DNA of 64,000 nt from Actinoallomurus purpureus (GTDB lineage: Bacteria > Actinomycetota > Actinomycetes > Streptosporangiales > Streptosporangiaceae). Both the position numbers and the translations under genes were made by a program. A model generated the notes under the pieces. It was given only the letters and a program-made list of their open reading frames with translations, was not told the origin of the DNA and searched no databases. The stretch spans positions 124,001-188,000 of the forward strand of contig NZ_JAMXMY010000006.1 in the NCBI RefSeq assembly GCF_024055795.1, written 5' to 3'. Below are positions 1-64,000 of the stretch, piece by piece. Numbering within the stretch: the stretch's first letter is position 1; every line of letters starts with the position of its first letter.

Positions 1-517
1 TGCCCTGGTCGCCGTAGGTCAGCGCGAGCCACTCGGCGAAGGCCACGGCGGCGTGCTTCGTCACCGCGTACGGGGCGTCGCCGGGCTGGGTGAGCAGGCC
101 GGCGGCCGAACAGGTGTTCAGGAAGTAACCCTCGCCGCGTTCGAGCATGCGGGGCAGCGCCGCGCGTGCGGCGTACACGTGGGCCTGGACGTTGACCGCC
201 CAGGACGCGGCCCACTGCTCCGGCGTCGCCTCCAGTCCGGCGCCGGTTCCGATGCCCGCGTTCGAGCACACCAGATCGATCGGGCCGAGCTCGGCCGCCT
301 TGTCGATCATCGCCCGGACCTGGGCCTCGTCGCCGACGTCGGCGCGGACGGTCATGGTGCGGCACTCCAGCGACGTGGCGACCCGCTCCAAGCCGTCGTC
401 ATCGATGCCGGCCAGGCACAGCGCCGCCGCGCCCTCGGCGGCGAACCGGCGCGCCAGCGCGGCCCCGATCCCGCTGCTCGAGCCGGTGATCACGATGTTC
501 TTCCCGGTGATCTGCAT
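1..517 (-). CDS. SDR family oxidoreductase, C-terminus cut by window edge
   Basis: A short-chain dehydrogenase/reductase read leftwards; only the first 172 residues are in the window. Visible are the Rossmann cofactor motif TGSSSGIG at residues 11-18, the NAG motif at 86-88 and the catalytic pair Tyr150/Lys154 (YAVTK). The ATG at 517-515 places the glycine-rich motif at the usual distance from the N-terminus, and a promoter-like pair lies just upstream. The family uses NAD(P)H to reduce carbonyls or oxidise alcohols in the cytoplasm. The substrate cannot be told. It is divergent from another SDR at 600, so the two may act in related chemistry, but that is inference. Confidence 0.85.
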   Translation of the reverse strand, partial: MQITGKNIVITGSSSGIGAALARRFAAEGAAALCLAGIDDDGLERVATSLECRTMTVRADVGDEAQVRAMIDKAAELGPIDLVCSNAGIGTGAGLEATPEQWAASWAVNVQAHVYAARAALPRMLERGEGYFLNTCSAAGLLTQPGDAPYAVTKHAAVAFAEWLALTYGDQG

Positions 518-536
518 GGCAGGAACGTAACATCCG

Positions 537-566
537 AGACTAGGCTGAACCCGATTCGGTTGTCAG
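537..566 (-). promoter_or_regulatory. Predicted promoter of the leftward SDR
   Basis: On the minus strand CTGACA (566-561) and TAGTCT (542-537) are separated by 18 bases, a housekeeping-type -35/-10 pair. Transcription would begin about 13 bases before the ATG at 517, giving a very short leader. Prediction from sequence only. Confidence 0.5.
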
Positions 567-599
567 TAAGCTCCAGGCGTCAGTACGAAAGGCAGCACC

Positions 600-1373
600 A
601 TGGCACTCGAGACCGGCCTGGCGGGCAGAACCGCCCTCATCACCGGCGCTTCGCGCGGCATCGGGCGCGCCACCGCGGAGGCGCTGGCCGCGGAGGGCTG
701 CAACGTCGTCCTCTCCTCGCGGAAGCAGGACGCCCTCGAGGAGGTCGCGAAGGCCATCCGGGCCGCTCACCCCGGGGTGGGCGTCCTGCCGAAGGCCGCA
801 CACGTGGGTGACGAGGACGCCGCGCGGGCCTGCGTCGAGGCCGCCGTCGCCGAGTTCGGGAGCGTGGACGTCCTCGTCAACAACGCGGGCACCAGCCCGT
901 ACTTCGGCCCCATGGTCGACCTCGACGCCGCCAGGGCCGACAAGACGGTTCAGGTCAACCAGTTCGCCGTCGTGCTGTGGACGCAGCTCGCCTGGAAGCT
1001 GTCCATGGAGGCGCGGGGCGGGGCGATCGTCAACATCTCCTCCGTCGGCGGCATGGCGACCGAGCACGGCATCGGCTACTACAACGCCACCAAGGCCGCC
1101 GTGATCCACCTCACCCGGCAGTTCGCGGTCGAGCTGGCCCCGTCCGTGCGCGTCAACGCCGTCGCCCCGGGACTGGTCAAGACCCAGCTCGCCCGGGCAC
1201 TGTGGGAGGACAACGAGGAGAAGATCGCCGGGTTCATGCCGCTCGGCCGCCTCGGCGAACCCGAGGACATCGCCAAGGCGGTCGTCTTCCTCGCCGGCGA
1301 CACGGCGAGCTGGCTGACCGGGCAGACCCTTGTCGTCGACGGTGGCGCGACCGTGCGCCCGTCCATCGCCTGA
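600..1373 (+). CDS. SDR family oxidoreductase
   Basis: A 257-residue classical SDR, the normal length of the family. It has TGASRGIG at 15-22, NNAG at 94-97, a Ser in the NISS motif near 147 and the catalytic Tyr161/Lys165 (YNATK). The C-terminal VVDGG signature is typical of 3-oxoacyl-ACP reductase-like SDRs, but fatty-acid synthesis is not supported by neighbours. The ATG at 600 follows a weak AAGG stretch. It lies 11 bases upstream of an LLM-type flavin oxidoreductase, so the two are probably co-transcribed. Likely a cytosolic NAD(P)-dependent alcohol/ketone oxidoreductase of unknown substrate. Confidence 0.88.
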   Translation: MALETGLAGRTALITGASRGIGRATAEALAAEGCNVVLSSRKQDALEEVAKAIRAAHPGVGVLPKAAHVGDEDAARACVEAAVAEFGSVDVLVNNAGTSPYFGPMVDLDAARADKTVQVNQFAVVLWTQLAWKLSMEARGGAIVNISSVGGMATEHGIGYYNATKAAVIHLTRQFAVELAPSVRVNAVAPGLVKTQLARALWEDNEEKIAGFMPLGRLGEPEDIAKAVVFLAGDTASWLTGQTLVVDGGATVRPSIA

Positions 1374-1384
1374 GGAGGCTCCGC

Positions 1385-2329
1385 ATGTCTCGATGGGGAC
1401 TGACGATTCCGCTCATCGGCGTACCCCTGGCCGAGCACCGCAAGGTCGTCGAGGGTCTGACCGGCCTCGGATACACCGACGCCTGGTCGGCGGAGACCAA
1501 CGGAGCCGACGCGTTCACGCCGCTCGCGCTCGCCTCGCAGTGGGCGCCGGAGCTGCGGCTCGGACCGGCGATCGTGCCCGTCTACACGCGCGGCCCCGCC
1601 CTGCTGGCCCAGCAGGCCGCCACGCTCGCCGACCTCGCGCCCGGCCGGTTCGTGCTGGGGATCGGCACGTCGTCGCCGGTCATCGTGGAGCGCTGGAACG
1701 GCATCCCCTTCACCGAGCCGTACCAGCGGGTCCGGGACACCCTGCGGTTCCTGCGCCGGGCCCTGGCGGGGGAGAAGGTCACCGACGAGGCGCTCGGCGT
1801 GACGGGTTTCAGGCTGGACGCCCCGCCGAAGACGCCGCCGCCGATCGTGCTCGCCGCGCTGCGCCCCGGCATGCTCCGGCTGGCGGCCCGCGAGGCCGAC
1901 GGAGCGATCACCAACTGGCTGGCGCCGCAGGACGTCCGCAAGGTCCGTGCCGAGTTCGGCACGGAGAAGGAGCTGATCGCCCGGATCTTCGTCTGCCCGA
2001 CGTCGAACGCCGAGGAGGCGCGGGCACTCGGCCGCCGGCTGATCGCGGCCTATCTGACGGTGCCCGTCTACGCGGCCTTCCACCAGTGGCTCGGCCGCGG
2101 CGAGCGGCTCGCCGCGATGAACGAGGCCTGGGCCGCCGGGGACCGCGGGGCCGCCCTCGACGCGATCCCGGATGACGTCGTCGACGACCTCGTCGTGCAC
2201 GGCGCACCGGACGTGTGCCGGGAGCGCATCCGTGAGTACGTCGCGGCGGGGCTGGACACCCCCGTGATCGCCGTACTCCCGAACAACGAGATCTCGGTCA
2301 CGAACGCCGTTCCCGCGCTCGCTCCCTAG
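1385..2329 (+). CDS. LLM-class (probably F420-dependent) oxidoreductase
   Basis: A 314-residue luciferase-like monooxygenase-family TIM barrel. The N-terminal half carries the LGYTDAW and GPAIVPVYTRGP regions, and the GRFVLGIGTSSP segment is typical of actinobacterial F420-dependent members of the family. I chose the ATG at 1385 because it follows GAGGAGG at a good distance. The frame stays open upstream over the SDR gene, but that extension has no family match. Expected role: hydride transfer using coenzyme F420 (or FMN) on an unidentified substrate. It forms a two-gene unit with the SDR at 600. Confidence 0.85.
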   Translation: MSRWGLTIPLIGVPLAEHRKVVEGLTGLGYTDAWSAETNGADAFTPLALASQWAPELRLGPAIVPVYTRGPALLAQQAATLADLAPGRFVLGIGTSSPVIVERWNGIPFTEPYQRVRDTLRFLRRALAGEKVTDEALGVTGFRLDAPPKTPPPIVLAALRPGMLRLAAREADGAITNWLAPQDVRKVRAEFGTEKELIARIFVCPTSNAEEARALGRRLIAAYLTVPVYAAFHQWLGRGERLAAMNEAWAAGDRGAALDAIPDDVVDDLVVHGAPDVCRERIREYVAAGLDTPVIAVLPNNEISVTNAVPALAP

Positions 2330-2464
2330 GTTGCGACTCGGGGGTTGGGCGACAAATCGCAAGATCCTGGATGTTTGCCCCCAGGAAGGGTCGGGCATGG
2401 CAGGGCCCATGCACGGGGCCGCGCACCGTGTTGACCTGCAATCGAACCTAAGGAGCTGTCGACA

Positions 2465-2755
2465 GTGCTGACGCTGACCGATTCGGCGGTCCAGGTGATC
2501 CGTACCGTCACCAGCCAGCCCGAGCTTTCACCGCAGACCGGACTGAGGATCGCCACCCAGGGCCAGACAGACGAGGCGGGCACCCTCTCCCTGGCGGTGG
2601 CCGAAGGCCCACAGGCCGGCGACGAGATCGTCGAGGAGCAGGGCGCGCGCGTCTACCTGGAACCGGACGCCGCGACGATCCTCGACGAGATGACGCTCGA
2701 CGCGAGCGTCGACCAGAACGGAGACGTGACCTTCCGCCTCGCGGAACAAGGGTGA
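2465..2755 (+). CDS. HesB/IscA-like small protein without the cysteine motif
   Basis: A 96-residue protein resembling the Fe-S biogenesis (HesB/IscA) fold, with an N-terminal LTLTDSAVQVI helix and a C-terminal DEMTLDASV segment. The cysteines that hold iron or the cluster in true IscA proteins are absent; there is no Cys at all. This fits the actinobacterial branch annotated as Fe-S cluster biosynthesis protein for which no metal role is shown. The GTG start at 2465 is set by an AAGGAG site ending about ten bases upstream. It stands alone and is followed at once by a strong terminator. Confidence 0.75.
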   Translation: MLTLTDSAVQVIRTVTSQPELSPQTGLRIATQGQTDEAGTLSLAVAEGPQAGDEIVEEQGARVYLEPDAATILDEMTLDASVDQNGDVTFRLAEQG

Positions 2756-2770
2756 CCGTGTTAACGGACA

Positions 2771-2817
2771 GGCCCCGGGCGCGCACCGAGACGATCGGTC
2801 GACGCCCGGGGCCTTTT
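2771..2817 (+). terminator. Rho-independent terminator after the HesB-like gene
   Basis: A perfect 11-bp stem (2771-2781 with 2803-2813) encloses a 21-base loop and is followed by TTTT. It lies between two converging genes and may serve both, though the T-run favours the plus strand. Confidence 0.85.
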
Positions 2818-2822
2818 CGTGA

Positions 2823-3134
2823 TCAGGCCGCCAGGCGGTCCAGGATCAGGTCCAGCTTGGAGTCCATCCCCTCGAGCCGGGTCTCGACCTTTTCGAGCCG
2901 GGTCTCGACCCTGTCGAGGCGGGTTTCGATCGCGGTGAATCGCTCTTCGTGACGGGCGAGCGTTTCCTTGATCGCTGCGATCTCGCGGTAGATCAGGTTG
3001 AGCAGCTCGGAGACGCCGCCGACCTTACGGTCCGCGCCGAGCGCCACCTCCGCCCACCCATGGCTCGCCATCCGCAGGACCTGAACGTCCTTCTCGAGTG
3101 CGCTGACCCGCTCTTCGAGGTTCGACACGAGCAT
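2823..3134 (-). CDS. Small coiled-coil protein of unknown function
   Basis: A 103-residue protein. Residues about 1-30 (NLEERVSALEKDVQVLR) and 55-100 are predicted coiled coil, and the C-terminal half contains near-identical heptads of the type RLDRVETRLEKVETRLEG. The heptads are visible in the DNA as imperfect 21-base tandem repeats around 2875-2940. No signal peptide or membrane segment. The ATG at 3134 is preceded by GGAAGG; an ATG at 3161 would add nine residues. Such proteins are common as small scaffolds in actinobacteria, but no function is assigned. It faces a terminator shared with the HesB-like gene. Confidence 0.7.
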   Translation of the reverse strand: MLVSNLEERVSALEKDVQVLRMASHGWAEVALGADRKVGGVSELLNLIYREIAAIKETLARHEERFTAIETRLDRVETRLEKVETRLEGMDSKLDLILDRLAA

Positions 3135-3214
3135 GACCGTAGCACCTTCCACTCGGCCCATTCTCACGATGGGCGACGAAGCGACTACATCATGTGCTGC
3201 CGACAAAGCCGGGG

Positions 3215-4312
3215 TCAGGATTCGGTGATGTCCTCCGGGAAGGCGGGATGGGCGCCGAGGGCCCAGTACTCGAACAGGCCGTGCCCCACACCGCCGTCGT
3301 ACTCGAACCGGGCCACGGCGTCGACCATGCCCCACATCCGGGCGGCGTCCTCCACGCGCCGCAGGTCGTACGTCACGCCCTGGACCTTCGGCTCGGGCCC
3401 CTGGTACATCCCGTGCCGCCAGTCGGGTTCGAGACCGTAGCCGCTCCCGACCATCAGGTGAACGGGCAGGAGCGGGGCGACGTGCACGTCGAACGGCTTG
3501 CCGCCCGGCGGAGCGAAGGAGATCACCGCCTCGGTGACGTCGCGGGTCCCCGGGGCGTAGGCCGGCCGGTAGTCGGGACGGCCGAGGTATTCCGGCTCCC
3601 GATCGTCCGGCCACACGCGGAGGGCCTCCTCCAGGATCCGCCGGCCCCGCGCGTCCTCCTGCACGATGCACAGGATGGCGTGGTCCTCGAACTGCATCGG
3701 CGCGTACAGCCAGTAGAAGCTCGCCGGGTTCTTGGCCTGGATCCCCGGTGGCTCCCCCTCGCCGACCGGGCGGATGCCCCAGGACCGGTCGCGGCTGCCC
3801 CACCAGCGGTCCGGCGTCACCGGCAGCGTCGTGTCGTCCACGGTGATCGAGCCGGTCCACCGGCCGGTCTGCGCGAGCCGGCGGGAGTCGAACACCACGC
3901 GCTCCTGAGCGCGGATGAAGTGCGGCGGTTCCAGCTGGGCCGGGATCGCCCCTTCCCACGTCAGGTCGAACGACAGGCCGTGGTCGTTCGGCTCGCAGGT
4001 GACCCGCAGGCGCCTCAGCCCCTTCAGGACCTCGACGCGGAGCGGTCCGACCGTCGTGTCCATGCGGTCGTCACCGAGCTCGCGCGATGCCCGGACGACC
4101 CGGTGGAGGGGGCCGTAACGGACCAGGGCGAACGCGTCGGTGACCCCGAGGTTGGGGTACTGGCCGAGACCCACGATCAGCATGAGCTCGTCCGAGCAGG
4201 AGTGGCAGTTGAAGTAGTACCGGTCGTAGAAGTTGCGGTCGGAGGTGGCCACGTGCCGCATGACGTCGGGGATCTGGTGGACCGGGTAGTCGTCGAGCGG
4301 GGAGAGCGTCAT
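3215..4312 (-). CDS. Conserved hypothetical protein paired with an APH-like kinase
   Basis: A 365-residue soluble protein with no signal peptide. It is rich in beta structure and aromatic residues (DRYYFNCHSCSDELML, DRWWGSRDRSWG), and resembles the DUF7064/7065-type proteins often encoded beside phosphotransferase-family genes in actinobacteria; that assignment is from memory. Its ATG (4312) overlaps the stop of the upstream kinase gene by four bases, so translation is probably coupled and the products are likely to work together. The repeated WGSRDRSWG pattern suggests a binding pocket, but the ligand is unknown. Confidence 0.7.
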   Translation of the reverse strand: MTLSPLDDYPVHQIPDVMRHVATSDRNFYDRYYFNCHSCSDELMLIVGLGQYPNLGVTDAFALVRYGPLHRVVRASRELGDDRMDTTVGPLRVEVLKGLRRLRVTCEPNDHGLSFDLTWEGAIPAQLEPPHFIRAQERVVFDSRRLAQTGRWTGSITVDDTTLPVTPDRWWGSRDRSWGIRPVGEGEPPGIQAKNPASFYWLYAPMQFEDHAILCIVQEDARGRRILEEALRVWPDDREPEYLGRPDYRPAYAPGTRDVTEAVISFAPPGGKPFDVHVAPLLPVHLMVGSGYGLEPDWRHGMYQGPEPKVQGVTYDLRRVEDAARMWGMVDAVARFEYDGGVGHGLFEYWALGAHPAFPEDITES

Positions 4313-5406
4313 CGGGGGTCTCCGGACGGAGGGGCGGTCGTGGGACCGGGAGCGGGCAGGTCGAGGAGTCCGGCCAGGAGCCGGGAGGCGGTGTTGTCGA
4401 CCGGGAAGTCGCTGTCGGGGGGTACGAGACCGAAGTCGATGAACGCCTGTCCGACCCGCGCCATGATCACTGCGAACTTGAAGGCCGACAGCACCTCGTA
4501 ATAGGCCATGTGCCGCATCGGCCGGCGTGTCAGTTCCTCGTAGAACGCGACGGTGTCGGCGTAGGACGGGAAGCCGGGCAGGCGGGGGACGCCGATCCCT
4601 TCCGAATGGTGGCGGTCGAGGAACATGAACCAGGCGAGGTCCTCTTCCGGCGCGCCGAGAGTGGCGATCTCCCAGTCCAGCACCGCCCGCGGTGCGCCGT
4701 CGTCGCCGTAGAGGATGTTGCCGATGCGTGAGTCGCCCCACAGCAGCACCGGCGGGTCCGGTTCGGGCGGCCGGTTCTCCCGCAGCCACCGCAGCGCCTC
4801 CAGGCAGGTCGGCTGTGGGCCGTGGTACGCCCAGCCCATGTAGTGGGCGTAGTAGCCGAGCCGCTGCCGCAGCCCCGCCGGCCCGTACTTTCTCCGGTCG
4901 AGGAACGCGAAGGGCTCCGGGGCCAGCCGGTGCACCTCGGCGAGGATCTCCAGCCCCGCCGTCCACATGCGGCGTCGTCGCTCGGGGTCGGCCTCGGCGA
5001 CCCATCCCGACCCGTGATACGGCGGGTTGTCCTCCGGCGCCAGGCCGTCCACCTGGTCGATGACGAAGAAGGGGGCGCCCAGTAGCGTCGCGTCGCCCTC
5101 GTACCAGCGCATCCGCGGTACGGGGACGCCGGTCCGCTCGTCGAGGATGCGCAGCAGCCGATACTGGTCGGCGTACGGCAGCGGGTCGGGGAAGACCTGG
5201 TAGCGGACCGGTGCGACCTTGGCGACGAGCCGCTCCGTGCGGTCGCCGCACTCGGCGTCGAAGAGCAGCGTCTCGGCGGAGAACCCGGTCGTCTGGGGGA
5301 TCCGCAGCCCGGACACCGTCACATCGCCGCCTGGCAGCCGTTCGGTCAGCCACCGTGCCAGGACCGTACGGGTCACCTCGGGATCCCGCTGGTCGGGAAC
5401 GGGCAT
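4309..5406 (-). CDS. APH/choline-kinase-like phosphotransferase family protein
   Basis: A 365-residue kinase-fold protein of the aminoglycoside phosphotransferase superfamily, closest in style to the ACAD10/11 N-terminal domain. The catalytic loop reads LLWGDSRIGNILY, keeping the Asp and Asn, with Trp where antibiotic kinases have His. The metal-binding segment reads VLDWEIATLGAPEEDLAW. In lipid-catabolic actinobacteria such kinases act on hydroxyacyl-CoA or small alcohols rather than antibiotics, so a resistance role should not be assumed. The ATG at 5406 is the first in frame behind GAGGAGG. It is co-transcribed with the gene at 3215. Confidence 0.82.
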   Translation of the reverse strand: MPVPDQRDPEVTRTVLARWLTERLPGGDVTVSGLRIPQTTGFSAETLLFDAECGDRTERLVAKVAPVRYQVFPDPLPYADQYRLLRILDERTGVPVPRMRWYEGDATLLGAPFFVIDQVDGLAPEDNPPYHGSGWVAEADPERRRRMWTAGLEILAEVHRLAPEPFAFLDRRKYGPAGLRQRLGYYAHYMGWAYHGPQPTCLEALRWLRENRPPEPDPPVLLWGDSRIGNILYGDDGAPRAVLDWEIATLGAPEEDLAWFMFLDRHHSEGIGVPRLPGFPSYADTVAFYEELTRRPMRHMAYYEVLSAFKFAVIMARVGQAFIDFGLVPPDSDFPVDNTASRLLAGLLDLPAPGPTTAPPSGDPR

Positions 5407-5457
5407 GGTCCGGGCCTCCTCGTCCGCAAGGCCGAACGCGTCCCCGACCTTGATCCG

Positions 5458-5486
5458 TATTTACCAACCGGTCACTTGCTCGTCAA
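5458..5486 (-). promoter_or_regulatory. Promoter with an operator-like dyad for the APH-like operon
   Basis: On the minus strand TTGACG (5486-5481) and TAAATA (5463-5458) are 17 bases apart. The spacer carries GTGACCGGTTGGT, an imperfect dyad around ACCGGT of the kind bound by TetR-family repressors of acyl-CoA genes. A dyad between -35 and -10 is a classical repressor position. Prediction only; no regulator gene is adjacent. Confidence 0.5.
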
Positions 5487-5539
5487 CCGTTGCCCGGGGG
5501 CGCCGCAGTCGGTCACGGAAGCCGTGGCACGATCGGAGG

Positions 5540-6178
5540 ATGAGGTTGACGAAGCTCGGACACTCCTGTGTCCGCGTCCGCAAGGACGACCGGACCCTCG
5601 TCATCGACCCGGGCGGCCTGACTCCGCAGGGCGACGCGTTCGCGGGTGCGGAGGCCGTCCTCATCACCCACGAGCACTTCGACCACTACGCGGCCGACCG
5701 GCTGCGCAAGGCCCTCGCGGACGATCCGCGGCTGACGGTCTACACCTGCCGCGCCGTCGCCGCCGACCTCGGTGACCTTGGCGACCGGGTCCGCGCGGTC
5801 GGTGAGGGGGACGCGCTGACGATCGCCGGCTTCGAGGTCGCCGTGGCCGGGCAGAAGCATGAGATCGTCCACCCCGACGTCCCCCGGGTCGAGAACATCG
5901 GGTTCCTCATCGACGGGGAGGTCTTCCATCCCGGTGACGCGTTCACCGTCCTGGAGGTGCCGACGCTGCTCGTCCCCGGCCAGGCGCCCTGGATGAAGGC
6001 CCCTGAGATGATCGAGTACCTGCGGGCGGTGACGCCCCGGCGCGCGTTCGCGGTCCACGACGGCCTGCTCAACGAGTTCGGGCTCGGGTTGCTGGACAAC
6101 CAGCTCAAGGGCGAAGGCGAGCGCCAGAACGCGGACTTCCGGCGTCTCCAGCCGGGGGAGTCGGTCGACATCCCCTAA
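5540..6178 (+). CDS. MBL-fold metal-dependent hydrolase
   Basis: A 212-residue metallo-beta-lactamase-fold protein of the small UlaG/YycJ-like type. The metal motif THEHFDHY lies at residues 43-50, with further His residues near 135 (VFHPGDAF) and in AVHDGLLN. The N-terminus KLGHSCVRV is typical of the group. I use the ATG at 5540, directly behind CGGAGG; the open frame upstream has no homology-like features. Expected to hydrolyse a phosphoester or lactone with two divalent metals in the cytoplasm. The substrate is unknown. Divergent from the APH-like operon. Confidence 0.87.
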   Translation: MRLTKLGHSCVRVRKDDRTLVIDPGGLTPQGDAFAGAEAVLITHEHFDHYAADRLRKALADDPRLTVYTCRAVAADLGDLGDRVRAVGEGDALTIAGFEVAVAGQKHEIVHPDVPRVENIGFLIDGEVFHPGDAFTVLEVPTLLVPGQAPWMKAPEMIEYLRAVTPRRAFAVHDGLLNEFGLGLLDNQLKGEGERQNADFRRLQPGESVDIP

Positions 6179-6287
6179 GGGGTCGCCCGTAGGTCCGTGG
6201 GATGAGCCCGGATCGATCCCGCGAGCGATGCGCGCGGGAGACGCGCGGCCTAGCGTGGTTCGTAGGCCATCGCAAAGGGGTGTCGCA

Positions 6288-6467
6288 ATGAACGGTCTTT
6301 CCCGCCCGCGTCAGGGACGTGTCATCGCCGGCGTCTGTGCCGGACTCGCCCGCAGGTACGGCATGTCGCCGTGGACCGTCCGGCTGCTGGCGATCCTGTC
6401 CTGTCTGCTGCCCGGACCGCAGTTCGTGATCTACATCATCCTCTGGATCATGATGCCCGGCGAGTAG
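6288..6467 (+). CDS. PspC-domain small membrane protein
   Basis: A 59-residue protein that is almost entirely a PspC domain. It has the diagnostic RVIAGVCAGLARRYGMSPW stretch at about 11-29, then a hydrophobic segment that spans the membrane once (VRLLAILSCLLPG and VIYIILWIMM). Stand-alone PspC proteins of this size are common in actinobacteria and are linked to envelope stress. The ATG at 6288 follows AAAGGGG. Single gene. Confidence 0.88.
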   Translation: MNGLSRPRQGRVIAGVCAGLARRYGMSPWTVRLLAILSCLLPGPQFVIYIILWIMMPGE

Positions 6468-6590
6468 GGCGTCAGGCCGCCACAGCCGGCTCGTCGTCCC
6501 GCATCTACGGGCTCGACCCTGGCAGATCACTGAGGGTCGCCCCCAGCCCGGTCTGGGGCCACCACCGTCGAGGTCGGGCGCGCCCCTCGG

Positions 6591-6905
6591 TCACTCCAGG
6601 CGCCAGGCGACGGGGAGGCCCTTGGCGGCGCCCTCGCCGGAATAGTCGTGGACGACGTCGAGGTAGCCGGCCATGCGCGCCTGCCAGGCGACGTTGACCG
6701 GCAGGTCCTCCAGGGCGGCCAGCAGTGCGGCGTAGTCGTCGCAGTCGATGACGTGGAACAGGTCGAGCCCGCTGCGCCAGATCGTCCACTCGTGCGCGCC
6801 GGCGTCCTTGATCGCCTGGACGAGGTCCGAAGGCACCTCCCGGTGCGCCTTCTCGTACTCCTCCTCCTGGCCGGCCCTGAGCCGGGTGTGCAGCGCGACG
6901 CGCAT
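6591..6905 (-). CDS. rhaM: L-rhamnose mutarotase family protein
   Basis: A 104-residue RhaM-type mutarotase that interconverts the alpha and beta anomers of a 6-deoxy sugar so that it can enter catabolism. The N-terminal MRVALHTRLRAGQEEEYEKAH and the EWTIWRSGLDLFHVID core are family features. ATG at 6905 is preferred because GAGGAG lies five bases before it; a GTG at 6911 overlapping the regulator's stop is the alternative. It sits downstream of, and is probably co-transcribed with, the FadR-type regulator. In this fucose locus the natural sugar is likely L-fucose. Confidence 0.85.
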   Translation of the reverse strand: MRVALHTRLRAGQEEEYEKAHREVPSDLVQAIKDAGAHEWTIWRSGLDLFHVIDCDDYAALLAALEDLPVNVAWQARMAGYLDVVHDYSGEGAAKGLPVAWRLE

Positions 6906-6907
6906 CC

Positions 6908-7645
6908 TCACTCCTCATCGTCCTTCTGGCGGCGGGCCCACTCCTCGACCGCGCCGATGTGCACGGCGGTGGCGATGCGGGCGCCGTCGGGGTCGCGTTC
7001 GATCAGGGAACGGTAGATCTCGTCGTGCTCGCGGAAGGTGCGGGGGAAGACACCCTCCTCCCGGTATCCGCGCCAGACGCGGGCGCGGAAGGTGCGGCTG
7101 TTCAGCCCGCCGAGGATCGCGGCGAGCACCGGGTTGCCGGCGGCCTCGGTGATGATGCGATGGAATTCCAGGTCGTGCCCGACGATCTCCTCGGCGGTCG
7201 TGCCGCGCTCCATCGCCGTCATCTCGGCGCGCAGGCGGATGAGTCCCTCTTCGTCGATGCGCGCCGCCGCCGCGGCGGCGGCCGCGGGCTCCAGGATCTT
7301 GCGCACCTGGACGAGGTGCAGCAGGGTGTCGCCCCGCGAGATCTCCGCGACGACGCCGAAGGTGTCCAGCAGGTCGCCCGGTTTCAGCTGGGTGACGTAG
7401 ATGCCGGCGCCGTGCCGGGCCTCGAGGACTCCCATGACGGTGAGGGCGCGGATCGCCTCGCGCATCGAGCTTCGGGACAGCCCCAGGTCGGCGGCGAGAT
7501 CGCGCTCGGTCGGTAGGCGCTGGCCGGGCGCGAGCTCACCCATGGCGATCCTGGTCTTGATCTCGTCGATCGCCCGCTGGGTGACGGTGGTCCTGGCACC
7601 CGTGTCGTCCGGCACGCGCGCTCCCTCCTCCGACTGCGAACTCAT
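6908..7645 (-). CDS. FadR/GntR-family regulator of the fucose locus
   Basis: A 245-residue GntR/FCD regulator. The winged helix-turn-helix occupies about residues 20-85 (GQRLPTERDLAADLGLSR, REAIRALTVMGVLEARHG) and the all-helical FCD effector domain about 100-230, with metal-binding type Asp and His residues (GHDLEFHRIITEAAGNP). ATG at 7645 is used; a TTG at 7681 would add 12 residues. It is divergent from the catabolic genes and two matching operator-like dyads lie between them. It is expected to repress the locus and to be released by a sugar acid or keto-acid intermediate. Confidence 0.87.
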   Translation of the reverse strand: MSSQSEEGARVPDDTGARTTVTQRAIDEIKTRIAMGELAPGQRLPTERDLAADLGLSRSSMREAIRALTVMGVLEARHGAGIYVTQLKPGDLLDTFGVVAEISRGDTLLHLVQVRKILEPAAAAAAAARIDEEGLIRLRAEMTAMERGTTAEEIVGHDLEFHRIITEAAGNPVLAAILGGLNSRTFRARVWRGYREEGVFPRTFREHDEIYRSLIERDPDGARIATAVHIGAVEEWARRQKDDEE

Positions 7646-7661
7646 CTTGCCGGACGGTAAG

Positions 7662-7673
7662 TGGTCGTACCAA
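7662..7673. promoter_or_regulatory. Operator-like dyad 1 (FadR-type)
   Basis: TGGTCGTACCAA contains the perfect dyad TGGT-N3-ACCA. It lies 17 bases before the regulator's ATG at 7645, a position suited to autoregulation. It matches ten of twelve bases of the site at 7767, and both resemble the TGGTCNGACCA sites bound by FadR-family regulators. Confidence 0.6.
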
Positions 7674-7766
7674 TTTCTCAAAGTAACAAGTCTGTCACGG
7701 GGTATTGCCAGAAGGTTGCCGTGTAGTGGTCTTATGTCCCCGTAAGAGGTCCGATGAATCGCTGAG

Positions 7767-7778
7767 AGGTCGGACCAA
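7767..7778. promoter_or_regulatory. Operator-like dyad 2 (FadR-type)
   Basis: AGGTCGGACCAA contains the dyad GGTC-G-GACC and lies 24 bases before the GTG of the first catabolic gene. It is 105 bp, about ten helical turns, from dyad 1, which would put two bound dimers on the same face of the DNA. Confidence 0.6.
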
Positions 7779-7802
7779 CCGACGAGCAGGGGGTACGACT
7801 AC

Positions 7803-8642
7803 GTGAAGCTGCTGCGTGTCGGAGCGGAAGGCGCCGAACGGCCCGCGGTCCTGGCGGAGGACGGCTCGCTCCTCGATCTGTCCGGCCTGACCCGCGACGT
7901 CGACGGCGACTTCCTCGCCACGGGCCTGGACCGCGCCAGGTCGGCGTACGCGGCAGGCGAGCTGCCGCCCATCCAGAACACCAAGCGGATCGGCGCACCG
8001 GTGGCCCGGCCCGGCAAGGTCGTGTGCATCGGCCTGAACTACCGGGACCACGCGGAGGAGACGGGCGCCGAGCTCCCGGCGGAGCCAATCATCTTCATGA
8101 AGGCGTCGAACACCGTCGTCGGCCCGAACGACGACGTGCTCATCCCCCGGGGCAGCGAGAAGACCGACTATGAGGTCGAGCTCGCCGTCGTCCTGGGCGG
8201 CCGGGCCCGCTACCTGGAGTCCCCCGAGGACGCCCGTGCGCTCATCGCGGGGTACGCGATCAGCAACGACGTCTCCGAGCGGGAGTTCCAGCTGGAGCGC
8301 GGCGGCACGTGGGACAAGGGCAAGTCCTGTGAGACCTTCAACCCCCTCGGGCCGCACCTGGTGACCGCCGACGAGATCGAGGATCCGCAGAACCTCGGCC
8401 TGCGCCTCTGGGTCAACGGCGAGCTCCGCCAGGACGGCGACACGAAGAACATGATCTTCCCGGTCGACCATCTGATCTGGTACCTCAGCCAGTTCATGGT
8501 CCTGGACCCCGGTGACGTCATCAACACCGGCACCCCGGCCGGCGTCGCGCTCGGCAGCCCGGGTATCTCCTTCCTTCGTCAGGGTGACATCGTGGAACTC
8601 GAGATCGACGGGCTCGGGCGGCAACGGCAGAGGCTCGCATGA
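7803..8642 (+). CDS. 2,4-diketo-3-deoxy-L-fuconate hydrolase (FAH family)
   Basis: A 279-residue fumarylacetoacetate-hydrolase-fold enzyme. The metal ligands are visible as Glu124 and Glu126 in [11 protein letters not shown] and Asp156 in [11 protein letters not shown]. The closest known relatives cleave 2,4-diketo-3-deoxy-L-fuconate to pyruvate and L-lactate, the last step of the non-phosphorylating fucose route; this agrees with the adjacent fuconate dehydratase and the downstream lactate genes. The GTG at 7803 follows AGCAGGGGG. It overlaps the next gene by four bases (ATGA), so it heads the operon. Confidence 0.87.
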
Positions 8643-9922
8643 AGGTCATCGCACTCGACGCCTACGACATCCGGTTCCCGACCTCGCGGCAGCTGGACGG
8701 CTCGGACGCCATGAACCCGGATCCGGACTACTCGGCCGCGTACGCCGTGCTCCGCACGGACGACGGTGCCGAGGGCCACGGGTTCACGTTCACGATCGGG
8801 CGCGGCACGGAGGTGTGCGTCGCGGCGATCAACGCGTACGCACCCCTCGTCGTCGGCCTCGACATCGACCTGTCCGACCTCGGCGGGTTCGCGCGTCGGC
8901 TGGTCCACGACTCGCAGCTGCGCTGGCTCGGCCCGGAGAAGGGCGCGGTCCACATGGCCGCCGCCGCCGTCATCAACGCGGCGTTCGACCTCGCCGGGCG
9001 CGTCGCCGGCAAACCCGTCTGGCGGCTGCTGGCGGACCTGACGCCCGAGCAGATCGTCGACCTGGCCGACTGGAGGTACCTCACCGACGCCCTCCGTCCG
9101 GAGGAGGCCGTCGACCTGCTGACGGCGGCCCGCGCCGGGCGGGAGGAACGCGAGGCCGCACTACTGGCCACCGGCTACCCCGCCTACACGACGACCCCCG
9201 GCTGGCTCGGTTACACCGACGAGAAACTGGTGACCCTGGCCCGGGAGGCCGTCGAGGAGGGTTTCACCCAGATCAAGCTGAAGGTCGGCGGCGACCTGGC
9301 GGACGACGTGCGCCGCCTGGAGCTGGCCCGCCAGACGGTCGGACCCGACATCCGCATCGCGATCGACGCGAACCAGCGGTGGGACGTCGGCCAGGCGATC
9401 GAGTGGGTCGAGGCGCTCAAGCCGTACGACCCGTGGTGGATCGAGGAGCCGACCAGCCCCGACGACATTCTCGGCCACGCCGCCGTGCGCAGGTCCGTCC
9501 GGCCCGTCCGGGTGGCGACCGGCGAGCACGTGGCGAACCGTGTGATCTTCAAGCAGATGCTGCAGGCCGAGGCGCTCGACGTGCTGCAGATCGACGCCTG
9601 CCGCGTCGCGGGCGTGCCGGAGAACGTCGCGATCCTCCTGCTCGCCGCGAAGTACGGCGTGCCGGTCTGTCCCCACGCCGGAGGCGTCGGGCTCTGCGAG
9701 GTCGTGCAGCACCTGTCGATGTTCGACTACCTGGCGGTCAGCGGGAGCACCGAGAACCGCGTGATCGAGTACGTCGACCACCTGCACGAACATTTCACCG
9801 ACCCGGTGCGGGTCCGCGACGGCCACTACCTCGCGCCGACGGCCCCCGGCATGTCCGCACAGATCAAGGCCGAGAGCCTGCTCGAATACGCCTACCCCGA
9901 CGGCGCCGCCTGGAGGTCTTGA
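8639..9922 (+). CDS. fucD: L-fuconate dehydratase (enolase superfamily)
   Basis: A 427-residue enolase-superfamily dehydratase that converts L-fuconate to 2-keto-3-deoxy-L-fuconate. The KxK base motif is Lys213/Lys215 (IKLKVGG), the Mg ligands are Asp243, Glu269 and Glu296, and the general acid is His346 (CPHAGGVGL). The spacing equals that of characterised Xanthomonas FucD as I recall it, and the N-terminal [20 protein letters not shown] stretch is nearly identical to that enzyme. This gene fixes the substrate of the locus. It overlaps the hydrolase by four bases and is one base from the next dehydrogenase. Confidence 0.95.
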
Positions 9923-9923
9923 C

Positions 9924-10670
9924 GTGGAGTTCAGCGGTATCAGGGCCATCGTCACCGGAGGGGCCTCCGGCATCGGGCTCGCCACGGCGCGCCTGATGAC
10001 CGAGCGAGGCGCCACGGTGAGCTGCCTCGACCTGTCCGCCCCGCCCGAGCCCCTGCACGGTGTGCGGACGGACGTACGGGACGACGCGTCGGTCCGCGCG
10101 GCGGTCTCGGCCGCGGTGGACCACCTCGGCGGCCTGGACGTGCTCGTCAACAACGCCGGGATCGGCGCGCAGGGCACGGTCGAGGACAACGAAGACGACG
10201 AGTGGCGCAACGTCTTCGACGTCAACGTGTTCGGCATGGTGCGGGTGAGCCGGGCCGCCCTGCCGCACCTGCGCCGATCCGAGCACGCCGCGATCGTCAA
10301 CACCTGTTCGATCGCGGCCACCGCCGGGCTGCCGCAGCGCGCGCTGTACTCGGCGACCAAAGGTGCCGTTCAGTCGCTCACTCTGGCGATGGCGGCGGAT
10401 CACCTGCGCGACGGGGTCCGGGTGACATGCGTCAACCCGGGCACCGCCGACACGCCCTGGGTCGGCCGGCTGCTCGCCGCGACCGACGATCCGGAGGCGG
10501 AGCGGGCCGCACTGGCGGCCCGCCAGCCGAGCGGGCGGCTGGTCAGCGCCGAGGAGGTCGCTGTGGCGATCGCCTACCTGGCCAGCCCGCTGGCGTCGGC
10601 GACGACAGGAACGGCGCTGGCGGTCGATGGGGGCATGGCCGGCCTGCGACTTCGCCCAGAGAAATTCTGA
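9924..10670 (+). CDS. 2-keto-3-deoxy-L-fuconate dehydrogenase (SDR)
   Basis: A 248-residue classical SDR with TGGASGIG at 11-18, NNAG at 76-79, Ser129, Tyr142 and Lys146. It lies between fuconate dehydratase and the importer, and SDRs in this position oxidise the C4 hydroxyl of 2-keto-3-deoxy-L-fuconate with NAD to give the 2,4-diketo acid for the FAH-family hydrolase. The GTG at 9924 is one base after the dehydratase stop and follows TGGAGG. Function is inferred from the locus; the family alone is not substrate-specific. Confidence 0.87.
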   Translation: MEFSGIRAIVTGGASGIGLATARLMTERGATVSCLDLSAPPEPLHGVRTDVRDDASVRAAVSAAVDHLGGLDVLVNNAGIGAQGTVEDNEDDEWRNVFDVNVFGMVRVSRAALPHLRRSEHAAIVNTCSIAATAGLPQRALYSATKGAVQSLTLAMAADHLRDGVRVTCVNPGTADTPWVGRLLAATDDPEAERAALAARQPSGRLVSAEEVAVAIAYLASPLASATTGTALAVDGGMAGLRLRPEKF

Positions 10671-10679
10671 GAGGACGCG

Positions 10680-11738
10680 ATGAAGCGAAAGATGCTCGCG
10701 GCCGGTGCCGCGTTCGCGGCGGCCGCGGTGCTGCTGGCCGGCTGCGACAACAGCGAGGGCAGCAGCGGATCGTCCGGCGGTGGCAGCGCTGTCGTCGGGG
10801 TCGACTACCCCCGGTCGGACACCGACTTCTGGAACTCCTACATCAAGTACGTGCCCCAGTACGGCAAGCAGTTCGGCCTCGACCTGAAGACGACCAACTC
10901 CGAGAACGACGTCTCCAAGCTCGCCGCCAACGTGCAGACGCTCATCGGCCAGGGCGTCAAGGGCGTCGTGCTGGCGCCGCAGGACACCGCCGCGGTCGCG
11001 CCGACGCTCGGCCAGCTCAAGACGAAGAAGATCCCGGCCGTCACCGTCGACACCCGCCCCGACACCGGCGACGTGTACATGGTCGTCCGCGCCGACAACC
11101 GCGCGTACGGCGAGAAGGCCTGCAAGTTCCTCGGGGACACCCTGAAGGGCAAGGGCAAGGTCGCGATGCTCGAGGGCGACCTGGCCTCGATCAACGGCCG
11201 CGACCGTACTGAGGCCTTCAACCAGTGCATGGCCCAGAACTACAAGGGCATCAAGGTCATCGGCCTGCCCACCGAGTGGAAGGGTGACGTCGGCGCGAAC
11301 AAGCTGCAGACCACGCTGGCCGCCAACCCCGACCTCGGCGGCATCTACATGCAGGCCGGCGGCGCGTTCCTCGCCCCGACGCTGAACGTGCTCAAGCAGA
11401 AGGGCCTGATCTTCCCGCCGGGCAACCCGAAGCACATCGCCATCGTGTCCAATGACGGCATCCCCGAGGAGATGAAGGCGATCGGCGCCGGGCAGATCGA
11501 CGCCACCGTGTCGCAACCCGCCGACCTGTACGCCAAGTACGCCCTGTACTACATCAAGGCGGCCATCGACGGGAAGAAGTTCGCTCCGGGCAAGACCGAC
11601 CACGACTCGACGATCGTCGCGCCGCGGCCCGGTCTGCTCGAGGACCAGCTGCCCGCGCCGCTGGTCACCAAGGACGGGAGCTACCCGGGTTCGCTGAAGT
11701 CGACCGACCCGCAGCTTTGGGGCAACCAAGTCAAATGA
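10680..11738 (+). CDS. Sugar ABC transporter substrate-binding lipoprotein
   Basis: A 352-residue extracellular binding protein of the periplasmic-binding type 1 (ribose/galactose-like) group. Residues 1-22 form a lipoprotein signal with the lipobox LLAGC, and a Ser/Gly linker follows. The two-lobed domain contains ENDVSKLAANVQTLIGQGVK and NDGIPEEMKAIGAGQIDATV, usual in sugar-binding members. It is nine bases after the dehydrogenase and overlaps the ATPase gene by four bases. It probably captures L-fucose at the cell surface. Confidence 0.9.
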   Translation: MKRKMLAAGAAFAAAAVLLAGCDNSEGSSGSSGGGSAVVGVDYPRSDTDFWNSYIKYVPQYGKQFGLDLKTTNSENDVSKLAANVQTLIGQGVKGVVLAPQDTAAVAPTLGQLKTKKIPAVTVDTRPDTGDVYMVVRADNRAYGEKACKFLGDTLKGKGKVAMLEGDLASINGRDRTEAFNQCMAQNYKGIKVIGLPTEWKGDVGANKLQTTLAANPDLGGIYMQAGGAFLAPTLNVLKQKGLIFPPGNPKHIAIVSNDGIPEEMKAIGAGQIDATVSQPADLYAKYALYYIKAAIDGKKFAPGKTDHDSTIVAPRPGLLEDQLPAPLVTKDGSYPGSLKSTDPQLWGNQVK

Positions 11739-13252
11739 GCGTTCCAGCCAGTGCCGCGGCCGGCCCCCGGCCGGTCGCGGCGGCCCACAGGATCGATAAA
11801 CGGTTCGGCGTGACCGTCGCGCTCGACGACGTCTCCCTGACCGTCCGGGACGGGGACGTGCACGCCCTCGTCGGCCGGAACGGCGCCGGGAAGTCGACGC
11901 TCGTGTCGGTGCTCACCGGCCTCGTCGCGCCGGACTCCGGCTCAGTGGAGTTCGACGGCCGGTCCGCGCCCCCGCTCGCGGACCGCGAGGCGTGGCGGCA
12001 GCGGGTCGCCTGCGTCTACCAGAAGTCGACGGTCATCCCCTCGCTGTCGGTGGCCGAGAACCTCTTCCTGAACCGCCAGGGACGCGGCTTGATCTCGTGG
12101 GGGGCGCTGCGTCGCCGTGCCCGCGAGCTGCTGGAGACGTGGGAGGTCGACGTCGACGTCCAGGCGCCGGCCGCACGCCTCAGCGTCGAGCAACGCCAGC
12201 TGGTGGAGATCGCGCGGGCGCTGTCGCACGGCTCGCGGTTCATCATCCTGGACGAGCCGACCGCCCAGCTCGACGGCCAGGCGATCGAGCGGCTGTTCGA
12301 CCGGATGCGGTCGCTGCGTGAGTCCGGGGTGACCTTCCTGTTCATCAGCCACCACCTCGACGAGGTGTACGAGGTCTGCGACACCGTCACCGTGATGCGC
12401 GATGCCCGGCACATCATGACGTCCCCCGTCCCGGAGCTGGGCAAGGCCGACCTCATCACCGCGATGACCGGCGAGGCGACCGGCCTGATCGATCTCGGCG
12501 CGGACCGGCCCACGCCGGCGGCCGGCGAGGAACGCGCGCTCACCGTCACCGGGCTCGGCGTTCCCGGCGTCTTCGAGGACGTGTCCCTGTCCGTGGCGCC
12601 CGGCGAGATCGTCGGGCTGGCCGGGGCCGTCGGCTCCGGGAAGATGGCGGTCGGCGAGTCGATCGTCGGCCTCCGCCGGGCCGGGCAGGGCACCGTGAAG
12701 ATCGGCGGTGTGACGCCCCGGCCGGGCAGCGTGCCGGCCGCGCTGCGGGTCGGCATCGGGTTCGTCCCGCAGGACCGGCATCGCGAGGGTCTGGTGCCGG
12801 GCCTGTCCATCGCCGAGAACGCCACGCTCACCGTGCCAGAGCGGCTCGGCCGCTTCGGGTTCGTCGGCTCCCGGCGACGCGACGAACTCGGCGTCAAGGC
12901 CATCGGCGACCTGGACATCAAGGCGGCCGGACCCGAGCAGCCCGTGTCCGCGCTGTCCGGCGGCAACCAGCAGAAGGTCGTCATGGCCCGCGCCCTCGCC
13001 AACGAGCCCAAGGTGCTGGTGCTCATGCAGCCCACCGCCGGGGTCGACGTCAAGGCCAAGGAGACGCTCCTCGGCACGGCCGCCGCGGCGGCCGTCGGCG
13101 GTGCCGGGGTACTCATGATCTCGGACGACCTCGACGACCTGCGTCCCTGCGACCGGGTCATCGTCCTGTTCAAGGGCGCCGTCGTCGCCGAGATGGCGAA
13201 GGGCTGGGACGACAACGAACTGATCGCCGCGATGGAGGGTATCGGTGACTGA
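11735..13252 (+). CDS. Sugar ABC transporter ATPase, two domains, second one degenerate
   Basis: A 505-residue double ATPase of the RbsA/MglA type, the normal length. Domain 1 is intact: Walker A GRNGAGKST at 47-55, an LSVEQRQ signature and Walker B with LDEPTAQLD. In domain 2 the P-loop reads GAVGSGKM (297-304), with Met in place of Ser/Thr, although the signature LSGGNQQK is kept. The Walker B reads LVLMQPTAGVD, so the Asp and the catalytic Glu are Met431 and Gln432. Domain 2 should bind poorly and not hydrolyse ATP. ATG at 11735 overlaps the upstream stop. Fuels fucose uptake with the neighbouring permease. Confidence 0.92.
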   Translation: MSVPASAAAGPRPVAAAHRIDKRFGVTVALDDVSLTVRDGDVHALVGRNGAGKSTLVSVLTGLVAPDSGSVEFDGRSAPPLADREAWRQRVACVYQKSTVIPSLSVAENLFLNRQGRGLISWGALRRRARELLETWEVDVDVQAPAARLSVEQRQLVEIARALSHGSRFIILDEPTAQLDGQAIERLFDRMRSLRESGVTFLFISHHLDEVYEVCDTVTVMRDARHIMTSPVPELGKADLITAMTGEATGLIDLGADRPTPAAGEERALTVTGLGVPGVFEDVSLSVAPGEIVGLAGAVGSGKMAVGESIVGLRRAGQGTVKIGGVTPRPGSVPAALRVGIGFVPQDRHREGLVPGLSIAENATLTVPERLGRFGFVGSRRRDELGVKAIGDLDIKAAGPEQPVSALSGGNQQKVVMARALANEPKVLVLMQPTAGVDVKAKETLLGTAAAAAVGGAGVLMISDDLDDLRPCDRVIVLFKGAVVAEMAKGWDDNELIAAMEGIGD

Positions 13253-14258
13253 GACACAGACGGCGTTGGCCGCGCCGGCCCGGGGCCGGATCGCCGCGCC
13301 ACGGCTCGCGCGCCTGCGCGACCTGGCGCTGGTGCCGGCGATCATCGTGATCGGGATCGTCGGATATCTGGTCAATCCGGTGTTCCTGCACTGGGACAAC
13401 CTGGTCAACGTGCTGCAGCAGCAGTCGGAGATCTCGCTGCTCGTGCTCGCCGAGGCGCTGGTGCTGATCTGCGGCCGGATGGACCTGTCGCTGGAGTCGA
13501 CGTTCGGCCTCGCACCGGGCGTCGCCGCCTGGCTGGTGCTCGCCCCCGGGATCACGCACGGCGTCCACTGGTTGTCCGGCGCCTGGTCGATCCCGGTGAC
13601 GCTCGCCGTCGGCCTCGTCATCGGCTGGGTCAACGGCCTGCTGATCGTCCGGTTCCGGCTCAACGGCTTCATCGTCACCCTGGGCATGCTGATCGTGCTG
13701 CGCGGCCTGCTGACCGGCATCAGCGGCGGCAAGACCTTCTTCAACCTGCCGTCCTCGATGATCTACCTGGGGAACGCCGTCTGGCTGGGGCTGCCGGCGT
13801 CGATCTGGATCTGCCTGATCCTGTACGCTGCCGCGATCGCGGTGACCGGATACACCCGCTTCGGACGGTCGCTGTACGCCGTCGGCGGCAACCCCGACGC
13901 CGCCCGCGCCGCCGGCATCCGCGTCGACCGCGTGCTGTGGACGACGCTCGTCCTGGCGAGCGCGCTGGCCGCCCTCGGCGGCCTGCTGCTCACCGGCCGC
14001 CTCGCGTCCGTGGCCGCGAGCCAGGGCAACGGCGCGATCTTCACCGTGTTCGCGGCGGCGGTCATCGGCGGCGTCTCGCTCAACGGCGGCAAGGGCACGA
14101 TCTTCGGGGCCTTCACCGGCATCCTGCTGCTCTACATGATCCAGAACGTCCTCACGCTGGCGGGCGTCCCGGCGCAGTGGATCGGCGCGCTCAACGGCGG
14201 CATCATCCTCGTCGCCCTGATCATCAGCCGTATCACGTCGGGCCAGGCACAGGAGTAG
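13245..14258 (+). CDS. Sugar ABC transporter permease
   Basis: A 337-residue membrane protein of the BPD_transp_2 (RbsC-like) family with about nine hydrophobic helices. The GFIVTLGMLIVLRGLLTGIS region and the GGNPDAARAAGI loop, which contacts the ATPase, are family markers. The N-terminal 25 residues are a cytoplasmic tail. The GTG at 13245 overlaps the ATPase gene by eight bases. Only one permease gene is present, so it should act as a homodimer with the double ATPase. Confidence 0.92.
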   Translation: MTETQTALAAPARGRIAAPRLARLRDLALVPAIIVIGIVGYLVNPVFLHWDNLVNVLQQQSEISLLVLAEALVLICGRMDLSLESTFGLAPGVAAWLVLAPGITHGVHWLSGAWSIPVTLAVGLVIGWVNGLLIVRFRLNGFIVTLGMLIVLRGLLTGISGGKTFFNLPSSMIYLGNAVWLGLPASIWICLILYAAAIAVTGYTRFGRSLYAVGGNPDAARAAGIRVDRVLWTTLVLASALAALGGLLLTGRLASVAASQGNGAIFTVFAAAVIGGVSLNGGKGTIFGAFTGILLLYMIQNVLTLAGVPAQWIGALNGGIILVALIISRITSGQAQE

Positions 14259-14260
14259 CG

Positions 14261-15178
14261 ATGGAGCACCGCAGACTCGGATCCTCACCGGTCGAGGTGA
14301 CAACGCTGTCATTCGGTGGTGCGGCCATCGGCGGGCTCTACGCCCCGGTGTCCGACGCCGACGTGACGGCGGCCGTCCGCCGCGCGCAGGAACGCGGCAT
14401 CGGGTACTTCGACACCGCGCCGCACTACGGTGCCGGGCGCAGCGAACGCCGCCTCGGCGCCGCCCTGTCCGGCGAGTACGTCCTGTCGACCAAGGTCGGA
14501 CGGCTCCTCGTCCCCCTGGAGCCCGGGGAGCCGCCCGAGCCGGAAGGGTTCACCGACCCGCCGCCGTACAAGCGGGTCTGGGACTGGAGCGCCGACGGCA
14601 TCCGCCGGTCCCTGGAGGAGTCGCTGCGACGCCTCGGCGTCGACCGCGTCGACGTCGTTTACCTGCACGACCCCGACGACCACGAGGGCGAGGTCTACGC
14701 GACGGCGTACCCGGCGCTGGCCGCCCTCCGCGACGAGGGCGTGGTCGGCGCGATCGGCGCCGGGATGAACCAGACCGCCATGCTCACCCGGTTCGTCGAG
14801 CGCCTCGACCTGGACGTCGTGCTGTGCGCGGGGCGGTACACCCTTCTCGACCGGTCGGCCGAGAAGGACCTGCTGCCCGCGTGCGAACGGCGTGGCACGT
14901 CCGTCGTCATCGGTGGCGCCTACAACTCCGGCCTGCTGGCCGGCGGCACGACGTACGACTACGCGCCCGCCCCGCCGGAGATGCTGGAGCGCGTCGCCGG
15001 CCTGGAGCGGGTGTGCGCCGAACACGGCGTGCCGCTGCGCGCTGCCGCGCTGCGGTTCCCCCTCCGGCATCCGGCCGTGGCGAGCGTCCTCGTCGGCTGC
15101 CGGAACACGGCCGAGGTCGACGACAACGCGGAGCTGTTCGAGATGGAGATCCCCGAGACGCTGTGGGCGGAACTGTGA
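14261..15178 (+). CDS. L-fucose dehydrogenase (aldo/keto reductase)
   Basis: A 305-residue aldo/keto reductase with the catalytic tetrad Asp51, Tyr56 (FDTAPHYG), Lys78 (LSTKVG) and His136 (YLHDPDD). Relatives include D-threo-aldose 1-dehydrogenase, which oxidises L-fucose at C1 to L-fucono-1,5-lactone. That is the first step needed here and no other gene in the locus supplies it. It starts three bases after the permease and nine bases before the lactonase. Assigned from family plus locus. Confidence 0.87.
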   Translation: MEHRRLGSSPVEVTTLSFGGAAIGGLYAPVSDADVTAAVRRAQERGIGYFDTAPHYGAGRSERRLGAALSGEYVLSTKVGRLLVPLEPGEPPEPEGFTDPPPYKRVWDWSADGIRRSLEESLRRLGVDRVDVVYLHDPDDHEGEVYATAYPALAALRDEGVVGAIGAGMNQTAMLTRFVERLDLDVVLCAGRYTLLDRSAEKDLLPACERRGTSVVIGGAYNSGLLAGGTTYDYAPAPPEMLERVAGLERVCAEHGVPLRAAALRFPLRHPAVASVLVGCRNTAEVDDNAELFEMEIPETLWAEL

Positions 15179-15187
15179 GGAGGACGC

Positions 15188-16057
15188 GTGAGTGAGCTCG
15201 GGCCGGTGGACGCACACCACCACCTGTGGGACACGGCCGTCCGGGACTACCCGTGGATGGACGGCCCCTGGGCCGATCCCCTCCGAGGCCGGTTCGACGC
15301 CGCCCGCTACACCGATCTGACCAGGCCGTACGGTGTGCGCGACTCGATCGTCGTCCAGGCGCTGCAGGACGTCGGCGAGACGTACGACCTGCTGTTCGCC
15401 GGGGACAATCCGGTCGAGACCGAGTACGGCGACGAACCGGGCCCGATCGTGGGCGTGGTCGGCTGGGTGGATCTGACCGCGTCCGACGTCGCGGACCGGA
15501 TGGCCGAGGTACGCGAGAGCCCGTCCGGTCACCTGCTCGTCGGGGTCCGGCACGCGGCGCAGGACGAACCGGACCCCGAGTGGCTGCTGCGGCAGGACGT
15601 CCAGCGCGGCGTCCAGGCCGTCGGGGCCGCCGGCCTGGTGTACGACGTGTTGGTCCGGCCGCCGCAGGCCGCGGCGGCCCTGGCGCTCATGCGCCGGCTG
15701 CCGGAGGTCTCCTTCGTCCTCGACCACGCCGGCAAGCCCGACATCGCCGGCGGCGTGTGGGAGCCGTGGGCGACCTGGATCACCTCGCTGGCGGCGCTGC
15801 CCAACGTGACCGTCAAGCTGTCCGGCCTGGTCACCGAGGCCGCCCCCGACTGGAAACCGGACGACATCCTCCCGTACGCTCGCCACGTGCTGCACTCCTT
15901 CGGCGCCGACCGCGTCATGTACGGCTCCGACTGGCCGGTCTGCACGCTCGCCGCGTCCTACGAACAGGTCCTCGATCTGGCCCGCGAGGCGGTGCCGCCG
16001 GGCGACCGGGACGCCGTCTTCGGCGGAACCGCCCGACGCGCGTACGGGCTGGGTTGA
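15188..16057 (+). CDS. L-fuconolactonase (amidohydrolase family)
   Basis: A 289-residue amidohydrolase-2 TIM barrel with DAHHHLWD at 8-15 and metal or active-site residues in LDHAGKPD and MYGSDWPVC. Lactonases of this family (cog3618 type) open L-fucono-1,5-lactone to L-fuconate, feeding the dehydratase. The GTG at 15188 follows GAGGAGGAC. Spacing to neighbours is under ten bases on both sides, so it belongs to the same operon. Confidence 0.88.
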   Translation: MSELGPVDAHHHLWDTAVRDYPWMDGPWADPLRGRFDAARYTDLTRPYGVRDSIVVQALQDVGETYDLLFAGDNPVETEYGDEPGPIVGVVGWVDLTASDVADRMAEVRESPSGHLLVGVRHAAQDEPDPEWLLRQDVQRGVQAVGAAGLVYDVLVRPPQAAAALALMRRLPEVSFVLDHAGKPDIAGGVWEPWATWITSLAALPNVTVKLSGLVTEAAPDWKPDDILPYARHVLHSFGADRVMYGSDWPVCTLAASYEQVLDLAREAVPPGDRDAVFGGTARRAYGLG

Positions 16058-16061
16058 GACC

Positions 16062-16766
16062 ATGCGGGTCGCCCTCTTCGTCACCTGCGTGAACGACACG
16101 CTCTTCCCCGGCACCGGGCGGGCGACCGTCCGGCTGCTGGAGCGGCTCGGCTGCACGGTCGAGTTCCCGCTCGAGCAGACCTGCTGCGGTCAGATGCACT
16201 TCAACACCGGCTACCGCGACGACGCCCGGCCGCTCGCCCGCCGCTTCACCGCGGTGTTCGACGGCTACGACGCGGTCGTGGTGCCGTCCGGGTCGTGCGC
16301 GGCGATGGTCCGCGAGTGGTACCCCTCGCTCGGCGTCGAGCCGCCGGCCGGGGTCTACGAGCTGTCGGAGTTCCTGGTCGACGTCCTGAAGGTCACCGAC
16401 GTCGGCGCGTACTTCCCGCACACGGTGACCTACCACCCGACCTGCCATTCGCTCCGGTCGCTGAAGGTCGGCTCGAGGCCGTTCGATCTGCTGTCCCAGG
16501 TGCGCGGGCTCACCCTCGTGCCCCTGGGCGGCGCCGACGAGTGCTGCGGGTTCGGCGGCACGTTCTCGCTGAAGAACTCGGCCGTGTCGGCCGCGATGTG
16601 CGCCGACAAGGTGCGGGGCGTGCTCGACACCGGCGCCGAGGTGCTGTGCGCCGCCGACAACTCCTGCCTCATGCACATCGGCGGATCCCTGGCCCGCCAG
16701 CGCACCGGCGTCCGCGTCGTGCACCTGGCCGAGATCCTCGCCTCGACGGAGGAGGATCCAGCATGA
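16062..16766 (+). CDS. lutA: L-lactate utilisation Fe-S subunit LutA
   Basis: A 234-residue protein with two cysteine-rich CCG domains (QTCCGQMHFNTGYR and DECCGFGGTFSLK), as in LutA/YkgE. Together with LutB and LutC it oxidises L-lactate to pyruvate. It lies four bases after the lactonase, so it is part of the fucose transcription unit. That makes sense, because the diketo route releases L-lactate. Its stop overlaps the ATG of a 23-codon ORF that leads into lutB. Confidence 0.92.
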   Translation: MRVALFVTCVNDTLFPGTGRATVRLLERLGCTVEFPLEQTCCGQMHFNTGYRDDARPLARRFTAVFDGYDAVVVPSGSCAAMVREWYPSLGVEPPAGVYELSEFLVDVLKVTDVGAYFPHTVTYHPTCHSLRSLKVGSRPFDLLSQVRGLTLVPLGGADECCGFGGTFSLKNSAVSAAMCADKVRGVLDTGAEVLCAADNSCLMHIGGSLARQRTGVRVVHLAEILASTEEDPA

Positions 16767-16834
16767 GCGAGCGGAGCGAGCGAATCATGAGCATGGCGCG
16801 CCCGGTCACTCCTCCGACGAAGGAGGCCGCATGA
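16763..16834 (+). CDS. 23-residue mini-ORF bridging lutA and lutB
   Basis: An in-frame ORF beginning MSERSERIMSMARPV and ending in TGA at 16832-16834. Its ATG overlaps the lutA stop and its stop overlaps the lutB ATG, both as ATGA, and GGAGGAGG lies before it. The first codons come from a GAGCGAGCGGAGCGAGCG repeat that is also seen near actinobacterial start codons elsewhere. It could be a translated leader that couples lutA to lutB, or a fortuitous repeat insertion. A second site, AAGGAGG, also precedes lutB directly. Confidence 0.35.
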   Translation: MSERSERIMSMARPVTPPTKEAA

Positions 16835-18249
16835 GCGGCACGTTCGTCGGGATGCCGGCGTTTCCGGAGGCGTCGTCGCGGGCGGTCGACGACGCGCAGC
16901 TGCGCTACAACCTGCGCAAGGCGACCCACACGATCCGCGCCAGGCGCGCGGCCGTCGTCGGCGAGCAGCCCGACTGGGCCGAGCTGCGCGCCGCGGGTGC
17001 GGCGATCAAGGACCGTACGCTCCGGCACCTCGACGTCTACCTCGAACGACTGGAGTCGGCCGTCACGGCGGCCGGCGGGCACGTGCACTGGGCCGAGGAC
17101 GCCGCCGAGGCCAACCGGATCATCGTCGACCTGGTGAAGGCGACCGGCGAGACCGAGGTCGTCAAGGTCAAGTCGATGGCCACGCAGGAGATCGAGCTGA
17201 ACTCCGCGCTGGCCGCCGCCGGCATCCGCGCGTACGAGACCGACCTCGCCGAGCTGATCGTGCAGCTCGGCGACGATCTGCCCTCCCACATCCTCGTCCC
17301 GGCCATCCACCGCAACCGCGCGGAGATCCGGGAGATCTTCACCGGCCGCATGGCCGCCTGGGGACGTCCCGCGCCGGAGAACCTCGAGGACGATCCGCGC
17401 GCGCTCGCCGAGGCCGCCCGCCTGCACCTGCGCGAGCGCTTCCTGTCCGCCAAGGTCGGCATCTCCGGCGCCAACTTCGCGGTCGCCGAGACCGGCACCC
17501 TCGTCGTCCTGGAGTCCGAGGGCAACGGCCGGATGTGCCTGACCCTTCCCGAGACGCTCATCTCGGTGGTCGGCATCGAGAAGATCGTGCCGACCTGGCG
17601 GGACCTCGAGGTCTTCATGCAACTGCTGCCCCGCTCGTCGACGGGGGAGCGGATGAACCCGTACACCTCGACGTGGACCGGGGCGACCGAGGGCCAGGAC
17701 TTCCACCTCGTCCTGGTCGACAACGGGCGCACCTCGGTGCTCGCCGACCGGGTCGGCCGCCAGGCGCTGCGCTGCATCCGCTGCTCCGCCTGCCTGAACG
17801 TCTGTCCCGTCTACGAGCGGGCGGGCGGCCACGCGTACGGCTCGGTGTACCCCGGGCCGATCGGCGCGATCCTCACCCCGCAGCTGCACGGCATCGCCGG
17901 GCCGCTGGAGGAGTCGCTGCCGTACGCCTCCACGCTCTGCGGCGCGTGCTACGAGGTCTGCCCGGTCGCCATCGACATCCCCGAGGTGCTCCTCGACCTG
18001 CGCGCCAAGGTGGTCACGAAGGGGCACCGCGGTGAGCGCCTCGCGATGGGCGCCGCTCGCCGTGTGCTGGACAACCCGAAGTGGCTCGCGATGGCGCAGC
18101 GTTCCGCCGGCCGCCTGCGCCGCTGGGCCCCGCGCCGCCTGCCCGGTCCGCTGTCGGCCTGGTCCGACACCCGTGAGGTGCCCGTACCGCCCCGCGAGTC
18201 CTTCCGCGACTGGTGGGTGCGGCGGCCGAACCAGGAGGGAGATCGATGA
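16831..18249 (+). CDS. lutB: L-lactate utilisation Fe-S subunit LutB
   Basis: A 472-residue LutB/YkgF. The N-terminal two thirds is the LUD-type domain (AVAETGTLVVLESEGNGRM). Two four-cysteine ferredoxin clusters follow, CIRCSACLNVCPVY near 313 and CGACYEVCPV near 370. It carries electrons from L-lactate oxidation to the respiratory chain, probably at the membrane face. Preceded by AAGGAGG; overlaps lutC by four bases. Confidence 0.94.
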   Translation: MSGTFVGMPAFPEASSRAVDDAQLRYNLRKATHTIRARRAAVVGEQPDWAELRAAGAAIKDRTLRHLDVYLERLESAVTAAGGHVHWAEDAAEANRIIVDLVKATGETEVVKVKSMATQEIELNSALAAAGIRAYETDLAELIVQLGDDLPSHILVPAIHRNRAEIREIFTGRMAAWGRPAPENLEDDPRALAEAARLHLRERFLSAKVGISGANFAVAETGTLVVLESEGNGRMCLTLPETLISVVGIEKIVPTWRDLEVFMQLLPRSSTGERMNPYTSTWTGATEGQDFHLVLVDNGRTSVLADRVGRQALRCIRCSACLNVCPVYERAGGHAYGSVYPGPIGAILTPQLHGIAGPLEESLPYASTLCGACYEVCPVAIDIPEVLLDLRAKVVTKGHRGERLAMGAARRVLDNPKWLAMAQRSAGRLRRWAPRRLPGPLSAWSDTREVPVPPRESFRDWWVRRPNQEGDR

Positions 18250-18872
18250 GCTCCCGTGACCGCATCCTGGCCCGCGTACGGTCGGCGCTGGCCGACGTGC
18301 CCCGTACGGAACGGCCGGAGGACGTCGAGGTGCCCCGCGACTACGACCGGACCCGCTCCGGCCCGGACGTCGTCGAACTCCTGGTCGACCGCCTCGTCGA
18401 CTACAAGGCGGTCGTCCACGAGGCCACCGACGTCGCGGCGGCGGTCGCGGACGCCCTGCGCGGGCGCGCGGCCCGCCGGGTGGCCGCACCGGTGGGCATC
18501 CCCGCGGAGTGGTTCGGCGACGCGGAGGCGATCCGCGACGACCCGGCCCTGTCCGCCGCTGACCTCGACGCCCTGGACGGCGTGGTGACCGGCTGCGCGG
18601 TCGCCATCGCCGAGACCGGCACCATCGTCCTGGACGGCGGCGACGACCAGGGCCGCCGTGCGCTCACCCTGATCCCCGACTACCATCTGTGCGTCGTACG
18701 GCGGGACCAGATCGTCCGCACGGTCCCCGAGGCCCTCGAACGCCTCGACCCGTCCCGCCCCCAGACCTGGATCAGCGGCCCGTCGGCCACCAGCGACATC
18801 GAGCTGAACCGGGTGGAGGGCGTCCACGGCCCCCGCACGTTGGAGGTCCTCATCGTGCGCGCTGTCAGCTGA
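18246..18872 (+). CDS. lutC: L-lactate utilisation protein LutC
   Basis: A 208-residue LUD-domain protein. The ligand-binding core AVAIAETGTIVLDGGDDQGR and the C-terminal SGPSATSDIELNRVEGVHGP are diagnostic of LutC/YkgG. The ATG at 18246 overlaps the lutB stop (ATGA). Third subunit of the L-lactate oxidation complex and the last gene of the fucose/lactate operon; no clear terminator is seen directly after it. Confidence 0.94.
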   Translation: MSSRDRILARVRSALADVPRTERPEDVEVPRDYDRTRSGPDVVELLVDRLVDYKAVVHEATDVAAAVADALRGRAARRVAAPVGIPAEWFGDAEAIRDDPALSAADLDALDGVVTGCAVAIAETGTIVLDGGDDQGRRALTLIPDYHLCVVRRDQIVRTVPEALERLDPSRPQTWISGPSATSDIELNRVEGVHGPRTLEVLIVRAVS

Positions 18873-19551
18873 TCATTGGCGATCGGTGCGGTAAGAGAGG
18901 CTGTCGCCTAACTCCGAACCAGGCCGCTCAGGCGGGCCAGTGTGCCCTGGGCTGTCACGCTGGGAGGGATTTAAAAACCCTGGCGAAGGCGTCCTCGACC
19001 GGGTGCGGGCATCGGTCGGCCGACGCGGACGTGTGTACCCGGCGGAGGGCGGCGCGCAGAACGCTCGGGAACAAACCGGCAGCGGCCCGGTTCGCCCGGG
19101 TTTGCCGTTGGTGAGGTGGGCCGCGCGTGGCCTTCGCCGAGCGTTCTGCCCGCCCTCGGCTCAGCTCGTCGGCCGCCCGTTCCAGCACGGTGACCGGCCG
19201 ACCCACCCGGCGGAGCCCGACCGACGCCGCGAGCCCGCCGACCCCTCCGGATGTCGCCCCGGCCTCGCCACGGCCGCCACCGTGCAGAACTCTCGGAGAA
19301 CACCCCTACGGCGAGCCGAATTGCCCCGCCGCGTCCCCTTAACGGGATGAACCGCACGGTCGTTCGCCGAGCTTTCAGCACACCGAACCGCGCCGGCGGC
19401 AGCCCGATTCGCAGCCTTTGCGCGCCAGCTCGCTGCATCGCCATGGCCTTGAGCAATCAAGATCGCGAGTAGTGCGACAGCCTCAAGAACAGCACCGCTC
19501 ACCAAGGATCACTGGTCATCGCTCTCTTGGCAGTGGCGCCGCACGGTCGGA

Positions 19552-19568
19552 GACTCGATCATCGAGTC
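19552..19568. repeat. 17-bp palindrome GACTCGAT-C-ATCGAGTC
   Basis: Two perfect 8-base arms around a single base. In an intergenic, lower-GC region about 115 bases from the 3' end of the XRE regulator gene. May be an operator or a relic recombination site. Confidence 0.5.
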
Positions 19569-19625
19569 ATGGTGGTCGCCACTTCGACGCACTGATCATT
19601 CTGGGTCTGTGTGAGACTTGCCTTG

Positions 19626-19666
19626 CGCCATATGGCGTTGCTGAGGTCAATGGCGATGTTCGCCAT
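19626..19666. repeat. Two adjacent palindromes built on CGCCAT/ATGGCG
   Basis: CGCCATATGGCG (19626-19637) is a perfect 12-bp palindrome. Twelve bases on, ATGGCGA-TGT-TCGCCAT (19650-19666) is a second with 7-base arms. The half site ATGGCG occurs four times in 41 bp. It lies just past the stop of the regulator at 19683, so it may be a terminator or a regulator binding cluster. Confidence 0.6.
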
Positions 19667-19682
19667 AAACTGCCTCTCTCGT

Positions 19683-20552
19683 TCACCGGTATGACTCCGC
19701 CACTGCGCTGATCATTTCTACCGATTCGGCAACGCTCAACGCCGATGCGCGGAGATGATCAAATCCGAGGGTAGCCGCTCGTACATCTGCTTCGCGTTCG
19801 AGGAAGAGTGTGCCCGCAAGGGTGTCGACGAAGACAACGTCGCGGTCGCGGGGTTGCGGGAACGAAAAAATCCCAGCTGATCCTGGAAGCGACGCATGTG
19901 GACCAACGTCGTACGGGATCACCTGAACGGTGACATTTGGCTGGCGTGCTTCCCTGGCGAGATGGATGAGTTGCCCGTGCATGATCTGAGAGCTGCCGAT
20001 CACTCGTCGCAGGGCCGCTTCGTCGAGTACGACCCAGAGTCCGAGGTCGCCGTCCCTGGCAAGGATGGCTTGGCGTTGCATGCGTAGCTGGACGCGGCGT
20101 TCGACCTCCTCTTCGTCGAGGTCGAGTGGTCCGCTGCGGGTAATGATGGCTCGGGCGTAGTCGGGGGTCTGGAGTAGGCCAGGTATGGCCAGGGCTTGGA
20201 AGATGCGGAGCTGGGAAGCGGCCGTCTCCAGGTCGATGACGGTGGCGTACTCCTTGTCGAGTAGGTCGCTGAACGGCTGCCACCAGCTCTTCTCTTTCGA
20301 CTTGCGGGCGAGGGCGATGAGGCGGTTGTGGGTCTCGCCGGGGCCGACTCCGTACAGGTCGAGCATGTCGGAGACGTCGCCCCAGGCGACCGAGATGCGG
20401 CCGTTCTCGATGCGGGAGGTCTTGGAGTTCGACGACCAGCCGAGGCGTTCGGAGGCCTCATAGCTGGTCAGGCCGGCGGTCTCGCGAAGGCGACGCAGCT
20501 CCGCGCCGAGCCGGCGACGGCGGGCGGTGGGGGATGACTCTCGCGCGCTCAT
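19683..20552 (-). CDS. XRE-family regulator with DUF5753 domain
   Basis: A 289-residue protein. Residues about 10-70 form the helix-turn-helix (LGAELRRLRETAGLTSYEAS, WSSNSKTSRIENGR). Residues about 95-280 form the DUF5753 domain (RIFQALAIPGLLQTPDYARA, VQVIPYDVGPHASLPGSAG). Such proteins are very frequent in actinobacteria, usually next to DUF397 or RsbW-like genes, and influence development. ATG at 20552 is chosen. Codon bias is weaker than in the flanking operons, hinting at later acquisition. Divergent from the genes that follow. Confidence 0.9.
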   Translation of the reverse strand: MSARESSPTARRRRLGAELRRLRETAGLTSYEASERLGWSSNSKTSRIENGRISVAWGDVSDMLDLYGVGPGETHNRLIALARKSKEKSWWQPFSDLLDKEYATVIDLETAASQLRIFQALAIPGLLQTPDYARAIITRSGPLDLDEEEVERRVQLRMQRQAILARDGDLGLWVVLDEAALRRVIGSSQIMHGQLIHLAREARQPNVTVQVIPYDVGPHASLPGSAGIFSFPQPRDRDVVFVDTLAGTLFLEREADVRAATLGFDHLRASALSVAESVEMISAVAESYR

Positions 20553-20628
20553 GATCCGTCCAAAGAATCTCGGGGCTATCGACTCAAAGCAGTTGCATGA
20601 CCACAGTTGGCTACCGCATGCTCGGTTC

Positions 20629-20889
20629 ATGGAGAGTACCGCGCTATACCGCGTCATGTTGCGTCGTTTAGCGGACAAGCTTCTCGTCCGAGGTCTGGTG
20701 GCCGTCCCGGCCATCTGCGACGGTGCGGAGCTATTGCGGGTGTCACGTGGCCGGCGGGTGATGTTCGTCGCCTGCGTGCTGACACCTGACGGTCGCTGGG
20801 CGTATGTGTGGTCGCGCGGCTGGGCTCTCACCGACGACCGGCACGCGCCGGCAATGATCCAGAAGGAGCTGGCGTGGTTCAGACGATGA
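20629..20889 (+). CDS. Small hypothetical protein in the XRE/ATPase cassette
   Basis: An 86-residue protein beginning MESTALYRVMLRRLADK, with a central RRVMFVACVLTPDGRWAYVW core that looks like a small beta sheet. It holds the place where a DUF397 protein is often found between an XRE/DUF5753 gene and an RsbW-like gene, but it is not DUF397. Its stop overlaps the ATPase ATG by four bases. The ATG at 20629 is the first in the likely region; upstream starts at 20527 would overlap the divergent regulator. Function unknown. Confidence 0.6.
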   Translation: MESTALYRVMLRRLADKLLVRGLVAVPAICDGAELLRVSRGRRVMFVACVLTPDGRWAYVWSRGWALTDDRHAPAMIQKELAWFRR

Positions 20890-21305
20890 CGGAGATCCTT
20901 CCCGGCACGCCAGACCAGGTGCGCAGGGTGCGGCGCATCGTCGGTGCCGCGCTCGGTGACGGCCACCCGTGCCTTGATGACGCCTTACTGCTCAGCAGCG
21001 AGACGGCCACGAACGCCATCACCCATTCCGGCAGCGGGATGGCCGGGGGGAAGTTCACCCTGCGCGTCGAGTGCACCGGCACCTGGGCGCGCATCAGCGT
21101 ATGCGATGGCGGTTCATCCAGACTGCCTTGCTGGTGCCGTGCGGGTCAGGATGCCACCAACGGGCGGGGGACCGAACTCCTGGACAGCCTTGCCGCCCGC
21201 TGGGGTGTCCTCCGCGAAGGAGTCGGCAGCACCGTGTGGTTCGAACTGGAGCGCTGCGCGTCTCCCGACCAGACCCCCGAGTTGTGTGGGGAGTCGTTCT
21301 CATGA
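20886..21305 (+). CDS. RsbW-like ATP-binding (anti-sigma type) protein
   Basis: A 139-residue HATPase_c_2 protein. It shows the N box SSETATNAITHSG, the G1-type SVCDGGSSRLP and the GRGTELLDSLAARWGV motif. Such proteins bind ATP and phosphorylate anti-anti-sigma factors or bind sigma factors, and many are paired with XRE/DUF5753 regulators as here. ATGA overlap with the upstream gene and ATGA overlap with the DUF433 gene make a tight three-gene unit. Confidence 0.85.
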   Translation: MTEILPGTPDQVRRVRRIVGAALGDGHPCLDDALLLSSETATNAITHSGSGMAGGKFTLRVECTGTWARISVCDGGSSRLPCWCRAGQDATNGRGTELLDSLAARWGVLREGVGSTVWFELERCASPDQTPELCGESFS

Positions 21306-22132
21306 ACGCTCTCAGGACTGCTCGGCGCGGCGGGGATCGGGCCGGGACGGTGGCGTCGTTCCTTCCCCTGTCTGCCAGGATGCTTCATTCTGGGAAGTCG
21401 AGGTCGGAGGTGACTGGCTTGGCCGTGGATCGATTCTCCACACCGCTCTACGGGATCGCCGAGGCTGCGCACTACCTTGCGGTCCCCGCGTCGACGTTCA
21501 CGACGTGGGCCTTCGGCTATGAGCGCAAGAGGCCCGGCGGTGGGCTGGTGAGTGCGCGGCCTGTTATCACCGCGGTCCACCCGGCTCGGCGCAACGAGCC
21601 GGCGGTCCCGTTCGTCGGCTTGGCCGAGGGGTACGCACTGGCGGCCTTCCGCCATGCCGGTGTTCCCCTGCAGCGGATCAGGCCGGCCATCGACGCGCTC
21701 AAGCGAGAACTCGGCTTGGAGTACGCGCTGGCCAGCAGGCAGCTGTTCACCGACGGGGCAGAGGTGCTGTACGACTACGCCGAACACGCGGCGGATACCC
21801 CCGAAGGCGTCTCGGCCAGGGAACTCGTCGTGGTCCGCAACAACCAGCGGGTCTTCGCCGAGGTCGTCGAAGACTACCTACGCCGCGTGGAGTTCGCGGA
21901 CGACGGATACGCCCAGGTGATCCGGCTGCCGCAGTACCGCGTCGCCGATGTTCTCATCGATGCGGAACACGCCTTCGGCAGGCCGCGATTCGCCCACGGA
22001 GGCGCCAAGTTGGAAGACGTGATCGATCTCTTCCAGGCAGGGGAACCCATCCAGACCGTCGCCGAGGAATTCGGACTCACCCAGGCCGAAGTCGAGGACG
22101 CCCTGCGTGTCGCAACAAGAGCAGCCGCTTAA
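21302..22132 (+). CDS. DUF433 antitoxin-like protein (VapB45 type)
   Basis: A 276-residue protein. The C-terminus (about residues 220-272, LEDVIDLFQAGEPIQTVAEE) is a DUF433 domain, the antitoxin-type helix-turn-helix of VapB45. The N-terminal part (YGIAEAAHYLAVPASTFTTW) is MerR-like. These long forms normally precede a VapC45-type PIN toxin. Here only the beginning of that toxin follows, in the overlapping frame at 22107. ATGA overlap with the ATPase gene favours the start at 21302; a GTG near 21409 is possible. Confidence 0.8.
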   Translation: MNALRTARRGGDRAGTVASFLPLSARMLHSGKSRSEVTGLAVDRFSTPLYGIAEAAHYLAVPASTFTTWAFGYERKRPGGGLVSARPVITAVHPARRNEPAVPFVGLAEGYALAAFRHAGVPLQRIRPAIDALKRELGLEYALASRQLFTDGAEVLYDYAEHAADTPEGVSARELVVVRNNQRVFAEVVEDYLRRVEFADDGYAQVIRLPQYRVADVLIDAEHAFGRPRFAHGGAKLEDVIDLFQAGEPIQTVAEEFGLTQAEVEDALRVATRAAA

Positions 22133-22205
22133 GTTCTTCGTCGACCGCAGCCTGGGGCGGGTCCTGGACCGATGCAACCGCGGAGCATCCGGTAGAGCAC
22201 CATGA
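22107..22205 (+). pseudogene. Truncated VapC45-like PIN toxin N-terminus
   Basis: A GTG at 22107 inside the end of the DUF433 gene opens a frame that reads MSQQEQPLKFFVDRSLGRVL and stops after 32 codons. FFVDRSLG with its Asp is the opening signature of VapC45-type PIN-like toxins, which are about 130-150 residues. The rest of the fold (the downstream acidic residues) does not appear in the following 500 bases in any frame I read. I call it a toxin gene lost by deletion, leaving an orphan antitoxin. The start overlap of 26 bases is typical of the intact pair. Confidence 0.6.
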
Positions 22206-22704
22206 CGGCGGCGCCTACGCTCACCCACAACAAGCGTTCGTTTGTTGCCGCCCTGCGTTCGGCGGTGGGCGATGCGGCGGGACGTTCGGCCGTAGCCGTT
22301 GGCCTTGATCGAAAGTAGTGAGGTTCGAGACGATTTGGCCAGATATAACCGTTTCGGGGATCTGGTGGTGGGCCTCAGGCGGCTCCAGCAGATAGCCGAG
22401 CGAATGCCGCTACCCGACGATGAGCCTGGCGGTGGTGAGGACCTGGCCTGGGAGATCGACCAACTGGCGGACCTGCGCCGAGAAGCCAATCATCGTTTGC
22501 TGGATGACTAGAACGTCCATATCTGGCGGGTGGGGTCAAATCTCCTCAGTCGCAAGGCGCTGCGGTTGAAGGCCGCACTTGAGGAGCGATCAGGAGCTCT
22601 CGATCCGGAACTACCGACGCAGGTTCAGGTTCGCCTGGCCTAATACCTCGGCGTGATCGAGGTCTCCTGAGAAGTCCTTTAGCGCGGACACCTGACGTAG
22701 CGGC
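22206..22704. other. Decayed 500 bp with short ORF fragments
   Basis: An open frame at 22299-22511 could encode 70 residues (ESSEVRDDLARYNRFGDLVV) and, after one TAG, the same frame continues as NVHIWRVGSNLLSRKALRLK to a TAA near 22643. The two pieces together look like a broken gene. I do not recognise the family. There is no clear ribosome site. It separates the accessory patch from the secreted-enzyme genes. Confidence 0.4.
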
Positions 22705-24771
22705 TCAGGCGGTGGTGCAGACGGTGCCGTTGAGGGTGAACACTGACGGGGGGATGTTCGGGCCGGTGTAGGCGGCGACGAAGCCGGTGCTCACGCTCGC
22801 TCCGGCGGCGAGCTTTCCGTTCGAGTCGAGGCTGGTGGCCTTGACGTCGCGGCCGCTCTGCGTCCAGGTGGCGTTCCAGCCGCTGTTCATCTGCTGCCGG
22901 CCGGTCGGCCAGGTGAAGGTGAGCGTCCAGCCGTCGATCGGGTCGGGGCCGTTGTTGGTGATGTCCACGTTCGCGACGTAGCCGCTGGCCCAGTCGCTGG
23001 CGTCCGTGAAGCGGACCGTGCAGGTGCTCGTCGCGGGGCTGCCGGTGGTGAAGGTCAGCGGCGGTGAGGCCCAGGAGACCTTCCCGGCGGTGTCGCGGGC
23101 CAGGACGTTGACGGTGTACCGGGTGCCGGGCGTGAGGTTCCCGACGGCGAGCGACGTACCGATGGTCTCGCCGAGTTCCTCGCTGATCGCGCCGTTCTGC
23201 CGGTACACCTCGTACTTGGCGATCGGATGAGCGCCTGCGGCGGCCGCCGGCCAGGAGAGGGTCGCGGTCCGGTCGGTGACCCCGGAGGCGGTGGGCCGGC
23301 CGGGCGTCCCGGGTGCTCCGGTGGGCGTGCCGTCCGGGTGCAGCACGATCGTGGTCAGTGAGTACGGCGGGAGCGTCTGGGCCGTCGCGCTGCCGGTCCG
23401 GGCCGAGGTGACGGAGGTGCCGCCGTTCACGTACGAGTAGACGGACGGCGCGCCGTCGGCCGGGCTGAAGCCGGAGTAGTCGATGGTGACCGAGCGGGCG
23501 TTGTCCGGGTCCTTGTTCACCAGCAGCACCGCGACGTCGCCGTCGGGGCGGCGTGCGGCGTGCGCGGTGACCGGTGACTGGTCCGTGCCGGCCCGGACGA
23601 ACTGGTCGCCGGGGCGGGCGAAGGCGTTCATCATGGACAGGCCGTGGTATGGCGCGAAGGGTGTGTTGAGGGCCGGCTCGCAGGTCTTCCCGTCGGAGGT
23701 GCAGCCGGCGCTGGAGAGCAGGCCGAAGTCGCCGTAGTCGGTCTGCCCGGCCACCGTGGACACCGTCCCGATCCCGTTGTGCACGTTCCACCAGTCGACG
23801 GTGAACACGCCGTTCTCCATGAGGCCGCTGTACGCGTCGGCGAGGAAGATGGCGGCCGGCTGGGTGTCCTGGCCGACGCCCACGTTCGTCTCGGTGAGGC
23901 TGATGCCGATGCGGTCGGCGCCGGCCCCGGCGTACTGGTCGATCTGACGGCGTGCCAGGTAGACGGCGTCGTCGATCTGCTCCGGCTTCGTCAGCGCCTC
24001 GGCGGCCGTGCCGCCGCCGGGGTACCAGTGCAGATCCACGAAGTCGATCTTCGGTCCGGCGATGGAGAGCACGGTCTTGTTCCACGTGCCCGCGTCACCG
24101 CCGGCGACCACCCCGTCCGGCCAGTTCGCCGGCGTGGTGAGCACCGCACCGACCTTGATGGTGGGGTCCACCGCCTTCATCGCGTCGGCGAACGCGACGA
24201 CGCCCCTGGCGTACGCCGCCGGGCTCTTGTCGCTGTGGTCGTCGGCCTCCCAGCTCGACCCGTAGTGGCCGTTGCCGTAGTTCTCGTTGCCGATGGTCCA
24301 GTACTTGGCGCCGTACCCCTTCGTCACGTTGGCGTACCGCACCCAGTCGGCCGCCTCATCGGGAGTACCGGTGCCGTAGTTCGCGATGATCATCGGCTGG
24401 GCGCCGACGCGCCGTACGGAGGCCATGAAGGTGTCGAAGTCGGTGTTCGGGGCGACGTAGCCGCCCGGCGCCGTGTTGGTCTTCCAGTGGAAGATGTCGC
24501 CGTACGAGCCGCCCGGATACCGGATCATCCGTACGCCGGCGGTCTTCAGCAGATCCGACACGGCCGGCGTGCCGAGCTCGGCGTCCCAGACCGCGTCGTT
24601 GACGCCCAGCCCGGTGTCGGGCATGGTCGCCAGCCCCGCTCGGGCGTTCACGGTGACCTTGACGGACGTGTCGGCCGCTCTCGCGCCCGGCGAGGCGGGC
24701 CCGACCAGTGACACGGCCGTGACGAGCGCGGTCACCGTCGCGGCGACGGCGGGGCGTGGGCGAATCCGCAT
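22705..24771 (-). CDS. Secreted arabinofuranosidase-like glycoside hydrolase with FnIII and CBM2
   Basis: A 688-residue exported enzyme. Residues 1-33 are a signal peptide. About 35-480 is a clan-A TIM barrel and beta domain: acid/base Glu163 in WTIGNENYG and nucleophile Glu294 in LTETNVGVG. About 490-585 is fibronectin type III and 590-688 a CBM2 (CTVRFTDASDWASGYVANVD, SGWNATWTQSG) that anchors to cellulose or chitin. The catalytic part resembles bacterial alpha-L-arabinofuranosidases (COG3534). ATG 24771 is preferred over the GTG at 24786, which lies inside a palindrome. Probably trims plant hemicellulose; substrate inferred. Confidence 0.85.
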   Translation of the reverse strand: MRIRPRPAVAATVTALVTAVSLVGPASPGARAADTSVKVTVNARAGLATMPDTGLGVNDAVWDAELGTPAVSDLLKTAGVRMIRYPGGSYGDIFHWKTNTAPGGYVAPNTDFDTFMASVRRVGAQPMIIANYGTGTPDEAADWVRYANVTKGYGAKYWTIGNENYGNGHYGSSWEADDHSDKSPAAYARGVVAFADAMKAVDPTIKVGAVLTTPANWPDGVVAGGDAGTWNKTVLSIAGPKIDFVDLHWYPGGGTAAEALTKPEQIDDAVYLARRQIDQYAGAGADRIGISLTETNVGVGQDTQPAAIFLADAYSGLMENGVFTVDWWNVHNGIGTVSTVAGQTDYGDFGLLSSAGCTSDGKTCEPALNTPFAPYHGLSMMNAFARPGDQFVRAGTDQSPVTAHAARRPDGDVAVLLVNKDPDNARSVTIDYSGFSPADGAPSVYSYVNGGTSVTSARTGSATAQTLPPYSLTTIVLHPDGTPTGAPGTPGRPTASGVTDRTATLSWPAAAAGAHPIAKYEVYRQNGAISEELGETIGTSLAVGNLTPGTRYTVNVLARDTAGKVSWASPPLTFTTGSPATSTCTVRFTDASDWASGYVANVDITNNGPDPIDGWTLTFTWPTGRQQMNSGWNATWTQSGRDVKATSLDSNGKLAAGASVSTGFVAAYTGPNIPPSVFTLNGTVCTTA

Positions 24772-24781
24772 CGGCAGTCCA

Positions 24782-24793
24782 ATCACCGGTGAT
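24782..24793. promoter_or_regulatory. Perfect 12-bp palindrome upstream of the GH gene
   Basis: ATCACCGGTGAT is its own reverse complement and ends 11 bases from the chosen ATG (24771). It covers the alternative GTG start. Its position in the leader fits an operator for a sugar-responsive repressor. Confidence 0.5.
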
Positions 24794-25018
24794 CAAAGTC
24801 GCCTCATGCTCAGATCCCGGCCGAGGCCTGTCAACGGAACGCGACGGCGTACGGCCCGGCCGGAGCGGACGGGTCGCCGGCGTGGGCGGGGCATCCGGCC
24901 TGGTCCGGGCTCGGGCGGACGCCGGCGGATCCATGCCGCGGGCCGGGCGCGCCCAATGCGCCGGGCGTGAAACTTTCGCGCGGGACACCAGGTGGCGGAG
25001 GCCTCTCCACACGCGGCG

Positions 25019-25048
25019 TTGACCGGTCCGATGGACGGTTCTTAGCGT
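25019..25048 (+). promoter_or_regulatory. Predicted promoter of the CE1-type esterase
   Basis: TTGACC (25019-25024) and TAGCGT (25043-25048) lie 18 bases apart. The leader would be about 80 bases before the ATG at 25137. Confidence 0.5.
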
Positions 25049-25136
25049 TCGGCAGGTCCGGGATACCGGGCGACTTCCGCACCGCACAGGGCCGTCCCAC
25101 CCAGCCCGCCCCATCGTGAGGAGGACCGAACCGGTC

Positions 25137-26408
25137 ATGAAGCTGAGGACGAGGATTCTGGCGACACTGCTCGCCGTGGTGCTGGCGGCGGGCGGTGGGT
25201 TCGCGTCGGCGCGCCGGGCGTCGGCCGCGTCGCTGACCGAGGTGACCGGCTTCGGCGCCGACCCCACCGGCCTGCGCATGTACGAGTACGTCCCGGCGAG
25301 CGTGACGGCACACCCGGCGATCCTCGTGGCCGTGCACTACTGCACCGGCTCGGGACCGGCGATGTACTCGGGTACGGAGTTCGCCTCCCTGGCGGACCGC
25401 TACGGCTTCATCGCCGTGTACCCCGAGGCGACGCGCGACGGCCACTGCTTCGACGTCTCGACGCCGGGCGCGCTCACCCACAACGGCAACAGCGACCCGG
25501 CGGGCATCGTGTCGATGGTCCAGTGGGAGGAGCAGCACCGGAACGGCGACGCGAGTCGCGTGTACGTCACGGGCATCTCCTCCGGCGCGATGATGACCAA
25601 CGTGCTGCTCGGCGACTACCCGGACGTGTTCAAGGCGGGCGCGGCGTTCGCGGGTGTGCCGTTCGCGTGCTTCGCCACCACCGACGGTTCGCTGTGGAAC
25701 AGCGCCTGCGCGAACGGGACCGTCACCAAGACCCCGCAGCAGTGGGGCGACCTGGTCCGCGGCGCTTACCCCGGCTACACCGGGCCCCGGCCACGCATGC
25801 AGCTCTGGCACGGGACGAACGACACCACGCTGTACTACGCGAACTTCGGTGAAGAGACCAAGCAGTGGACCAACGTGCTCGGTGTGAGTCAGACACCGAG
25901 TTTCACCGACCACCCACAGTCCACGTGGACCCGCACCCGATACGGCGGCACGGGCACCACCGCCCCGGTCGAGGCGATCAGCGTCCAGGGCGGCAGCCAC
26001 AACATCTACGGCTCCGGCATGGGCGAACTGGCCCTGCGGTTCATGGGCCTCATCGGCGACACGTCGACTCCGCCGCCCGGAGGCGGGACGGGCGCCTGCC
26101 GGGTCGGCGCCACGGTCAACGCCTGGAACACCGGCCTGACCGAGAGCATCACCATCACGAACACCGGCACGTCGGCGATCAACGGCTGGTCCCTGGCCTT
26201 CACTCTGCCCGGCGGTCAGACGATCACGTCCGGCTGGAACGCGACCTTCACCTCCTCCGGTGGCCAGGTCACCGCCACGAATGTCTCCTACAACGGCTCC
26301 CTGGCCGCGGGCGCGTCGACGAGCGTCGGCTTCCAGGCCACCCACACCGGCAACACGGCCACGCCGACCGCGTTCACGCTGAACGGCACCGCCTGCGCGG
26401 TCGCCTGA
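25137..26408 (+). CDS. Secreted CE1/PHB-depolymerase-type esterase with CBM2
   Basis: A 423-residue exported esterase. Residues 1-31 are a signal peptide. About 33-310 is an alpha/beta hydrolase of the PHB-depolymerase/feruloyl esterase family with nucleophile Ser148 in GISSGAM and a late His in GGSHNIYG. A Pro/Gly linker (TPPPGGGTG) joins a C-terminal CBM2 from about 320. It probably removes acetyl or feruloyl groups from xylan on plant cell walls and works with the divergent GH gene. ATG 25137 follows GTGAGGAGGA; a GTG at 25116 is possible but lies within that site. Confidence 0.87.
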   Translation: MKLRTRILATLLAVVLAAGGGFASARRASAASLTEVTGFGADPTGLRMYEYVPASVTAHPAILVAVHYCTGSGPAMYSGTEFASLADRYGFIAVYPEATRDGHCFDVSTPGALTHNGNSDPAGIVSMVQWEEQHRNGDASRVYVTGISSGAMMTNVLLGDYPDVFKAGAAFAGVPFACFATTDGSLWNSACANGTVTKTPQQWGDLVRGAYPGYTGPRPRMQLWHGTNDTTLYYANFGEETKQWTNVLGVSQTPSFTDHPQSTWTRTRYGGTGTTAPVEAISVQGGSHNIYGSGMGELALRFMGLIGDTSTPPPGGGTGACRVGATVNAWNTGLTESITITNTGTSAINGWSLAFTLPGGQTITSGWNATFTSSGGQVTATNVSYNGSLAAGASTSVGFQATHTGNTATPTAFTLNGTACAVA

Positions 26409-26431
26409 AGGCGGCCGACGAAAGCCAGATC

Positions 26432-26471
26432 CCTGGCGCATGCTGCGTAAAGAAACGCAGCATGCGCCAGG
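26432..26471 (+). terminator. Strong hairpin after the esterase gene
   Basis: A perfect 17-bp stem (26432-26448 with 26455-26471) around the loop AAAGAA starts 23 bases after the stop. No T-run follows, as is common for actinobacterial terminators. Confidence 0.8.
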
Positions 26472-26495
26472 AATTAAGGCCGATCGCTCTCGCCG

Positions 26496-26566
26496 CGCGC
26501 CAAATGGATGGGACCTCTGGTCACTAAAGTACGCGCCAAATTGATGGACCTCTGGTCACAAAAGTA
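26496..26566. repeat. Two tandem 36-bp repeats, each with a GACC-TCT-GGTC dyad
   Basis: Copy 1 (26496-26531) and copy 2 (26532-26566) share the start CGCGCCAAAT, the dyad GACCTCTGGTC and the end AAAGTA, with three small differences. They lie about 90 bases before the TTG start of the C39-like gene. A tandem operator with a 36-base period is the simplest reading. Confidence 0.6.
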
Positions 26567-26656
26567 ATTGAGCCGTGAGTCCCTGTCGTGCCCGGATCGC
26601 GGAGTGAAACGATCCTCCGAGCTTGGCACCTCCCACCCTCTTGCCGAGGAGGAATC

Positions 26657-27403
26657 TTGGCGCGTACCTCGACTCGTGTCGCTTCCGTTCTGATCGCCGC
26701 CGCCAGTGTCGCGGCGGCCACCCCGTCCCTGGCATCCGCCGCTCCCCAGGCTCCCGCCGCCCCGAAGGCCCCCGCCGGCGCTGCGGCGGCTTCGCAGGCC
26801 GACGCCAGTGGTCACCACTGGAAGCTGCTCGCGGAGCCGCCGTCGGACGCCACGGTGGCGGCCCACTACTGGAAGTCCATGTCCATCAAGGGCCAGAAGC
26901 AGAAGAAGAGCAACTGGTGCGGCCCGGCCGCGGCAGCCTCGGCCCTGACGAAGCAGCCGGACGTCAAGGTCAACTCGGGCACCCAGGCCTACCTCGCGAA
27001 GAAGATGGGCACCAACAAGATCGGATTCACTTCGCCGATCGCGTTGGGCCGCGAGATGACCAACTACATCAACAAGGCATGGAAGAAGAAGGGCACCAAG
27101 TACAAGACATACCGGAGTATCACGAACCCGAACCTATGGGACGGGGTCCGCGGCTCGTATTTCTACAACACCGGCCCGGTCATCATCACCGTCTATTCCA
27201 GGAAGAGCTGGTATCCGAAGGCGCCGACGACCATGGCCCACTACGTGGTGATCTACGGCTTCGACGACACCACGAACTGGGACCAGTCGACCTACCTCAT
27301 CTGGGACCCCGCGCACGGTAAGCGTCAGCTCAAGGCGACCCAGTGGCAGAAGATCGCCTACGCCGGCCGCTTCGTCGTCGCGTGGACCGGCACCAAGTTC
27401 TGA
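26657..27403 (+). CDS. Secreted C39-like peptidase-family protein
   Basis: A 248-residue exported protein with a signal peptide ending near ASAAP (about residue 28). The peptidase_C39_2-type core has Cys88 in SNWCGPAAAASAL, His195 in MAHYVVIYGF and Asp217 in IWDPAHG, in the order expected of a papain-like triad. It may be a cysteine protease, or a bacteriocin-like cell-wall-acting protein; the target is unknown. The TTG start at 26657 follows GAGGAGGAA closely, while the longer frame upstream lacks a signal-like start. Confidence 0.75.
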   Translation: MARTSTRVASVLIAAASVAAATPSLASAAPQAPAAPKAPAGAAAASQADASGHHWKLLAEPPSDATVAAHYWKSMSIKGQKQKKSNWCGPAAAASALTKQPDVKVNSGTQAYLAKKMGTNKIGFTSPIALGREMTNYINKAWKKKGTKYKTYRSITNPNLWDGVRGSYFYNTGPVIITVYSRKSWYPKAPTTMAHYVVIYGFDDTTNWDQSTYLIWDPAHGKRQLKATQWQKIAYAGRFVVAWTGTKF

Positions 27404-27413
27404 CCGGCCTGAT

Positions 27414-27449
27414 CGGCGGGAGTCGGACCCGGTCCGCCTCCCGCCGCTT
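27414..27449 (+). terminator. Intrinsic terminator after the C39-like gene
   Basis: A perfect 9-bp stem, CGGCGGGAG (27414-27422) with CTCCCGCCG (27438-27446), followed by CTTT. Shared position with the converging MazG-like gene. Confidence 0.7.
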
Positions 27450-27458
27450 TCTCCCGGA

Positions 27459-27818
27459 TTAGGACAACGGCGGAGCCTTGCGAGCGGAGCCGCGGTAGGT
27501 GTCGGCGTCGTAGCGCTGTTCGCTCTCGTCGAGTTTGGCGTGGGCGGCATCGAGGAGGTCGACGCCCAGTACGTCGGCCAGGCGGACGAGGTAGGTGGCG
27601 ATGTCGGCCAGCTCCGAGCGCACCCGTCGCGCCGCCTCGGGATCCCGCATGACCCGGGCGGACTCCTCGGGGGTCAGCCACTGTAGCTCGGCCAGCAGTT
27701 CACCGGTCTCACCGGCCAGCGCCATGGCGAGGTTCTTGGGTGTGTGGAACTGTTCCCAGTCCCGCGCGGCAGCGAACTCCCGCAGCCGGACCGCCAGCTC
27801 CTCCAGTGCCGTCGTCAC
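27459..27818 (-). CDS. MazG-like nucleotide pyrophosphohydrolase
   Basis: A 119-residue all-helical NTP pyrophosphatase of the MazG/RS21-C6 type. Metal-binding Glu residues lie in MALAGETGELLAELQWL and further acidic residues in RSELADIATYLVRLADVLG. It is expected to hydrolyse (d)NTPs to monophosphates, as a house-cleaning enzyme. The GTG at 27818 is the only start close to the family N-terminus. It converges with the C39-like gene and is divergent from the GPP34-like fragment. Confidence 0.85.
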   Translation of the reverse strand: MTTALEELAVRLREFAAARDWEQFHTPKNLAMALAGETGELLAELQWLTPEESARVMRDPEAARRVRSELADIATYLVRLADVLGVDLLDAAHAKLDESEQRYDADTYRGSARKAPPLS

Positions 27819-27992
27819 GAGCCCACCGTAAGGGGTCGGCCGTGCCCGGCCGTCGCCCCGGAGCGCACGCCCGGGAACCCTGGGCCGGATCGGTGACGTC
27901 GAGGGGACAGTGTGGCGATCTTCCGTTCGTCGGGTGCCGCCGAGTGGGTAGGAGACCGTCCGGATCGCCCTCGAGACGGTGAGGTGGACGAC

Positions 27993-28169
27993 GTGCAGCT
28001 GACACTGGCCGACGAGCTTCTTCTGCTGGCCCTGCCGGAGGAGGGGGGCAGGGCGCTGGTCGGCTCCACCGAGCTGGACTGCGGTGTGGCCGGGCTCCGG
28101 GCGGCGACCCAGGCCGCGGTGGCGGCGGCGGTGATCGCGAGCGGCGCGAGCACCGCGGCCGGCGGCTGA
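27993..28169 (+). pseudogene. Internally deleted GPP34-family gene
   Basis: From the GTG at 27993 the frame reads QLTLADELLLLAL and VGSTELDCGVAGL, the N-terminal helix pair of GPP34 (GOLPH3-like) proteins. It then jumps to AATQAAVAAAVIASGAS, which looks like their C-terminal helix, and stops after 58 residues; normal members have about 200. The middle, including the lipid-binding loops, is missing. The frame is open from 27912. I read it as a deletion product. A short genuine relative is possible. Confidence 0.5.
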
Positions 28170-28262
28170 GCGGTCGCGCCGGTGCCCCCGAGGCCGCGCC
28201 GTCCGCACGAACGTCCCAGAACCACCGGTCCGGCGCGGACCGGGCGGGGCAGACTGATTCCC

Positions 28263-29465
28263 ATGAAGGAGCTCGCCGAGCTGCGGGCCGCGGAATGGCA
28301 GCGGTTGCTGGCCGCGGCGCGCCGCAGGCTGGACAAGACCGGTGGGGAGCCGGTCGGCTCCGCCGGGCTCACCGATCCCACCGACGCCGAACGCCGCGTC
28401 GTCGACCGCATCACCGACCGGTACCGCGGCGGGCAGCGGCCCCGGCGCGTCACCGTCTCGCTGGGCGAACTCGACCGCATGCTGCGCCGGGCGTACGGCG
28501 CCGGCCTGCTCGTCGCGCTCGCGCGGATCGACGCGCCGGAACGGCCGGCGGGAACGGTCGCCGCGCTGCAGGCCGCGTTGCGGGGCCGCCACGCGGGCGA
28601 GGGGTGGTATTCGGCGTGGCTCGGTCAGATGTCGCGGGACGGTACCGTCGCCCGGCTCGTACGGGAGGGGCAAGGGGAGGTCCTCGCCCGCGCCGCGGCC
28701 GTACTCGATCGGCTGCCGGCGAACGACCTGCCGCTGCCCGTGCTCGCGGAGTGGGCCACGGGGGACGCGACGGCGTTGTACGCCACTCCGCTCGCCGACC
28801 TGGTGCTGCGGGCGCTCCGGCTGTGGCAGGGTGCGGCGCCGCCGTCCGACCCTGCGGTCGAACACCGGATCTGGGATGACGCGGGGGTCGTCGTGGACGA
28901 CCTGGCGAGTCAGGTCCTGGTGCTGAACCTGCGGGTGGCCGAAGATCACGCGCTCGCCCGGTGGCTGGGTGACGCGGCGTCCGCGGGTCTTCCCTTCCGG
29001 CTCACTCTGCAGCAGCTGATGAGCTGCCCGCCGACGCCCGAGGACCGGGAGATCTTCGTCTGCCAGAGCACGGCGGTGGTCCGAGCGGCGGCCGCGCGGC
29101 TGGGCGTACGCTGCGCGGCCCTCGTGTGCACGGAGGGCCGGGTGTCGGTCGCCTGCCGTCGTCTTCTCACGGCCGCGGCCGCTTCCGGGGCGCGGATCCG
29201 GTGGCACGGCGACTTCGACTGGGCGGCCCTGCGGACGACGGCCGCGGCCGTCCACCGGTACGCCGCCGTGCCGTGGCGGATGGGCGCCGAGGACTATCTG
29301 GAGGCCGTGCGCGCGGGAGGCGATCCGTTGTGCGGAGCGCGGGCCGCCACGCCGTGGGACGAACGCCTCGCGGTGGAGATGGCCAGGGAGCGGCGCGCCG
29401 TCCGCGAGGAGCACCTCGTCCCCGTACTGCTGGAAGATCTGCGGGCCGACGCCAGGGGGGAGTGA
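28263..29465 (+). CDS. Orphan TIGR02679 (JetD-like, Wadjet family) protein
   Basis: A 400-residue protein matching the TIGR02679 family, which is the JetD subunit of one Wadjet plasmid-defence type. The C-terminal Toprim-like domain is clear: EIFVCQSTAVV at 263-273, LVCTEGRVSVACRRLL, RWHGDFDW at 313-320 and WRMGAEDYLEAV. Family members usually read ENP where this has QST, so the first catalytic Glu is Gln268; the DFD acids (Asp317, Asp319) are kept. No JetA, JetB or JetC gene is in the window. ATG at 28263. It could be a degraded defence remnant or a repurposed nuclease-like protein. Confidence 0.75.
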   Translation: MKELAELRAAEWQRLLAAARRRLDKTGGEPVGSAGLTDPTDAERRVVDRITDRYRGGQRPRRVTVSLGELDRMLRRAYGAGLLVALARIDAPERPAGTVAALQAALRGRHAGEGWYSAWLGQMSRDGTVARLVREGQGEVLARAAAVLDRLPANDLPLPVLAEWATGDATALYATPLADLVLRALRLWQGAAPPSDPAVEHRIWDDAGVVVDDLASQVLVLNLRVAEDHALARWLGDAASAGLPFRLTLQQLMSCPPTPEDREIFVCQSTAVVRAAAARLGVRCAALVCTEGRVSVACRRLLTAAAASGARIRWHGDFDWAALRTTAAAVHRYAAVPWRMGAEDYLEAVRAGGDPLCGARAATPWDERLAVEMARERRAVREEHLVPVLLEDLRADARGE

Positions 29466-29699
29466 TCTCCACGCGCCCGCCGGTCGGCGGGCTTCGCCAC
29501 TCGCTGTACTACAGCGGCAGGTTGGCCGCATCCGGACGGGCCGGGGGCCGACGGATCCGTCGCTGGGGCGCGCCGCCGCGAGAAGGGCGGCGCGTCACTG
29601 GGTCTGGAGTCCCGATTCAAATGAGGACCGCAGGATCTAGTGAGCCCCGGCCGGAACATTCCATCCTTGAACAGGGTCTTCGGCTACGGCTGAAAGACA

Positions 29700-29731
29700 G
29701 AGGGCCGCGTCGGTCCGGCGACGCGGCCCTC
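29700..29731. terminator. Bidirectional hairpin between converging genes
   Basis: A perfect 13-bp stem (29700-29712 with 29719-29731) around a six-base loop, without a T-run. It lies between the orphan JetD-like gene and the leftward gene at 29776. The rest of 29466-29699 holds nothing I recognise. Confidence 0.75.
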
Positions 29732-29775
29732 GCCTCCGTTCGGGCGGGCGCCCTCCGGGGCTTCGCCCACAGCGG

Positions 29776-30438
29776 TCAGTTCTCGTCGAGAGATCCGTCC
29801 CAGGCCCAGGCCAGGGCGCGAGGCAGGCCCCAGTGCCCGAGCGGCGTGAGGCGCCGGTGCTCGTCCAGCGCACCGACGGCCTCCCAGACGGGCACGATCA
29901 GCTCGAACCCCTGCACGACCGGTTCACGGTCGTCCGGGTCGTAAGAGCCCTCGATCTCGGGGCAGCGGTCCGCGTAGTCGAACAGGTCCTCCGGCCAGGC
30001 GCGGGCGCCGACGCCGGCCCTGGCCAGGCCGATGACCGCACCCGCCCAGTCGGCGTGCTGCAGGGTCATCAGCGCGCTCTCCTCGTGGGTGCCAAGCCCG
30101 GACTCGCCGTTCATGGCGATCAGTGCTCCGGCGGCCTGGGTCCACAGGGCCTCGTCGTCCGCGGGCGGACCGTCGCGCCAGCCGGCGGCCGCCACAAGGT
30201 GGCGGTACGGCCAGTCTTTCAGCCGGCCGCGGATGCGTTCGACGGCCGGGTGCAGGTGCTCGGCGGGAACGGCGGTGCCCACCACCTCGGGCAGTGCCTC
30301 CCGGAGGAGTTCCACCGCGACGCGGTCGGCCTCCTGCCACTCTCGCAGGAACTCGTCCGCGTCGAACTCGAGGAGGTCGTCGTAGCCCTCCACCTCGCTC
30401 GTCGGGAGCCGTGTGACGTTATCGTCCTTGTCGCTCAC
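29776..30438 (-). CDS. Hypothetical acidic soluble protein
   Basis: A 220-residue protein with an acidic N-terminus (SEVEGYDDLLEFDADEF) and a helical body (EALWTQAAGALIAMNGESGL). No signal peptide or membrane segment. The codon use is typical of the genome, so it is a real gene. I recognise no family. It starts at an ATG about 70 bases before the 3' end of lysX on the same strand, and may share its transcript. Confidence 0.75.
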   Translation of the reverse strand: MSDKDDNVTRLPTSEVEGYDDLLEFDADEFLREWQEADRVAVELLREALPEVVGTAVPAEHLHPAVERIRGRLKDWPYRHLVAAAGWRDGPPADDEALWTQAAGALIAMNGESGLGTHEESALMTLQHADWAGAVIGLARAGVGARAWPEDLFDYADRCPEIEGSYDPDDREPVVQGFELIVPVWEAVGALDEHRRLTPLGHWGLPRALAWAWDGSLDEN

Positions 30439-30509
30439 GACACGACTGTACTGGCGTTCGCCGAGCGAGATCGCCGGTTGCGGAACCTGCGGGCGGTCGG
30501 AGCCCTCGC

Positions 30510-33770
<3,261 letters not shown>

Positions 33771-33851
33771 CGCGCCCCCGTCGTCATGCCGCACATTCTT
33801 TCTTTGTACCGGGGATTAGGTGAGCGTCACGCCAAATGAACGCTCCTCCTG

Positions 33852-33861
33852 TCGGTATCGT
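33852..33861 (+). promoter_or_regulatory. -10 type motif TCGGTATCGT before kinase 1
   Basis: The decamer ends nine bases before the ATG at 33871 and contains TATCGT. The same decamer lies eight bases before the second kinase gene. At this distance transcription would start at or near the A of ATG, so both mRNAs look leaderless. Confidence 0.5.
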
Positions 33862-33870
33862 GCATGGACT

Positions 33871-34947
33871 ATGCCGGAAAAACCCCTTCTTGCCCAGCGT
33901 TACCGCCTGCTCACCGAAGTGGGGCGTGGCGGTATGGGGACGGTCTGGCACGCCCGAGATGAAGCGCTCGGCCGCGACGTCGCCGTCAAAGAGGTGATCC
34001 TCCCGCACGGCTTCTCCGACGAGGAACGGGAGATCCAGCACAAGCGGACCTTCCGTGAGGCGCGCACCGCCGCCCGGCTCAGCCATCCCGGCGTCGTGAC
34101 CGTCTATGACGTCGTCGAAGAGGACGGACGCCCCTGGATCGTCATGGAGCTGATCCGGGCCCGCTCCCTCGAGCAGATGATCAAGCAGGACGGCCCGCTC
34201 TCGCCCCGGCGCGCCGCCGAGATCGGGCGGCAGATGGTGAGCGCACTGATGACCGCCCATGAGGCGGGCATCCTGCACCGCGACGTCAAGCCGAGCAACG
34301 TGCTGGTCTCCGACACGCGTTCGATCCGCGCCGTGCTCACCGACTTCGGCATCGCGCGGGCGCAGAGCGACGCGACGCTCACCCAGACCGGCATGCTGAT
34401 CGGCTCTCCGGCCTACATCGCGCCCGAACGCGCACGCGGCCGCGTGGCGGTGCCCGCCTCCGACCTGTGGTCGCTCGGCGCGACGATGTACGCCGCCGTG
34501 GAGGGCAAGTCGCCGTTCGAGCGGACCGAGGCGATGGCGAGCCTGGTGGCCGTGCTCACCGAGGAGCCCGCGCCGGCCCCGCACGCCGGCCCGCTGGCGC
34601 CGGTGATCGCCGGTCTGCTCCACAAGGACCAGGACACGCGGCTGAGCGCCGCGGAGGCGGCCGTCATGCTCGAGCGGATCCTCATGGAGAGGGAGGGCGC
34701 GACGCGGGTGATGGGAACGGTCAACGTCGAGTCGTTGGCGGCACGGACCGAGCCGGACGAGCCGTCGGACATGCCGGTCACCGGCCAGGTCATGACCCCG
34801 CCGGAGCCCGACGAGACGGTGACCGACGACACGGGGACCGAGGAAGCCCGGCCGGTCTGGCTCTCCGGCCGGAACGGCAACCTGGCGATCGCCGCCGTCA
34901 TCGCGCTGATCCTCCTGGGTCTGATCATCCTTACCCGCGTGACCTGA
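33871..34947 (+). CDS. Membrane-anchored Ser/Thr protein kinase 1
   Basis: A 358-residue Hanks-type kinase. It has the P-loop GRGGMG at 18-23, the ATP-binding Lys40, the catalytic HRDVK at 136-140 (Asp138) and the DFG Asp158. A Pro/Thr-rich linker leads to one membrane helix in the last 25 residues (AIAAVIALILLGLIILT), with almost no extracellular part, so it is not a PASTA-type sensor. I chose the ATG at 33871 over a GTG at 33820. It is divergent from lysX and is followed by a paralogue. Confidence 0.92.
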   Translation: MPEKPLLAQRYRLLTEVGRGGMGTVWHARDEALGRDVAVKEVILPHGFSDEEREIQHKRTFREARTAARLSHPGVVTVYDVVEEDGRPWIVMELIRARSLEQMIKQDGPLSPRRAAEIGRQMVSALMTAHEAGILHRDVKPSNVLVSDTRSIRAVLTDFGIARAQSDATLTQTGMLIGSPAYIAPERARGRVAVPASDLWSLGATMYAAVEGKSPFERTEAMASLVAVLTEEPAPAPHAGPLAPVIAGLLHKDQDTRLSAAEAAVMLERILMEREGATRVMGTVNVESLAARTEPDEPSDMPVTGQVMTPPEPDETVTDDTGTEEARPVWLSGRNGNLAIAAVIALILLGLIILTRVT

Positions 34948-34981
34948 CTCCCGGCAAACGATGCTGATCCGTCATCACCGA

Positions 34982-34991
34982 TCGGTATCGT
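34982..34991 (+). promoter_or_regulatory. -10 type motif TCGGTATCGT before kinase 2
   Basis: Identical decamer to the one before kinase 1, eight bases from the ATG at 35000. It suggests a separate leaderless promoter for the second kinase rather than a single operon. Confidence 0.5.
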
Positions 34992-34999
34992 CATCAGCT

Positions 35000-36850
35000 A
35001 TGCCACTGGGGGAGGGTTCCGTACTCGGCCGTCGTTACCGCCTGCTCTCGCAGATCGGGCGAGGCGGCATGGGCACCGTCTGGCATGCCCACGACGATCT
35101 TCTCGCGCGCGACGTCGCCGTGAAGGAGGTCCTCTTCCCGCCCGGCCTCACCGATGACGAGCACAAGGTGATGTACGAGCGCACGCTCCGGGAGGCGCGC
35201 TCGGCGGCGCGGCTCAACCACCCGGGGATCGTCACGGTGCACGACGTGGTCGAGGAGGACGGCCGTCCCTGCATCGTGATGGAGTTCGTCCGCGCGCGTT
35301 CCCTCCAGGAGGTCCTCGACCAGGAGGACCGGCTCCCGCCCATCCAGGTCGCCGAGATCGGCGCCCAGGTGCTGGCCGCCCTGCGCACCGCGCACGCCGC
35401 GGGCATCACGCACCGCGACGTCAAACCGGCCAACGTGCTGCTCGCCGGGGATGCGGCCGAGCCGATCTCCCGCTCCACCCGCGTGGTCATCACCGACTTC
35501 GGCATCGCCACGATGGAGGGCGACTCGACGCTGACCCAGACCGGCCTGATCATGGGGTCGCCGGCCTACATCGCCCCCGAGCGCGCACGGGGCGACAAGG
35601 CCTCGCCGGCCTCCGACCTGTGGGCGCTGGGCGCCACGCTCTACGCCGCCGTCGAGGGGCGTTCGCCCCATCACCGGTCCGAGGCGATGGCGGCGCTCAC
35701 CTCGATCATCTCCGAGGAGGCACCGCCGCCACGCCACGCCGGGCCGCTCGCGCCGGTGCTGATGGGCCTGCTCGTGAAGGACCCGGCCACGCGCCTGACG
35801 GCCGAGCAGGTCGCGGAGGGCCTGACCCGCGCCGCGCACAGCACCCGGCCCCTGCCGGCCCCGGACCCGGCCGCGATGGCCGGCAACGGCCAGGGCACGG
35901 CCCTCGGACACGAACGGCCGGGCGGACGGCGTCTCACCGCCGAGCCTGCGCCGCCGTACGAGCCCTCCGCCGCCGTCACCGCGCCCGGAGCCGGCTCGCG
36001 GGCGTACGGCCCGACCCCCGCGCGGGAGCCGGTCCCCTCCGGGGCCGGCCGCCCGGACCCGGGCGGGCCGTCGGCGGACCCACGAGGCGCCGGCGCCGTC
36101 TCGAACGCCGCCGGCGCCGTCTCGAACGCCGCGGGGGGCTCGCAGGACGAGTCGTGGATGCGGACCTACGACCGGCCCACGGGCGGGCCCGCCACCGTCG
36201 GCACCGGACAGAACGGGCCCAGAGCGAAGGCAGTGGTCCTCTCCCTCGGGGCCGTCCTCGTCGCGGCCGGTCTCGCGCTGGCGCTGTTCCTCCACTTCTC
36301 GAAGAAGAACGATGACCCGTCCCACGAGAAACCGCAGACGTCGGGGGCCTCGCCGTCGAGCACACCGTCGAGCACGCCGTCGACCAAGGCCTCGCCCACG
36401 CCCCCTGCCGTCCCGAAGGGCTACCACGAGGTCACCGCCCAGGACGGGGCGAGGCTCGTGGTGCCCAAGGGGTGGGTGCACAAGATCAATAGCCCGCAGT
36501 CCGAGCTCTGGATCGACTCACGGACGGGAAGCCACGTCCAGCTCGACACCATCCCCTGGGGTACGGCCGACCCGGTGAAGCACTGGATGAAGTGGGGCGA
36601 GGACGCGCCGAAGAACCTCCCAGGGTTCCAATGGGTCGACCCACCCAACTACGAGACGGAGCGCGGCTGGAAGGCGGGCGACGCCGAGTACAGCTGGGAC
36701 TCCGGCAGCCACGGGAAGCTGTACGCCTTCGACCGGGGCTTCACAGCCAACGGCACCCAGTACTCCCTCATGGCCGCCGACAAGGACCGCTCCGTTGCCA
36801 ATGGCTACTTCGGCAAGGCGTTCACGTCCTTCCAGCCGGGCCGCCGGTGA
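35000..36850 (+). CDS. Membrane Ser/Thr protein kinase 2 with extracellular domain
   Basis: A 616-residue paralogue of kinase 1. The kinase domain has GRGGMG at 20-25, Lys42, HRD at 138-140 and DFG Asp166. A long Pro/Ala/Gly linker follows, then a membrane helix (VVLSLGAVLVAAGLALALFL, about 411-430). The outer domain of about 160 residues (GYHEVTAQDGARLVVPKGWV onward) is of unknown type. A perfect 21-base tandem duplication at 36091-36132 encodes GAVSNAA twice in the linker. Probably senses an external cue and phosphorylates cytoplasmic targets. Confidence 0.93.
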   Translation: MPLGEGSVLGRRYRLLSQIGRGGMGTVWHAHDDLLARDVAVKEVLFPPGLTDDEHKVMYERTLREARSAARLNHPGIVTVHDVVEEDGRPCIVMEFVRARSLQEVLDQEDRLPPIQVAEIGAQVLAALRTAHAAGITHRDVKPANVLLAGDAAEPISRSTRVVITDFGIATMEGDSTLTQTGLIMGSPAYIAPERARGDKASPASDLWALGATLYAAVEGRSPHHRSEAMAALTSIISEEAPPPRHAGPLAPVLMGLLVKDPATRLTAEQVAEGLTRAAHSTRPLPAPDPAAMAGNGQGTALGHERPGGRRLTAEPAPPYEPSAAVTAPGAGSRAYGPTPAREPVPSGAGRPDPGGPSADPRGAGAVSNAAGAVSNAAGGSQDESWMRTYDRPTGGPATVGTGQNGPRAKAVVLSLGAVLVAAGLALALFLHFSKKNDDPSHEKPQTSGASPSSTPSSTPSTKASPTPPAVPKGYHEVTAQDGARLVVPKGWVHKINSPQSELWIDSRTGSHVQLDTIPWGTADPVKHWMKWGEDAPKNLPGFQWVDPPNYETERGWKAGDAEYSWDSGSHGKLYAFDRGFTANGTQYSLMAADKDRSVANGYFGKAFTSFQPGRR

Positions 36851-36974
36851 CACCCGTCCGCTGAGGGCGACCACGCTTCTTCCGGCGCTATTTCTCTCAC
36901 AACGAGTAATCGATCAACACTCTCTGTCACGATGTAGGGCCAGGTGAGGCGAGAGACTCGTGAAGGGAGCTCCC

Positions 36975-37406
36975 GTGCATACGACTGTGCGGGCGGCCTA
37001 TCCGGCGGACCGCACCGCCGTGGCGCAGGCGCGCCGGTTCGTCCGGAACACGCTCATGGCGTGGGGGGCCGAAGATGCGATCGACGACGCGGTTCTGCTG
37101 ACGAGCGAGCTGGCGACCAACGCCATCACGCACGCGGGGACCTCGTTCGAGGTGATCTGCCGTGTGACCGACTCCTCCGTCCAGGTGGAGGTGATCGACC
37201 GCGAACCGACCAGGGTGCTGCCCGCGCCCCGGGAGGGCTGCGACCTCAGTGTCAGCGGGCGCGGGCTGCTGATGCCGGTCCTGCTGGCCGCCGCCTGGGG
37301 AGTGTCGTACGCCGCGGAGTCCAAGACGGTGTGGTTCCGACTCCCCACCCGGGCGGCGTCGGACTGGGCGTCGGTGACCTGTCGCTGCGCGGCATCGGTG
37401 GAATGA
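36975..37406 (+). CDS. RsbW-like ATP-binding regulatory protein
   Basis: A 143-residue HATPase_c_2 protein with TSELATNAITHAGTSF and GRGLLMPVLLAAAWGVS. Same family as the protein at 20886 but a distinct paralogue. GTG at 36975 follows AAGGGAGC at four bases; another GTG at 36960 is possible. It likely acts as an anti-sigma factor or kinase of an anti-anti-sigma factor. It lies downstream of the kinases but is separated by 124 bases. Confidence 0.83.
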   Translation: MHTTVRAAYPADRTAVAQARRFVRNTLMAWGAEDAIDDAVLLTSELATNAITHAGTSFEVICRVTDSSVQVEVIDREPTRVLPAPREGCDLSVSGRGLLMPVLLAAAWGVSYAAESKTVWFRLPTRAASDWASVTCRCAASVE

Positions 37407-37431
37407 AGGCGGGGCGCGCCGAGCCGGGTTC

Positions 37432-38097
37432 CTAATCGAGCCATCCCGGCTTGACCAGGCCCGTCTCGTACGCCATAACGACGAGCTGGGCGCGGTCGCG
37501 GGCGTGCAGCTTCACCATGGTGCGGCTCACGTGGGTCTTGGCGGTGGCCGGGCTGACCACGAGGCGCGCGGCGATCTCCTCGTTGGACAGTCCCTCGGCC
37601 ACCAGCGCCATGACCTCGCGCTCCCGGTCGGTCAGGCCGCGCAGCTCCGCCGCGGACCGGGGCTTCTTCGCCTTCGCGGCGAACTCCGCGATGAGGCGCC
37701 GGGTCACGCCGGGCGACAGCAGCGCGTCGCCGGAGGCCACCTCGCGCACGCCGCGGATCAGGTCGGTCGGCTCGGTGTCCTTGACCAGGAAACCGCTGGC
37801 CCCGCCGCGCAGCGCCTCGAAGACGTACTCGTCGAGCTCGAACGTCGTGAGGATGACGACCCTGGTGTCCGTCAGCCGGTCGTCACCGATGATCTCCCGC
37901 GTCGCGGCGAGACCGTCGAGCACCGGCATCCGGATGTCCATGAGCACGACGTCGGGCCGCTCTCGCCGGGCCAGGCGTACGGCCTCGGCGCCGTCCCCGG
38001 CCTCGCCGACGACCTCGACGTCGGGCTGGGCGTCGAGGAGCGCCCGGAATCCGGCCCGGACCAGGGCCTGGTCGTCGGCGAGCAGTACGCGGATCAA
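37432..38097 (-). CDS. NarL/LuxR-type response regulator
   Basis: A 221-residue regulator. The receiver has acidic Asp8/Asp9 and phosphorylation Asp54 (VLMDIRMP), and the C-terminal LuxR helix-turn-helix lies at about 155-215 (LTDREREVMALVAEGLSNEE). The TTG start at 38097 overlaps the kinase stop by four bases and has an AAGGAG site four to five bases before it. It is the partner of the sensor kinase just upstream. Confidence 0.93.
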   Translation of the reverse strand: MIRVLLADDQALVRAGFRALLDAQPDVEVVGEAGDGAEAVRLARRERPDVVLMDIRMPVLDGLAATREIIGDDRLTDTRVVILTTFELDEYVFEALRGGASGFLVKDTEPTDLIRGVREVASGDALLSPGVTRRLIAEFAAKAKKPRSAAELRGLTDREREVMALVAEGLSNEEIAARLVVSPATAKTHVSRTMVKLHARDRAQLVVMAYETGLVKPGWLD

Positions 38098-39308
38098 TCG
38101 TGCTCCTTGTCCAGGGCGGGGATTCCCGCGTCCGTTCCCTTCACGGGCACCGGGAGCGTCGCGCGAACCCGGAATCCGTCGGTGCCCGACCGCCGCCCCG
38201 CCACGAGGTCCCCGCCGAGGGCGGTGACGCGTTCGCGCATCCCGGGAATCCCGTCGCCGCCCCCGGGCAGGTCTCCGGGGGCGCCCCGTCCGTCGTCCTC
38301 GATCTCCAGCCGGAGGTCGTCTTCGCCGTACGTGACGCGCACGGTGGCGCTCACCCCCGGCCCGGCGTGCCGTGTGACGTTGGTCAGCGCCTCCTGGACG
38401 ATGCGGAAGGCCGCCAGGTCGATCCCCGCGGGCAGCGAGTACGGTCGCCCGGTCACGCGGGTGCGCACCGTGATGCCCGCCGCACGCGCGCGGGAGACCA
38501 GGTCGTCCATTCGTCCCAGGCCCGGGGCCGGTGCTCTGGGGGCGTCCTCGTCCACCTGCCGCAGGACCCCGAGCACGGACCGCACCTCGGTCAGCGCCTC
38601 CTTGCTGGCCTCCTTGATCGCGGCCAGGGCCGTCCGTGCCTGCTCGGGCCGTTCGTCCATGAGATGCAGGGCCACGCCCGCCTGAACGTTGATCATCGAG
38701 ATGTTGTGCGCCAGCACGTCGTGCAGTTCCCGCGCGATGCGGAGCCGTTCCTCGCTCGCCTGCCGACGTTGCTCCTCCGCGCGGGTGCGGCGCGTCTCGG
38801 CCGCCCGTTCGCTGCGGATGCGCACCAGTTCGGCCCCGGTCAGGACCAGGAGCAGCCAGGTCAGCATGACCAGGGCGTGCCCGGCCGACCAGCCGTGCAG
38901 CCGGAACGGACCGAACGGCGCCAGCGGGCCCAGGACGCTGAGCACGGCGAATCCGGCCCCGGTGACGATCCATGTGGCGGCGCGCCGCCCGGTGCTCACC
39001 GCGGCCACGATGGCGACGACCATGCTGAGGAAGACCGGCCCGAGGACGTACCCGCGAAGGATGTAGCAGTCGGTCACCGCCAGGACGGCCGCGAGCGTCG
39101 TGACCGGGAGGCGCCGCCGTGCGAGCAGGGCGACCGGCCCCGCGACGAGCAGGGCGTACGCCGGTATGTCCAGGTGCCGGGCCTGGTAGTGCATGTTCCA
39201 GTTGGCGCCCGTTGAGCCCATCACCTGGATCAGACCGACGATCAGGGGAACCGCGAACACCGGCAGCGCACCGGGCCGCCATCGGGCCGTCGTCCCCTCG
39301 TCGCTCAC
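38094..39308 (-). CDS. NarL-family sensor histidine kinase
   Basis: A 404-residue kinase. The N-terminal about 155 residues hold five or six membrane helices with no large outer loop. HisKA_3 follows, with the phospho-acceptor His196 in ARELHDVLAHNISM. The ATPase domain has VQEALTNVTRHAG and DGIPGMRERV. Such DesK-like sensors respond to membrane or envelope state; the signal is unknown. GTG at 39308. Overlaps its response regulator gene. Confidence 0.92.
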   Translation of the reverse strand: MSDEGTTARWRPGALPVFAVPLIVGLIQVMGSTGANWNMHYQARHLDIPAYALLVAGPVALLARRRLPVTTLAAVLAVTDCYILRGYVLGPVFLSMVVAIVAAVSTGRRAATWIVTGAGFAVLSVLGPLAPFGPFRLHGWSAGHALVMLTWLLLVLTGAELVRIRSERAAETRRTRAEEQRRQASEERLRIARELHDVLAHNISMINVQAGVALHLMDERPEQARTALAAIKEASKEALTEVRSVLGVLRQVDEDAPRAPAPGLGRMDDLVSRARAAGITVRTRVTGRPYSLPAGIDLAAFRIVQEALTNVTRHAGPGVSATVRVTYGEDDLRLEIEDDGRGAPGDLPGGGDGIPGMRERVTALGGDLVAGRRSGTDGFRVRATLPVPVKGTDAGIPALDKEHD

Positions 39309-39623
39309 ATTCGGACTCTAAGTCGTGGACGCCCGCCGGGGCATCCGGTCCTGGTGGGCACCTCGCGTACGCCGTGGGGAGTACCCACGCCGCCGCGAAC
39401 CATATGATTTACCGGCCGATAGCCCTCCAGCACGGACACTGGTGGCATCGCAGGACGATCTAGGTGCCGAAGGCAACTTTTCCGGCAACTCAGGCATCTT
39501 GTGAAGGGAAGCATGGGTTCGCGGATACCGTAATCGGCTGGGCGCGGCATTGGGCCATGCTGAGAACTTGCTTAACTTCAGGCGCGCTCCGTCAGCGGGC
39601 GAGCCGAGTCTGAGAGGACACCA
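39309..39623. other. 315-bp intergenic region, no gene seen
   Basis: Lies between the divergent sensor kinase and the membrane-bound esterase. I see no coding signal or terminator. GAGAGGA just before the GTG at 39624 serves the esterase gene. Confidence 0.6.
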
Positions 39624-40775
39624 GTGGGACTGACGAGCGGGGGCTTCTTCGGTTTTCTGATCTTGGTGGCCGTGGTGGTGACGGGTGTGACCATCTGGTG
39701 GTGGGCGAAGTTCGCCGGGTCCGGCATCGGTCCGTTCCTCGCCCGGATCGGGATCTTCCTGACCGCCCAGGTCACGCTGATCATGGTGCTGCTCGTCGGG
39801 GTGAACAACTACTTCCTGTTCTACGCGTCGTGGTCCGACCTGATGGGCACCAACCACCAGGCCGTCAACGTGCAGCTGAACAACAACAACGCCAGCACTG
39901 CCACCAAGCCCCAGGGCGGCGGACGGCCGCTGGCCCGCCAGATGACGACCATCGGGCAGAAGCACAAGGCCGACCCCGCCAAGGACGGCCAGATCGAGCA
40001 GGTGCAGATCCGGGGCGACCGCACAGGCCTGACCACCCAGGCGTACGTCTACCTGCCTCCGCAGTACTTCCAGAAGAAGTTCAACAAGCGCCACTTCCCG
40101 GTGATGTACGACTTCACGGGCTTCCCCGGCGTCCCCGAGCAGCTCATCACCCGGTTGGGCGTCCCGGCGATCGCCGCCAAGGAGATGAACGCCGGGCGGG
40201 TGCAGCCGATGGTCATCGTGATGATGCGCCCGTCGCCGACGTCGGTGATGCCGAGGGACACCGAGTGCACGGACGTTCCCGGCGGCCCGCAGGTGCTGAC
40301 CTTCTACTCCCAGGACGTGCCGGAACGCATCATGTCGACCTACCGGGTGGCGGCCGGCTACCGGAGCTGGGGCGTGATGGGCGACTCGACCGGCGGGTAC
40401 TGCGCGGTCAAGCTGGCCATGGAGCGGTCCGACCGGTTCACCGCGGCGGTCTCGATGGCCGGTTACTTCTACCCGCGGCAGGACTGGCAGACCGGCGACC
40501 TGTACGGCGGCAGTAAGCAGGTCAAGATGGACAACAGCCTGATCTGGCGGCTGCAGCACCTGCCGCCGCCCCCGGTCTCCGTGCTCGTCACCACGAGCAA
40601 GGACGGCGAGCGTGACTTCGGGGAGGCGCGGAAGTTCCTCCAGCTTGCCACGGCGCCCCTGACCACGGACAAGATCATGGTGCCCGGTGGCGGCCACAAC
40701 CCGCACACGTGGAAGCGGGTCACGCCGAGCGCCCTGCAGTGGATGAGCGCCCACCTGGCCCACGAGGGCTCCTGA
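39624..40775 (+). CDS. Membrane-anchored alpha/beta-hydrolase esterase
   Basis: A 383-residue protein with two N-terminal membrane helices (FGFLILVAVVVTGVTIWWW and ARIGIFLTAQVTLIMVLLVG). The rest is an outside-facing esterase of the esterase-D/antigen-85 superfamily with the nucleophile in GVMGDSTGGYCAVKLA and a late His in VPGGGHNPHTW. Antigen-85-like enzymes transfer acyl groups on the cell envelope, and related proteins hydrolyse short esters; which applies is unknown. The GTG at 39624 follows GAGAGGACACCA. Single gene. Confidence 0.85.
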   Translation: MGLTSGGFFGFLILVAVVVTGVTIWWWAKFAGSGIGPFLARIGIFLTAQVTLIMVLLVGVNNYFLFYASWSDLMGTNHQAVNVQLNNNNASTATKPQGGGRPLARQMTTIGQKHKADPAKDGQIEQVQIRGDRTGLTTQAYVYLPPQYFQKKFNKRHFPVMYDFTGFPGVPEQLITRLGVPAIAAKEMNAGRVQPMVIVMMRPSPTSVMPRDTECTDVPGGPQVLTFYSQDVPERIMSTYRVAAGYRSWGVMGDSTGGYCAVKLAMERSDRFTAAVSMAGYFYPRQDWQTGDLYGGSKQVKMDNSLIWRLQHLPPPPVSVLVTTSKDGERDFGEARKFLQLATAPLTTDKIMVPGGGHNPHTWKRVTPSALQWMSAHLAHEGS

Positions 40776-40877
40776 CCGACCGTCGGCGCCCGCGGAGCGA
40801 CGGGCGTCGGCCGGAAGGGACCCCCTGGAGCCAGTGGTGTCCTCGCGCGCCGGCGGCCTCGGCGCGGTCCGCGCGCG

Positions 40878-42221
40878 TCAGCCGGCCGGCTTGGGCCGCC
40901 AGCGGATCGGCAGGTGCTTGATGCCGTTGTGAACGTTGGACCGCAGTCGCCGGGGCTCACCGGCCGGCTCGAGGGCGTCGAAGCGGTCGAGGACGGCCCC
41001 GAACATCGCGCGCATCTGCATCCGGACCAAGTGCGTGCCGAGGCAGGCCCGCGGCCCGAGGCCGAGCGCGAGGTGGTCGTTCGGGGCGCGTCCCACGTCG
41101 AAGCGGGTCGGCTCGGCGAACACCGGCTCGTCGCGGTTGGCCGAGACGAGCCAGACGACGAGCCGTTCGCCCTTGCGGACCGGAACGTTGCCGACGACGG
41201 TGTCGGTGACGGCCGTGCGCCCGAGGCACATGACAGGGGACCACCAGCGCAGCATCTCCTCGACCGCGGAGTCGAGGAGGCCCCGATCGGCGCGCAGCCG
41301 GGCGGTCTCGGCCGGATTCTTCAGCAGGGCGAGCATCCCGCCGGACAGCCCGCCGCGGACGATGTCGTTCGCGGCCGCCGCGAACACGCGGAAGAGGTTC
41401 TCGAACTCTTCGTCCGGAGCCGGGCCGTTCTTGCCGCCGGCGTGCTGCACGAGGGCGGTCATGAGGTCGTCGCCGGGGTGCAGGCGCTTGTGCTCGGCCA
41501 GCTCTCGGGCGTAGAGGCGCAGATCGGGCAGCTCCCCTCCCGTCTCCTCGGCCGGGCCGGGCGCTTCCGTATCGGACGGGCCGTGCGGCCGCGCGGCGAC
41601 GGCCCGGCGGGCCATTCCGGTGCAGCCGACCGGATCGAACGGGGCCTCCGGGGAGTATCCGACGGGGTACCCGGCGGCCGAGCGGCGGGTGACGCGGTCG
41701 GACCAGTCCGACAGCAGCCACCGGTCCGCTTCGGGGACCCCGAGCAGGTCGGCGGCGCTCAGCAGGGGCAGCTCCGCCGCGATCTCCGCGGCGAAGTCCG
41801 CCTCTCCCTTCTCGGCCACCGCGTCCACCAGGGCCTGCGCCCGGCACGCGATGCGCTCGGACAGGTGGGCGACGGTCCGTGCGCCGAACGCCTTGGGCAG
41901 CCGTCTGCGGAGCCGGGAACGCGCGGGCGGATCCACGACGGGCGTCCTGCCGCGCCCGTGACCGAGGTCCTTGTCCGCGGGCCCGCGCGGCGAGAACAGC
42001 TTCGGGTTGCGCAGGACGTGGCACGCGTCGGCGTGCCGGAGCACCGCCCAGAACCCGGGGCCGGCGGGCTCGTCGTCGACCGGCCTCTCCTCCACCCAGG
42101 CGACCGGTGTCGAGCCGCGCAGGCGGGCCAGCGCGTCGTACGGCACGCCCCGCACGTAGGTGTCGGGGCTGTAGATGGTGTCGGTATCGGAGACCGGCGT
42201 GGCGACTCGTCGTTGAGTCAT
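40878..42221 (-). CDS. Cytochrome P450 with a divergent I-helix
   Basis: A 447-residue P450. Heme Cys393 lies in HLALGLGPRACLG, where the usual Phe at the start of the loop is Leu. The EXXR motif is EEMLRW. The I-helix reads AAANDIVRGG, lacking the acid-alcohol Asp/Glu-Thr pair that delivers protons in most P450s. Similar substitutions occur in P450s that use other chemistry, such as peroxide-driven ones. Redox partners are not in the window. Divergent from the chitinase gene. Substrate unknown. Confidence 0.9.
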   Translation of the reverse strand: MTQRRVATPVSDTDTIYSPDTYVRGVPYDALARLRGSTPVAWVEERPVDDEPAGPGFWAVLRHADACHVLRNPKLFSPRGPADKDLGHGRGRTPVVDPPARSRLRRRLPKAFGARTVAHLSERIACRAQALVDAVAEKGEADFAAEIAAELPLLSAADLLGVPEADRWLLSDWSDRVTRRSAAGYPVGYSPEAPFDPVGCTGMARRAVAARPHGPSDTEAPGPAEETGGELPDLRLYARELAEHKRLHPGDDLMTALVQHAGGKNGPAPDEEFENLFRVFAAAANDIVRGGLSGGMLALLKNPAETARLRADRGLLDSAVEEMLRWWSPVMCLGRTAVTDTVVGNVPVRKGERLVVWLVSANRDEPVFAEPTRFDVGRAPNDHLALGLGPRACLGTHLVRMQMRAMFGAVLDRFDALEPAGEPRRLRSNVHNGIKHLPIRWRPKPAG

Positions 42222-42321
42222 GAGTTCCCCTCCCGCGTTTAAGGACCGTATCCCGCGCGCCTGCCCCGGACCAAGGGCCGGTTCCGGCCGTCGTTCAGGG
42301 CGCCCCGGCGACCGAGGTCCG

Positions 42322-42350
42322 TTGACGGGTGAGTACGGGAGGGTTAGCCT
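42322..42350 (+). promoter_or_regulatory. Promoter of the chitinase gene
   Basis: TTGACG (42322-42327) and TAGCCT (42345-42350) are 17 bases apart, a close match to a housekeeping promoter. Transcription would begin about 42357, right at the palindrome listed next. Confidence 0.65.
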
Positions 42351-42357
42351 TCAGCCT

Positions 42358-42382
42358 ACTTATAGGAAAGTTTCCTGTAAGT
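42358..42382. promoter_or_regulatory. 25-bp operator-like palindrome of the chitinase gene
   Basis: ACTTATAGGAAA-G-TTTCCTGTAAGT: 11 of 12 arm positions pair. It sits at the predicted start of transcription, ideal for a repressor. The GGAAAnTTTCC core resembles motifs seen upstream of secreted polysaccharidases in actinobacteria (memory, not verified). Confidence 0.7.
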
Positions 42383-42463
42383 GCATCGATATCGGGGTCC
42401 CGTGCGGGACTGCCGACCGGCTCGTCCCGCCCTCCAGGTCTTCCCGCCACACCAGGAGTGACC

Positions 42464-44029
42464 GTGAGACGTACCATCCCGTTCCTTCTCTGTCTCCTGG
42501 CGGCCCTGCTGGTCCCGGCCGCCGCCCACGCCGCCGCAGCACCGACCGCCGCCTTCGCCAAGACCTCCGACTGGGGCACCGGCTACGAGGCCAAGTACAC
42601 GATCACTGCCGGCAGTTCCGCGATCAACGGCTGGAAGGTCGAGTTCGACCTGCCCTCCGGCGGATCGGTCGGCTCGTACTGGGACGCGCTCATGACCCAG
42701 AGCGGATCCCACTACACCTTCACGAACCGCGACTACAACGCCCAGATCCCCGCGGGCGGCTCGGTGAGCTTCGGCTTCATCGGCTCGCCGTCGTCCGCCG
42801 TGCCCGCGAACTGCGCACTGAACGGCCAGTCCTGCACCGGCGGCGGCGGATCGGGTGACACCACGGCCCCGTCGGCGCCGACCGGCCTGCGGGCCACCGG
42901 TACGACCTCCAGTTCGATCTCGCTGGCGTGGACCGCCTCGACCGACAACGTCGGCGTCACCGGCTACAAGGTGTACGAGGGGTCCTCCGTCGTCGCGAAC
43001 GTCTCCTCGACGAGTGCCACCGTCGGCGGCTTGGCGGCGAGCAGTTCGCACACCTACCAGGTCAGCGCGTACGACGCGGCGGGCAACGAGTCCGCCAAGA
43101 GCGGTTCGGTCACCGCGACCACCCAGCAGGGCGGCGGCGGCACCCCGCCGGGAGCGATGGCCGCGGCGCCGTACCTCTACTTCGGCTGGGGGAGCCCGCC
43201 CGACCCGGCGACGGTCATGTCCGCGACGGGGGTCAAGTGGTTCACCCTGGCGTTCGTCCTGTCCGACGGCGGCTGCAACCCCGCCTGGGACGGCACCCGG
43301 TCGCTGACCGGGGACGACGCCACCAAGATCCAGCAGATCCGGGCGGCCGGCGGTGACGTCATCCCCTCGTTCGGCGGCTGGAGCGGCAACAAGCTGGGGG
43401 AGCACTGCTCGACCGCGCAGGATCTGGCCGGCGCGTACCAGAAGGTGATCAACGCCTACGCGCTCAAGGCGATCGACATCGACATCGAGAGCACCGAGTT
43501 CGAGAGCGAGGCCAACCAGGACCGCGTCCTGCAGGCACTGAAGATCGTCAAGCAGAACAACTCCGGCCTCAAGGCGATCCTCACCTTCGGCACGACCACG
43601 AGCGGTCCGAACTGGTGGGGCACGCGCCTGGTGCAGCAGGCGGCGGCGCTCGGCGTGCCGATCGACACGTTCACCATCATGCCGTTCGACTTCGGCGGCG
43701 GCTCGGGGAACATGGGGCAGCTGTCGATCCAGGCGTCGGAGGGCCTGCACAGCGTGCTGAAGCAGAACTACCCCGGCAGGACGGACGCCGAGCTGTACGC
43801 CATGCAGGGCATCTCGTCGATGAACGGCACGACCGACCAGAGTGAGACGGTGACGACCGCGGACTTCACCACGATGCGGTCGTACGCCCAGCAGCACGGG
43901 CTCAGCCGGTTCACGTTCTGGTCGGTCAACCGCGACCGCCCCTGCGGCGGCGGCACCGGCGCCGACGCGTGCAGCGGCGTCGCGCAGCAGCCGTGGGACT
44001 ACACCAAGATCGTGGCGCAGTACTCCTGA
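42464..44029 (+). CDS. Secreted GH18 chitinase with CBM2 and FnIII domains
   Basis: A 521-residue exported enzyme: a signal peptide of about 26 residues ending AHAAA, a CBM2 to about residue 128 (FAKTSDWGTGYEAKYTIT), a fibronectin type III (about 135-225) and a GH18 TIM barrel. The catalytic motif reads Asp338-Ile-Asp340-Ile-Glu342 (AIDIDIES), where Glu342 is the acid. It cleaves chitin outside the cell; the CBM2 holds it on the polymer. GTG 42464 follows AGGAG. Preceded by a promoter and a palindrome and followed by a terminator, so it is a single regulated unit. Confidence 0.9.
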   Translation: MRRTIPFLLCLLAALLVPAAAHAAAAPTAAFAKTSDWGTGYEAKYTITAGSSAINGWKVEFDLPSGGSVGSYWDALMTQSGSHYTFTNRDYNAQIPAGGSVSFGFIGSPSSAVPANCALNGQSCTGGGGSGDTTAPSAPTGLRATGTTSSSISLAWTASTDNVGVTGYKVYEGSSVVANVSSTSATVGGLAASSSHTYQVSAYDAAGNESAKSGSVTATTQQGGGGTPPGAMAAAPYLYFGWGSPPDPATVMSATGVKWFTLAFVLSDGGCNPAWDGTRSLTGDDATKIQQIRAAGGDVIPSFGGWSGNKLGEHCSTAQDLAGAYQKVINAYALKAIDIDIESTEFESEANQDRVLQALKIVKQNNSGLKAILTFGTTTSGPNWWGTRLVQQAAALGVPIDTFTIMPFDFGGGSGNMGQLSIQASEGLHSVLKQNYPGRTDAELYAMQGISSMNGTTDQSETVTTADFTTMRSYAQQHGLSRFTFWSVNRDRPCGGGTGADACSGVAQQPWDYTKIVAQYS

Positions 44030-44040
44030 CCCATCGGCGC

Positions 44041-44073
44041 GGGCGGGAACGGTCATCGCGGCCGTTCCCGCCC
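44041..44073 (+). terminator. Hairpin after the chitinase gene
   Basis: Perfect 12-bp stem (44041-44052 with 44062-44073) with a nine-base loop, twelve bases after the stop. No T-run. Confidence 0.75.
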
Positions 44074-44138
44074 CGCGGCCGTTCCGCCCCCGACCGCGCC
44101 ACCGGAATTCCTCGCGCGGCGCGGAGGTTCTCCCGGGT

Positions 44139-44939
44139 ATGAGCCTCACGCTGCCTGGAGCGCCACTGTCCGGAAAGCCTGCCGGAGTGTTCAACGGGGA
44201 CGTCACGGCCCCCCGTCACCTGCTCTATTTCGAAGCCACCCCGAAGCGGATCCGTGTGGAGTTCGGCGGCGAGACGATCGCCGACAGCACCGGCGCGCAC
44301 CTGCTGTTCGAGACCGGGCTCCTGCCGGTCTACTACTTCCCGGTCGCCGACGTGCGCATGGACCTGCTGCGGCCGACCGACCACGCGACCCACTGCCCCG
44401 TGAAGGGGCAGGCGTCGTACTGGACGGTGTCCGCCGGCGGCCGTACCGCCGAGAACGCGGTGTGGGGCTACCCCGACCCGATCGCGCCCTGGCTGGAGGG
44501 CTTCGTCGCCTTCTTCTGGGACGCGATGGACGCCTGGTACGAAGAGGACGAGCAGGTCTTCGCCCATCCGCACGACCCGTACAGCCGCATCGACGTGCTG
44601 CGCGGCTCCCGGCGTGTACGGGTGAGCGTGGGCGGCACCGTGCTCGCCGAGTCCGAGCGGCCCATGGTGCTGTTCGAGACCGGCCTGCCGGTCCGCTACT
44701 ACCTGGCGCGTGAGGACGTGCGCGTGGAGCTGCTGGAGCCGTCCGAGACCGTCAGCTGGTGCGCGTACAAGGGGCGGGCGCGCCACTGGTCCCACGGCGG
44801 CGAGGACGTCGCCTGGACGTACGAGGAGCCGCTGCACGACGGCGAGCGCGTCCGGGACCTGGTGTGCTTCTACAACGAGAGGGTCGACCTGGAGATCGAC
44901 GGCGAACCGCAGGAGCGCCCGCCGTCCCGCTGGTCCTGA
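44139..44939 (+). CDS. Tandem DUF427-domain protein
   Basis: A 266-residue protein made of two DUF427 domains, about 30-115 (RIRVEFGGETIADSTGAHLL, THCPVKGQASYW) and about 150-245 (RVRVSVGGTVLAESERPMVL, SWCAYKGRARHW). DUF427 is a small beta-barrel of unknown function. The two copies diverge but keep the Cys/Tyr-Lys-Gly core. No signal peptide. Convergent with the DeoR gene. Confidence 0.88.
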   Translation: MSLTLPGAPLSGKPAGVFNGDVTAPRHLLYFEATPKRIRVEFGGETIADSTGAHLLFETGLLPVYYFPVADVRMDLLRPTDHATHCPVKGQASYWTVSAGGRTAENAVWGYPDPIAPWLEGFVAFFWDAMDAWYEEDEQVFAHPHDPYSRIDVLRGSRRVRVSVGGTVLAESERPMVLFETGLPVRYYLAREDVRVELLEPSETVSWCAYKGRARHWSHGGEDVAWTYEEPLHDGERVRDLVCFYNERVDLEIDGEPQERPPSRWS

Positions 44940-44948
44940 CCCTCCGGA

Positions 44949-45725
44949 TCAGGCGTGGACGACCTTGACGCCGGCCTCCTCGAAGGCGTGGGTGTCGGCG
45001 TTCGTGTCGGTGACGAGCGCGTCGATCTCGCCGATTCCGCAGATCTTGGCGAAGGCGCGCTCGCCGAGCTTGGAACCGTCCGCCGCCACGACGACCCGCT
45101 CCGCGCGGACCGCCATCTGCCGGTTGATGCTCGCCTCGTCCTCGTTGTGGCAGGTGGCACCGCGCTCGACGTCGAGGCCGCTGACGCCGAGGAACGCGAT
45201 GTCGAGCGTCACCTGGTCGAACACCCCTTTGGCGAGCGGCCCCACCAGCTCGTACGACTGCGGCAGCGCCACCCCGCCGGTCAGCACGATCTTCACGTGC
45301 GGCCGTACGACGAGCTCGTTGGCGATGTTCAGCGCGTTCGTCACGATGGTGATGGCGAACGAACCGTTCTCGGCGTGCAGGTCGGCGCGGGTGGCGAGGG
45401 CCCGCGCGACCTCGGTGGTGGTCGTGCCGCCGTTGACGCCGATGACCGCGCCCGGCTGCACGAGCTCGGCGGCGGCCGCCGCGATCCGCTGCTTCTCCGA
45501 GGCCCGCCGCGCGCTCTTGTACCGCAGCGGCAGGTCGTAGGTGACCGTGTGGGCGACCGCCCCGCCGCGCGTGCGGGTCAGCATCTGCTGCTGCGCGAGC
45601 TGGTCGAAGTCCCGGCGGATGGTCGCCGTCGAGACGGCCAGCTCGGCGGCGGCCTCCTCGACGCTGAGACGCCCTCGGCTCGCCAGTAGCGACAGCAGGT
45701 CGTTCCAGCGCTCGTATCTGCTCAC
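44949..45725 (-). CDS. DeoR/GlpR-family sugar regulator
   Basis: A 258-residue regulator. The N-terminal HTH is RLSVEEAAAELAVSTATIRR (about 19-38), and the sugar-phosphate isomerase-like effector domain follows (VIGVNGGTTTTEVARAL, KIVLTGGVALPQSYELVGP, FLGVSGLDVERGATCHNEDE). Such proteins repress sugar operons and respond to sugar phosphates. No sugar operon is adjacent, so its target is not known. Ends ten bases after the DUF427 gene on the opposite strand. Confidence 0.9.
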   Translation of the reverse strand: MSRYERWNDLLSLLASRGRLSVEEAAAELAVSTATIRRDFDQLAQQQMLTRTRGGAVAHTVTYDLPLRYKSARRASEKQRIAAAAAELVQPGAVIGVNGGTTTTEVARALATRADLHAENGSFAITIVTNALNIANELVVRPHVKIVLTGGVALPQSYELVGPLAKGVFDQVTLDIAFLGVSGLDVERGATCHNEDEASINRQMAVRAERVVVAADGSKLGERAFAKICGIGEIDALVTDTNADTHAFEEAGVKVVHA

Positions 45726-45916
45726 CCGCGCCTCCCTTCCGCCCGTTGCTCAGTGCGGTTAGGCAGGGCGCAGGTCAACGATTAGACCACTTGCCACGCC
45801 TGAGCTTTATTGATCGTACATCGCCTGCACCGCGCACGAATGTGCATGCGGCCGGAGTTAAGGGAGTGTTCCTTCCACGCTGTGTCGAAGGGGACGAGCC
45901 AGGCGTCCCGGCGGGC

Positions 45917-46567
45917 TCACGGCAACAGCCACTCGCCGGTGCTGACGCTGACCAGACCGTGCCGCGCGGCGACGATGACGGCCTCCCGCTGCGAGTGGAC
46001 GCCGAGCTTGGTGAGCACGCTCTGCACGTGACTGCGGGCGGTGCTGCGGGTGATCTTCATGCTGCGCGCGAGAGCGGCGGTGTTCTCCCCGCGGACCAGG
46101 CGGGTCAGCACCTCGCGTTCGCGGGGCGTGAGGTAGTTCGCGAGCCGCTGGGCCTCGGTGGGGGGCCGGGACGGCAGCCGGCCGGCCGTCTCCGGATCGA
46201 CGACCACCTCCCCGGCGTGTACCCGGGCCAGCAGGCCGACGATCTCACCGGCCTGCTGGCCCTTGTGCGCGAAGCCGCGCACCCCGGCGGCCAGGCCCGT
46301 CTCGACCGTGCCGGGGTCCGCCCCGCCGGTCAGCACCACGAACCTCGTCCGGGGCGCCGCCGCGACCAGCTCCGGCAGGCAGCCCAGCACCGAACCGCCG
46401 GGGAACCGCAGGTCGATCAGGCACACGTCGGCGCGAACGCCCGGCAACAGCCGCAGCGCGGCCTTCGGGGAGTAGACGACGCCGACCACGTCGTGTCCCT
46501 TGTCGCGCAGCACGAGGGCGAGCGAGTCGGCGAACACGGCGTGGTCGTCGCAGATGAGCACCTTCAC
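45917..46567 (-). CDS. LuxR-type response regulator of the soluble-kinase pair
   Basis: A 216-residue regulator. The receiver starts KVLICDDHAVFADSLAL, with acceptor Asp52 (CLIDLRFP), and the LuxR HTH lies at about 150-205 (LTPREREVLTRLVRGENTAA). The GTG at 46567 overlaps the kinase stop (GTGA). It is presumably phosphorylated by the adjacent soluble kinase. Confidence 0.9.
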   Translation of the reverse strand: MKVLICDDHAVFADSLALVLRDKGHDVVGVVYSPKAALRLLPGVRADVCLIDLRFPGGSVLGCLPELVAAAPRTRFVVLTGGADPGTVETGLAAGVRGFAHKGQQAGEIVGLLARVHAGEVVVDPETAGRLPSRPPTEAQRLANYLTPREREVLTRLVRGENTAALARSMKITRSTARSHVQSVLTKLGVHSQREAVIVAARHGLVSVSTGEWLLP

Positions 46568-47271
46568 GGGCGGTCCGCCGAGGGCAGCAGTATCCGTACT
46601 CGCGCCCCGCCGAGTTCGCACCTCCGTATCTCGATCAGGCCTTCGTACTCGGAGATCAGATCGTTCACGATGCCCAGGCCCAGAGACGCCAGGCCGCTCG
46701 ACCCGGAACCGAAACCGGGGCCGTCGTCGTCGACCTGCACGACCGTCCAGCCCGCCTCCACGCTCACGCGCACCTCGACGCGGTCCCGGGCGATCCGGTG
46801 GGCGTTGTCCAGGACGTTGCGAACGGCGCGCCACAGCGCGAGCGGAGCGATGTGGGCCCAGGCCGGGCCGGCGGCGTACCCGATGCGCCGGGGCGAGGAC
46901 AGCCGCAGCCCGGCGGCGATCTCACCGACGAGCTCGTCCACCCGGACTCGTTCCGGGCCGGCCGGCACGGGACCCTCCTCGTCCGCCTCCAGCTGCCGGA
47001 GCAGGTGGTCGAGCCAGCGCGTCTCGCCGAGCAGCGCCTCGACGCGTTCGCGGCTCACCGCGCCGACGTCGTCGGAGACCGCGACGGCGGACGCGAGCAT
47101 GATGATCGTGCCGAGCTCGTGGCGGATGTCGTGCCGGATCCTGCTGCGCCACAGCGACGGATCGCCGGCCTCGGTGTCGAGCGGCGGTATTTCGGGCATG
47201 GCGGTGCCCGCGACGCAGCTGACGCGCGCGGGCGCGTTCGGCGGCGAGGACCGGGCCTGCGCACTGATCAT
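46564..47271 (-). CDS. Short soluble histidine kinase
   Basis: A 235-residue kinase without membrane segments or a recognisable input domain. The H-box is RHDIRHELGTIIMLA, and the ATPase part has VLDNAHRIARDRVEVR, DDGPGFG and LGLGIVNDLI. It is unusually compact; the signal must come from a partner protein or an internal cue. ATG at 47271. A perfect palindrome lies 25 bases upstream. Overlaps the response regulator gene by four bases. Confidence 0.87.
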   Translation of the reverse strand: MISAQARSSPPNAPARVSCVAGTAMPEIPPLDTEAGDPSLWRSRIRHDIRHELGTIIMLASAVAVSDDVGAVSRERVEALLGETRWLDHLLRQLEADEEGPVPAGPERVRVDELVGEIAAGLRLSSPRRIGYAAGPAWAHIAPLALWRAVRNVLDNAHRIARDRVEVRVSVEAGWTVVQVDDDGPGFGSGSSGLASLGLGIVNDLISEYEGLIEIRRCELGGARVRILLPSADRP

Positions 47272-47296
47272 GAAAGACCCCCGTCTTCAGAAGTGT

Positions 47297-47316
47297 GTGA
47301 CCGTTTCGACGGTCAC
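47297..47316. promoter_or_regulatory. 20-bp perfect palindrome before the soluble-kinase gene
   Basis: GTGACCGT-TTCG-ACGGTCAC, with 8-base arms. It is 25 bases upstream of the ATG at 47271, in a place where an operator or a 5' leader hairpin would be expected. Confidence 0.6.
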
Positions 47317-47437
47317 TCTGTAGGACGCGGGTGTCCAGGTGAGTGGCCGCAACCAGACCCATCCTGGCCACAGGTGGTCATGGCGTCACGGTGCGTGAAC
47401 CGGCCTTGAAATCCGGGCGTCCTGATGGAATCGCGGG

Positions 47438-48109
47438 TCAGGAAGCGGGCCCCTCGCGCGGATCGGTGGGCGTCACCCCGGCGCGCATGGCGATCGTGAT
47501 GGCCTCCACCGCCGAATGCGCGCCGAGCTTGGCGAGGAGATTCTGGGTGTGGGTGCGGACCGTGTTGGCCGACAGGCCCAGCCGCTCGGCGAGCCGCGCC
47601 CGGTTCAACCCGTCCACCATGCCCTGCAGCACCTCGCGCTCGCGGGGCGTGAGTCCGGTGAGCACCCCTCCGTCCCCCTCGCCGGAGGCCAGCAACCGGC
47701 GCAGCACGTCGCCGAGGACGTCCGGAGGTATCCATCCGCCCCGCCCCGCCGCACCGCGGATCACTCGCGCGACGAGATCGGCGCTCTCCGTCTTGGGCAC
47801 CCAGGCGACCGCCCCACGCCGCAGGGCGGTCACCATGGGGGAGATGTCGGTGATCCCACTGAGGACCACGACGCGTACCTCCGGATGGCGGCGTCCCAGG
47901 AGGTCCAGCGCGTCCAGCCCGCTCTCCTCGCCGAGAACGAAGTCGAGCACCACGACATCGGGCGCCTCGGTGGCGACCAGCGCCGCGGTGCGCCGGACGT
48001 CGCCCGCGACGGGCAGCACCTCAAGGTCGGGTTCCGCGCCCAGCCGGGCCGCGAGCGCCTCGGCGAACAGCGCGTGATCGTCGACGATGAGGACACGGAT
48101 GGACCTCAT
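47438..48109 (-). CDS. LuxR-type response regulator without adjacent kinase
   Basis: A 223-residue regulator with acceptor Asp56 (VVVLDFVLG) and a LuxR HTH at about 155-210 (LTPREREVLQGMVDGLNRAR). It is a paralogue of the regulator at 45917. No kinase is encoded directly beside it, and the soluble kinase 165 bases downstream may serve both. ATG at 48109. Confidence 0.9.
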   Translation of the reverse strand: MRSIRVLIVDDHALFAEALAARLGAEPDLEVLPVAGDVRRTAALVATEAPDVVVLDFVLGEESGLDALDLLGRRHPEVRVVVLSGITDISPMVTALRRGAVAWVPKTESADLVARVIRGAAGRGGWIPPDVLGDVLRRLLASGEGDGGVLTGLTPREREVLQGMVDGLNRARLAERLGLSANTVRTHTQNLLAKLGAHSAVEAITIAMRAGVTPTDPREGPAS

Positions 48110-48219
48110 GGAACGAGGATGACGTACGGGGCGCCGTCGTAGATCCTGCATTTGACGGAGATGGTCCGGTGTAATCGGCCCATATCGCGTACGGGCCCGC
48201 AGGCCCTTCGTCGTGCCGG

Positions 48220-49374
48220 TCAGCCGGCGGCGGTCAGGACGACCGGGAACTCCGTCACGCCGCGGACGAAGGCGTTGGGGAGGATGCGCGGCCCTCGCGC
48301 GTCGGCCCAGGCCGCCGAGGCGACCCGCGCCAGGAACTCCTCGAAGAAGATCCGCAGCTCCAGGCGCGCCAGGGCGGCGCCGAGACAGAAGTGGGAGCCC
48401 AGGCCGAACGCGATGTGGCCGCCGGGGTCGCGGGTCACGTCGAGCACGTCCGGGCCTTCGAACACCGTCTCGTCCCGGTTCGCGGACCCGTACATGAGCA
48501 GCACCTGCGAGCCCGCCGGAACGGTCACGCCCGCCACCGTCGCCTCCCGCGAGGAGACCCGGCACATGTTGAGGACCGGCGTCGTCCAGCGGATGAACTC
48601 CTCGATCGCGTCGGGCAGCAGGGCGGGCCGCCGACGCAGCAGCTCCCACTGCGCGGGGTGACGGATCAACGCGTCGATCGCCGTGGCGATGACCGTACGG
48701 GTCGTCTCCGCGCCGCCGATGAGCAGCAGCAGGGCCTCGTGCGCCAGGCGATCGTCGTCGTACTCGTCGGAGGCGCACCACACCGACAGCAGGTCGTCGG
48801 CCGGGCACGAGCGCCGGTCCTGCGCCATGCCGACCACGACCTCGCCGTACTCGCCGGCCGCGACGGCCGCCTCGTCGGTGACGTAACGCCGCCCGCCGCC
48901 CGCGACCACCGCGGTCGCCGACCAGTGGACGAGCTTCGGCCAGGCATCCTCGGGAAAGCCGAGCAGCCAGCCGATCATCCGGGCGGGCAGCGGTGCGGCC
49001 AGGGCGGGCACCGCGTCGACCGTGCCCTCCCAGAGGGCGGTCTCGATCAGCTCGATCGCCGTCGCCCGGATCCGGTCCGCGTAGCGGGTGACGCCGCGCG
49101 GCGTGAACCGCTGGTACACGAGGCGGCGCCGCCGGGCGTGCTCCGGATCGTCGGTGCCGATCATCGAGGGATCGGCGGCGATCTGCGGGCGGTATCCGCC
49201 GGAGTTGGTCCACAGCCCCGAATCGCGCTCGATGGCGCGGATGTCGGCGTGCCGGGACACGCCCCACAGGCCGTTCGCCTCGTCGTGGTGGACGGGCGCC
49301 TCCCGCCGCAGCCACCGGTAGACCTCCGACGGGTCGCCGGCGTACATCTCCCCGTCCAGCAGATCGATCTCCAC
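48220..49374 (-). CDS. Cytochrome P450 (canonical)
   Basis: A 384-residue P450 with all usual motifs: I-helix LIGGAETTRT (Glu-Thr pair), EEFIRW, and the heme loop AFGLGSHFCLGAAL with Cys330. The N-terminus is short and soluble. It resembles the CYP125/CYP142-like group of sterol or fatty-acid hydroxylases, and the next gene upstream is a CoA transferase/racemase-type gene, which suits lipid or steroid side-chain catabolism (inference). GTG at 49374. Redox partners not in the window. Confidence 0.9.
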   Translation of the reverse strand: MEIDLLDGEMYAGDPSEVYRWLRREAPVHHDEANGLWGVSRHADIRAIERDSGLWTNSGGYRPQIAADPSMIGTDDPEHARRRRLVYQRFTPRGVTRYADRIRATAIELIETALWEGTVDAVPALAAPLPARMIGWLLGFPEDAWPKLVHWSATAVVAGGGRRYVTDEAAVAAGEYGEVVVGMAQDRRSCPADDLLSVWCASDEYDDDRLAHEALLLLIGGAETTRTVIATAIDALIRHPAQWELLRRRPALLPDAIEEFIRWTTPVLNMCRVSSREATVAGVTVPAGSQVLLMYGSANRDETVFEGPDVLDVTRDPGGHIAFGLGSHFCLGAALARLELRIFFEEFLARVASAAWADARGPRILPNAFVRGVTEFPVVLTAAG

Positions 49375-49494
49375 GCCGTCCCTCCTTCACCGGGGCCGCT
49401 CGGCCCCGGATCGCCGGACCTGTGATCAGATTAGCCAGGGACCCAAGCAAGCGATAGGCCAAAGCGCCGGCGCGTGAACGGGGCGGGACGGTGA

Positions 49495-50646
49495 TCAGGC
49501 GACGGCGCCGCTCGCGCGGAGGGCGGCGATCTCCTCTTCGGTGAGGCCGATCTCGGCGAGGGCGGTGTCGGTGTGCTCGCCCGGCCGTACGGGCGGGCGC
49601 GGCGTCTCCGCCTCGGTGCGGCTGAAGCGCGGAGCCGGGGCCGGCTGGGTCAGCCCGCCGATCTCGTGGAAGCCGTCGCGGGCCCGGTTGTGCGGGTGGG
49701 CCGGGGCCTCGCCGAGTCCGAGCACCGGTGCGACGCACGCGTCGGTGCCGTCGAATATCTCGGTCCACTCCTCGCGGGTGCGCTGCTTGAAGAGCTCGGT
49801 GAAGCGGGCCCGGAGCTCGGGCCAGCGTTCCCGGTCGAGCTGGGCGGGCAGGTCCTCACCCTCGAGGCCGAGGCCGCGCAGCAGGGCGGCGTAGAACTGC
49901 GGTTCGAGGGCGCCGACGCTCATGTACCGGCCGTCGGCCGTCTCGTAGGTGTCATAGAACGGCGCTCCGCCGTCGAGGAGGTTCGTGCCTCGCTCGTCGC
50001 GCCAGAGTCCCTGGCCGCGCATGCCGTGGATGAACGAGGTCAGCAGGGAGGCGCCGTCGACCATGGCGGCGTCGACGACCTGTCCCCGGCCGGACCGCGA
50101 ACGCTCGTACAGCGCGGCGAGGATGCCGAGCGCGAGGAGCATGCCGCCGCCGCCGAAGTCGCCGATGAGGTTGAGCGGCGGGACCGGCCGCTCACCGGCG
50201 TGGCCGATCGGGTCGAGCGCGCCCGCGACGGCGATGTAGTTGATGTCATGGCCGGCCATCGAGGCCATGGGGCCTTCCTGCCCCCAGCCGGTCATCCGGC
50301 CGTACACCAGGCCCGGGTTGCGTTCGAGGCAGGTGCCGGGGCCGAAGCCGAGGCGTTCGGCGACGCCGGGGCGGAACCCCTCGACGAGGACGTCGGCCGA
50401 CGCGATGAGACGCAGGAGCAGGTCGACGCCGGCCGGATCCTTGAGGTTCAGGCCGATGGAACGGCGACCGCGGCTGAGCGGATCGGCGGTCGCCTCGCCG
50501 CCGACGAGCGTCGCCGCGCCGGCCACGCTGGACGGACGGTCGACGCGGAGCACGTCGGCACCAAGATCGGAGAGCACCATGCAGCCGAACGGCGCAGGTG
50601 CAAGGCTCGCGATCTCGATGACGCGAACACCCTGCAGTGGTCCCAT
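49495..50646 (-). CDS. CaiB/BaiF CoA transferase or alpha-methylacyl-CoA racemase
   Basis: A 383-residue class III CoA-transferase-fold protein. The N-terminus GVRVIEIASLAPAPFGCMVL, LKDPAGVDLLLRLI and the catalytic-type Asp in GHDINYIAVAGAL with IGDFGGGGM match the alpha-methylacyl-CoA racemase subgroup, which epimerises branched acyl-CoA in sterol and fatty-acid degradation. ATG at 50646 behind GAGAGGTG; a GTG at 50652 is possible. Preceded by a KstR-like palindrome. Confidence 0.88.
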   Translation of the reverse strand: MGPLQGVRVIEIASLAPAPFGCMVLSDLGADVLRVDRPSSVAGAATLVGGEATADPLSRGRRSIGLNLKDPAGVDLLLRLIASADVLVEGFRPGVAERLGFGPGTCLERNPGLVYGRMTGWGQEGPMASMAGHDINYIAVAGALDPIGHAGERPVPPLNLIGDFGGGGMLLALGILAALYERSRSGRGQVVDAAMVDGASLLTSFIHGMRGQGLWRDERGTNLLDGGAPFYDTYETADGRYMSVGALEPQFYAALLRGLGLEGEDLPAQLDRERWPELRARFTELFKQRTREEWTEIFDGTDACVAPVLGLGEAPAHPHNRARDGFHEIGGLTQPAPAPRFSRTEAETPRPPVRPGEHTDTALAEIGLTEEEIAALRASGAVA

Positions 50647-50678
50647 GATCACCTCTCAGGTCGGCCCTGCGGCTCACT

Positions 50679-50695
50679 CTAGAACTCCGTTCTAG
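50679..50695. promoter_or_regulatory. KstR-like palindrome CTAGAAC-TCC-GTTCTAG
   Basis: Perfect 7-base arms with a three-base spacer, 32 bases before the ATG at 50646. Mycobacterial KstR sites read TAGAACNNGTTCTA; this site has one more spacer base. It suggests control by a TetR-type lipid regulator not in the window. Confidence 0.65.
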
Positions 50696-50716
50696 CGAGC
50701 CGCGCGGTGACCTCCG

Positions 50717-50744
50717 GGTCCGGGCATGAAAAGAAGCCCGGACC
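50717..50744 (-). terminator. Hairpin after the small membrane protein gene
   Basis: Perfect 9-bp stem GGTCCGGGC/GCCCGGACC with loop ATGAAAAGAA. No T-run. Confidence 0.55.
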
Positions 50745-50812
50745 TCGACGGCGATGAGAACCAACGGGGACGTAGGGCTTGGCGCGAGAGGGGGCCTCGC
50801 GCCAACGGGGGG

Positions 50813-50962
50813 TCACAGTGCGTTGACGAACCTCGACAAGGAGTTACCCGCCGACACCAGCCCACCGAGTGCGTTGTGCACGACGTGGGCTGCGCCATTG
50901 GGGGAATTCAGCAGGTAGAAGATGACAAAGGCTATAAGTGCCCAGGTCAGGTACTTCTTCAT
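50813..50962 (-). CDS. Small single-pass membrane protein
   Basis: A 49-residue protein with one hydrophobic helix (YLTWALIAFVIFYLLN) and an amphipathic tail (VVHNALGGLVSAGNSLSRFV). ATG at 50962 follows GGCGGGAGC. It has the look of a conserved small protein of actinobacteria, but I know no function. Confidence 0.65.
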   Translation of the reverse strand: MKKYLTWALIAFVIFYLLNSPNGAAHVVHNALGGLVSAGNSLSRFVNAL

Positions 50963-51567
50963 TGGCGCTCCCGCCTCCCATCGAACGCCGCTATTGTCGC
51001 CCATCTGTGGCGCGGACGGCAGTCATTCGTTGTCGGTTTTTCCACCGGCCGGGCCGCCCCTGTGGGCGACCGCCCTCGCGGCCGTACGTCTCCTCCAGTT
51101 GAGTATCACCGCTTCCCTGCGTTCTGTCGCGTGTCAACTCTGACACACATGCGTGCGTCAGGACGACCGGAAGCCGGGACCTTTTGCCGCGTTCCATTCG
51201 CCGAATCGGACCTACCGGGCATGGCGGTGCCGAGCCTCACCCTCAGCCGCGTCGTCGGCGCGGGGGACCGGGGAGGATCCCGCTCGGCCCGGCCGCGGTG
51301 AGCAGACGATTCTCTCGTCGCGTCGCCGTCCCGACCGCCGCTGCACTTCTCGGGTCGCCCGGGTGCGACCGCCACGGGGGGCTCAGCAGTTTCCGGCTGC
51401 CGCATCCGCGACCCGGGGGAGACCGCCGTCCGCGTCGCCTGGCGGCCGAGTCACCGGTGCGGTGATGTACACCCAGAGGTGACGGAATGCATAGGGAGCC
51501 CCTCGTTGGGTAGTTGTCCGGTGCTGTGGCATGGCTCAGGGGGCGCCGTGGCCACGGGGGACAGCCA
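50963..51567. other. 605-bp intergenic region
   Basis: Between a leftward and a rightward gene. Several GC-rich frames are open but none has a ribosome site, typical codon bias or a recognisable domain. Promoters of both flanking genes must lie here; I could not pick them with confidence. Confidence 0.5.
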
Positions 51568-52908
51568 GTGCGACACAGAGACCAGACGATCCGGCAGCGC
51601 GCCACCGTCATTGCGATGACGGTGACGGGGATCCTCTCTGTGCTGGCCTACATCGGGCTTCTCGCCCTGATCCAGTATCGGGTGGCCAACCAGCTCTCCT
51701 CGGAGCTGACGTTCACCAGCCGGCAGATCGCCGCGCTCGCCGGAGCCGGGCGGCTCACCAACCCCGTCATCACGGGCGGCCATCAGCTGGTCCAGGTGCA
51801 GAACGACCAGGGGCAGGTCGTCGCGTCCACCCGGAGCGTGTCCGGTCTGCCCGCGTTGCGGGCCCGGCGGCCCGCCGATGGACGGCGCATCGAGCAGCGC
51901 GTGTGCGTCGACCCGCGTCACTGCCTCGTGGTGGTCTCCCAGCGGGTGACCGGTCCGGGGCAGGCCCTCACGATCCACTCGATCGCGCCGGAGCCGGGTC
52001 TGTTCCCGCGTCCGGGCCTGGCCGTCCTGCTGGCGCTGGGCATCCCCGTCAGCATCGGGGCGGGCGGCGTCTGGCGGTGGTGGGCCGCAGGGCGCCGGTT
52101 GCGGCCGGTCGAGGCGCTGCGCGACGAGCTCGACGCGATCAACGTGGCGGATCTGCGGCGCCGGGTCTCGCTGCCGCCCCGCCGCGACGAGTTCTACTGG
52201 CTGGCGATGGCCGTCAACGCGACCCTCGACCGGCTGGAGGCGGCCGTGGAGCAGCAGCGCCGTCTGGTCTCCGACGTCTCCCACGATCTGCGCAGCCCGA
52301 TCGCCGGGCTGCGCGCCGAACTGGAGATCGCGCTGCTCGATCCCGAGGGCACCGACCTGCGGGAGGCGCTCGCCAGGACCCTGAAGAACACCGACCGGTT
52401 GCAGAACATCGTGACCGAGCTGCTCGCGCTGGCGCGCCGCGACGCGGGCCTGCCGAGCCGGAACGGCCCCGTCGACCTCGGCGACCTGGCCGAGCGTGAG
52501 GTACGCCGCGTGCCCCGGCGGATCACCGCCAAGGTGATCGCCGAGCCGGGGGTGCTGGCCCGGGCGAACCGCCTGGACATCAGCCGGGTGCTCACCAACC
52601 TCCTCGACAACGCCGCCCGGCATGCCGAGTCTGAGGTCACCGTGACCGTACGGCGGGGGGACGGCGAGGCCGCCGTCGAGGTGTTCAACGACGGCAAGCA
52701 GATCCCGCCCGCCGACCGGGAGCGGATCTTCGAGCGGTTCACCCGGCTGCCCGACGCCCGGCAGCGCGACCCCGGCGGCAGCGGTCTCGGCCTGGCGATC
52801 TCCCGGGAGATCGCCAATGCGCACGGTGGCACGCTCACCCTCACCGACAGCGACAAGGGTGCCTGCTTCGTGCTCACTCTTCCCCTGATGTCAGAGTTAT
52901 CGGCATGA
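51568..52908 (+). CDS. Sensor histidine kinase without adjacent response regulator
   Basis: A 446-residue kinase. It has two membrane helices (about 13-37 and 152-172) around an outside domain of about 115 residues with a Cys pair (RVCVDPRHCLVVV), HAMP (RRLRPVEALRDELDAINVAD), HisKA with SDVSHDLRSPIAGLRAELE and HATPase with NLLDNAARHAES and GGSGLGLAIS. The GTG at 51568 follows GGGGGA; a longer start at 51514 is possible. No response regulator gene is near; an ATGA overlap with a HAD phosphatase suggests coupling. Confidence 0.9.
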   Translation: MRHRDQTIRQRATVIAMTVTGILSVLAYIGLLALIQYRVANQLSSELTFTSRQIAALAGAGRLTNPVITGGHQLVQVQNDQGQVVASTRSVSGLPALRARRPADGRRIEQRVCVDPRHCLVVVSQRVTGPGQALTIHSIAPEPGLFPRPGLAVLLALGIPVSIGAGGVWRWWAAGRRLRPVEALRDELDAINVADLRRRVSLPPRRDEFYWLAMAVNATLDRLEAAVEQQRRLVSDVSHDLRSPIAGLRAELEIALLDPEGTDLREALARTLKNTDRLQNIVTELLALARRDAGLPSRNGPVDLGDLAEREVRRVPRRITAKVIAEPGVLARANRLDISRVLTNLLDNAARHAESEVTVTVRRGDGEAAVEVFNDGKQIPPADRERIFERFTRLPDARQRDPGGSGLGLAISREIANAHGGTLTLTDSDKGACFVLTLPLMSELSA

Positions 52909-53567
52909 ACGCTGTGGTCTTCGATCTCGACGGGGTCCTCGTCGACTCCGAGCCGGTGTGGGAAGAGGTACGGCGGGCGTTCGTGGCCGCCCACGGCGGG
53001 CAGTGGCAGCCCGACACCCAGCAACGGCTGATGGGCATGAGCACGTCCGAGTGGGCCGCGTACCTGAGCGGCGAGCTGGGCGTCCGGCTGCCGGCCGACG
53101 AGGTCGCGCGGGGCGTCGTCGAGCAGATGGCCCGCCGCTACGAGGTCGGCGTCCCACTGATGCCGGGCGCGGTGGACGCCGTACGCCGCCTGGCGTCCCG
53201 CTGGCCCCTCGGACTGGCCAGCTCCTCGCCGCGCGTGCTCATCGACGTCGTCCTCGGCCGGACGGGACTCGCGGAGTCGTTTCAGGCGACCGTCTCGACC
53301 GAGGAGGTCGCCCGTGGCAAGCCCGAGCCCGACGGGTACCTCCTCGCCGCTGAGCGGCTCGGAGTGGACCCGGCCGGCTGCTCCGCCGTGGAGGACTCCA
53401 GCAACGGCCTGCGGTCCGCGCACGCCGCCGGGATGCGCGTGATCGCCGTCCCCCATCCGCGCTACCCACCGGCTCCGGACGCGCTCGCCCTCGCCTCGTA
53501 CGTCGCCGGCGACCTCGAGGACCTCACCATCGAACGCGTCGCAGCCGCCATGAACACCGGCACCTGA
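52905..53567 (+). CDS. HAD-superfamily phosphatase (beta-phosphoglucomutase-like)
   Basis: A 220-residue HAD hydrolase. Motif I is VVFDLDGVLVDS (Asp7/Asp9), motif II the Ser/Thr of GLASSSPR, motif III the Lys in ARGKPEPDGYL, motif IV CSAVEDSSNGLRSA. It has a helical cap of the beta-phosphoglucomutase type. Removes phosphate from a sugar phosphate or similar. Its ATG overlaps the sensor kinase stop by four bases, an odd partnership with no known logic. Confidence 0.9.
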   Translation: MNAVVFDLDGVLVDSEPVWEEVRRAFVAAHGGQWQPDTQQRLMGMSTSEWAAYLSGELGVRLPADEVARGVVEQMARRYEVGVPLMPGAVDAVRRLASRWPLGLASSSPRVLIDVVLGRTGLAESFQATVSTEEVARGKPEPDGYLLAAERLGVDPAGCSAVEDSSNGLRSAHAAGMRVIAVPHPRYPPAPDALALASYVAGDLEDLTIERVAAAMNTGT

Positions 53568-53596
53568 CGCCTCCGCGGTCGCCGTGGCGCGGCGAA

Positions 53597-53752
53597 CGGA
53601 ATGCTCGGTGAAGGTGCTCGCCGGCGTACGGCCTGGGTGAGGCGCGCCCTTGCGGAGGGTGCTGTGCGAGCGGGCGGAATGTTCGGTGAAGGGCCTCGAG
53701 CGCGCGCCTTCCGTACGGATATGCGCTCCTGCGGAGGGTGTTGCCCGAGACT
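53597..53752. repeat. Two imperfect 78-bp tandem repeats
   Basis: Copies at 53597 and 53675 both begin CGGAATG(C/T)TCGGTGAAGG and end GCGGAGGGTG(C/T)TG followed by GAG; the middles differ. They lie in non-coding sequence between the HAD gene and the end of the ROK gene. Probably an old duplication. Confidence 0.55.
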
Positions 53753-53785
53753 TCTGGACGCTGAGCGGGTCGGGTGGCCGACGGC

Positions 53786-55003
53786 TCAGTGGGGCGGCTG
53801 CCAGGCGGCCAGGCCCGCCGGGGTCAGGAAGGTGTCAAAGGCCAGTTCCGAGGCTCCGACGAGGATCGCGTCCGCCCCCAGGGCGGCGGACAGGACCGGC
53901 GGCGGCTGCTCACGGCGGAAGGCCATCAGGCCGTCCCGGTAGGCGGTCGTGAACGTGTCCGTCGCCTGGTCGTGGATCCGCACGCCCAGCCCGGACACGG
54001 TCACCCGCTCCGGGTCGAGGGCGTTGGCGAGGGCGGCGGTTCCGGCACCGAAGTCGCGGGCGACCTCATGGAGCGCGGCCGTGGCCCGGGCGTCGCCGTC
54101 GGCGGCCTGGGCCAGCACGCGCAACGCGTCCGCCCGGCCGTGCCCCGGCTCGACCGGGGTCCCCGTCGCCCGCAGCAGGGCGCTCGCGCCGACCTGGAGC
54201 GCCCAGCAGCCGACGGTGCCGCAGTCGCAGCTCAGGGTGGATCCGCCCAGCGGCATATGGCCGAACTCCCCGGCGGTGCCGCGCGCGCCGTGCAACGGAT
54301 TCCCGTCGGCCAGCAGCGCGCCGCCCAGGTCGAAGTCGACGTGCAGGTGCAGGCCGACGGAGACACCGCGCAGCGCGCCGCGTCGCGCCTCGGCCAGCCC
54401 GGCGAGCGTGGCGTCGTTGCCGAGCGAGAACGGTAGCGCGCCGGCCCGCAGGATCTCCGTCGCCGGAACGTCGCGCCACGAGAGGTGCGGGATGTCGACG
54501 ATGCGGCCGTCGCGGATCGGGCCGGGTATCGCGACGCCGACGCCGACGGCCCGGGAGCCGAGTGCGGCGAGATGCCGGTCGATCGCGGCCGCCAGGTCGC
54601 TCAGCACGGCCTCCGGCGGATACGCGGCATGCGGCCGTTCCTCGCGCACCGTCAGCCCGCCGCCGATCTCTGCGGTGGCGATCGTCCAGCCGTCCTCCCG
54701 CAGGTCGACGGCCAGGGCCAGCGGGCCTTCGGGGTGGGGGCCGAGGATCGCGGTGGGGCGGCCGCGCCCCCGTTGGGGCGAGGGTCGTTCCCGCGCCAGG
54801 TGGGCGTCGGTCAGGTCGCCGACCAGGACGGCGGCGGTTCCGCGGGCGAGTCCGAGGTCGCGGGTGAGCTCCGAGCGAGTGGCCTCGCCCGCGCGGTCGT
54901 GCGCGGCCCGCAGCAGGCGCAGCAGGTTGTGCAGGCGGAGTTCGCCGCTGGTCGTCGCTCCGGTCACCGCACGCACCCGTCGATTGTGGCAGCCCTCGGT
55001 CAT
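53786..55003 (-). CDS. ROK-family transcriptional regulator
   Basis: A 405-residue ROK protein. N-terminal winged HTH (LTRDLGLARGTAAVLVGDLT), ROK sugar-binding domain with GVGVAIPGPI, the zinc motif CDCGTVGCW and ATP-binding-like FSLGNDATLAG. ROK proteins with an HTH repress sugar genes and bind sugars. It is divergent from an MFS transporter, 37 bases apart, so it likely controls it. ATG at 55003. Confidence 0.9.
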   Translation of the reverse strand: MTEGCHNRRVRAVTGATTSGELRLHNLLRLLRAAHDRAGEATRSELTRDLGLARGTAAVLVGDLTDAHLARERPSPQRGRGRPTAILGPHPEGPLALAVDLREDGWTIATAEIGGGLTVREERPHAAYPPEAVLSDLAAAIDRHLAALGSRAVGVGVAIPGPIRDGRIVDIPHLSWRDVPATEILRAGALPFSLGNDATLAGLAEARRGALRGVSVGLHLHVDFDLGGALLADGNPLHGARGTAGEFGHMPLGGSTLSCDCGTVGCWALQVGASALLRATGTPVEPGHGRADALRVLAQAADGDARATAALHEVARDFGAGTAALANALDPERVTVSGLGVRIHDQATDTFTTAYRDGLMAFRREQPPPVLSAALGADAILVGASELAFDTFLTPAGLAAWQPPH

Positions 55004-55040
55004 CCATTATGTTCTCGGCAAGAGCAAATTAGGAGGATCC

Positions 55041-56285
55041 GTGACCGATCCCGTGGCCAGGCGCGCCCGCGTCGGTGTCTTCTGCTATTTCGGGCTGTGC
55101 GGCATGACCATCGGCACCTGGGCGGCGAGCCTGCCCGCCCTCGCGGACCGGCTCGACCTGAGCGCCGGGCGGACCGGCACCGTGCTCCTCCTGATCTCCC
55201 TGTCGGCGCTCGTGTCCATGCAGGCCGCGGGCCGGATGTCCGACCGCTGGTCGAGCCGCCGGCTCACCTGGGCGGCCGGGCCGCTGCACGCGTCGCTCCT
55301 GCTCGCACCGGCCCTCGCGGGCTCCTATCCCGCGCTCCTCGTCGGCGCGGTCATCTTCGGCCTCGGCTTCGGGCTGCTCGAGGTCGGCATGAACGCCCAC
55401 GCCGTCGAGGTCGAGGTCCGTTACGACCGGCCGATCATGTCGGCGTTCCACGGCATGTGGAGCCTCGGCGGCGCGGCGGGCGGCCTGGTGACGTCGGCCG
55501 CACTGCGCGGCGGTCTCAGCGTCCAGGCGCTGCTGGTGGGAACGGCGATCACCATGACGGTGCTGTTCCTGCTCCCCGCCCGTCTCCTCCTTCCCGGCCG
55601 CGTGGGGCGAAGGTCGGTGGCAGTGTCTTCGGAGCCGGCAGTGTCTTCGGAGCCGGCCGCTCCGAGGCGCGGTCGCGTCCAGGGGGCGATCCTGCTCCTG
55701 GGCACGGTGATGCTCGCCGGTGCGATCTGCGAGGGCGGAGCCATGGACTGGGCGGCGATGCACGCCCGCCGGGTGCTGGGTGCGACGGCCGACCTGGCGC
55801 CCCTGTCGTTCACGGTCTTCTCGGTGGCGATGACCACCGTGCGCCTCCTCGGCGACAGGCTGCGCGGCCGGCTCGGAGGCGGCCGGACCCTGCGTCTGGC
55901 GGGTGCCCTGGCCGCCGCCGGCTACGCCCTCGTGCTGCTGGCCCCCTCCGTCGGCGGCGCGGCGATGGTGTGCGCGTGGACGGGGTGGGCCCTCGTCGGC
56001 GTCGGCCTGGCGACGGTCGTGCCGGTGGCGTTCAGTTCGGCGGGCGCGGATCCGGAGACGGCCGGACGGACCATCGCGCTGATGACCAGCTTCGGCTACG
56101 GCGGGCTACTGGCCGGTCCGGCGATCATCGGCCACCTGGCCGAGGCGACCTCTCTACGGACCGCACTGGCCCTTCCCTGCGTCCTCGCCGCCTTCGTCGC
56201 CGTGGCCGGTCCTCGATCCATCGCGGCCCTCACCGCCCGTCACACGCCCGCCCCCGAGACCACCGCCCTCGAGAACGCCTCGTGA
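55041..56285 (+). CDS. MFS transporter
   Basis: A 414-residue 12-helix major facilitator. The loop GRMSDRWSSRRLTW between helices 2 and 3 and GFGLLEVGMNAHAVEVE are typical of the Fucp/YfkF-like sugar-transporter branch. A linker repeat VSSEPAVSSEPA lies in the central cytoplasmic loop. The GTG at 55041 follows AGGAGGATCC. Probably a sugar or drug exporter/importer under the divergent ROK regulator. Confidence 0.88.
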   Translation: MTDPVARRARVGVFCYFGLCGMTIGTWAASLPALADRLDLSAGRTGTVLLLISLSALVSMQAAGRMSDRWSSRRLTWAAGPLHASLLLAPALAGSYPALLVGAVIFGLGFGLLEVGMNAHAVEVEVRYDRPIMSAFHGMWSLGGAAGGLVTSAALRGGLSVQALLVGTAITMTVLFLLPARLLLPGRVGRRSVAVSSEPAVSSEPAAPRRGRVQGAILLLGTVMLAGAICEGGAMDWAAMHARRVLGATADLAPLSFTVFSVAMTTVRLLGDRLRGRLGGGRTLRLAGALAAAGYALVLLAPSVGGAAMVCAWTGWALVGVGLATVVPVAFSSAGADPETAGRTIALMTSFGYGGLLAGPAIIGHLAEATSLRTALALPCVLAAFVAVAGPRSIAALTARHTPAPETTALENAS

Positions 56286-56330
56286 CCACCGACGATCCAC
56301 CCGATCGACCGTCCGCCGGCCGGCCTCCGG

Positions 56331-56921
56331 TCAGGCGGGGTCGCGCCACATGGGCCAGACGGGCGGGCCGCCGGGCATGCGGAGCTCGCCGGTGACCCGG
56401 AAGCCGAAGCGTTCGTAGTAGGGGACGTTGCTGTCCTTGGACGACTCGAGGTAGGCGGGCAGCCGTTCGGCGTCGCAGCGCGACAGCCGGGACATCAGCA
56501 GGGCCGAGCCGAGCCCCCGGCCCTGTGCCGACGGGTCCGTGCCGAGGACCGCGAGGTACCAGTGCGGCTCCGTCGGGTGGGACTTCTCCAGCTCGCCGAG
56601 GCCGCGCAGCACGGGGAGCGTCCGGGTGCCCAGGATGCGCAGGAGGGTGGGGGCCTGGCGCAGCTGGGCGGTGACCGGGATCTTCCATCGGCCGGGCGGG
56701 TCCCACAGCGCGCCGGCCTGGACGGTCTCGCCCTGCCCGGCCAGTTCGGTGGCGCCGTTCGGCAGGTGCGCGTGGCGGAGCAGCGTCACGAACAGCCGCG
56801 CCATCCGTTCCGGGTGCCGCGGGAACATCCACTGCCAGACCGGGTCGTCGGCGAACGCCCGGCCCAGCACTTCGGACAGCTCGTCGACGTCGGTCTCGGT
56901 CACGGTCCGAACGGTGGCCAT
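56331..56921 (-). CDS. GNAT-family N-acetyltransferase
   Basis: A 196-residue GNAT. The acetyl-CoA loop reads GTDPSAQGRGLGSALL (Q/RxxGxG/A) and the C-terminal strand SNVPYYERFGFRVTGEL is typical. The ATG at 56921 is close to a normal N-terminus. Acceptor unknown. Convergent with the MFS gene. Confidence 0.9.
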   Translation of the reverse strand: MATVRTVTETDVDELSEVLGRAFADDPVWQWMFPRHPERMARLFVTLLRHAHLPNGATELAGQGETVQAGALWDPPGRWKIPVTAQLRQAPTLLRILGTRTLPVLRGLGELEKSHPTEPHWYLAVLGTDPSAQGRGLGSALLMSRLSRCDAERLPAYLESSKDSNVPYYERFGFRVTGELRMPGGPPVWPMWRDPA

Positions 56922-56951
56922 GCGCTGAGTGTTTCGTGCGACGATCAGGAT

Positions 56952-57329
56952 GTGAAGATCCTGATTCGAGTGGTTATCACCGCTGTCGCCCTCTGGGTGG
57001 CCACGCTGGTGGTGCACGGTATCGACGTGACGGCCGCCACGACGCCGCGAAAGATCGGCACGCTGGTCGTCGTCGCGGTGGTGTTCGGCGTGATCAACGG
57101 GTTCCTGAAGCCGATCGTCAAGACTCTCGGCTGCTTCTTCTACGTCATCACGCTGGGGCTGTTCGCGTTCGTCGTGAACGGGCTGCTGTTGTGGCTGGCG
57201 AGCTGGGCGGCGGGCAAACTGGATCTGCCGTTCCACGTGTCCGGCTTCTGGGCGGCGTTCTGGGGCGCGATCGTCGTCGGCGTGATCAGCTGGCTGCTCA
57301 ACCTCTTCGTCCACGACGACGAGGCCTGA
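56952..57329 (+). CDS. Phage-holin-4_2-superfamily membrane protein
   Basis: A 125-residue protein with four membrane helices (IRVVITAVALWVATLVV, TLVVVAVVFGVINGFL, FFYVITLGLFAFVVNGLL, AAFWGAIVVGVISWLL), matching the DUF/PF04020 small membrane family. The GTG at 56952 lies 30 bases from the divergent GNAT gene. Function unknown; not a true phage holin here. Confidence 0.85.
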   Translation: MKILIRVVITAVALWVATLVVHGIDVTAATTPRKIGTLVVVAVVFGVINGFLKPIVKTLGCFFYVITLGLFAFVVNGLLLWLASWAAGKLDLPFHVSGFWAAFWGAIVVGVISWLLNLFVHDDEA

Positions 57330-57354
57330 TCCCACAGGGGCTCGGCCGGCCGGT

Positions 57355-58053
57355 TCAGGGGGCCAGGTCGGCGTCCTTGAGGTGGTCGGTGTCGTTGAAC
57401 GTGACGAGGCGCAGCCCACCGTTCTCGCGGGCCCAGATCGTGAGCGAGCCGTTCGCGACCAGGGTGCGTTCCACATCGAGCAGCTCTTCCTCGGACAGGC
57501 GCTCGATGATGTACCGCGTCAGGACGACGATCGCGTCGTGCGCGACGACGAGGATCCGGCCGCGGGGGTACTCCCGGTCGATGTCGGCCAGGACGCTCCG
57601 CAGCCGCAGCGCCATGTCGGCCCAGGACTCGCCGCCGGGCGGCCGGTAGTAGAACTTCCCGAGCCTGCGCTTGCGCTCCACTTCTTCGGGGTGGCGGGTC
57701 TCGATGCCGCGCAGCGTGAGCATGTACAGGGCGCCCATCTCGCGGTCGCGCAGCCGCTCGTCAAGGACGATCGGCGGCGGGTCGGCCAGCTGCTCCAGCG
57801 CGATACGGGCGGTGTCGCTCGCCCGGAGGTACGGCGAGGACAGCACCGCTGTGGGCCGCTCGTCCGCGGGCAGCGCGGCCAGCCGGCGGCCGAGCGCGAC
57901 CGCCTGTTCCCGGCCGACCTGCGACAGCGGGACGTCGGCGTCGCGCAGGGTGATGTCGACGGCGTCGAGCCCGCGGGCCGCCGCCTCGTCCGACGCGACG
58001 TTCGCGGTGCTCTCGCCATGCCGGACCATCGCCAGCCACTCGAGTGATTCCAC
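57355..58053 (-). CDS. Histidine phosphatase family protein
   Basis: A 232-residue phosphoglycerate-mutase-like phosphatase. The catalytic RHGES is at 11-15 and the second His is in VVAHDAIVVLTRYI. SSPYLRASDTARIA supplies a phosphate-binding Arg. It lies beside no obvious pathway partner. Converges with the holin-like gene. Substrate unknown. Confidence 0.9.
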   Translation of the reverse strand: MESLEWLAMVRHGESTANVASDEAAARGLDAVDITLRDADVPLSQVGREQAVALGRRLAALPADERPTAVLSSPYLRASDTARIALEQLADPPPIVLDERLRDREMGALYMLTLRGIETRHPEEVERKRRLGKFYYRPPGGESWADMALRLRSVLADIDREYPRGRILVVAHDAIVVLTRYIIERLSEEELLDVERTLVANGSLTIWARENGGLRLVTFNDTDHLKDADLAP

Positions 58054-58247
58054 AGCACAGTGACCTTACCTGTGCACCTCCATGACATGGACATGCCTGG
58101 TCGGGCTGCTCCTCGATCCGGCCAAGCGCGGCCGGCCGACGGCGCACGCCGCTGAGACCGCGTTCCTCGACGGTAGAGTCACCGTCTGTCGCTATCGCGG
58201 TTCAAAAAGTGATGAGACGAGCAAATCGTGTGCTAATGCCCCAAAGG

Positions 58248-58276
58248 GTGACCAAAATGCATCAGTCGGGTAGGCT
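58248..58276 (+). promoter_or_regulatory. Promoter of the PNPOx/flavohaemoglobin pair
   Basis: GTGACC (58248-58253) and TAGGCT (58271-58276) are 17 bases apart. The leader before the ATG at 58405 would be about 120 bases. No other gene lies in 58054-58404. Confidence 0.5.
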
Positions 58277-58404
58277 CGCCGCTGTTTCGCTGTCCTCAGG
58301 AGGAACATCAGCCACACCAGTGACCCATCCAGTGAGGACGTGCGCCTCTGGTCCGCGCTGAAACCGCGCGCGGCTCAGGGGAGCCGACGAGAGGGAGTGA
58401 GGTG

Positions 58405-59103
58405 ATGGGCTTGGCGGCACACGCCTCCGGCTCGGATCGCCCCGGGTCGCACGGAGAGCACCTGCTCCAGCAGCTCTTCGGTACCGATCAGCGAGCTGCC
58501 GACTTCTACGACAGGCAGGTACGCGACCGGCTGAACCCGCGTATGCGGGAATTCATCGGCAGCCAGGAGATGGCGTTCGTCGCGACAGCCGACGCCCAGG
58601 GTGAGTGCGACTGCACGTTTCGTGCCGGGCCGCCCGGCTTCATCAAGGTCATCGACGAAGAGACCATCGCCTACCCCGAATACCACGGCAATGGCGTCAT
58701 GGCGAGCCTCGGCAACATCGTGGATAACGGGCACGTCGGCGTACTGATGGTCGATTTCTTCAATGACCTCGTCGGCCTGCATGTCAACGGACGGGCCCGG
58801 GTCATCACCGCCGCAGCGGCGATGGACTACGGGCTGTCCGATGACGAACCCACGCCGGGCCGTCGCGCCGAGCGCTGGGTCGTCGTGAGCGTCGAGGAGG
58901 CGTACATCCATTGCGCGAAGAACATCCCGCTCCTGAAGAAGGAGGACCGCAGGGCGCGGATCGCCGACAGGTCGGTACGTCCCGCTGGGGCCGGCTACTT
59001 CGTCGGCGAGACGTGGAAGAGCCACCCTCCGAAGGCGTCACCGCCCCAGGGCCCGTCCCCGCTGACCCGAACGCCGGCGTCGCCCCGGGAGCCGCGCCCG
59101 TGA
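58405..59103 (+). CDS. Pyridoxamine-phosphate-oxidase-like FMN protein
   Basis: A 232-residue PNPOx-like split-barrel flavoprotein (FIGSQEMAFVATADAQGECD, GFIKVIDEETIAYPEYHGNG, LVGLHVNGRARVI). ATG at 58405 behind GAGTGAGG. The C-terminal 40 residues are a disordered Pro-rich tail. Its stop overlaps the flavohaemoglobin GTG (GTGA). Members of this kind bind FMN and may handle NO- or redox-related species; the pairing supports a shared role. Confidence 0.85.
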   Translation: MGLAAHASGSDRPGSHGEHLLQQLFGTDQRAADFYDRQVRDRLNPRMREFIGSQEMAFVATADAQGECDCTFRAGPPGFIKVIDEETIAYPEYHGNGVMASLGNIVDNGHVGVLMVDFFNDLVGLHVNGRARVITAAAAMDYGLSDDEPTPGRRAERWVVVSVEEAYIHCAKNIPLLKKEDRRARIADRSVRPAGAGYFVGETWKSHPPKASPPQGPSPLTRTPASPREPRP

Positions 59104-60245
59104 GCGTGGACATCGCCCTCCTGCGCGAGAGCTGGGCGCTCGTCTCCGAGAGCTCCGAGAAGGTGGCCACGCAGTTCTACGGCATGCTCTTCTCGCGGTA
59201 TCCGCAGGTGCGCGCGTTGTTCCCGGCGGGGATGGACGCGCAGCGTGACCGCTTGCTCCAGGCCCTCACCTATGTGGTCCTCAACCTTGAGGACACCGAG
59301 AGCGTGGCCGCGTACCTCGGCGAACTCGCGAAGGACCATCGAAAGTTCGGCGCGCGGCCGGAGCACTATCCTGCCGTCGGGCGGTGCCTGGTCGCCTCGA
59401 TGCGGGCCGTCGCCGGTGAAGCGTGGAGGCCGGAGTACAGCGACGCGTGGCAGGTGGCCTACGATCTGATCTCCACGATCATGATCCAGGCCGCGGCGAA
59501 GGACGAGACCTCATCCCCGCCCTACTGGAACGCCCGGGTCATCGCCCATGAGCACAGATCACCCGAGACCGCTGTCATCACGGTGGAGCCGGAGCAGCCC
59601 TATCCCTTCCTCGCCGGTCAGTACGCCACGATCCAGACCGCTCGCTGGCCGCGGATCTGGCGGGCGTACTCGATCGCGAACGCCCCGCGCCCGGACAACC
59701 GCCTCACCTTCCACGTACGGCTGATTCCGGCCGGCTGGGTCAGCACCACCCTCGTCCGCCAGACATCCGTCGGGGACCGGCTGATGCTCGGGCCACCGCG
59801 GGGCATGATGACGCTGCCCTCGCCACAGCCGGAAAGGTTGCTGTGCCTCGCCGGGGGGACCGGGCTCGCCCCGCTCAAGGCGATCATCGACGAGACGCTG
59901 CGGACGAGCCACGCGGCCGACATCACGTTGATCCACGGCGCACGGCGGCAGAATGACCTCTACGACGTGGCAGACCTGACGCGTCTGGCCACGACACAGC
60001 GTCGGCTCCGCCTGGTCACGGCGGTGTCGGACGACCCCGACCACCCTCCGAGACGGACGGTCGCCGACGTCATCGGGCGAGATCACGTCGAAACGTGGCC
60101 CCTGACGTACGTCTGTGGGCCCCCTGAGATGGTCCTGGCCACGCTCGACCGGCTCGCCGACCTGGGCCTGCCGGCGCACCGTATCCGGAGCGAGCCGGAC
60201 GCGGGCCAGATCATGCACCGGCTTCGCTCGCACGCCCCGATCTGA
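59100..60245 (+). CDS. Flavohaemoglobin-type NO dioxygenase
   Basis: A 381-residue flavohaemoprotein. A globin domain (1-135) has the proximal His80 in AKDHRKFGARPEHYPAVG. A ferredoxin-reductase-type FAD domain has WRAYSIANAPR, and the NAD domain LAGGTGLAPLKAI. It converts NO and O2 to nitrate with NAD(P)H and protects against nitrosative stress. GTG at 59100 overlaps the previous stop; the frame is open further upstream from 58911, but that would overlap the PNPOx gene widely. Confidence 0.88.
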   Translation: MSVDIALLRESWALVSESSEKVATQFYGMLFSRYPQVRALFPAGMDAQRDRLLQALTYVVLNLEDTESVAAYLGELAKDHRKFGARPEHYPAVGRCLVASMRAVAGEAWRPEYSDAWQVAYDLISTIMIQAAAKDETSSPPYWNARVIAHEHRSPETAVITVEPEQPYPFLAGQYATIQTARWPRIWRAYSIANAPRPDNRLTFHVRLIPAGWVSTTLVRQTSVGDRLMLGPPRGMMTLPSPQPERLLCLAGGTGLAPLKAIIDETLRTSHAADITLIHGARRQNDLYDVADLTRLATTQRRLRLVTAVSDDPDHPPRRTVADVIGRDHVETWPLTYVCGPPEMVLATLDRLADLGLPAHRIRSEPDAGQIMHRLRSHAPI

Positions 60246-60285
60246 CGGCGGATCCGCCCGCACCGTCTCCGCCGACCCGTACACC

Positions 60286-61956
60286 TCACGACATGGGACA
60301 TGCCTGACCGCAGGTGAGGCGAATGAGCATCTGCAGGAACACCTGCTGCACCTGCCGGGGGTCGAGGGTCACGAACGCCTGCCCGCCGGTCGCCGAGGCG
60401 ATTCGCTGGAGGGGCCCCGGGTCGATGTCGGGCCCGAACGCGATGGGGACGATCGCGACGGGGCGCATCGGATCGGTGGTCCGTTTCAGCTCCTTCATGA
60501 GGGTCTGCAGGGAGATGGTCCGCCCCGGGTCGTAGTTCATCCCGTCGGTCAGCAGGACCACGACGTTGTTGTGATCGGGCTGATAGGTCCGGACCGCCTC
60601 CCGGTAGGCGGCGAGGACGGAGTCGTACAGGCCGGTTCTGCTGCGGGGGACCGGCGCCGCCGCGGCGAAGGACCGTTCGAGCAGGTCCCGCTGCGTCCCC
60701 GTGCCGACCTTCTCGCTGAGGGTCCGGAAGGGCACGATCTGGCGGTAGTCGCGGTCGCCGTCCAGCCGGGTGGAGAACTCCCACAGCGCCACCTGGGAGT
60801 TGTCGCTGAGGATCCTGATCCCCCCGGTCGCGACCTTGGCGGTGGCCTGCATGCGCGTGTCCTGGGTCTGCGGGACCCGGTCGGCCATGGACGGGGAGAC
60901 GTCGAGGAGGATCAGCATGCGCGCGCCGAGCAGCGTACGCTGCCACATCTGCAGGACCCGGCCGACGTTCACCGGGTCGGGTGAGGGGAGCCGCTCCGGG
61001 GCACGGGCGACGACGCCGTACCGTTCGTCGAAGCCCGACCCGGCCACGCCGTCTGGCGTGCGCAGCCCGAGCCCCTGTAGCGCGACACGGGTCTGGGACT
61101 GGGCGAGCGTGGCCTGGAAGTCCTCGACCGTGCTCGACCGCCCGTGGTCGGTCGTGGTGGGGACGTACGGGAAGTCGAGGGCGAGCGTGCCGCCGTCCGG
61201 GTACAGCGCGGTCACGGACGGGGCGTCGCCGGCGTGTCCGTGCCGCCAGACCGACTGCTCGGACAGGACGACGGCGGTCGGCGGCGCACCGCCCTTGGCG
61301 ATCTGCGTGTACGCGGCCCGGTCGTCGGCGAGGGCGGTGCCGAGGTCGGAGTACAGCGTGACGGCGAAGGAGGAGAGCCCGTTCCTGCCGGGGCCGGCGG
61401 CGTGCTGCGCGAGCAGCAGCGCGCCGAGCCCGGTCGCCTCAGTGGTGGGGTCGAGGAACCGTACGCGCACGGGGGGTGGCGGGCCGCCGGTCCCGGGCAG
61501 TTGCGTGGACAGCAGCAGTCGCCAGTTGACGGTGCTCGGCGCGCGTCCGCGCGGGACGGCCAGGACCAGGGGTGACATCGCGACCGACGCGCCGGACGCC
61601 CGTACGGCGGCGGCCCCGGCGTCGGTGCGCCGGGCGATCGGGATCCAGAGGGACGAGTCGGGGATCCACGCGTCGGGGCGTGGCACACCGGGGTTGGAAC
61701 CCTGCCCGGAGAGCACGGCCGCGACGTCGGAGGGCCGCTGGCGGCTCACCATGACGCGGGCGCACGAGTTCCCGGCGTTGTAGCGGCGCGCGGCCTGCTC
61801 GATCGCCGGGGCGATCGACGGTGCGACCGCGACGGTGATCGCCCGGCCGTGGCATCCGTTCGAGCCGGAGCCGAGCGCGCAGGCGGCGAGCGCCGGCAGC
61901 ATGACCAGCAGCGTTCCCAGTGCCTTGGTCCCGGTGGCACGGCGCGGATAAGGCAT
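60286..61956 (-). CDS. Substrate-binding/VWA-domain lipoprotein
   Basis: A 556-residue protein. The N-terminal signal ends in a lipobox (LPALAAC, Cys26), so it is probably lipid-anchored. A binding-protein-like domain (about 35-320, ITVAVAPSIAPAIEQAARRY) is fused to a von Willebrand A domain (about 350-540) with an intact MIDAS, ILLDVSPSMAD, VVVLLTDGMN. The domain combination occurs in actinobacteria and is thought to be a cell-surface adaptor; no partner is seen. ATG at 61956. Confidence 0.85.
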   Translation of the reverse strand: MPYPRRATGTKALGTLLVMLPALAACALGSGSNGCHGRAITVAVAPSIAPAIEQAARRYNAGNSCARVMVSRQRPSDVAAVLSGQGSNPGVPRPDAWIPDSSLWIPIARRTDAGAAAVRASGASVAMSPLVLAVPRGRAPSTVNWRLLLSTQLPGTGGPPPPVRVRFLDPTTEATGLGALLLAQHAAGPGRNGLSSFAVTLYSDLGTALADDRAAYTQIAKGGAPPTAVVLSEQSVWRHGHAGDAPSVTALYPDGGTLALDFPYVPTTTDHGRSSTVEDFQATLAQSQTRVALQGLGLRTPDGVAGSGFDERYGVVARAPERLPSPDPVNVGRVLQMWQRTLLGARMLILLDVSPSMADRVPQTQDTRMQATAKVATGGIRILSDNSQVALWEFSTRLDGDRDYRQIVPFRTLSEKVGTGTQRDLLERSFAAAAPVPRSRTGLYDSVLAAYREAVRTYQPDHNNVVVLLTDGMNYDPGRTISLQTLMKELKRTTDPMRPVAIVPIAFGPDIDPGPLQRIASATGGQAFVTLDPRQVQQVFLQMLIRLTCGQACPMS

Positions 61957-62005
61957 CGGCGGTGTCCGTCCCGTTCATTGACAGTTTCCCGTCACCTGTC
62001 CGGAG

Positions 62006-62019
62006 ATTATCCAGATAAT
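62006..62019. promoter_or_regulatory. 14-bp AT-rich palindrome ATTATC-CA-GATAAT
   Basis: Perfect 6-base arms; stands out in a very GC-rich region. Read on the minus strand the arm GATAAT also resembles a -10 element, 50 bases before the VWA gene ATG at 61956. Confidence 0.5.
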
Positions 62020-62165
62020 TCCCCTGAATAACGCCTGCATCCGGACATTCCGACTAGGCGGGGGGAGGGGGATGGATCCCTTGCGTCACCGGCGTCCCGG
62101 ACGTCGAACGATGTCCCGCCAAACGCATCGCCGCGACCGTTTCCGGACATTGACAAATAGGGCGA

Positions 62166-62195
62166 CTGACATGGGCAAGAACGGCTGACTACACT
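62166..62195 (+). promoter_or_regulatory. Leaderless-type promoter for the gene at 62203
   Basis: CTGACA (62166-62171) and TACACT (62190-62195) are 18 bases apart, and the GTG start is eight bases after the -10. Transcription would begin at or next to the start codon. Confidence 0.6.
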
Positions 62196-62202
62196 CTTCG
62201 CT

Positions 62203-62607
62203 GTGGGCCGTCATGTCTCGCCTGAGCGCAGGCGGTCGCTCCGCGGGGCGACGATCGTCGCCTTCACCGGGATCGCCGTGCTGGTCGGCGCCCTGGGTTT
62301 CGCCGGCTATTCCATCTGGGCGCACGTCCGCGACCCGGAGCCGGCGCGGCACACGACCGCCGCCACCACGACCGCGACGCTGGCCCTGACCGTCACCGGT
62401 TCCCAGTGCCAGGTGTTCGTCGGCGTCCCCGGCGGCGACATCCTGGTCAACCGCACCCTCGTGCACGGGCAGGCCGTACGGTTCGACGACGCGCGCCTCA
62501 ACGTCGTGCTGAGCGACGCCGGAGCGGTCCAGATATACGTCAACGGCGTCCGGCGCCCGCCCGGCGAGCCGGGCCGGCGCGCCGAGTTCACCGCCGTGCG
62601 CGGCTGA
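62203..62607 (+). CDS. Small membrane-anchored protein with RodZ-C-like domain
   Basis: A 134-residue protein: a basic N-terminus, one membrane helix (ATIVAFTGIAVLVGALGFAG), a Thr/Ala linker and an outside beta domain (TGSQCQVFVGVPGGDILVNR, DAGAVQIYVNGVR). The beta domain resembles DUF4115, the periplasmic part of RodZ, but the cytoplasmic HTH of RodZ is missing. Probably a cell-surface binding protein. Divergent from the VWA gene. Confidence 0.75.
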   Translation: MGRHVSPERRRSLRGATIVAFTGIAVLVGALGFAGYSIWAHVRDPEPARHTTAATTTATLALTVTGSQCQVFVGVPGGDILVNRTLVHGQAVRFDDARLNVVLSDAGAVQIYVNGVRRPPGEPGRRAEFTAVRG

Positions 62608-62611
62608 GGCG

Positions 62612-62638
62612 CCGGCCCCCGGCAGCGCCGGGGGCCGG
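62612..62638. terminator. Bidirectional hairpin between converging genes
   Basis: Perfect 12-bp stem (62612-62623 with 62627-62638) around the loop AGC. Between the gene at 62203 and the CopC-like gene. Confidence 0.8.
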
Positions 62639-62655
62639 TCCGTGGTCGTCGCCGG

Positions 62656-63261
62656 TCAGGTCCGCGCGGCGCGGCGTCTGCGGAGGAGCACGCCGACGCC
62701 GGCCACCGCAGCGACGATGACGGCGCCCAGGCCGACCCACCACCAGCCGGCGCTCGACGTGTCGGTGGTCCGCCGCGCGGCCGGGGTGCTCGACGGCACG
62801 GCCGCCGCAGGGGCCGCCGACCCGGCCGTCGAGGAGCCGGTCGCCGGAGAACCGGCGGTCGGCGATGGCGACGTCCCGCCCACGACCGTGAACTTGTAGT
62901 CGCCGGTGACCGGGTGACCGTCGTCGGCGACGACGCGCCAGCCGACCGTGTAGACGCCCGGCGGGAGGACACCTGCGACCTGCTCGGTCACCGTGGCGTC
63001 CGTCGCGTGCGCCTTGCCGGACTCGTGGTGGCCGCCCTTGGCATCGAGCACGACGATGCCGGGGAACCTCACCGCCTCGGCGAAGGTCAGCTTGATCCGG
63101 GCCGGGGACGGCACCTTCGAGCCCTTGGCGGGCACGGCGGCGGTCAGTGTGGTGTGGGCGTCGGCGGGGGCGGCCGTGAGAAGGCCGGTGACGGCCACCG
63201 CGGCGATCGCGGCGGCGAGCCGGCTTACCGGCCTCCGGCCGGCACGGACCGGGATGCGCAT
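62656..63261 (-). CDS. CopC-domain copper-binding surface protein
   Basis: A 201-residue exported protein. Signal peptide to about residue 35 (ADA-HTT), so mature CopC begins with His36, its first copper ligand. The CopC fold follows (VPAKGSKVPSPARIKLTFAE, WRVVADDGHPVTGDYKFTV), then a Ser/Thr/Ala linker and a C-terminal membrane helix (VGLGAVIVAAVAGVGVLLRR). It binds Cu outside the membrane. The next gene upstream encodes a membrane protein of the same transcription direction. Confidence 0.9.
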   Translation of the reverse strand: MRIPVRAGRRPVSRLAAAIAAVAVTGLLTAAPADAHTTLTAAVPAKGSKVPSPARIKLTFAEAVRFPGIVVLDAKGGHHESGKAHATDATVTEQVAGVLPPGVYTVGWRVVADDGHPVTGDYKFTVVGGTSPSPTAGSPATGSSTAGSAAPAAAVPSSTPAARRTTDTSSAGWWWVGLGAVIVAAVAGVGVLLRRRRAART

Positions 63262-63334
63262 GGGAGTTCTCCGTTCGTGATGCTCGCTGAGCGTGCTGAT
63301 GACCGGATCCGGCGGATCCGGTGCGGCGAGGCGT

Positions 63335-63898
63335 TCAGCGGAACGCCGGGAACGGAGCGGGCGGCCCGCGCCGGGTGAGGACGTGACGGAGGACGCGTTC
63401 GGAGGGGCGGCCCACCGAGTCGGCGAGGACGTGCCCGCCCGGTGCCGGCAGGGGAACGGGCGACGACAGGAGCGCCCGCAACGGCCGGATGACGGCGGCC
63501 GCAGCCCTCCTGGCCAGCCGCCACACGGCGCGCTCTCCGCGCCGCAGCCACCAGGCCGAGGCGACGGCCGCCGTCACGTGCGCGAGCGTCATCGCCCGGG
63601 TGCCGGGGGAGGCGAGGGCCGCCGGATGGTGGGCCATGTGCTGACCGTGCTGTGCCGCGGTGAACAGCACGTGCAGCATGAACTGCCCGCCGAGCAGCCC
63701 GGCCAGGATCGTGCCCAGGGACCGCTCGGTGCCCGCGAGGACGACGGCCACGATAGTCAGCCCCACCAGCCCGGCCCCGATCGCGGCCGGTGGCACGGCC
63801 TCATGGGAGGCCGTCACATGCCCCACGACGGCCAAGGCGACGCACACGGCGGCGAACACCACCGCGCGGGCGAGACGGAGGACCGGATCGTTGGGCAT
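63335..63898 (-). CDS. Hypothetical five-helix membrane protein of the copper locus
   Basis: A 187-residue membrane protein. About five helices (VVFAAVCVALAVVGHV, AIGAGLVGLTIVAVVLA, SLGTILAGLLGGQFMLHVLF, ALASPGTRAMTLAHVTAAVA) with His-rich loops (AQHGQHMAHH) that could hold metal. ATG at 63898 follows AAGGGG. It precedes copC by 73 bases on the same strand, so it likely serves copper handling. Family not recognised. Confidence 0.75.
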   Translation of the reverse strand: MPNDPVLRLARAVVFAAVCVALAVVGHVTASHEAVPPAAIGAGLVGLTIVAVVLAGTERSLGTILAGLLGGQFMLHVLFTAAQHGQHMAHHPAALASPGTRAMTLAHVTAAVASAWWLRRGERAVWRLARRAAAAVIRPLRALLSSPVPLPAPGGHVLADSVGRPSERVLRHVLTRRGPPAPFPAFR

Positions 63899-63926
63899 GA
63901 CCCCTTCATCCTCCCACCGCCTGTAC

Positions 63927-63943
63927 GGGGTACCCCAAAGGGG
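63927..63943. promoter_or_regulatory. CsoR-like copper operator candidate
   Basis: GGGGTACCCC (63927-63936) is a perfect palindrome and runs into TACCCCAAAGGGG. It lies about 29 bases before the ATG at 63898. Actinobacterial CsoR sites contain G/C runs around TAC; the match is loose but the location fits. Confidence 0.45.
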
Positions 63944-64000
63944 CCCAACGGCCCTCCGCCGGGCCTGCGGGGTGGTGGACGTAACCATGCTCCCTACCGG

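Follow-up and report, generated by a model that had tools for sequence, protein, structure and literature searches.

We analysed a window of 64,000 nucleotides from Actinoallomurus purpureus, in which the first-pass annotation had described a complete L-fucose locus with lactate oxidation built in. All of the genes named there are present with open frames, as judged from the ORF list and from Pfam and NCBIfam profile matches. The RhaM-type mutarotase and the GntR/FCD regulator are on the minus strand and the block from the FAH hydrolase through lutC on the plus strand (Table 1). The order on the plus strand is FAH hydrolase, fuconate dehydratase (FucD), SDR, ABC importer, aldo/keto reductase (AKR), lactonase, lutA, lutB and lutC. 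According to the ORF coordinates from 7803 to 18872, the FAH and FucD genes overlap by 4 bases, gaps of 1 and 9 bases separate FucD from the SDR and the SDR from the substrate-binding protein, the latter overlaps the ATPase gene by 22 bases from the first TTG or by 4 from the ATG at 11735, and the ATPase and permease genes overlap by 8. Gaps of 2, 9 and 4 bases precede the AKR, lactonase and lutA genes, respectively, and a lutA-lutB gap of 64 bases is followed by a lutB/lutC overlap of 4. A scan from 7600 to 19200 that covered a single promoter type found no promoter or terminator; because only 0.3 promoters and 2.2 terminators were expected by chance in this range and one promoter type was covered, the empty scan says little on co-transcription.

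Table 1. Genes and candidate regulatory features of the locus, with positions in the window.
Feature	Position	Strand	Evidence or remark
RhaM/FucM-type mutarotase, probably L-fucose mutarotase	6591..6911	-	Pfam rhaM 70.6 bits, cut-off 23.4
GntR/FCD (FadR-type) regulator	6908..7681	-	Pfam GntR and FCD; groups with fucose-locus regulators
Candidate operator 1, core TGGTCGTACCA (exact)	7661..7673		TGGTNNNACCA-like, divergent region
Candidate operator 2, one core mismatch, 37 bases before FAH start	7766..7778		TGGTNNNACCA-like, divergent region
FAH-family hydrolase, putative 2,4-diketo-3-deoxy-L-fuconate hydrolase (products pyruvate + L-lactate)	7803..8642	+	nearest solved chain 8gsr
L-fuconate dehydratase (FucD)	8639..9922	+	X. 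campestris L-fuconate dehydratase 2hne/1yey, 622 bits
SDR, putative 2-keto-3-deoxy-L-fuconate 4-dehydrogenase, nearest type 2	9924..10670	+	best solved chain 4dqx
Sugar ABC importer, substrate-binding protein	10680..11738	+	Pfam Peripla_BP_4
Sugar ABC importer, ATPase; likely start 11735	11717..13252	+	Pfam ABC_tran, two stretches
Sugar ABC importer, permease	13245..14258	+	Pfam BPD_transp_2
Aldo/keto reductase, putative L-fucose 1-dehydrogenase	14261..15178	+	Pfam Aldo_ket_red
Amidohydrolase, L-fucono-1,5-lactonase	15188..16057	+	NCBIfam FuconLaconase 186.6 bits (cut-off 400, not reached); solved chain 4dlf
lutA	16062..16766	+	Pfam CCG, two stretches
lutA-lutB spacer with GAGCGAGCGGAGCGAGCG repeat	16767..16830	+	length varies within genus
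lutB, iron-sulfur L-lactate oxidation protein	16831..18249	+	TIGR00273; LUD and LutB_C
lutC	18246..18872	+	Pfam LUD_dom 76.8 bits

The enzyme families fit, step by step, the diketo route described in PMC11199699 as Route III of Xanthomonas, Herbaspirillum and others, in which a mutarotase, a dehydrogenase, a lactonase and fuconate dehydratase are followed by 2-keto-3-deoxy-L-fuconate 4-dehydrogenase and a hydrolase yielding pyruvate and L-lactate. One marker of this route is a dehydratase of the FucD subfamily, to which the window enzyme belongs (622 bits, versus 181 bits for the first match outside the FucD-like group and 82.5 bits for rhamnonate dehydratase). A further marker, a C4-oxidising SDR and an FAH hydrolase in place of an aldolase, was found at the family level, with the activities predicted. 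The FAH protein matches 8gsr, an L-2,4-diketo-3-deoxyrhamnonate hydrolase, with an E of 3.9e-73 and has His83 and Glu86; it scored 320.9 bits against the matching NCBIfam model, below the curated cut-off of 500. In PMC11199699, chain 4dqx is placed close to type 2 L-KDFDH, and two arginines named there match R139 and R200 of the SDR when aligned by eye; the window dehydrogenase therefore appears nearer to the type 2 enzymes, in which respect it differs from those of Xanthomonas and Herbaspirillum as described there. For the dehydrogenase and lactonase step an AKR and an amidohydrolase were found, with specific models below cut-off or without match, and all five solved chains among the matches listed for the AKR are L-galactose dehydrogenases. 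The mutarotase reached only 24.1 of the 99.6 bits of the rhamnose mutarotase equivalog.

The lut genes have the order lutA, lutB, lutC of the Bacillus-type operons accompanied by LutR; unlike those, they follow genes of sugar catabolism and share the locus with a regulator from a fucose-locus clade. LutA has two CCG domains, LutB has a LUD domain, LutB_C and two Fe-S motifs (cysteine motifs at positions 315 and 370), and LutC belongs to the LUD family. LutB scored 440.8 bits against TIGR00273, short by 4 bits of the cut-off of 444.8, and an NCBIfam search with LutC gave no match. The same genome has three strong homologues of FMN-dependent 2-hydroxyacid dehydrogenases, all below the lactate-enzyme cut-offs, which might also oxidise lactate. 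The lutA-lutB spacer was considered as a promoter and set aside; in six relatives the gap runs from -7 to 129 bp, and the longer gaps have GAGCGAGCGGAGCGAG-like repeats. The 18-mer pattern of the spacer occurs 4 times in the genome versus once for a control.

Gene order was compared within the genus, as the first-pass annotation had proposed, and the order of 13 genes was found on one contig in 6/8 sampled genomes, including that of the window. In G534 it is spread over two contigs and is less tidy, and in G461 the fucose genes are kept and only lutABC is missing. Since 27 bases of lutC remain at the junction in G461, this genome has lost lutABC from the joint state by a clean deletion; because the rest was kept, the fucose pathway can do without lutABC. 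Between the lactonase gene and lutA there are 4 bp in 7/7 loci (the window and 6/6 relatives). One rhamnose locus in this genus (L175) also holds lutABC.

The description of one regulator with two operators fits the candidate sites in the genus, where site 1 is exact in 7/8 loci and site 2 was found in 6/8 by the same scan. The listed TTG start of the regulator (7681) is probably too early and the ATG at 7645 likelier, in which case operator 1 would fall outside the regulator gene. Exact TGGTNNNACCA was found in 24/24 Streptomyces-type fucose loci, which have the same regulator, in 4/5 GntR-lut loci without adjacent fucose genes, and in 2/6 FAH-lut loci; it was found in 0/2 fucose loci of G180 and G223 (L145 and L146) and in 0/36 fucose loci with other GntR regulators. 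Four named loci with a GntR match (L041, L055, L058 and L088) are omitted from these counts. The exact motif is tied to this regulator clade and, apart from L145 and L146, is common to its fucose loci in the genus and in the Streptomyces type. From the operator and the clade together, fucose control in Streptomyces and its relatives can be predicted in concrete terms. When two mismatches were allowed, the operator pattern occurred 29 times in the whole genome versus 151 for the reversed control. One site with a single mismatch was found some 0.6 kb ahead of the gene for the FMN dehydrogenase at G000:C3; control of this gene by the regulator was set aside and the site treated as chance, because the site falls inside the coding region predicted for the gene before it and the pattern is rarer than its control.

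Links of lutABC with fucose or FAH genes recur in at least three further LutB lineages, and lutABC is linked to rhamnose loci as well. It lies in the middle of the operon in L102, L109/L176 (taken as one organism, with identical LutB, and counted once) and L137; L139 and L140 are further joint loci with LutB of other lineages, and FAH-lutABC loci are L127, L194-L198 and L212. Actinocorallia populi A251 and Streptomyces sp. NRRL F-6131 are among the culturable actinomycetes that have a joint locus. The arrangement appears to have had more than one origin. It is uncommon overall: of the 46 class genomes holding both genes, at least 4 (the present one included) have FucD and LutB no more than 10 kb apart, and linkage was found in 2/80 named FucD loci. 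A rough random placement, for which a mean genome size and a figure of 1.3 pairs in each genome were assumed, gives about 0.16 genomes versus the at least 4 observed. In G448 (L177), lutABC is on the strand opposite to the fucose genes, at a distance of 4.7 kb, and was not counted as an operon. A shared origin of the window operon and the GntR/FAH-lutABC mini-operons looked attractive because both ends match, and was rejected on the LutB and FAH trees: the LutBs of the window genus group with other LutBs of the family (95/90), six of the seven FAH-lut loci fall in another clade (98/95), and the window FAH is not joined with those of the FAH-lutABC loci.

On this comparative evidence, we think it probable that the locus is one divergent regulon for L-fucose use by the non-phosphorylating diketo route with LutABC built in. 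The ABC importer would take up L-fucose and the mutarotase would supply the right anomer; the AKR and the lactonase would convert L-fucose to L-fuconate, which FucD would dehydrate, and the SDR would oxidise the product at C4. The FAH hydrolase would then cleave the diketo acid to give pyruvate and L-lactate, and LutABC would convert the L-lactate to a second pyruvate and pass the electrons on. The GntR/FCD protein may act as a repressor on the TGGTNNNACCA sites between its own gene and the FAH gene and be released by a pathway-derived acid. The earlier claim, in which lutABC is part of the fucose operon and consumes the L-lactate made there, thus gains support from gene order and the 4-bp spacing in the genus, from fucose or FAH genes beside lutABC in other LutB lineages, and from the regulator clade and operator shared by fucose-only, lut-only and joint loci.

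It is improbable, in our judgement, that lutABC is a general lactate operon that landed behind the fucose genes, is transcribed from an internal promoter, for example inside the lactonase gene, and has a position of little meaning. Its LutB is the sole strong match in the genome, and in a family sample of 200 genomes LutB (174/200) and FucD (104/200) are mostly apart; the low overall linkage also favours this view. Against this, the lactonase-lutA gap is constant, 6/8 genus genomes have a second LutB match (fetched for G525 and G498) and retain the fucose-linked lutABC regardless, the partnership recurs in other LutB lineages and in mid-operon positions, and the operator scan gave no strong match ahead of lutA. 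We also regard as quite unlikely that the true sugar is a relative of L-fucose handled by the same enzymes, namely D-arabinose, L-galactose or L-rhamnose. The L-galactose dehydrogenases among the solved AKR matches and the RhaM family of the mutarotase would suit such a substrate, and AKR-type L-fucose dehydrogenases are described in PMC6336799 as accepting D-arabinose and L-galactose as well. The FucD scores, however, speak against rhamnonate, and D-arabinose would yield glycolate, as reported in PMC6336799 for its keto-deoxy acid, while L-galactose would yield glycerate on the chemistry of the route; neither product would call for LutABC.

Sensing of L-lactate by the regulator, as by LldR/LutR, with the operon induced by its end product instead of a fucose intermediate, is possible but rather doubtful. 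Close regulators are divergent to lutABC or FAH-lutABC in genomes that gave no FucD match (L123, L124, L126, L127 and L133), and most GntR-lut loci carry the same operator. The regulator tree, rebuilt with fewer rows (the first version had very long rows), nevertheless places the window regulator with fucose-locus regulators (96/82) and apart from the regulators of lut-only loci, which form a separate clade (100/99). Joining it with the latter was disfavoured (p-AU 0.023, for a group picked after seeing the earlier tree), and Streptomyces fucose loci that lack lutABC have this regulator and operator. Since members of the same clade also adjoin lutABC where the genome has no FucD match, the ligand need not be specific to fucose.

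In its enzyme steps the proposed regulon resembles Route III of Xanthomonas and Herbaspirillum; it differs in that the route as described in PMC11199699 ends at lactate, whereas lutABC follows in the gene block of the window. The recruitment of lactate genes is already in print for rhamnose (PMC3870299, PMC11596606). According to PMC3870299, lldD and lldEFG belong to RhaR regulons of Actinomycetales and Rhodobacterales, where, as here, a 6-deoxyhexose regulon has taken in genes for lactate dehydrogenases, which extend the route to pyruvate. In a Chthoniobacteraceae genome described in PMC11596606, LutABC is in an operon with a rhamnulokinase gene and is proposed to oxidise lactate from L-rhamnose and L-fucose; that system, in Verrucomicrobiota, differs in using a phosphorylating route with a metabolosome and is described without a fuconate route. 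Our literature search found no report of lactate-gene recruitment for the diketo fucose route.

A wider reading, which we put forward only tentatively, is that diketo (Route III) loci of the family have repeatedly and independently been fitted with an oxidase matching their own 2-hydroxy-acid product, LutABC where this is L-lactate (fucose) and GlcD-GlcF where glycolate or D-lactate would be formed, and that the fucose regulator and operator have passed to lut operons without fucose genes. GlcD-GlcF is present at L193, the second locus of diketo type in the genome of the window. GlcDF as a general rule for second FAH loci was set aside; among 20 further FAH loci, several on short contigs, only L215 has a close pair, and the matches in L218, L220 and L216 are distant or partial. 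If oxidases are matched to products, a built-in oxidase would predict the sugar of an unstudied locus. If lutABC serves the fucose route, the carbon balance of the known route would be closed, one gene block converting each L-fucose to two pyruvates without loss of lactate. Because the lactate genes are in different places and of different LutB lineages, these loci offer a small natural test of how pathways recruit a module for their own waste product, and G461 with its deletion is a ready comparison strain.

The region 6591-18872 is a real, conserved and co-directional gene block, predicted from its sequence to lead from fucose to pyruvate with lactate oxidation at its end. It contains 13 open genes (see the table) and belongs to contig C49 of a 9.25 Mb genome. 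The coordinates and gene spacing of the first-pass annotation proved correct when the open reading frames were read again; the SBP/ABC overlap is 22 bases when the first TTG is taken as the start, and 4 bases with the ATG at 11735. The lutA-lutB spacer (16767-16830) holds a repeat element, GAGCGAGCGGAGCGAGCG; its 18-mer pattern has four copies in the genome, and the spacer varies from -7 to 129 bp across six genus relatives.

Features of the window and of related loci in the same genome
Feature	Position	Strand or remark
RhaM-type mutarotase, GntR/FCD regulator	within 6591-18872	minus
FAH-family hydrolase, enolase-superfamily dehydratase, SDR	within 6591-18872	plus
Sugar ABC importer, three genes	within 6591-18872	plus
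Aldo/keto reductase (AKR), amidohydrolase, lutA, lutB, lutC	within 6591-18872	plus
Two shared-core sites (candidate operators)	7661 and 7766	divergent region
L193 GlcF	8260-9318 of L193	in place of LutABC
L193 GlcD	9319-11082 of L193	in place of LutABC
L193 GntR/FCD regulator	6657-7364 of L193	
FMN-dependent 2-hydroxyacid dehydrogenase homologue	G000:C8:29451-30476	
FMN-dependent 2-hydroxyacid dehydrogenase homologue	G000:C33:350785-351786	
FMN-dependent 2-hydroxyacid dehydrogenase homologue	G000:C3:116784-117764	

The dehydratase scored 622 bits against L-fuconate dehydratase (FucD) of X. campestris, 181 bits against its best match beyond the FucD-like group, and 82.5 bits against rhamnonate dehydratase. 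The nearest solved chain to the hydrolase was 8gsr, L-2,4-diketo-3-deoxyrhamnonate hydrolase, and His83 and Glu86 of the window's hydrolase carry the residue numbers that PMC6336799 gives for the Herbaspirillum enzyme, a correspondence by number only. The best solved match of the SDR was 4dqx, which PMC11199699 places near type 2 L-2-keto-3-deoxyfuconate 4-dehydrogenase; R139 and R200 of the SDR align, as judged by eye, with two 4dqx arginines named there. Among the matches listed for the aldo/keto reductase, the solved chains were L-galactose dehydrogenases, and the lactonase matched 4dlf and also, though below the model cut-off, a fuconolactonase model. Taken together, these matches assign the enzyme set, with predicted activities, to the diketo route, whose end products are pyruvate and L-lactate (PMC11199699).

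The strongest test of whether lutABC belongs to the fucose operon is the comparison among eight genus genomes of the family sample, own included. When gene order was compared in relatives, as the first-pass annotation had suggested, the 13-gene order of the window was found in six of the eight (own included), and in these six FucD and LutB are about 8.2 kb apart on the same strand. Lactonase and lutA are separated by 4 bp in the window, as they are in 6/6 relatives. In G534, the same order is split over two contigs, both ending in the AKR gene. On one of these (L171, G534:C449), about 1.4 kb of extra sequence (1429-2853) lies between the fucose-operon genes for the ATPase and the permease, and the mutarotase match (9236-9337) ends after 34 residues; this may reflect insertion, decay or an assembly fault.

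The eighth genus genome, G461, has the entire fucose block (FucD 92 percent identity), and lutABC is absent there. Its sequence tracks that of G525 up to the lactonase stop and picks up again in the final 27 bases of lutC, GAGGTC being common to both edges of the junction, and the FAH tree (99/97) places G461 next to G525, as the regulator tree does less firmly (93/71). The lutC remnant and this tree position mean that lutABC was lost from the G461 fucose locus rather than ancestrally absent. Another lutABC in G461 adjoins a sugar ABC transporter, and the genes around it resemble those around the second lutABC of G525, where RhaS, a RhaM-type mutarotase, RhaI, a RhaEW-type aldolase/dehydrogenase and rhamnulokinase are found. 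Genome-wide, no further strong LutB match was detected in the window's genome.

Outside the genus, lutABC lies between AKR and RhaM inside the fucose operon of Streptomyces sp. NRRL F-6131 (L102), Actinocorallia populi (L109, treated with G404/L176 as one organism) and G216 (L137). The order is SDR-AKR-lutABC in G394 (L184), and in G313 and G126 (L139, L140) lutABC follows FucD and the importer. FAH immediately precedes lutABC at L127, L194-L198 and L212, mini-operons in genomes mostly lacking a fuconate dehydratase match; the regulator is divergent at all of these except L212. By coordinates, FAH-lutABC occurs in at least 10 of 200 family genomes, to which L212 (G439) adds one; of these 11, all but one lack a FucD match at E 1e-60. 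In LutB trees, the genus of the window, the mid-operon group and L139/L140 each take a separate place; a further clade, shared with lut loci without FAH, takes in all but one of the seven FAH-lut loci. Since these LutB lineages occupy separate places, the joining of fucose or FAH genes with lut genes appears to have arisen several times, some of the forks being weak.

In the class sample, FucD was found in 98 and LutB in 156 of 394 genomes, and both in 46. The two lie within 10 kb in at least 4 of the 46 (own included) against about 0.16 expected by a rough estimate, and lutABC was present at 2 of 80 named FucD loci, covered for up to 10 kb per side and some shortened by contig ends; the arrangement is therefore uncommon yet well above chance.

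The window regulator clusters with fucose-locus regulators, including those of Streptomyces type (96/82, second regulator tree), and lut-only regulators form a separate clade (100/99) whose neighbours are the G180 and G223 fucose regulators (99/92). The exact candidate operator core, TGGTNNNACCA, was counted within 350 bp upstream. It was present at 7/8 genus loci, 24/24 Streptomyces-type loci (L137 among them), 4/5 GntR-lut loci and 2/6 FAH-lut loci, at neither of the G180 and G223 loci, and at 0/36 fucose loci with other GntR regulators, the background being 0 to 3.3 percent of random windows from the same loci. Because of this distribution, the putative operator is tied to this regulator clade, though not to each of its members. 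The ligand of the regulator may be lactate or some other common acid, as its position next to lut genes where the genome has no FucD match suggests, and its use at Streptomyces fucose loci without lutABC points to a fucose intermediate.

The underlying idea of lactate extension is the same as that already printed for rhamnose: according to PMC3870299, RhaR regulons of some Actinomycetales and Rhodobacterales include lldD and lldEFG, which probably carry the rhamnose route on to pyruvate. In PMC11596606, LutABC shares an operon with the gene for a rhamnulokinase and is proposed to act on the lactate that the phosphorylating route yields from rhamnose and fucose. No report of lutABC in a diketo-route fucose locus was found in the literature searched, which omits most subscription journals; the diketo fucose case, its repeated assembly, its recorded loss and the clade-specific operator appear to be new.

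A sugar ABC transporter lies on the opposite strand near lutABC at L175, L173, L174, L178-L181 and L183, L175 being a rhamnose locus judging from its gene content (RhaS, RhaI, RhaEW-type, rhamnulokinase). The scores of the three FMN-dependent homologues of the window's genome all fall short of the curated thresholds that apply to lactate enzymes and to MftD. The same genome has a second diketo-type sugar locus (L193, G000:C11:152000-171000), whose SDR and FAH proteins are 63% and 65% identical to those of the window; an enolase-family dehydratase, ABC importer, AKR and lactonase lie on the other side of its divergent gap, and its product may be glycolate or D-lactate.
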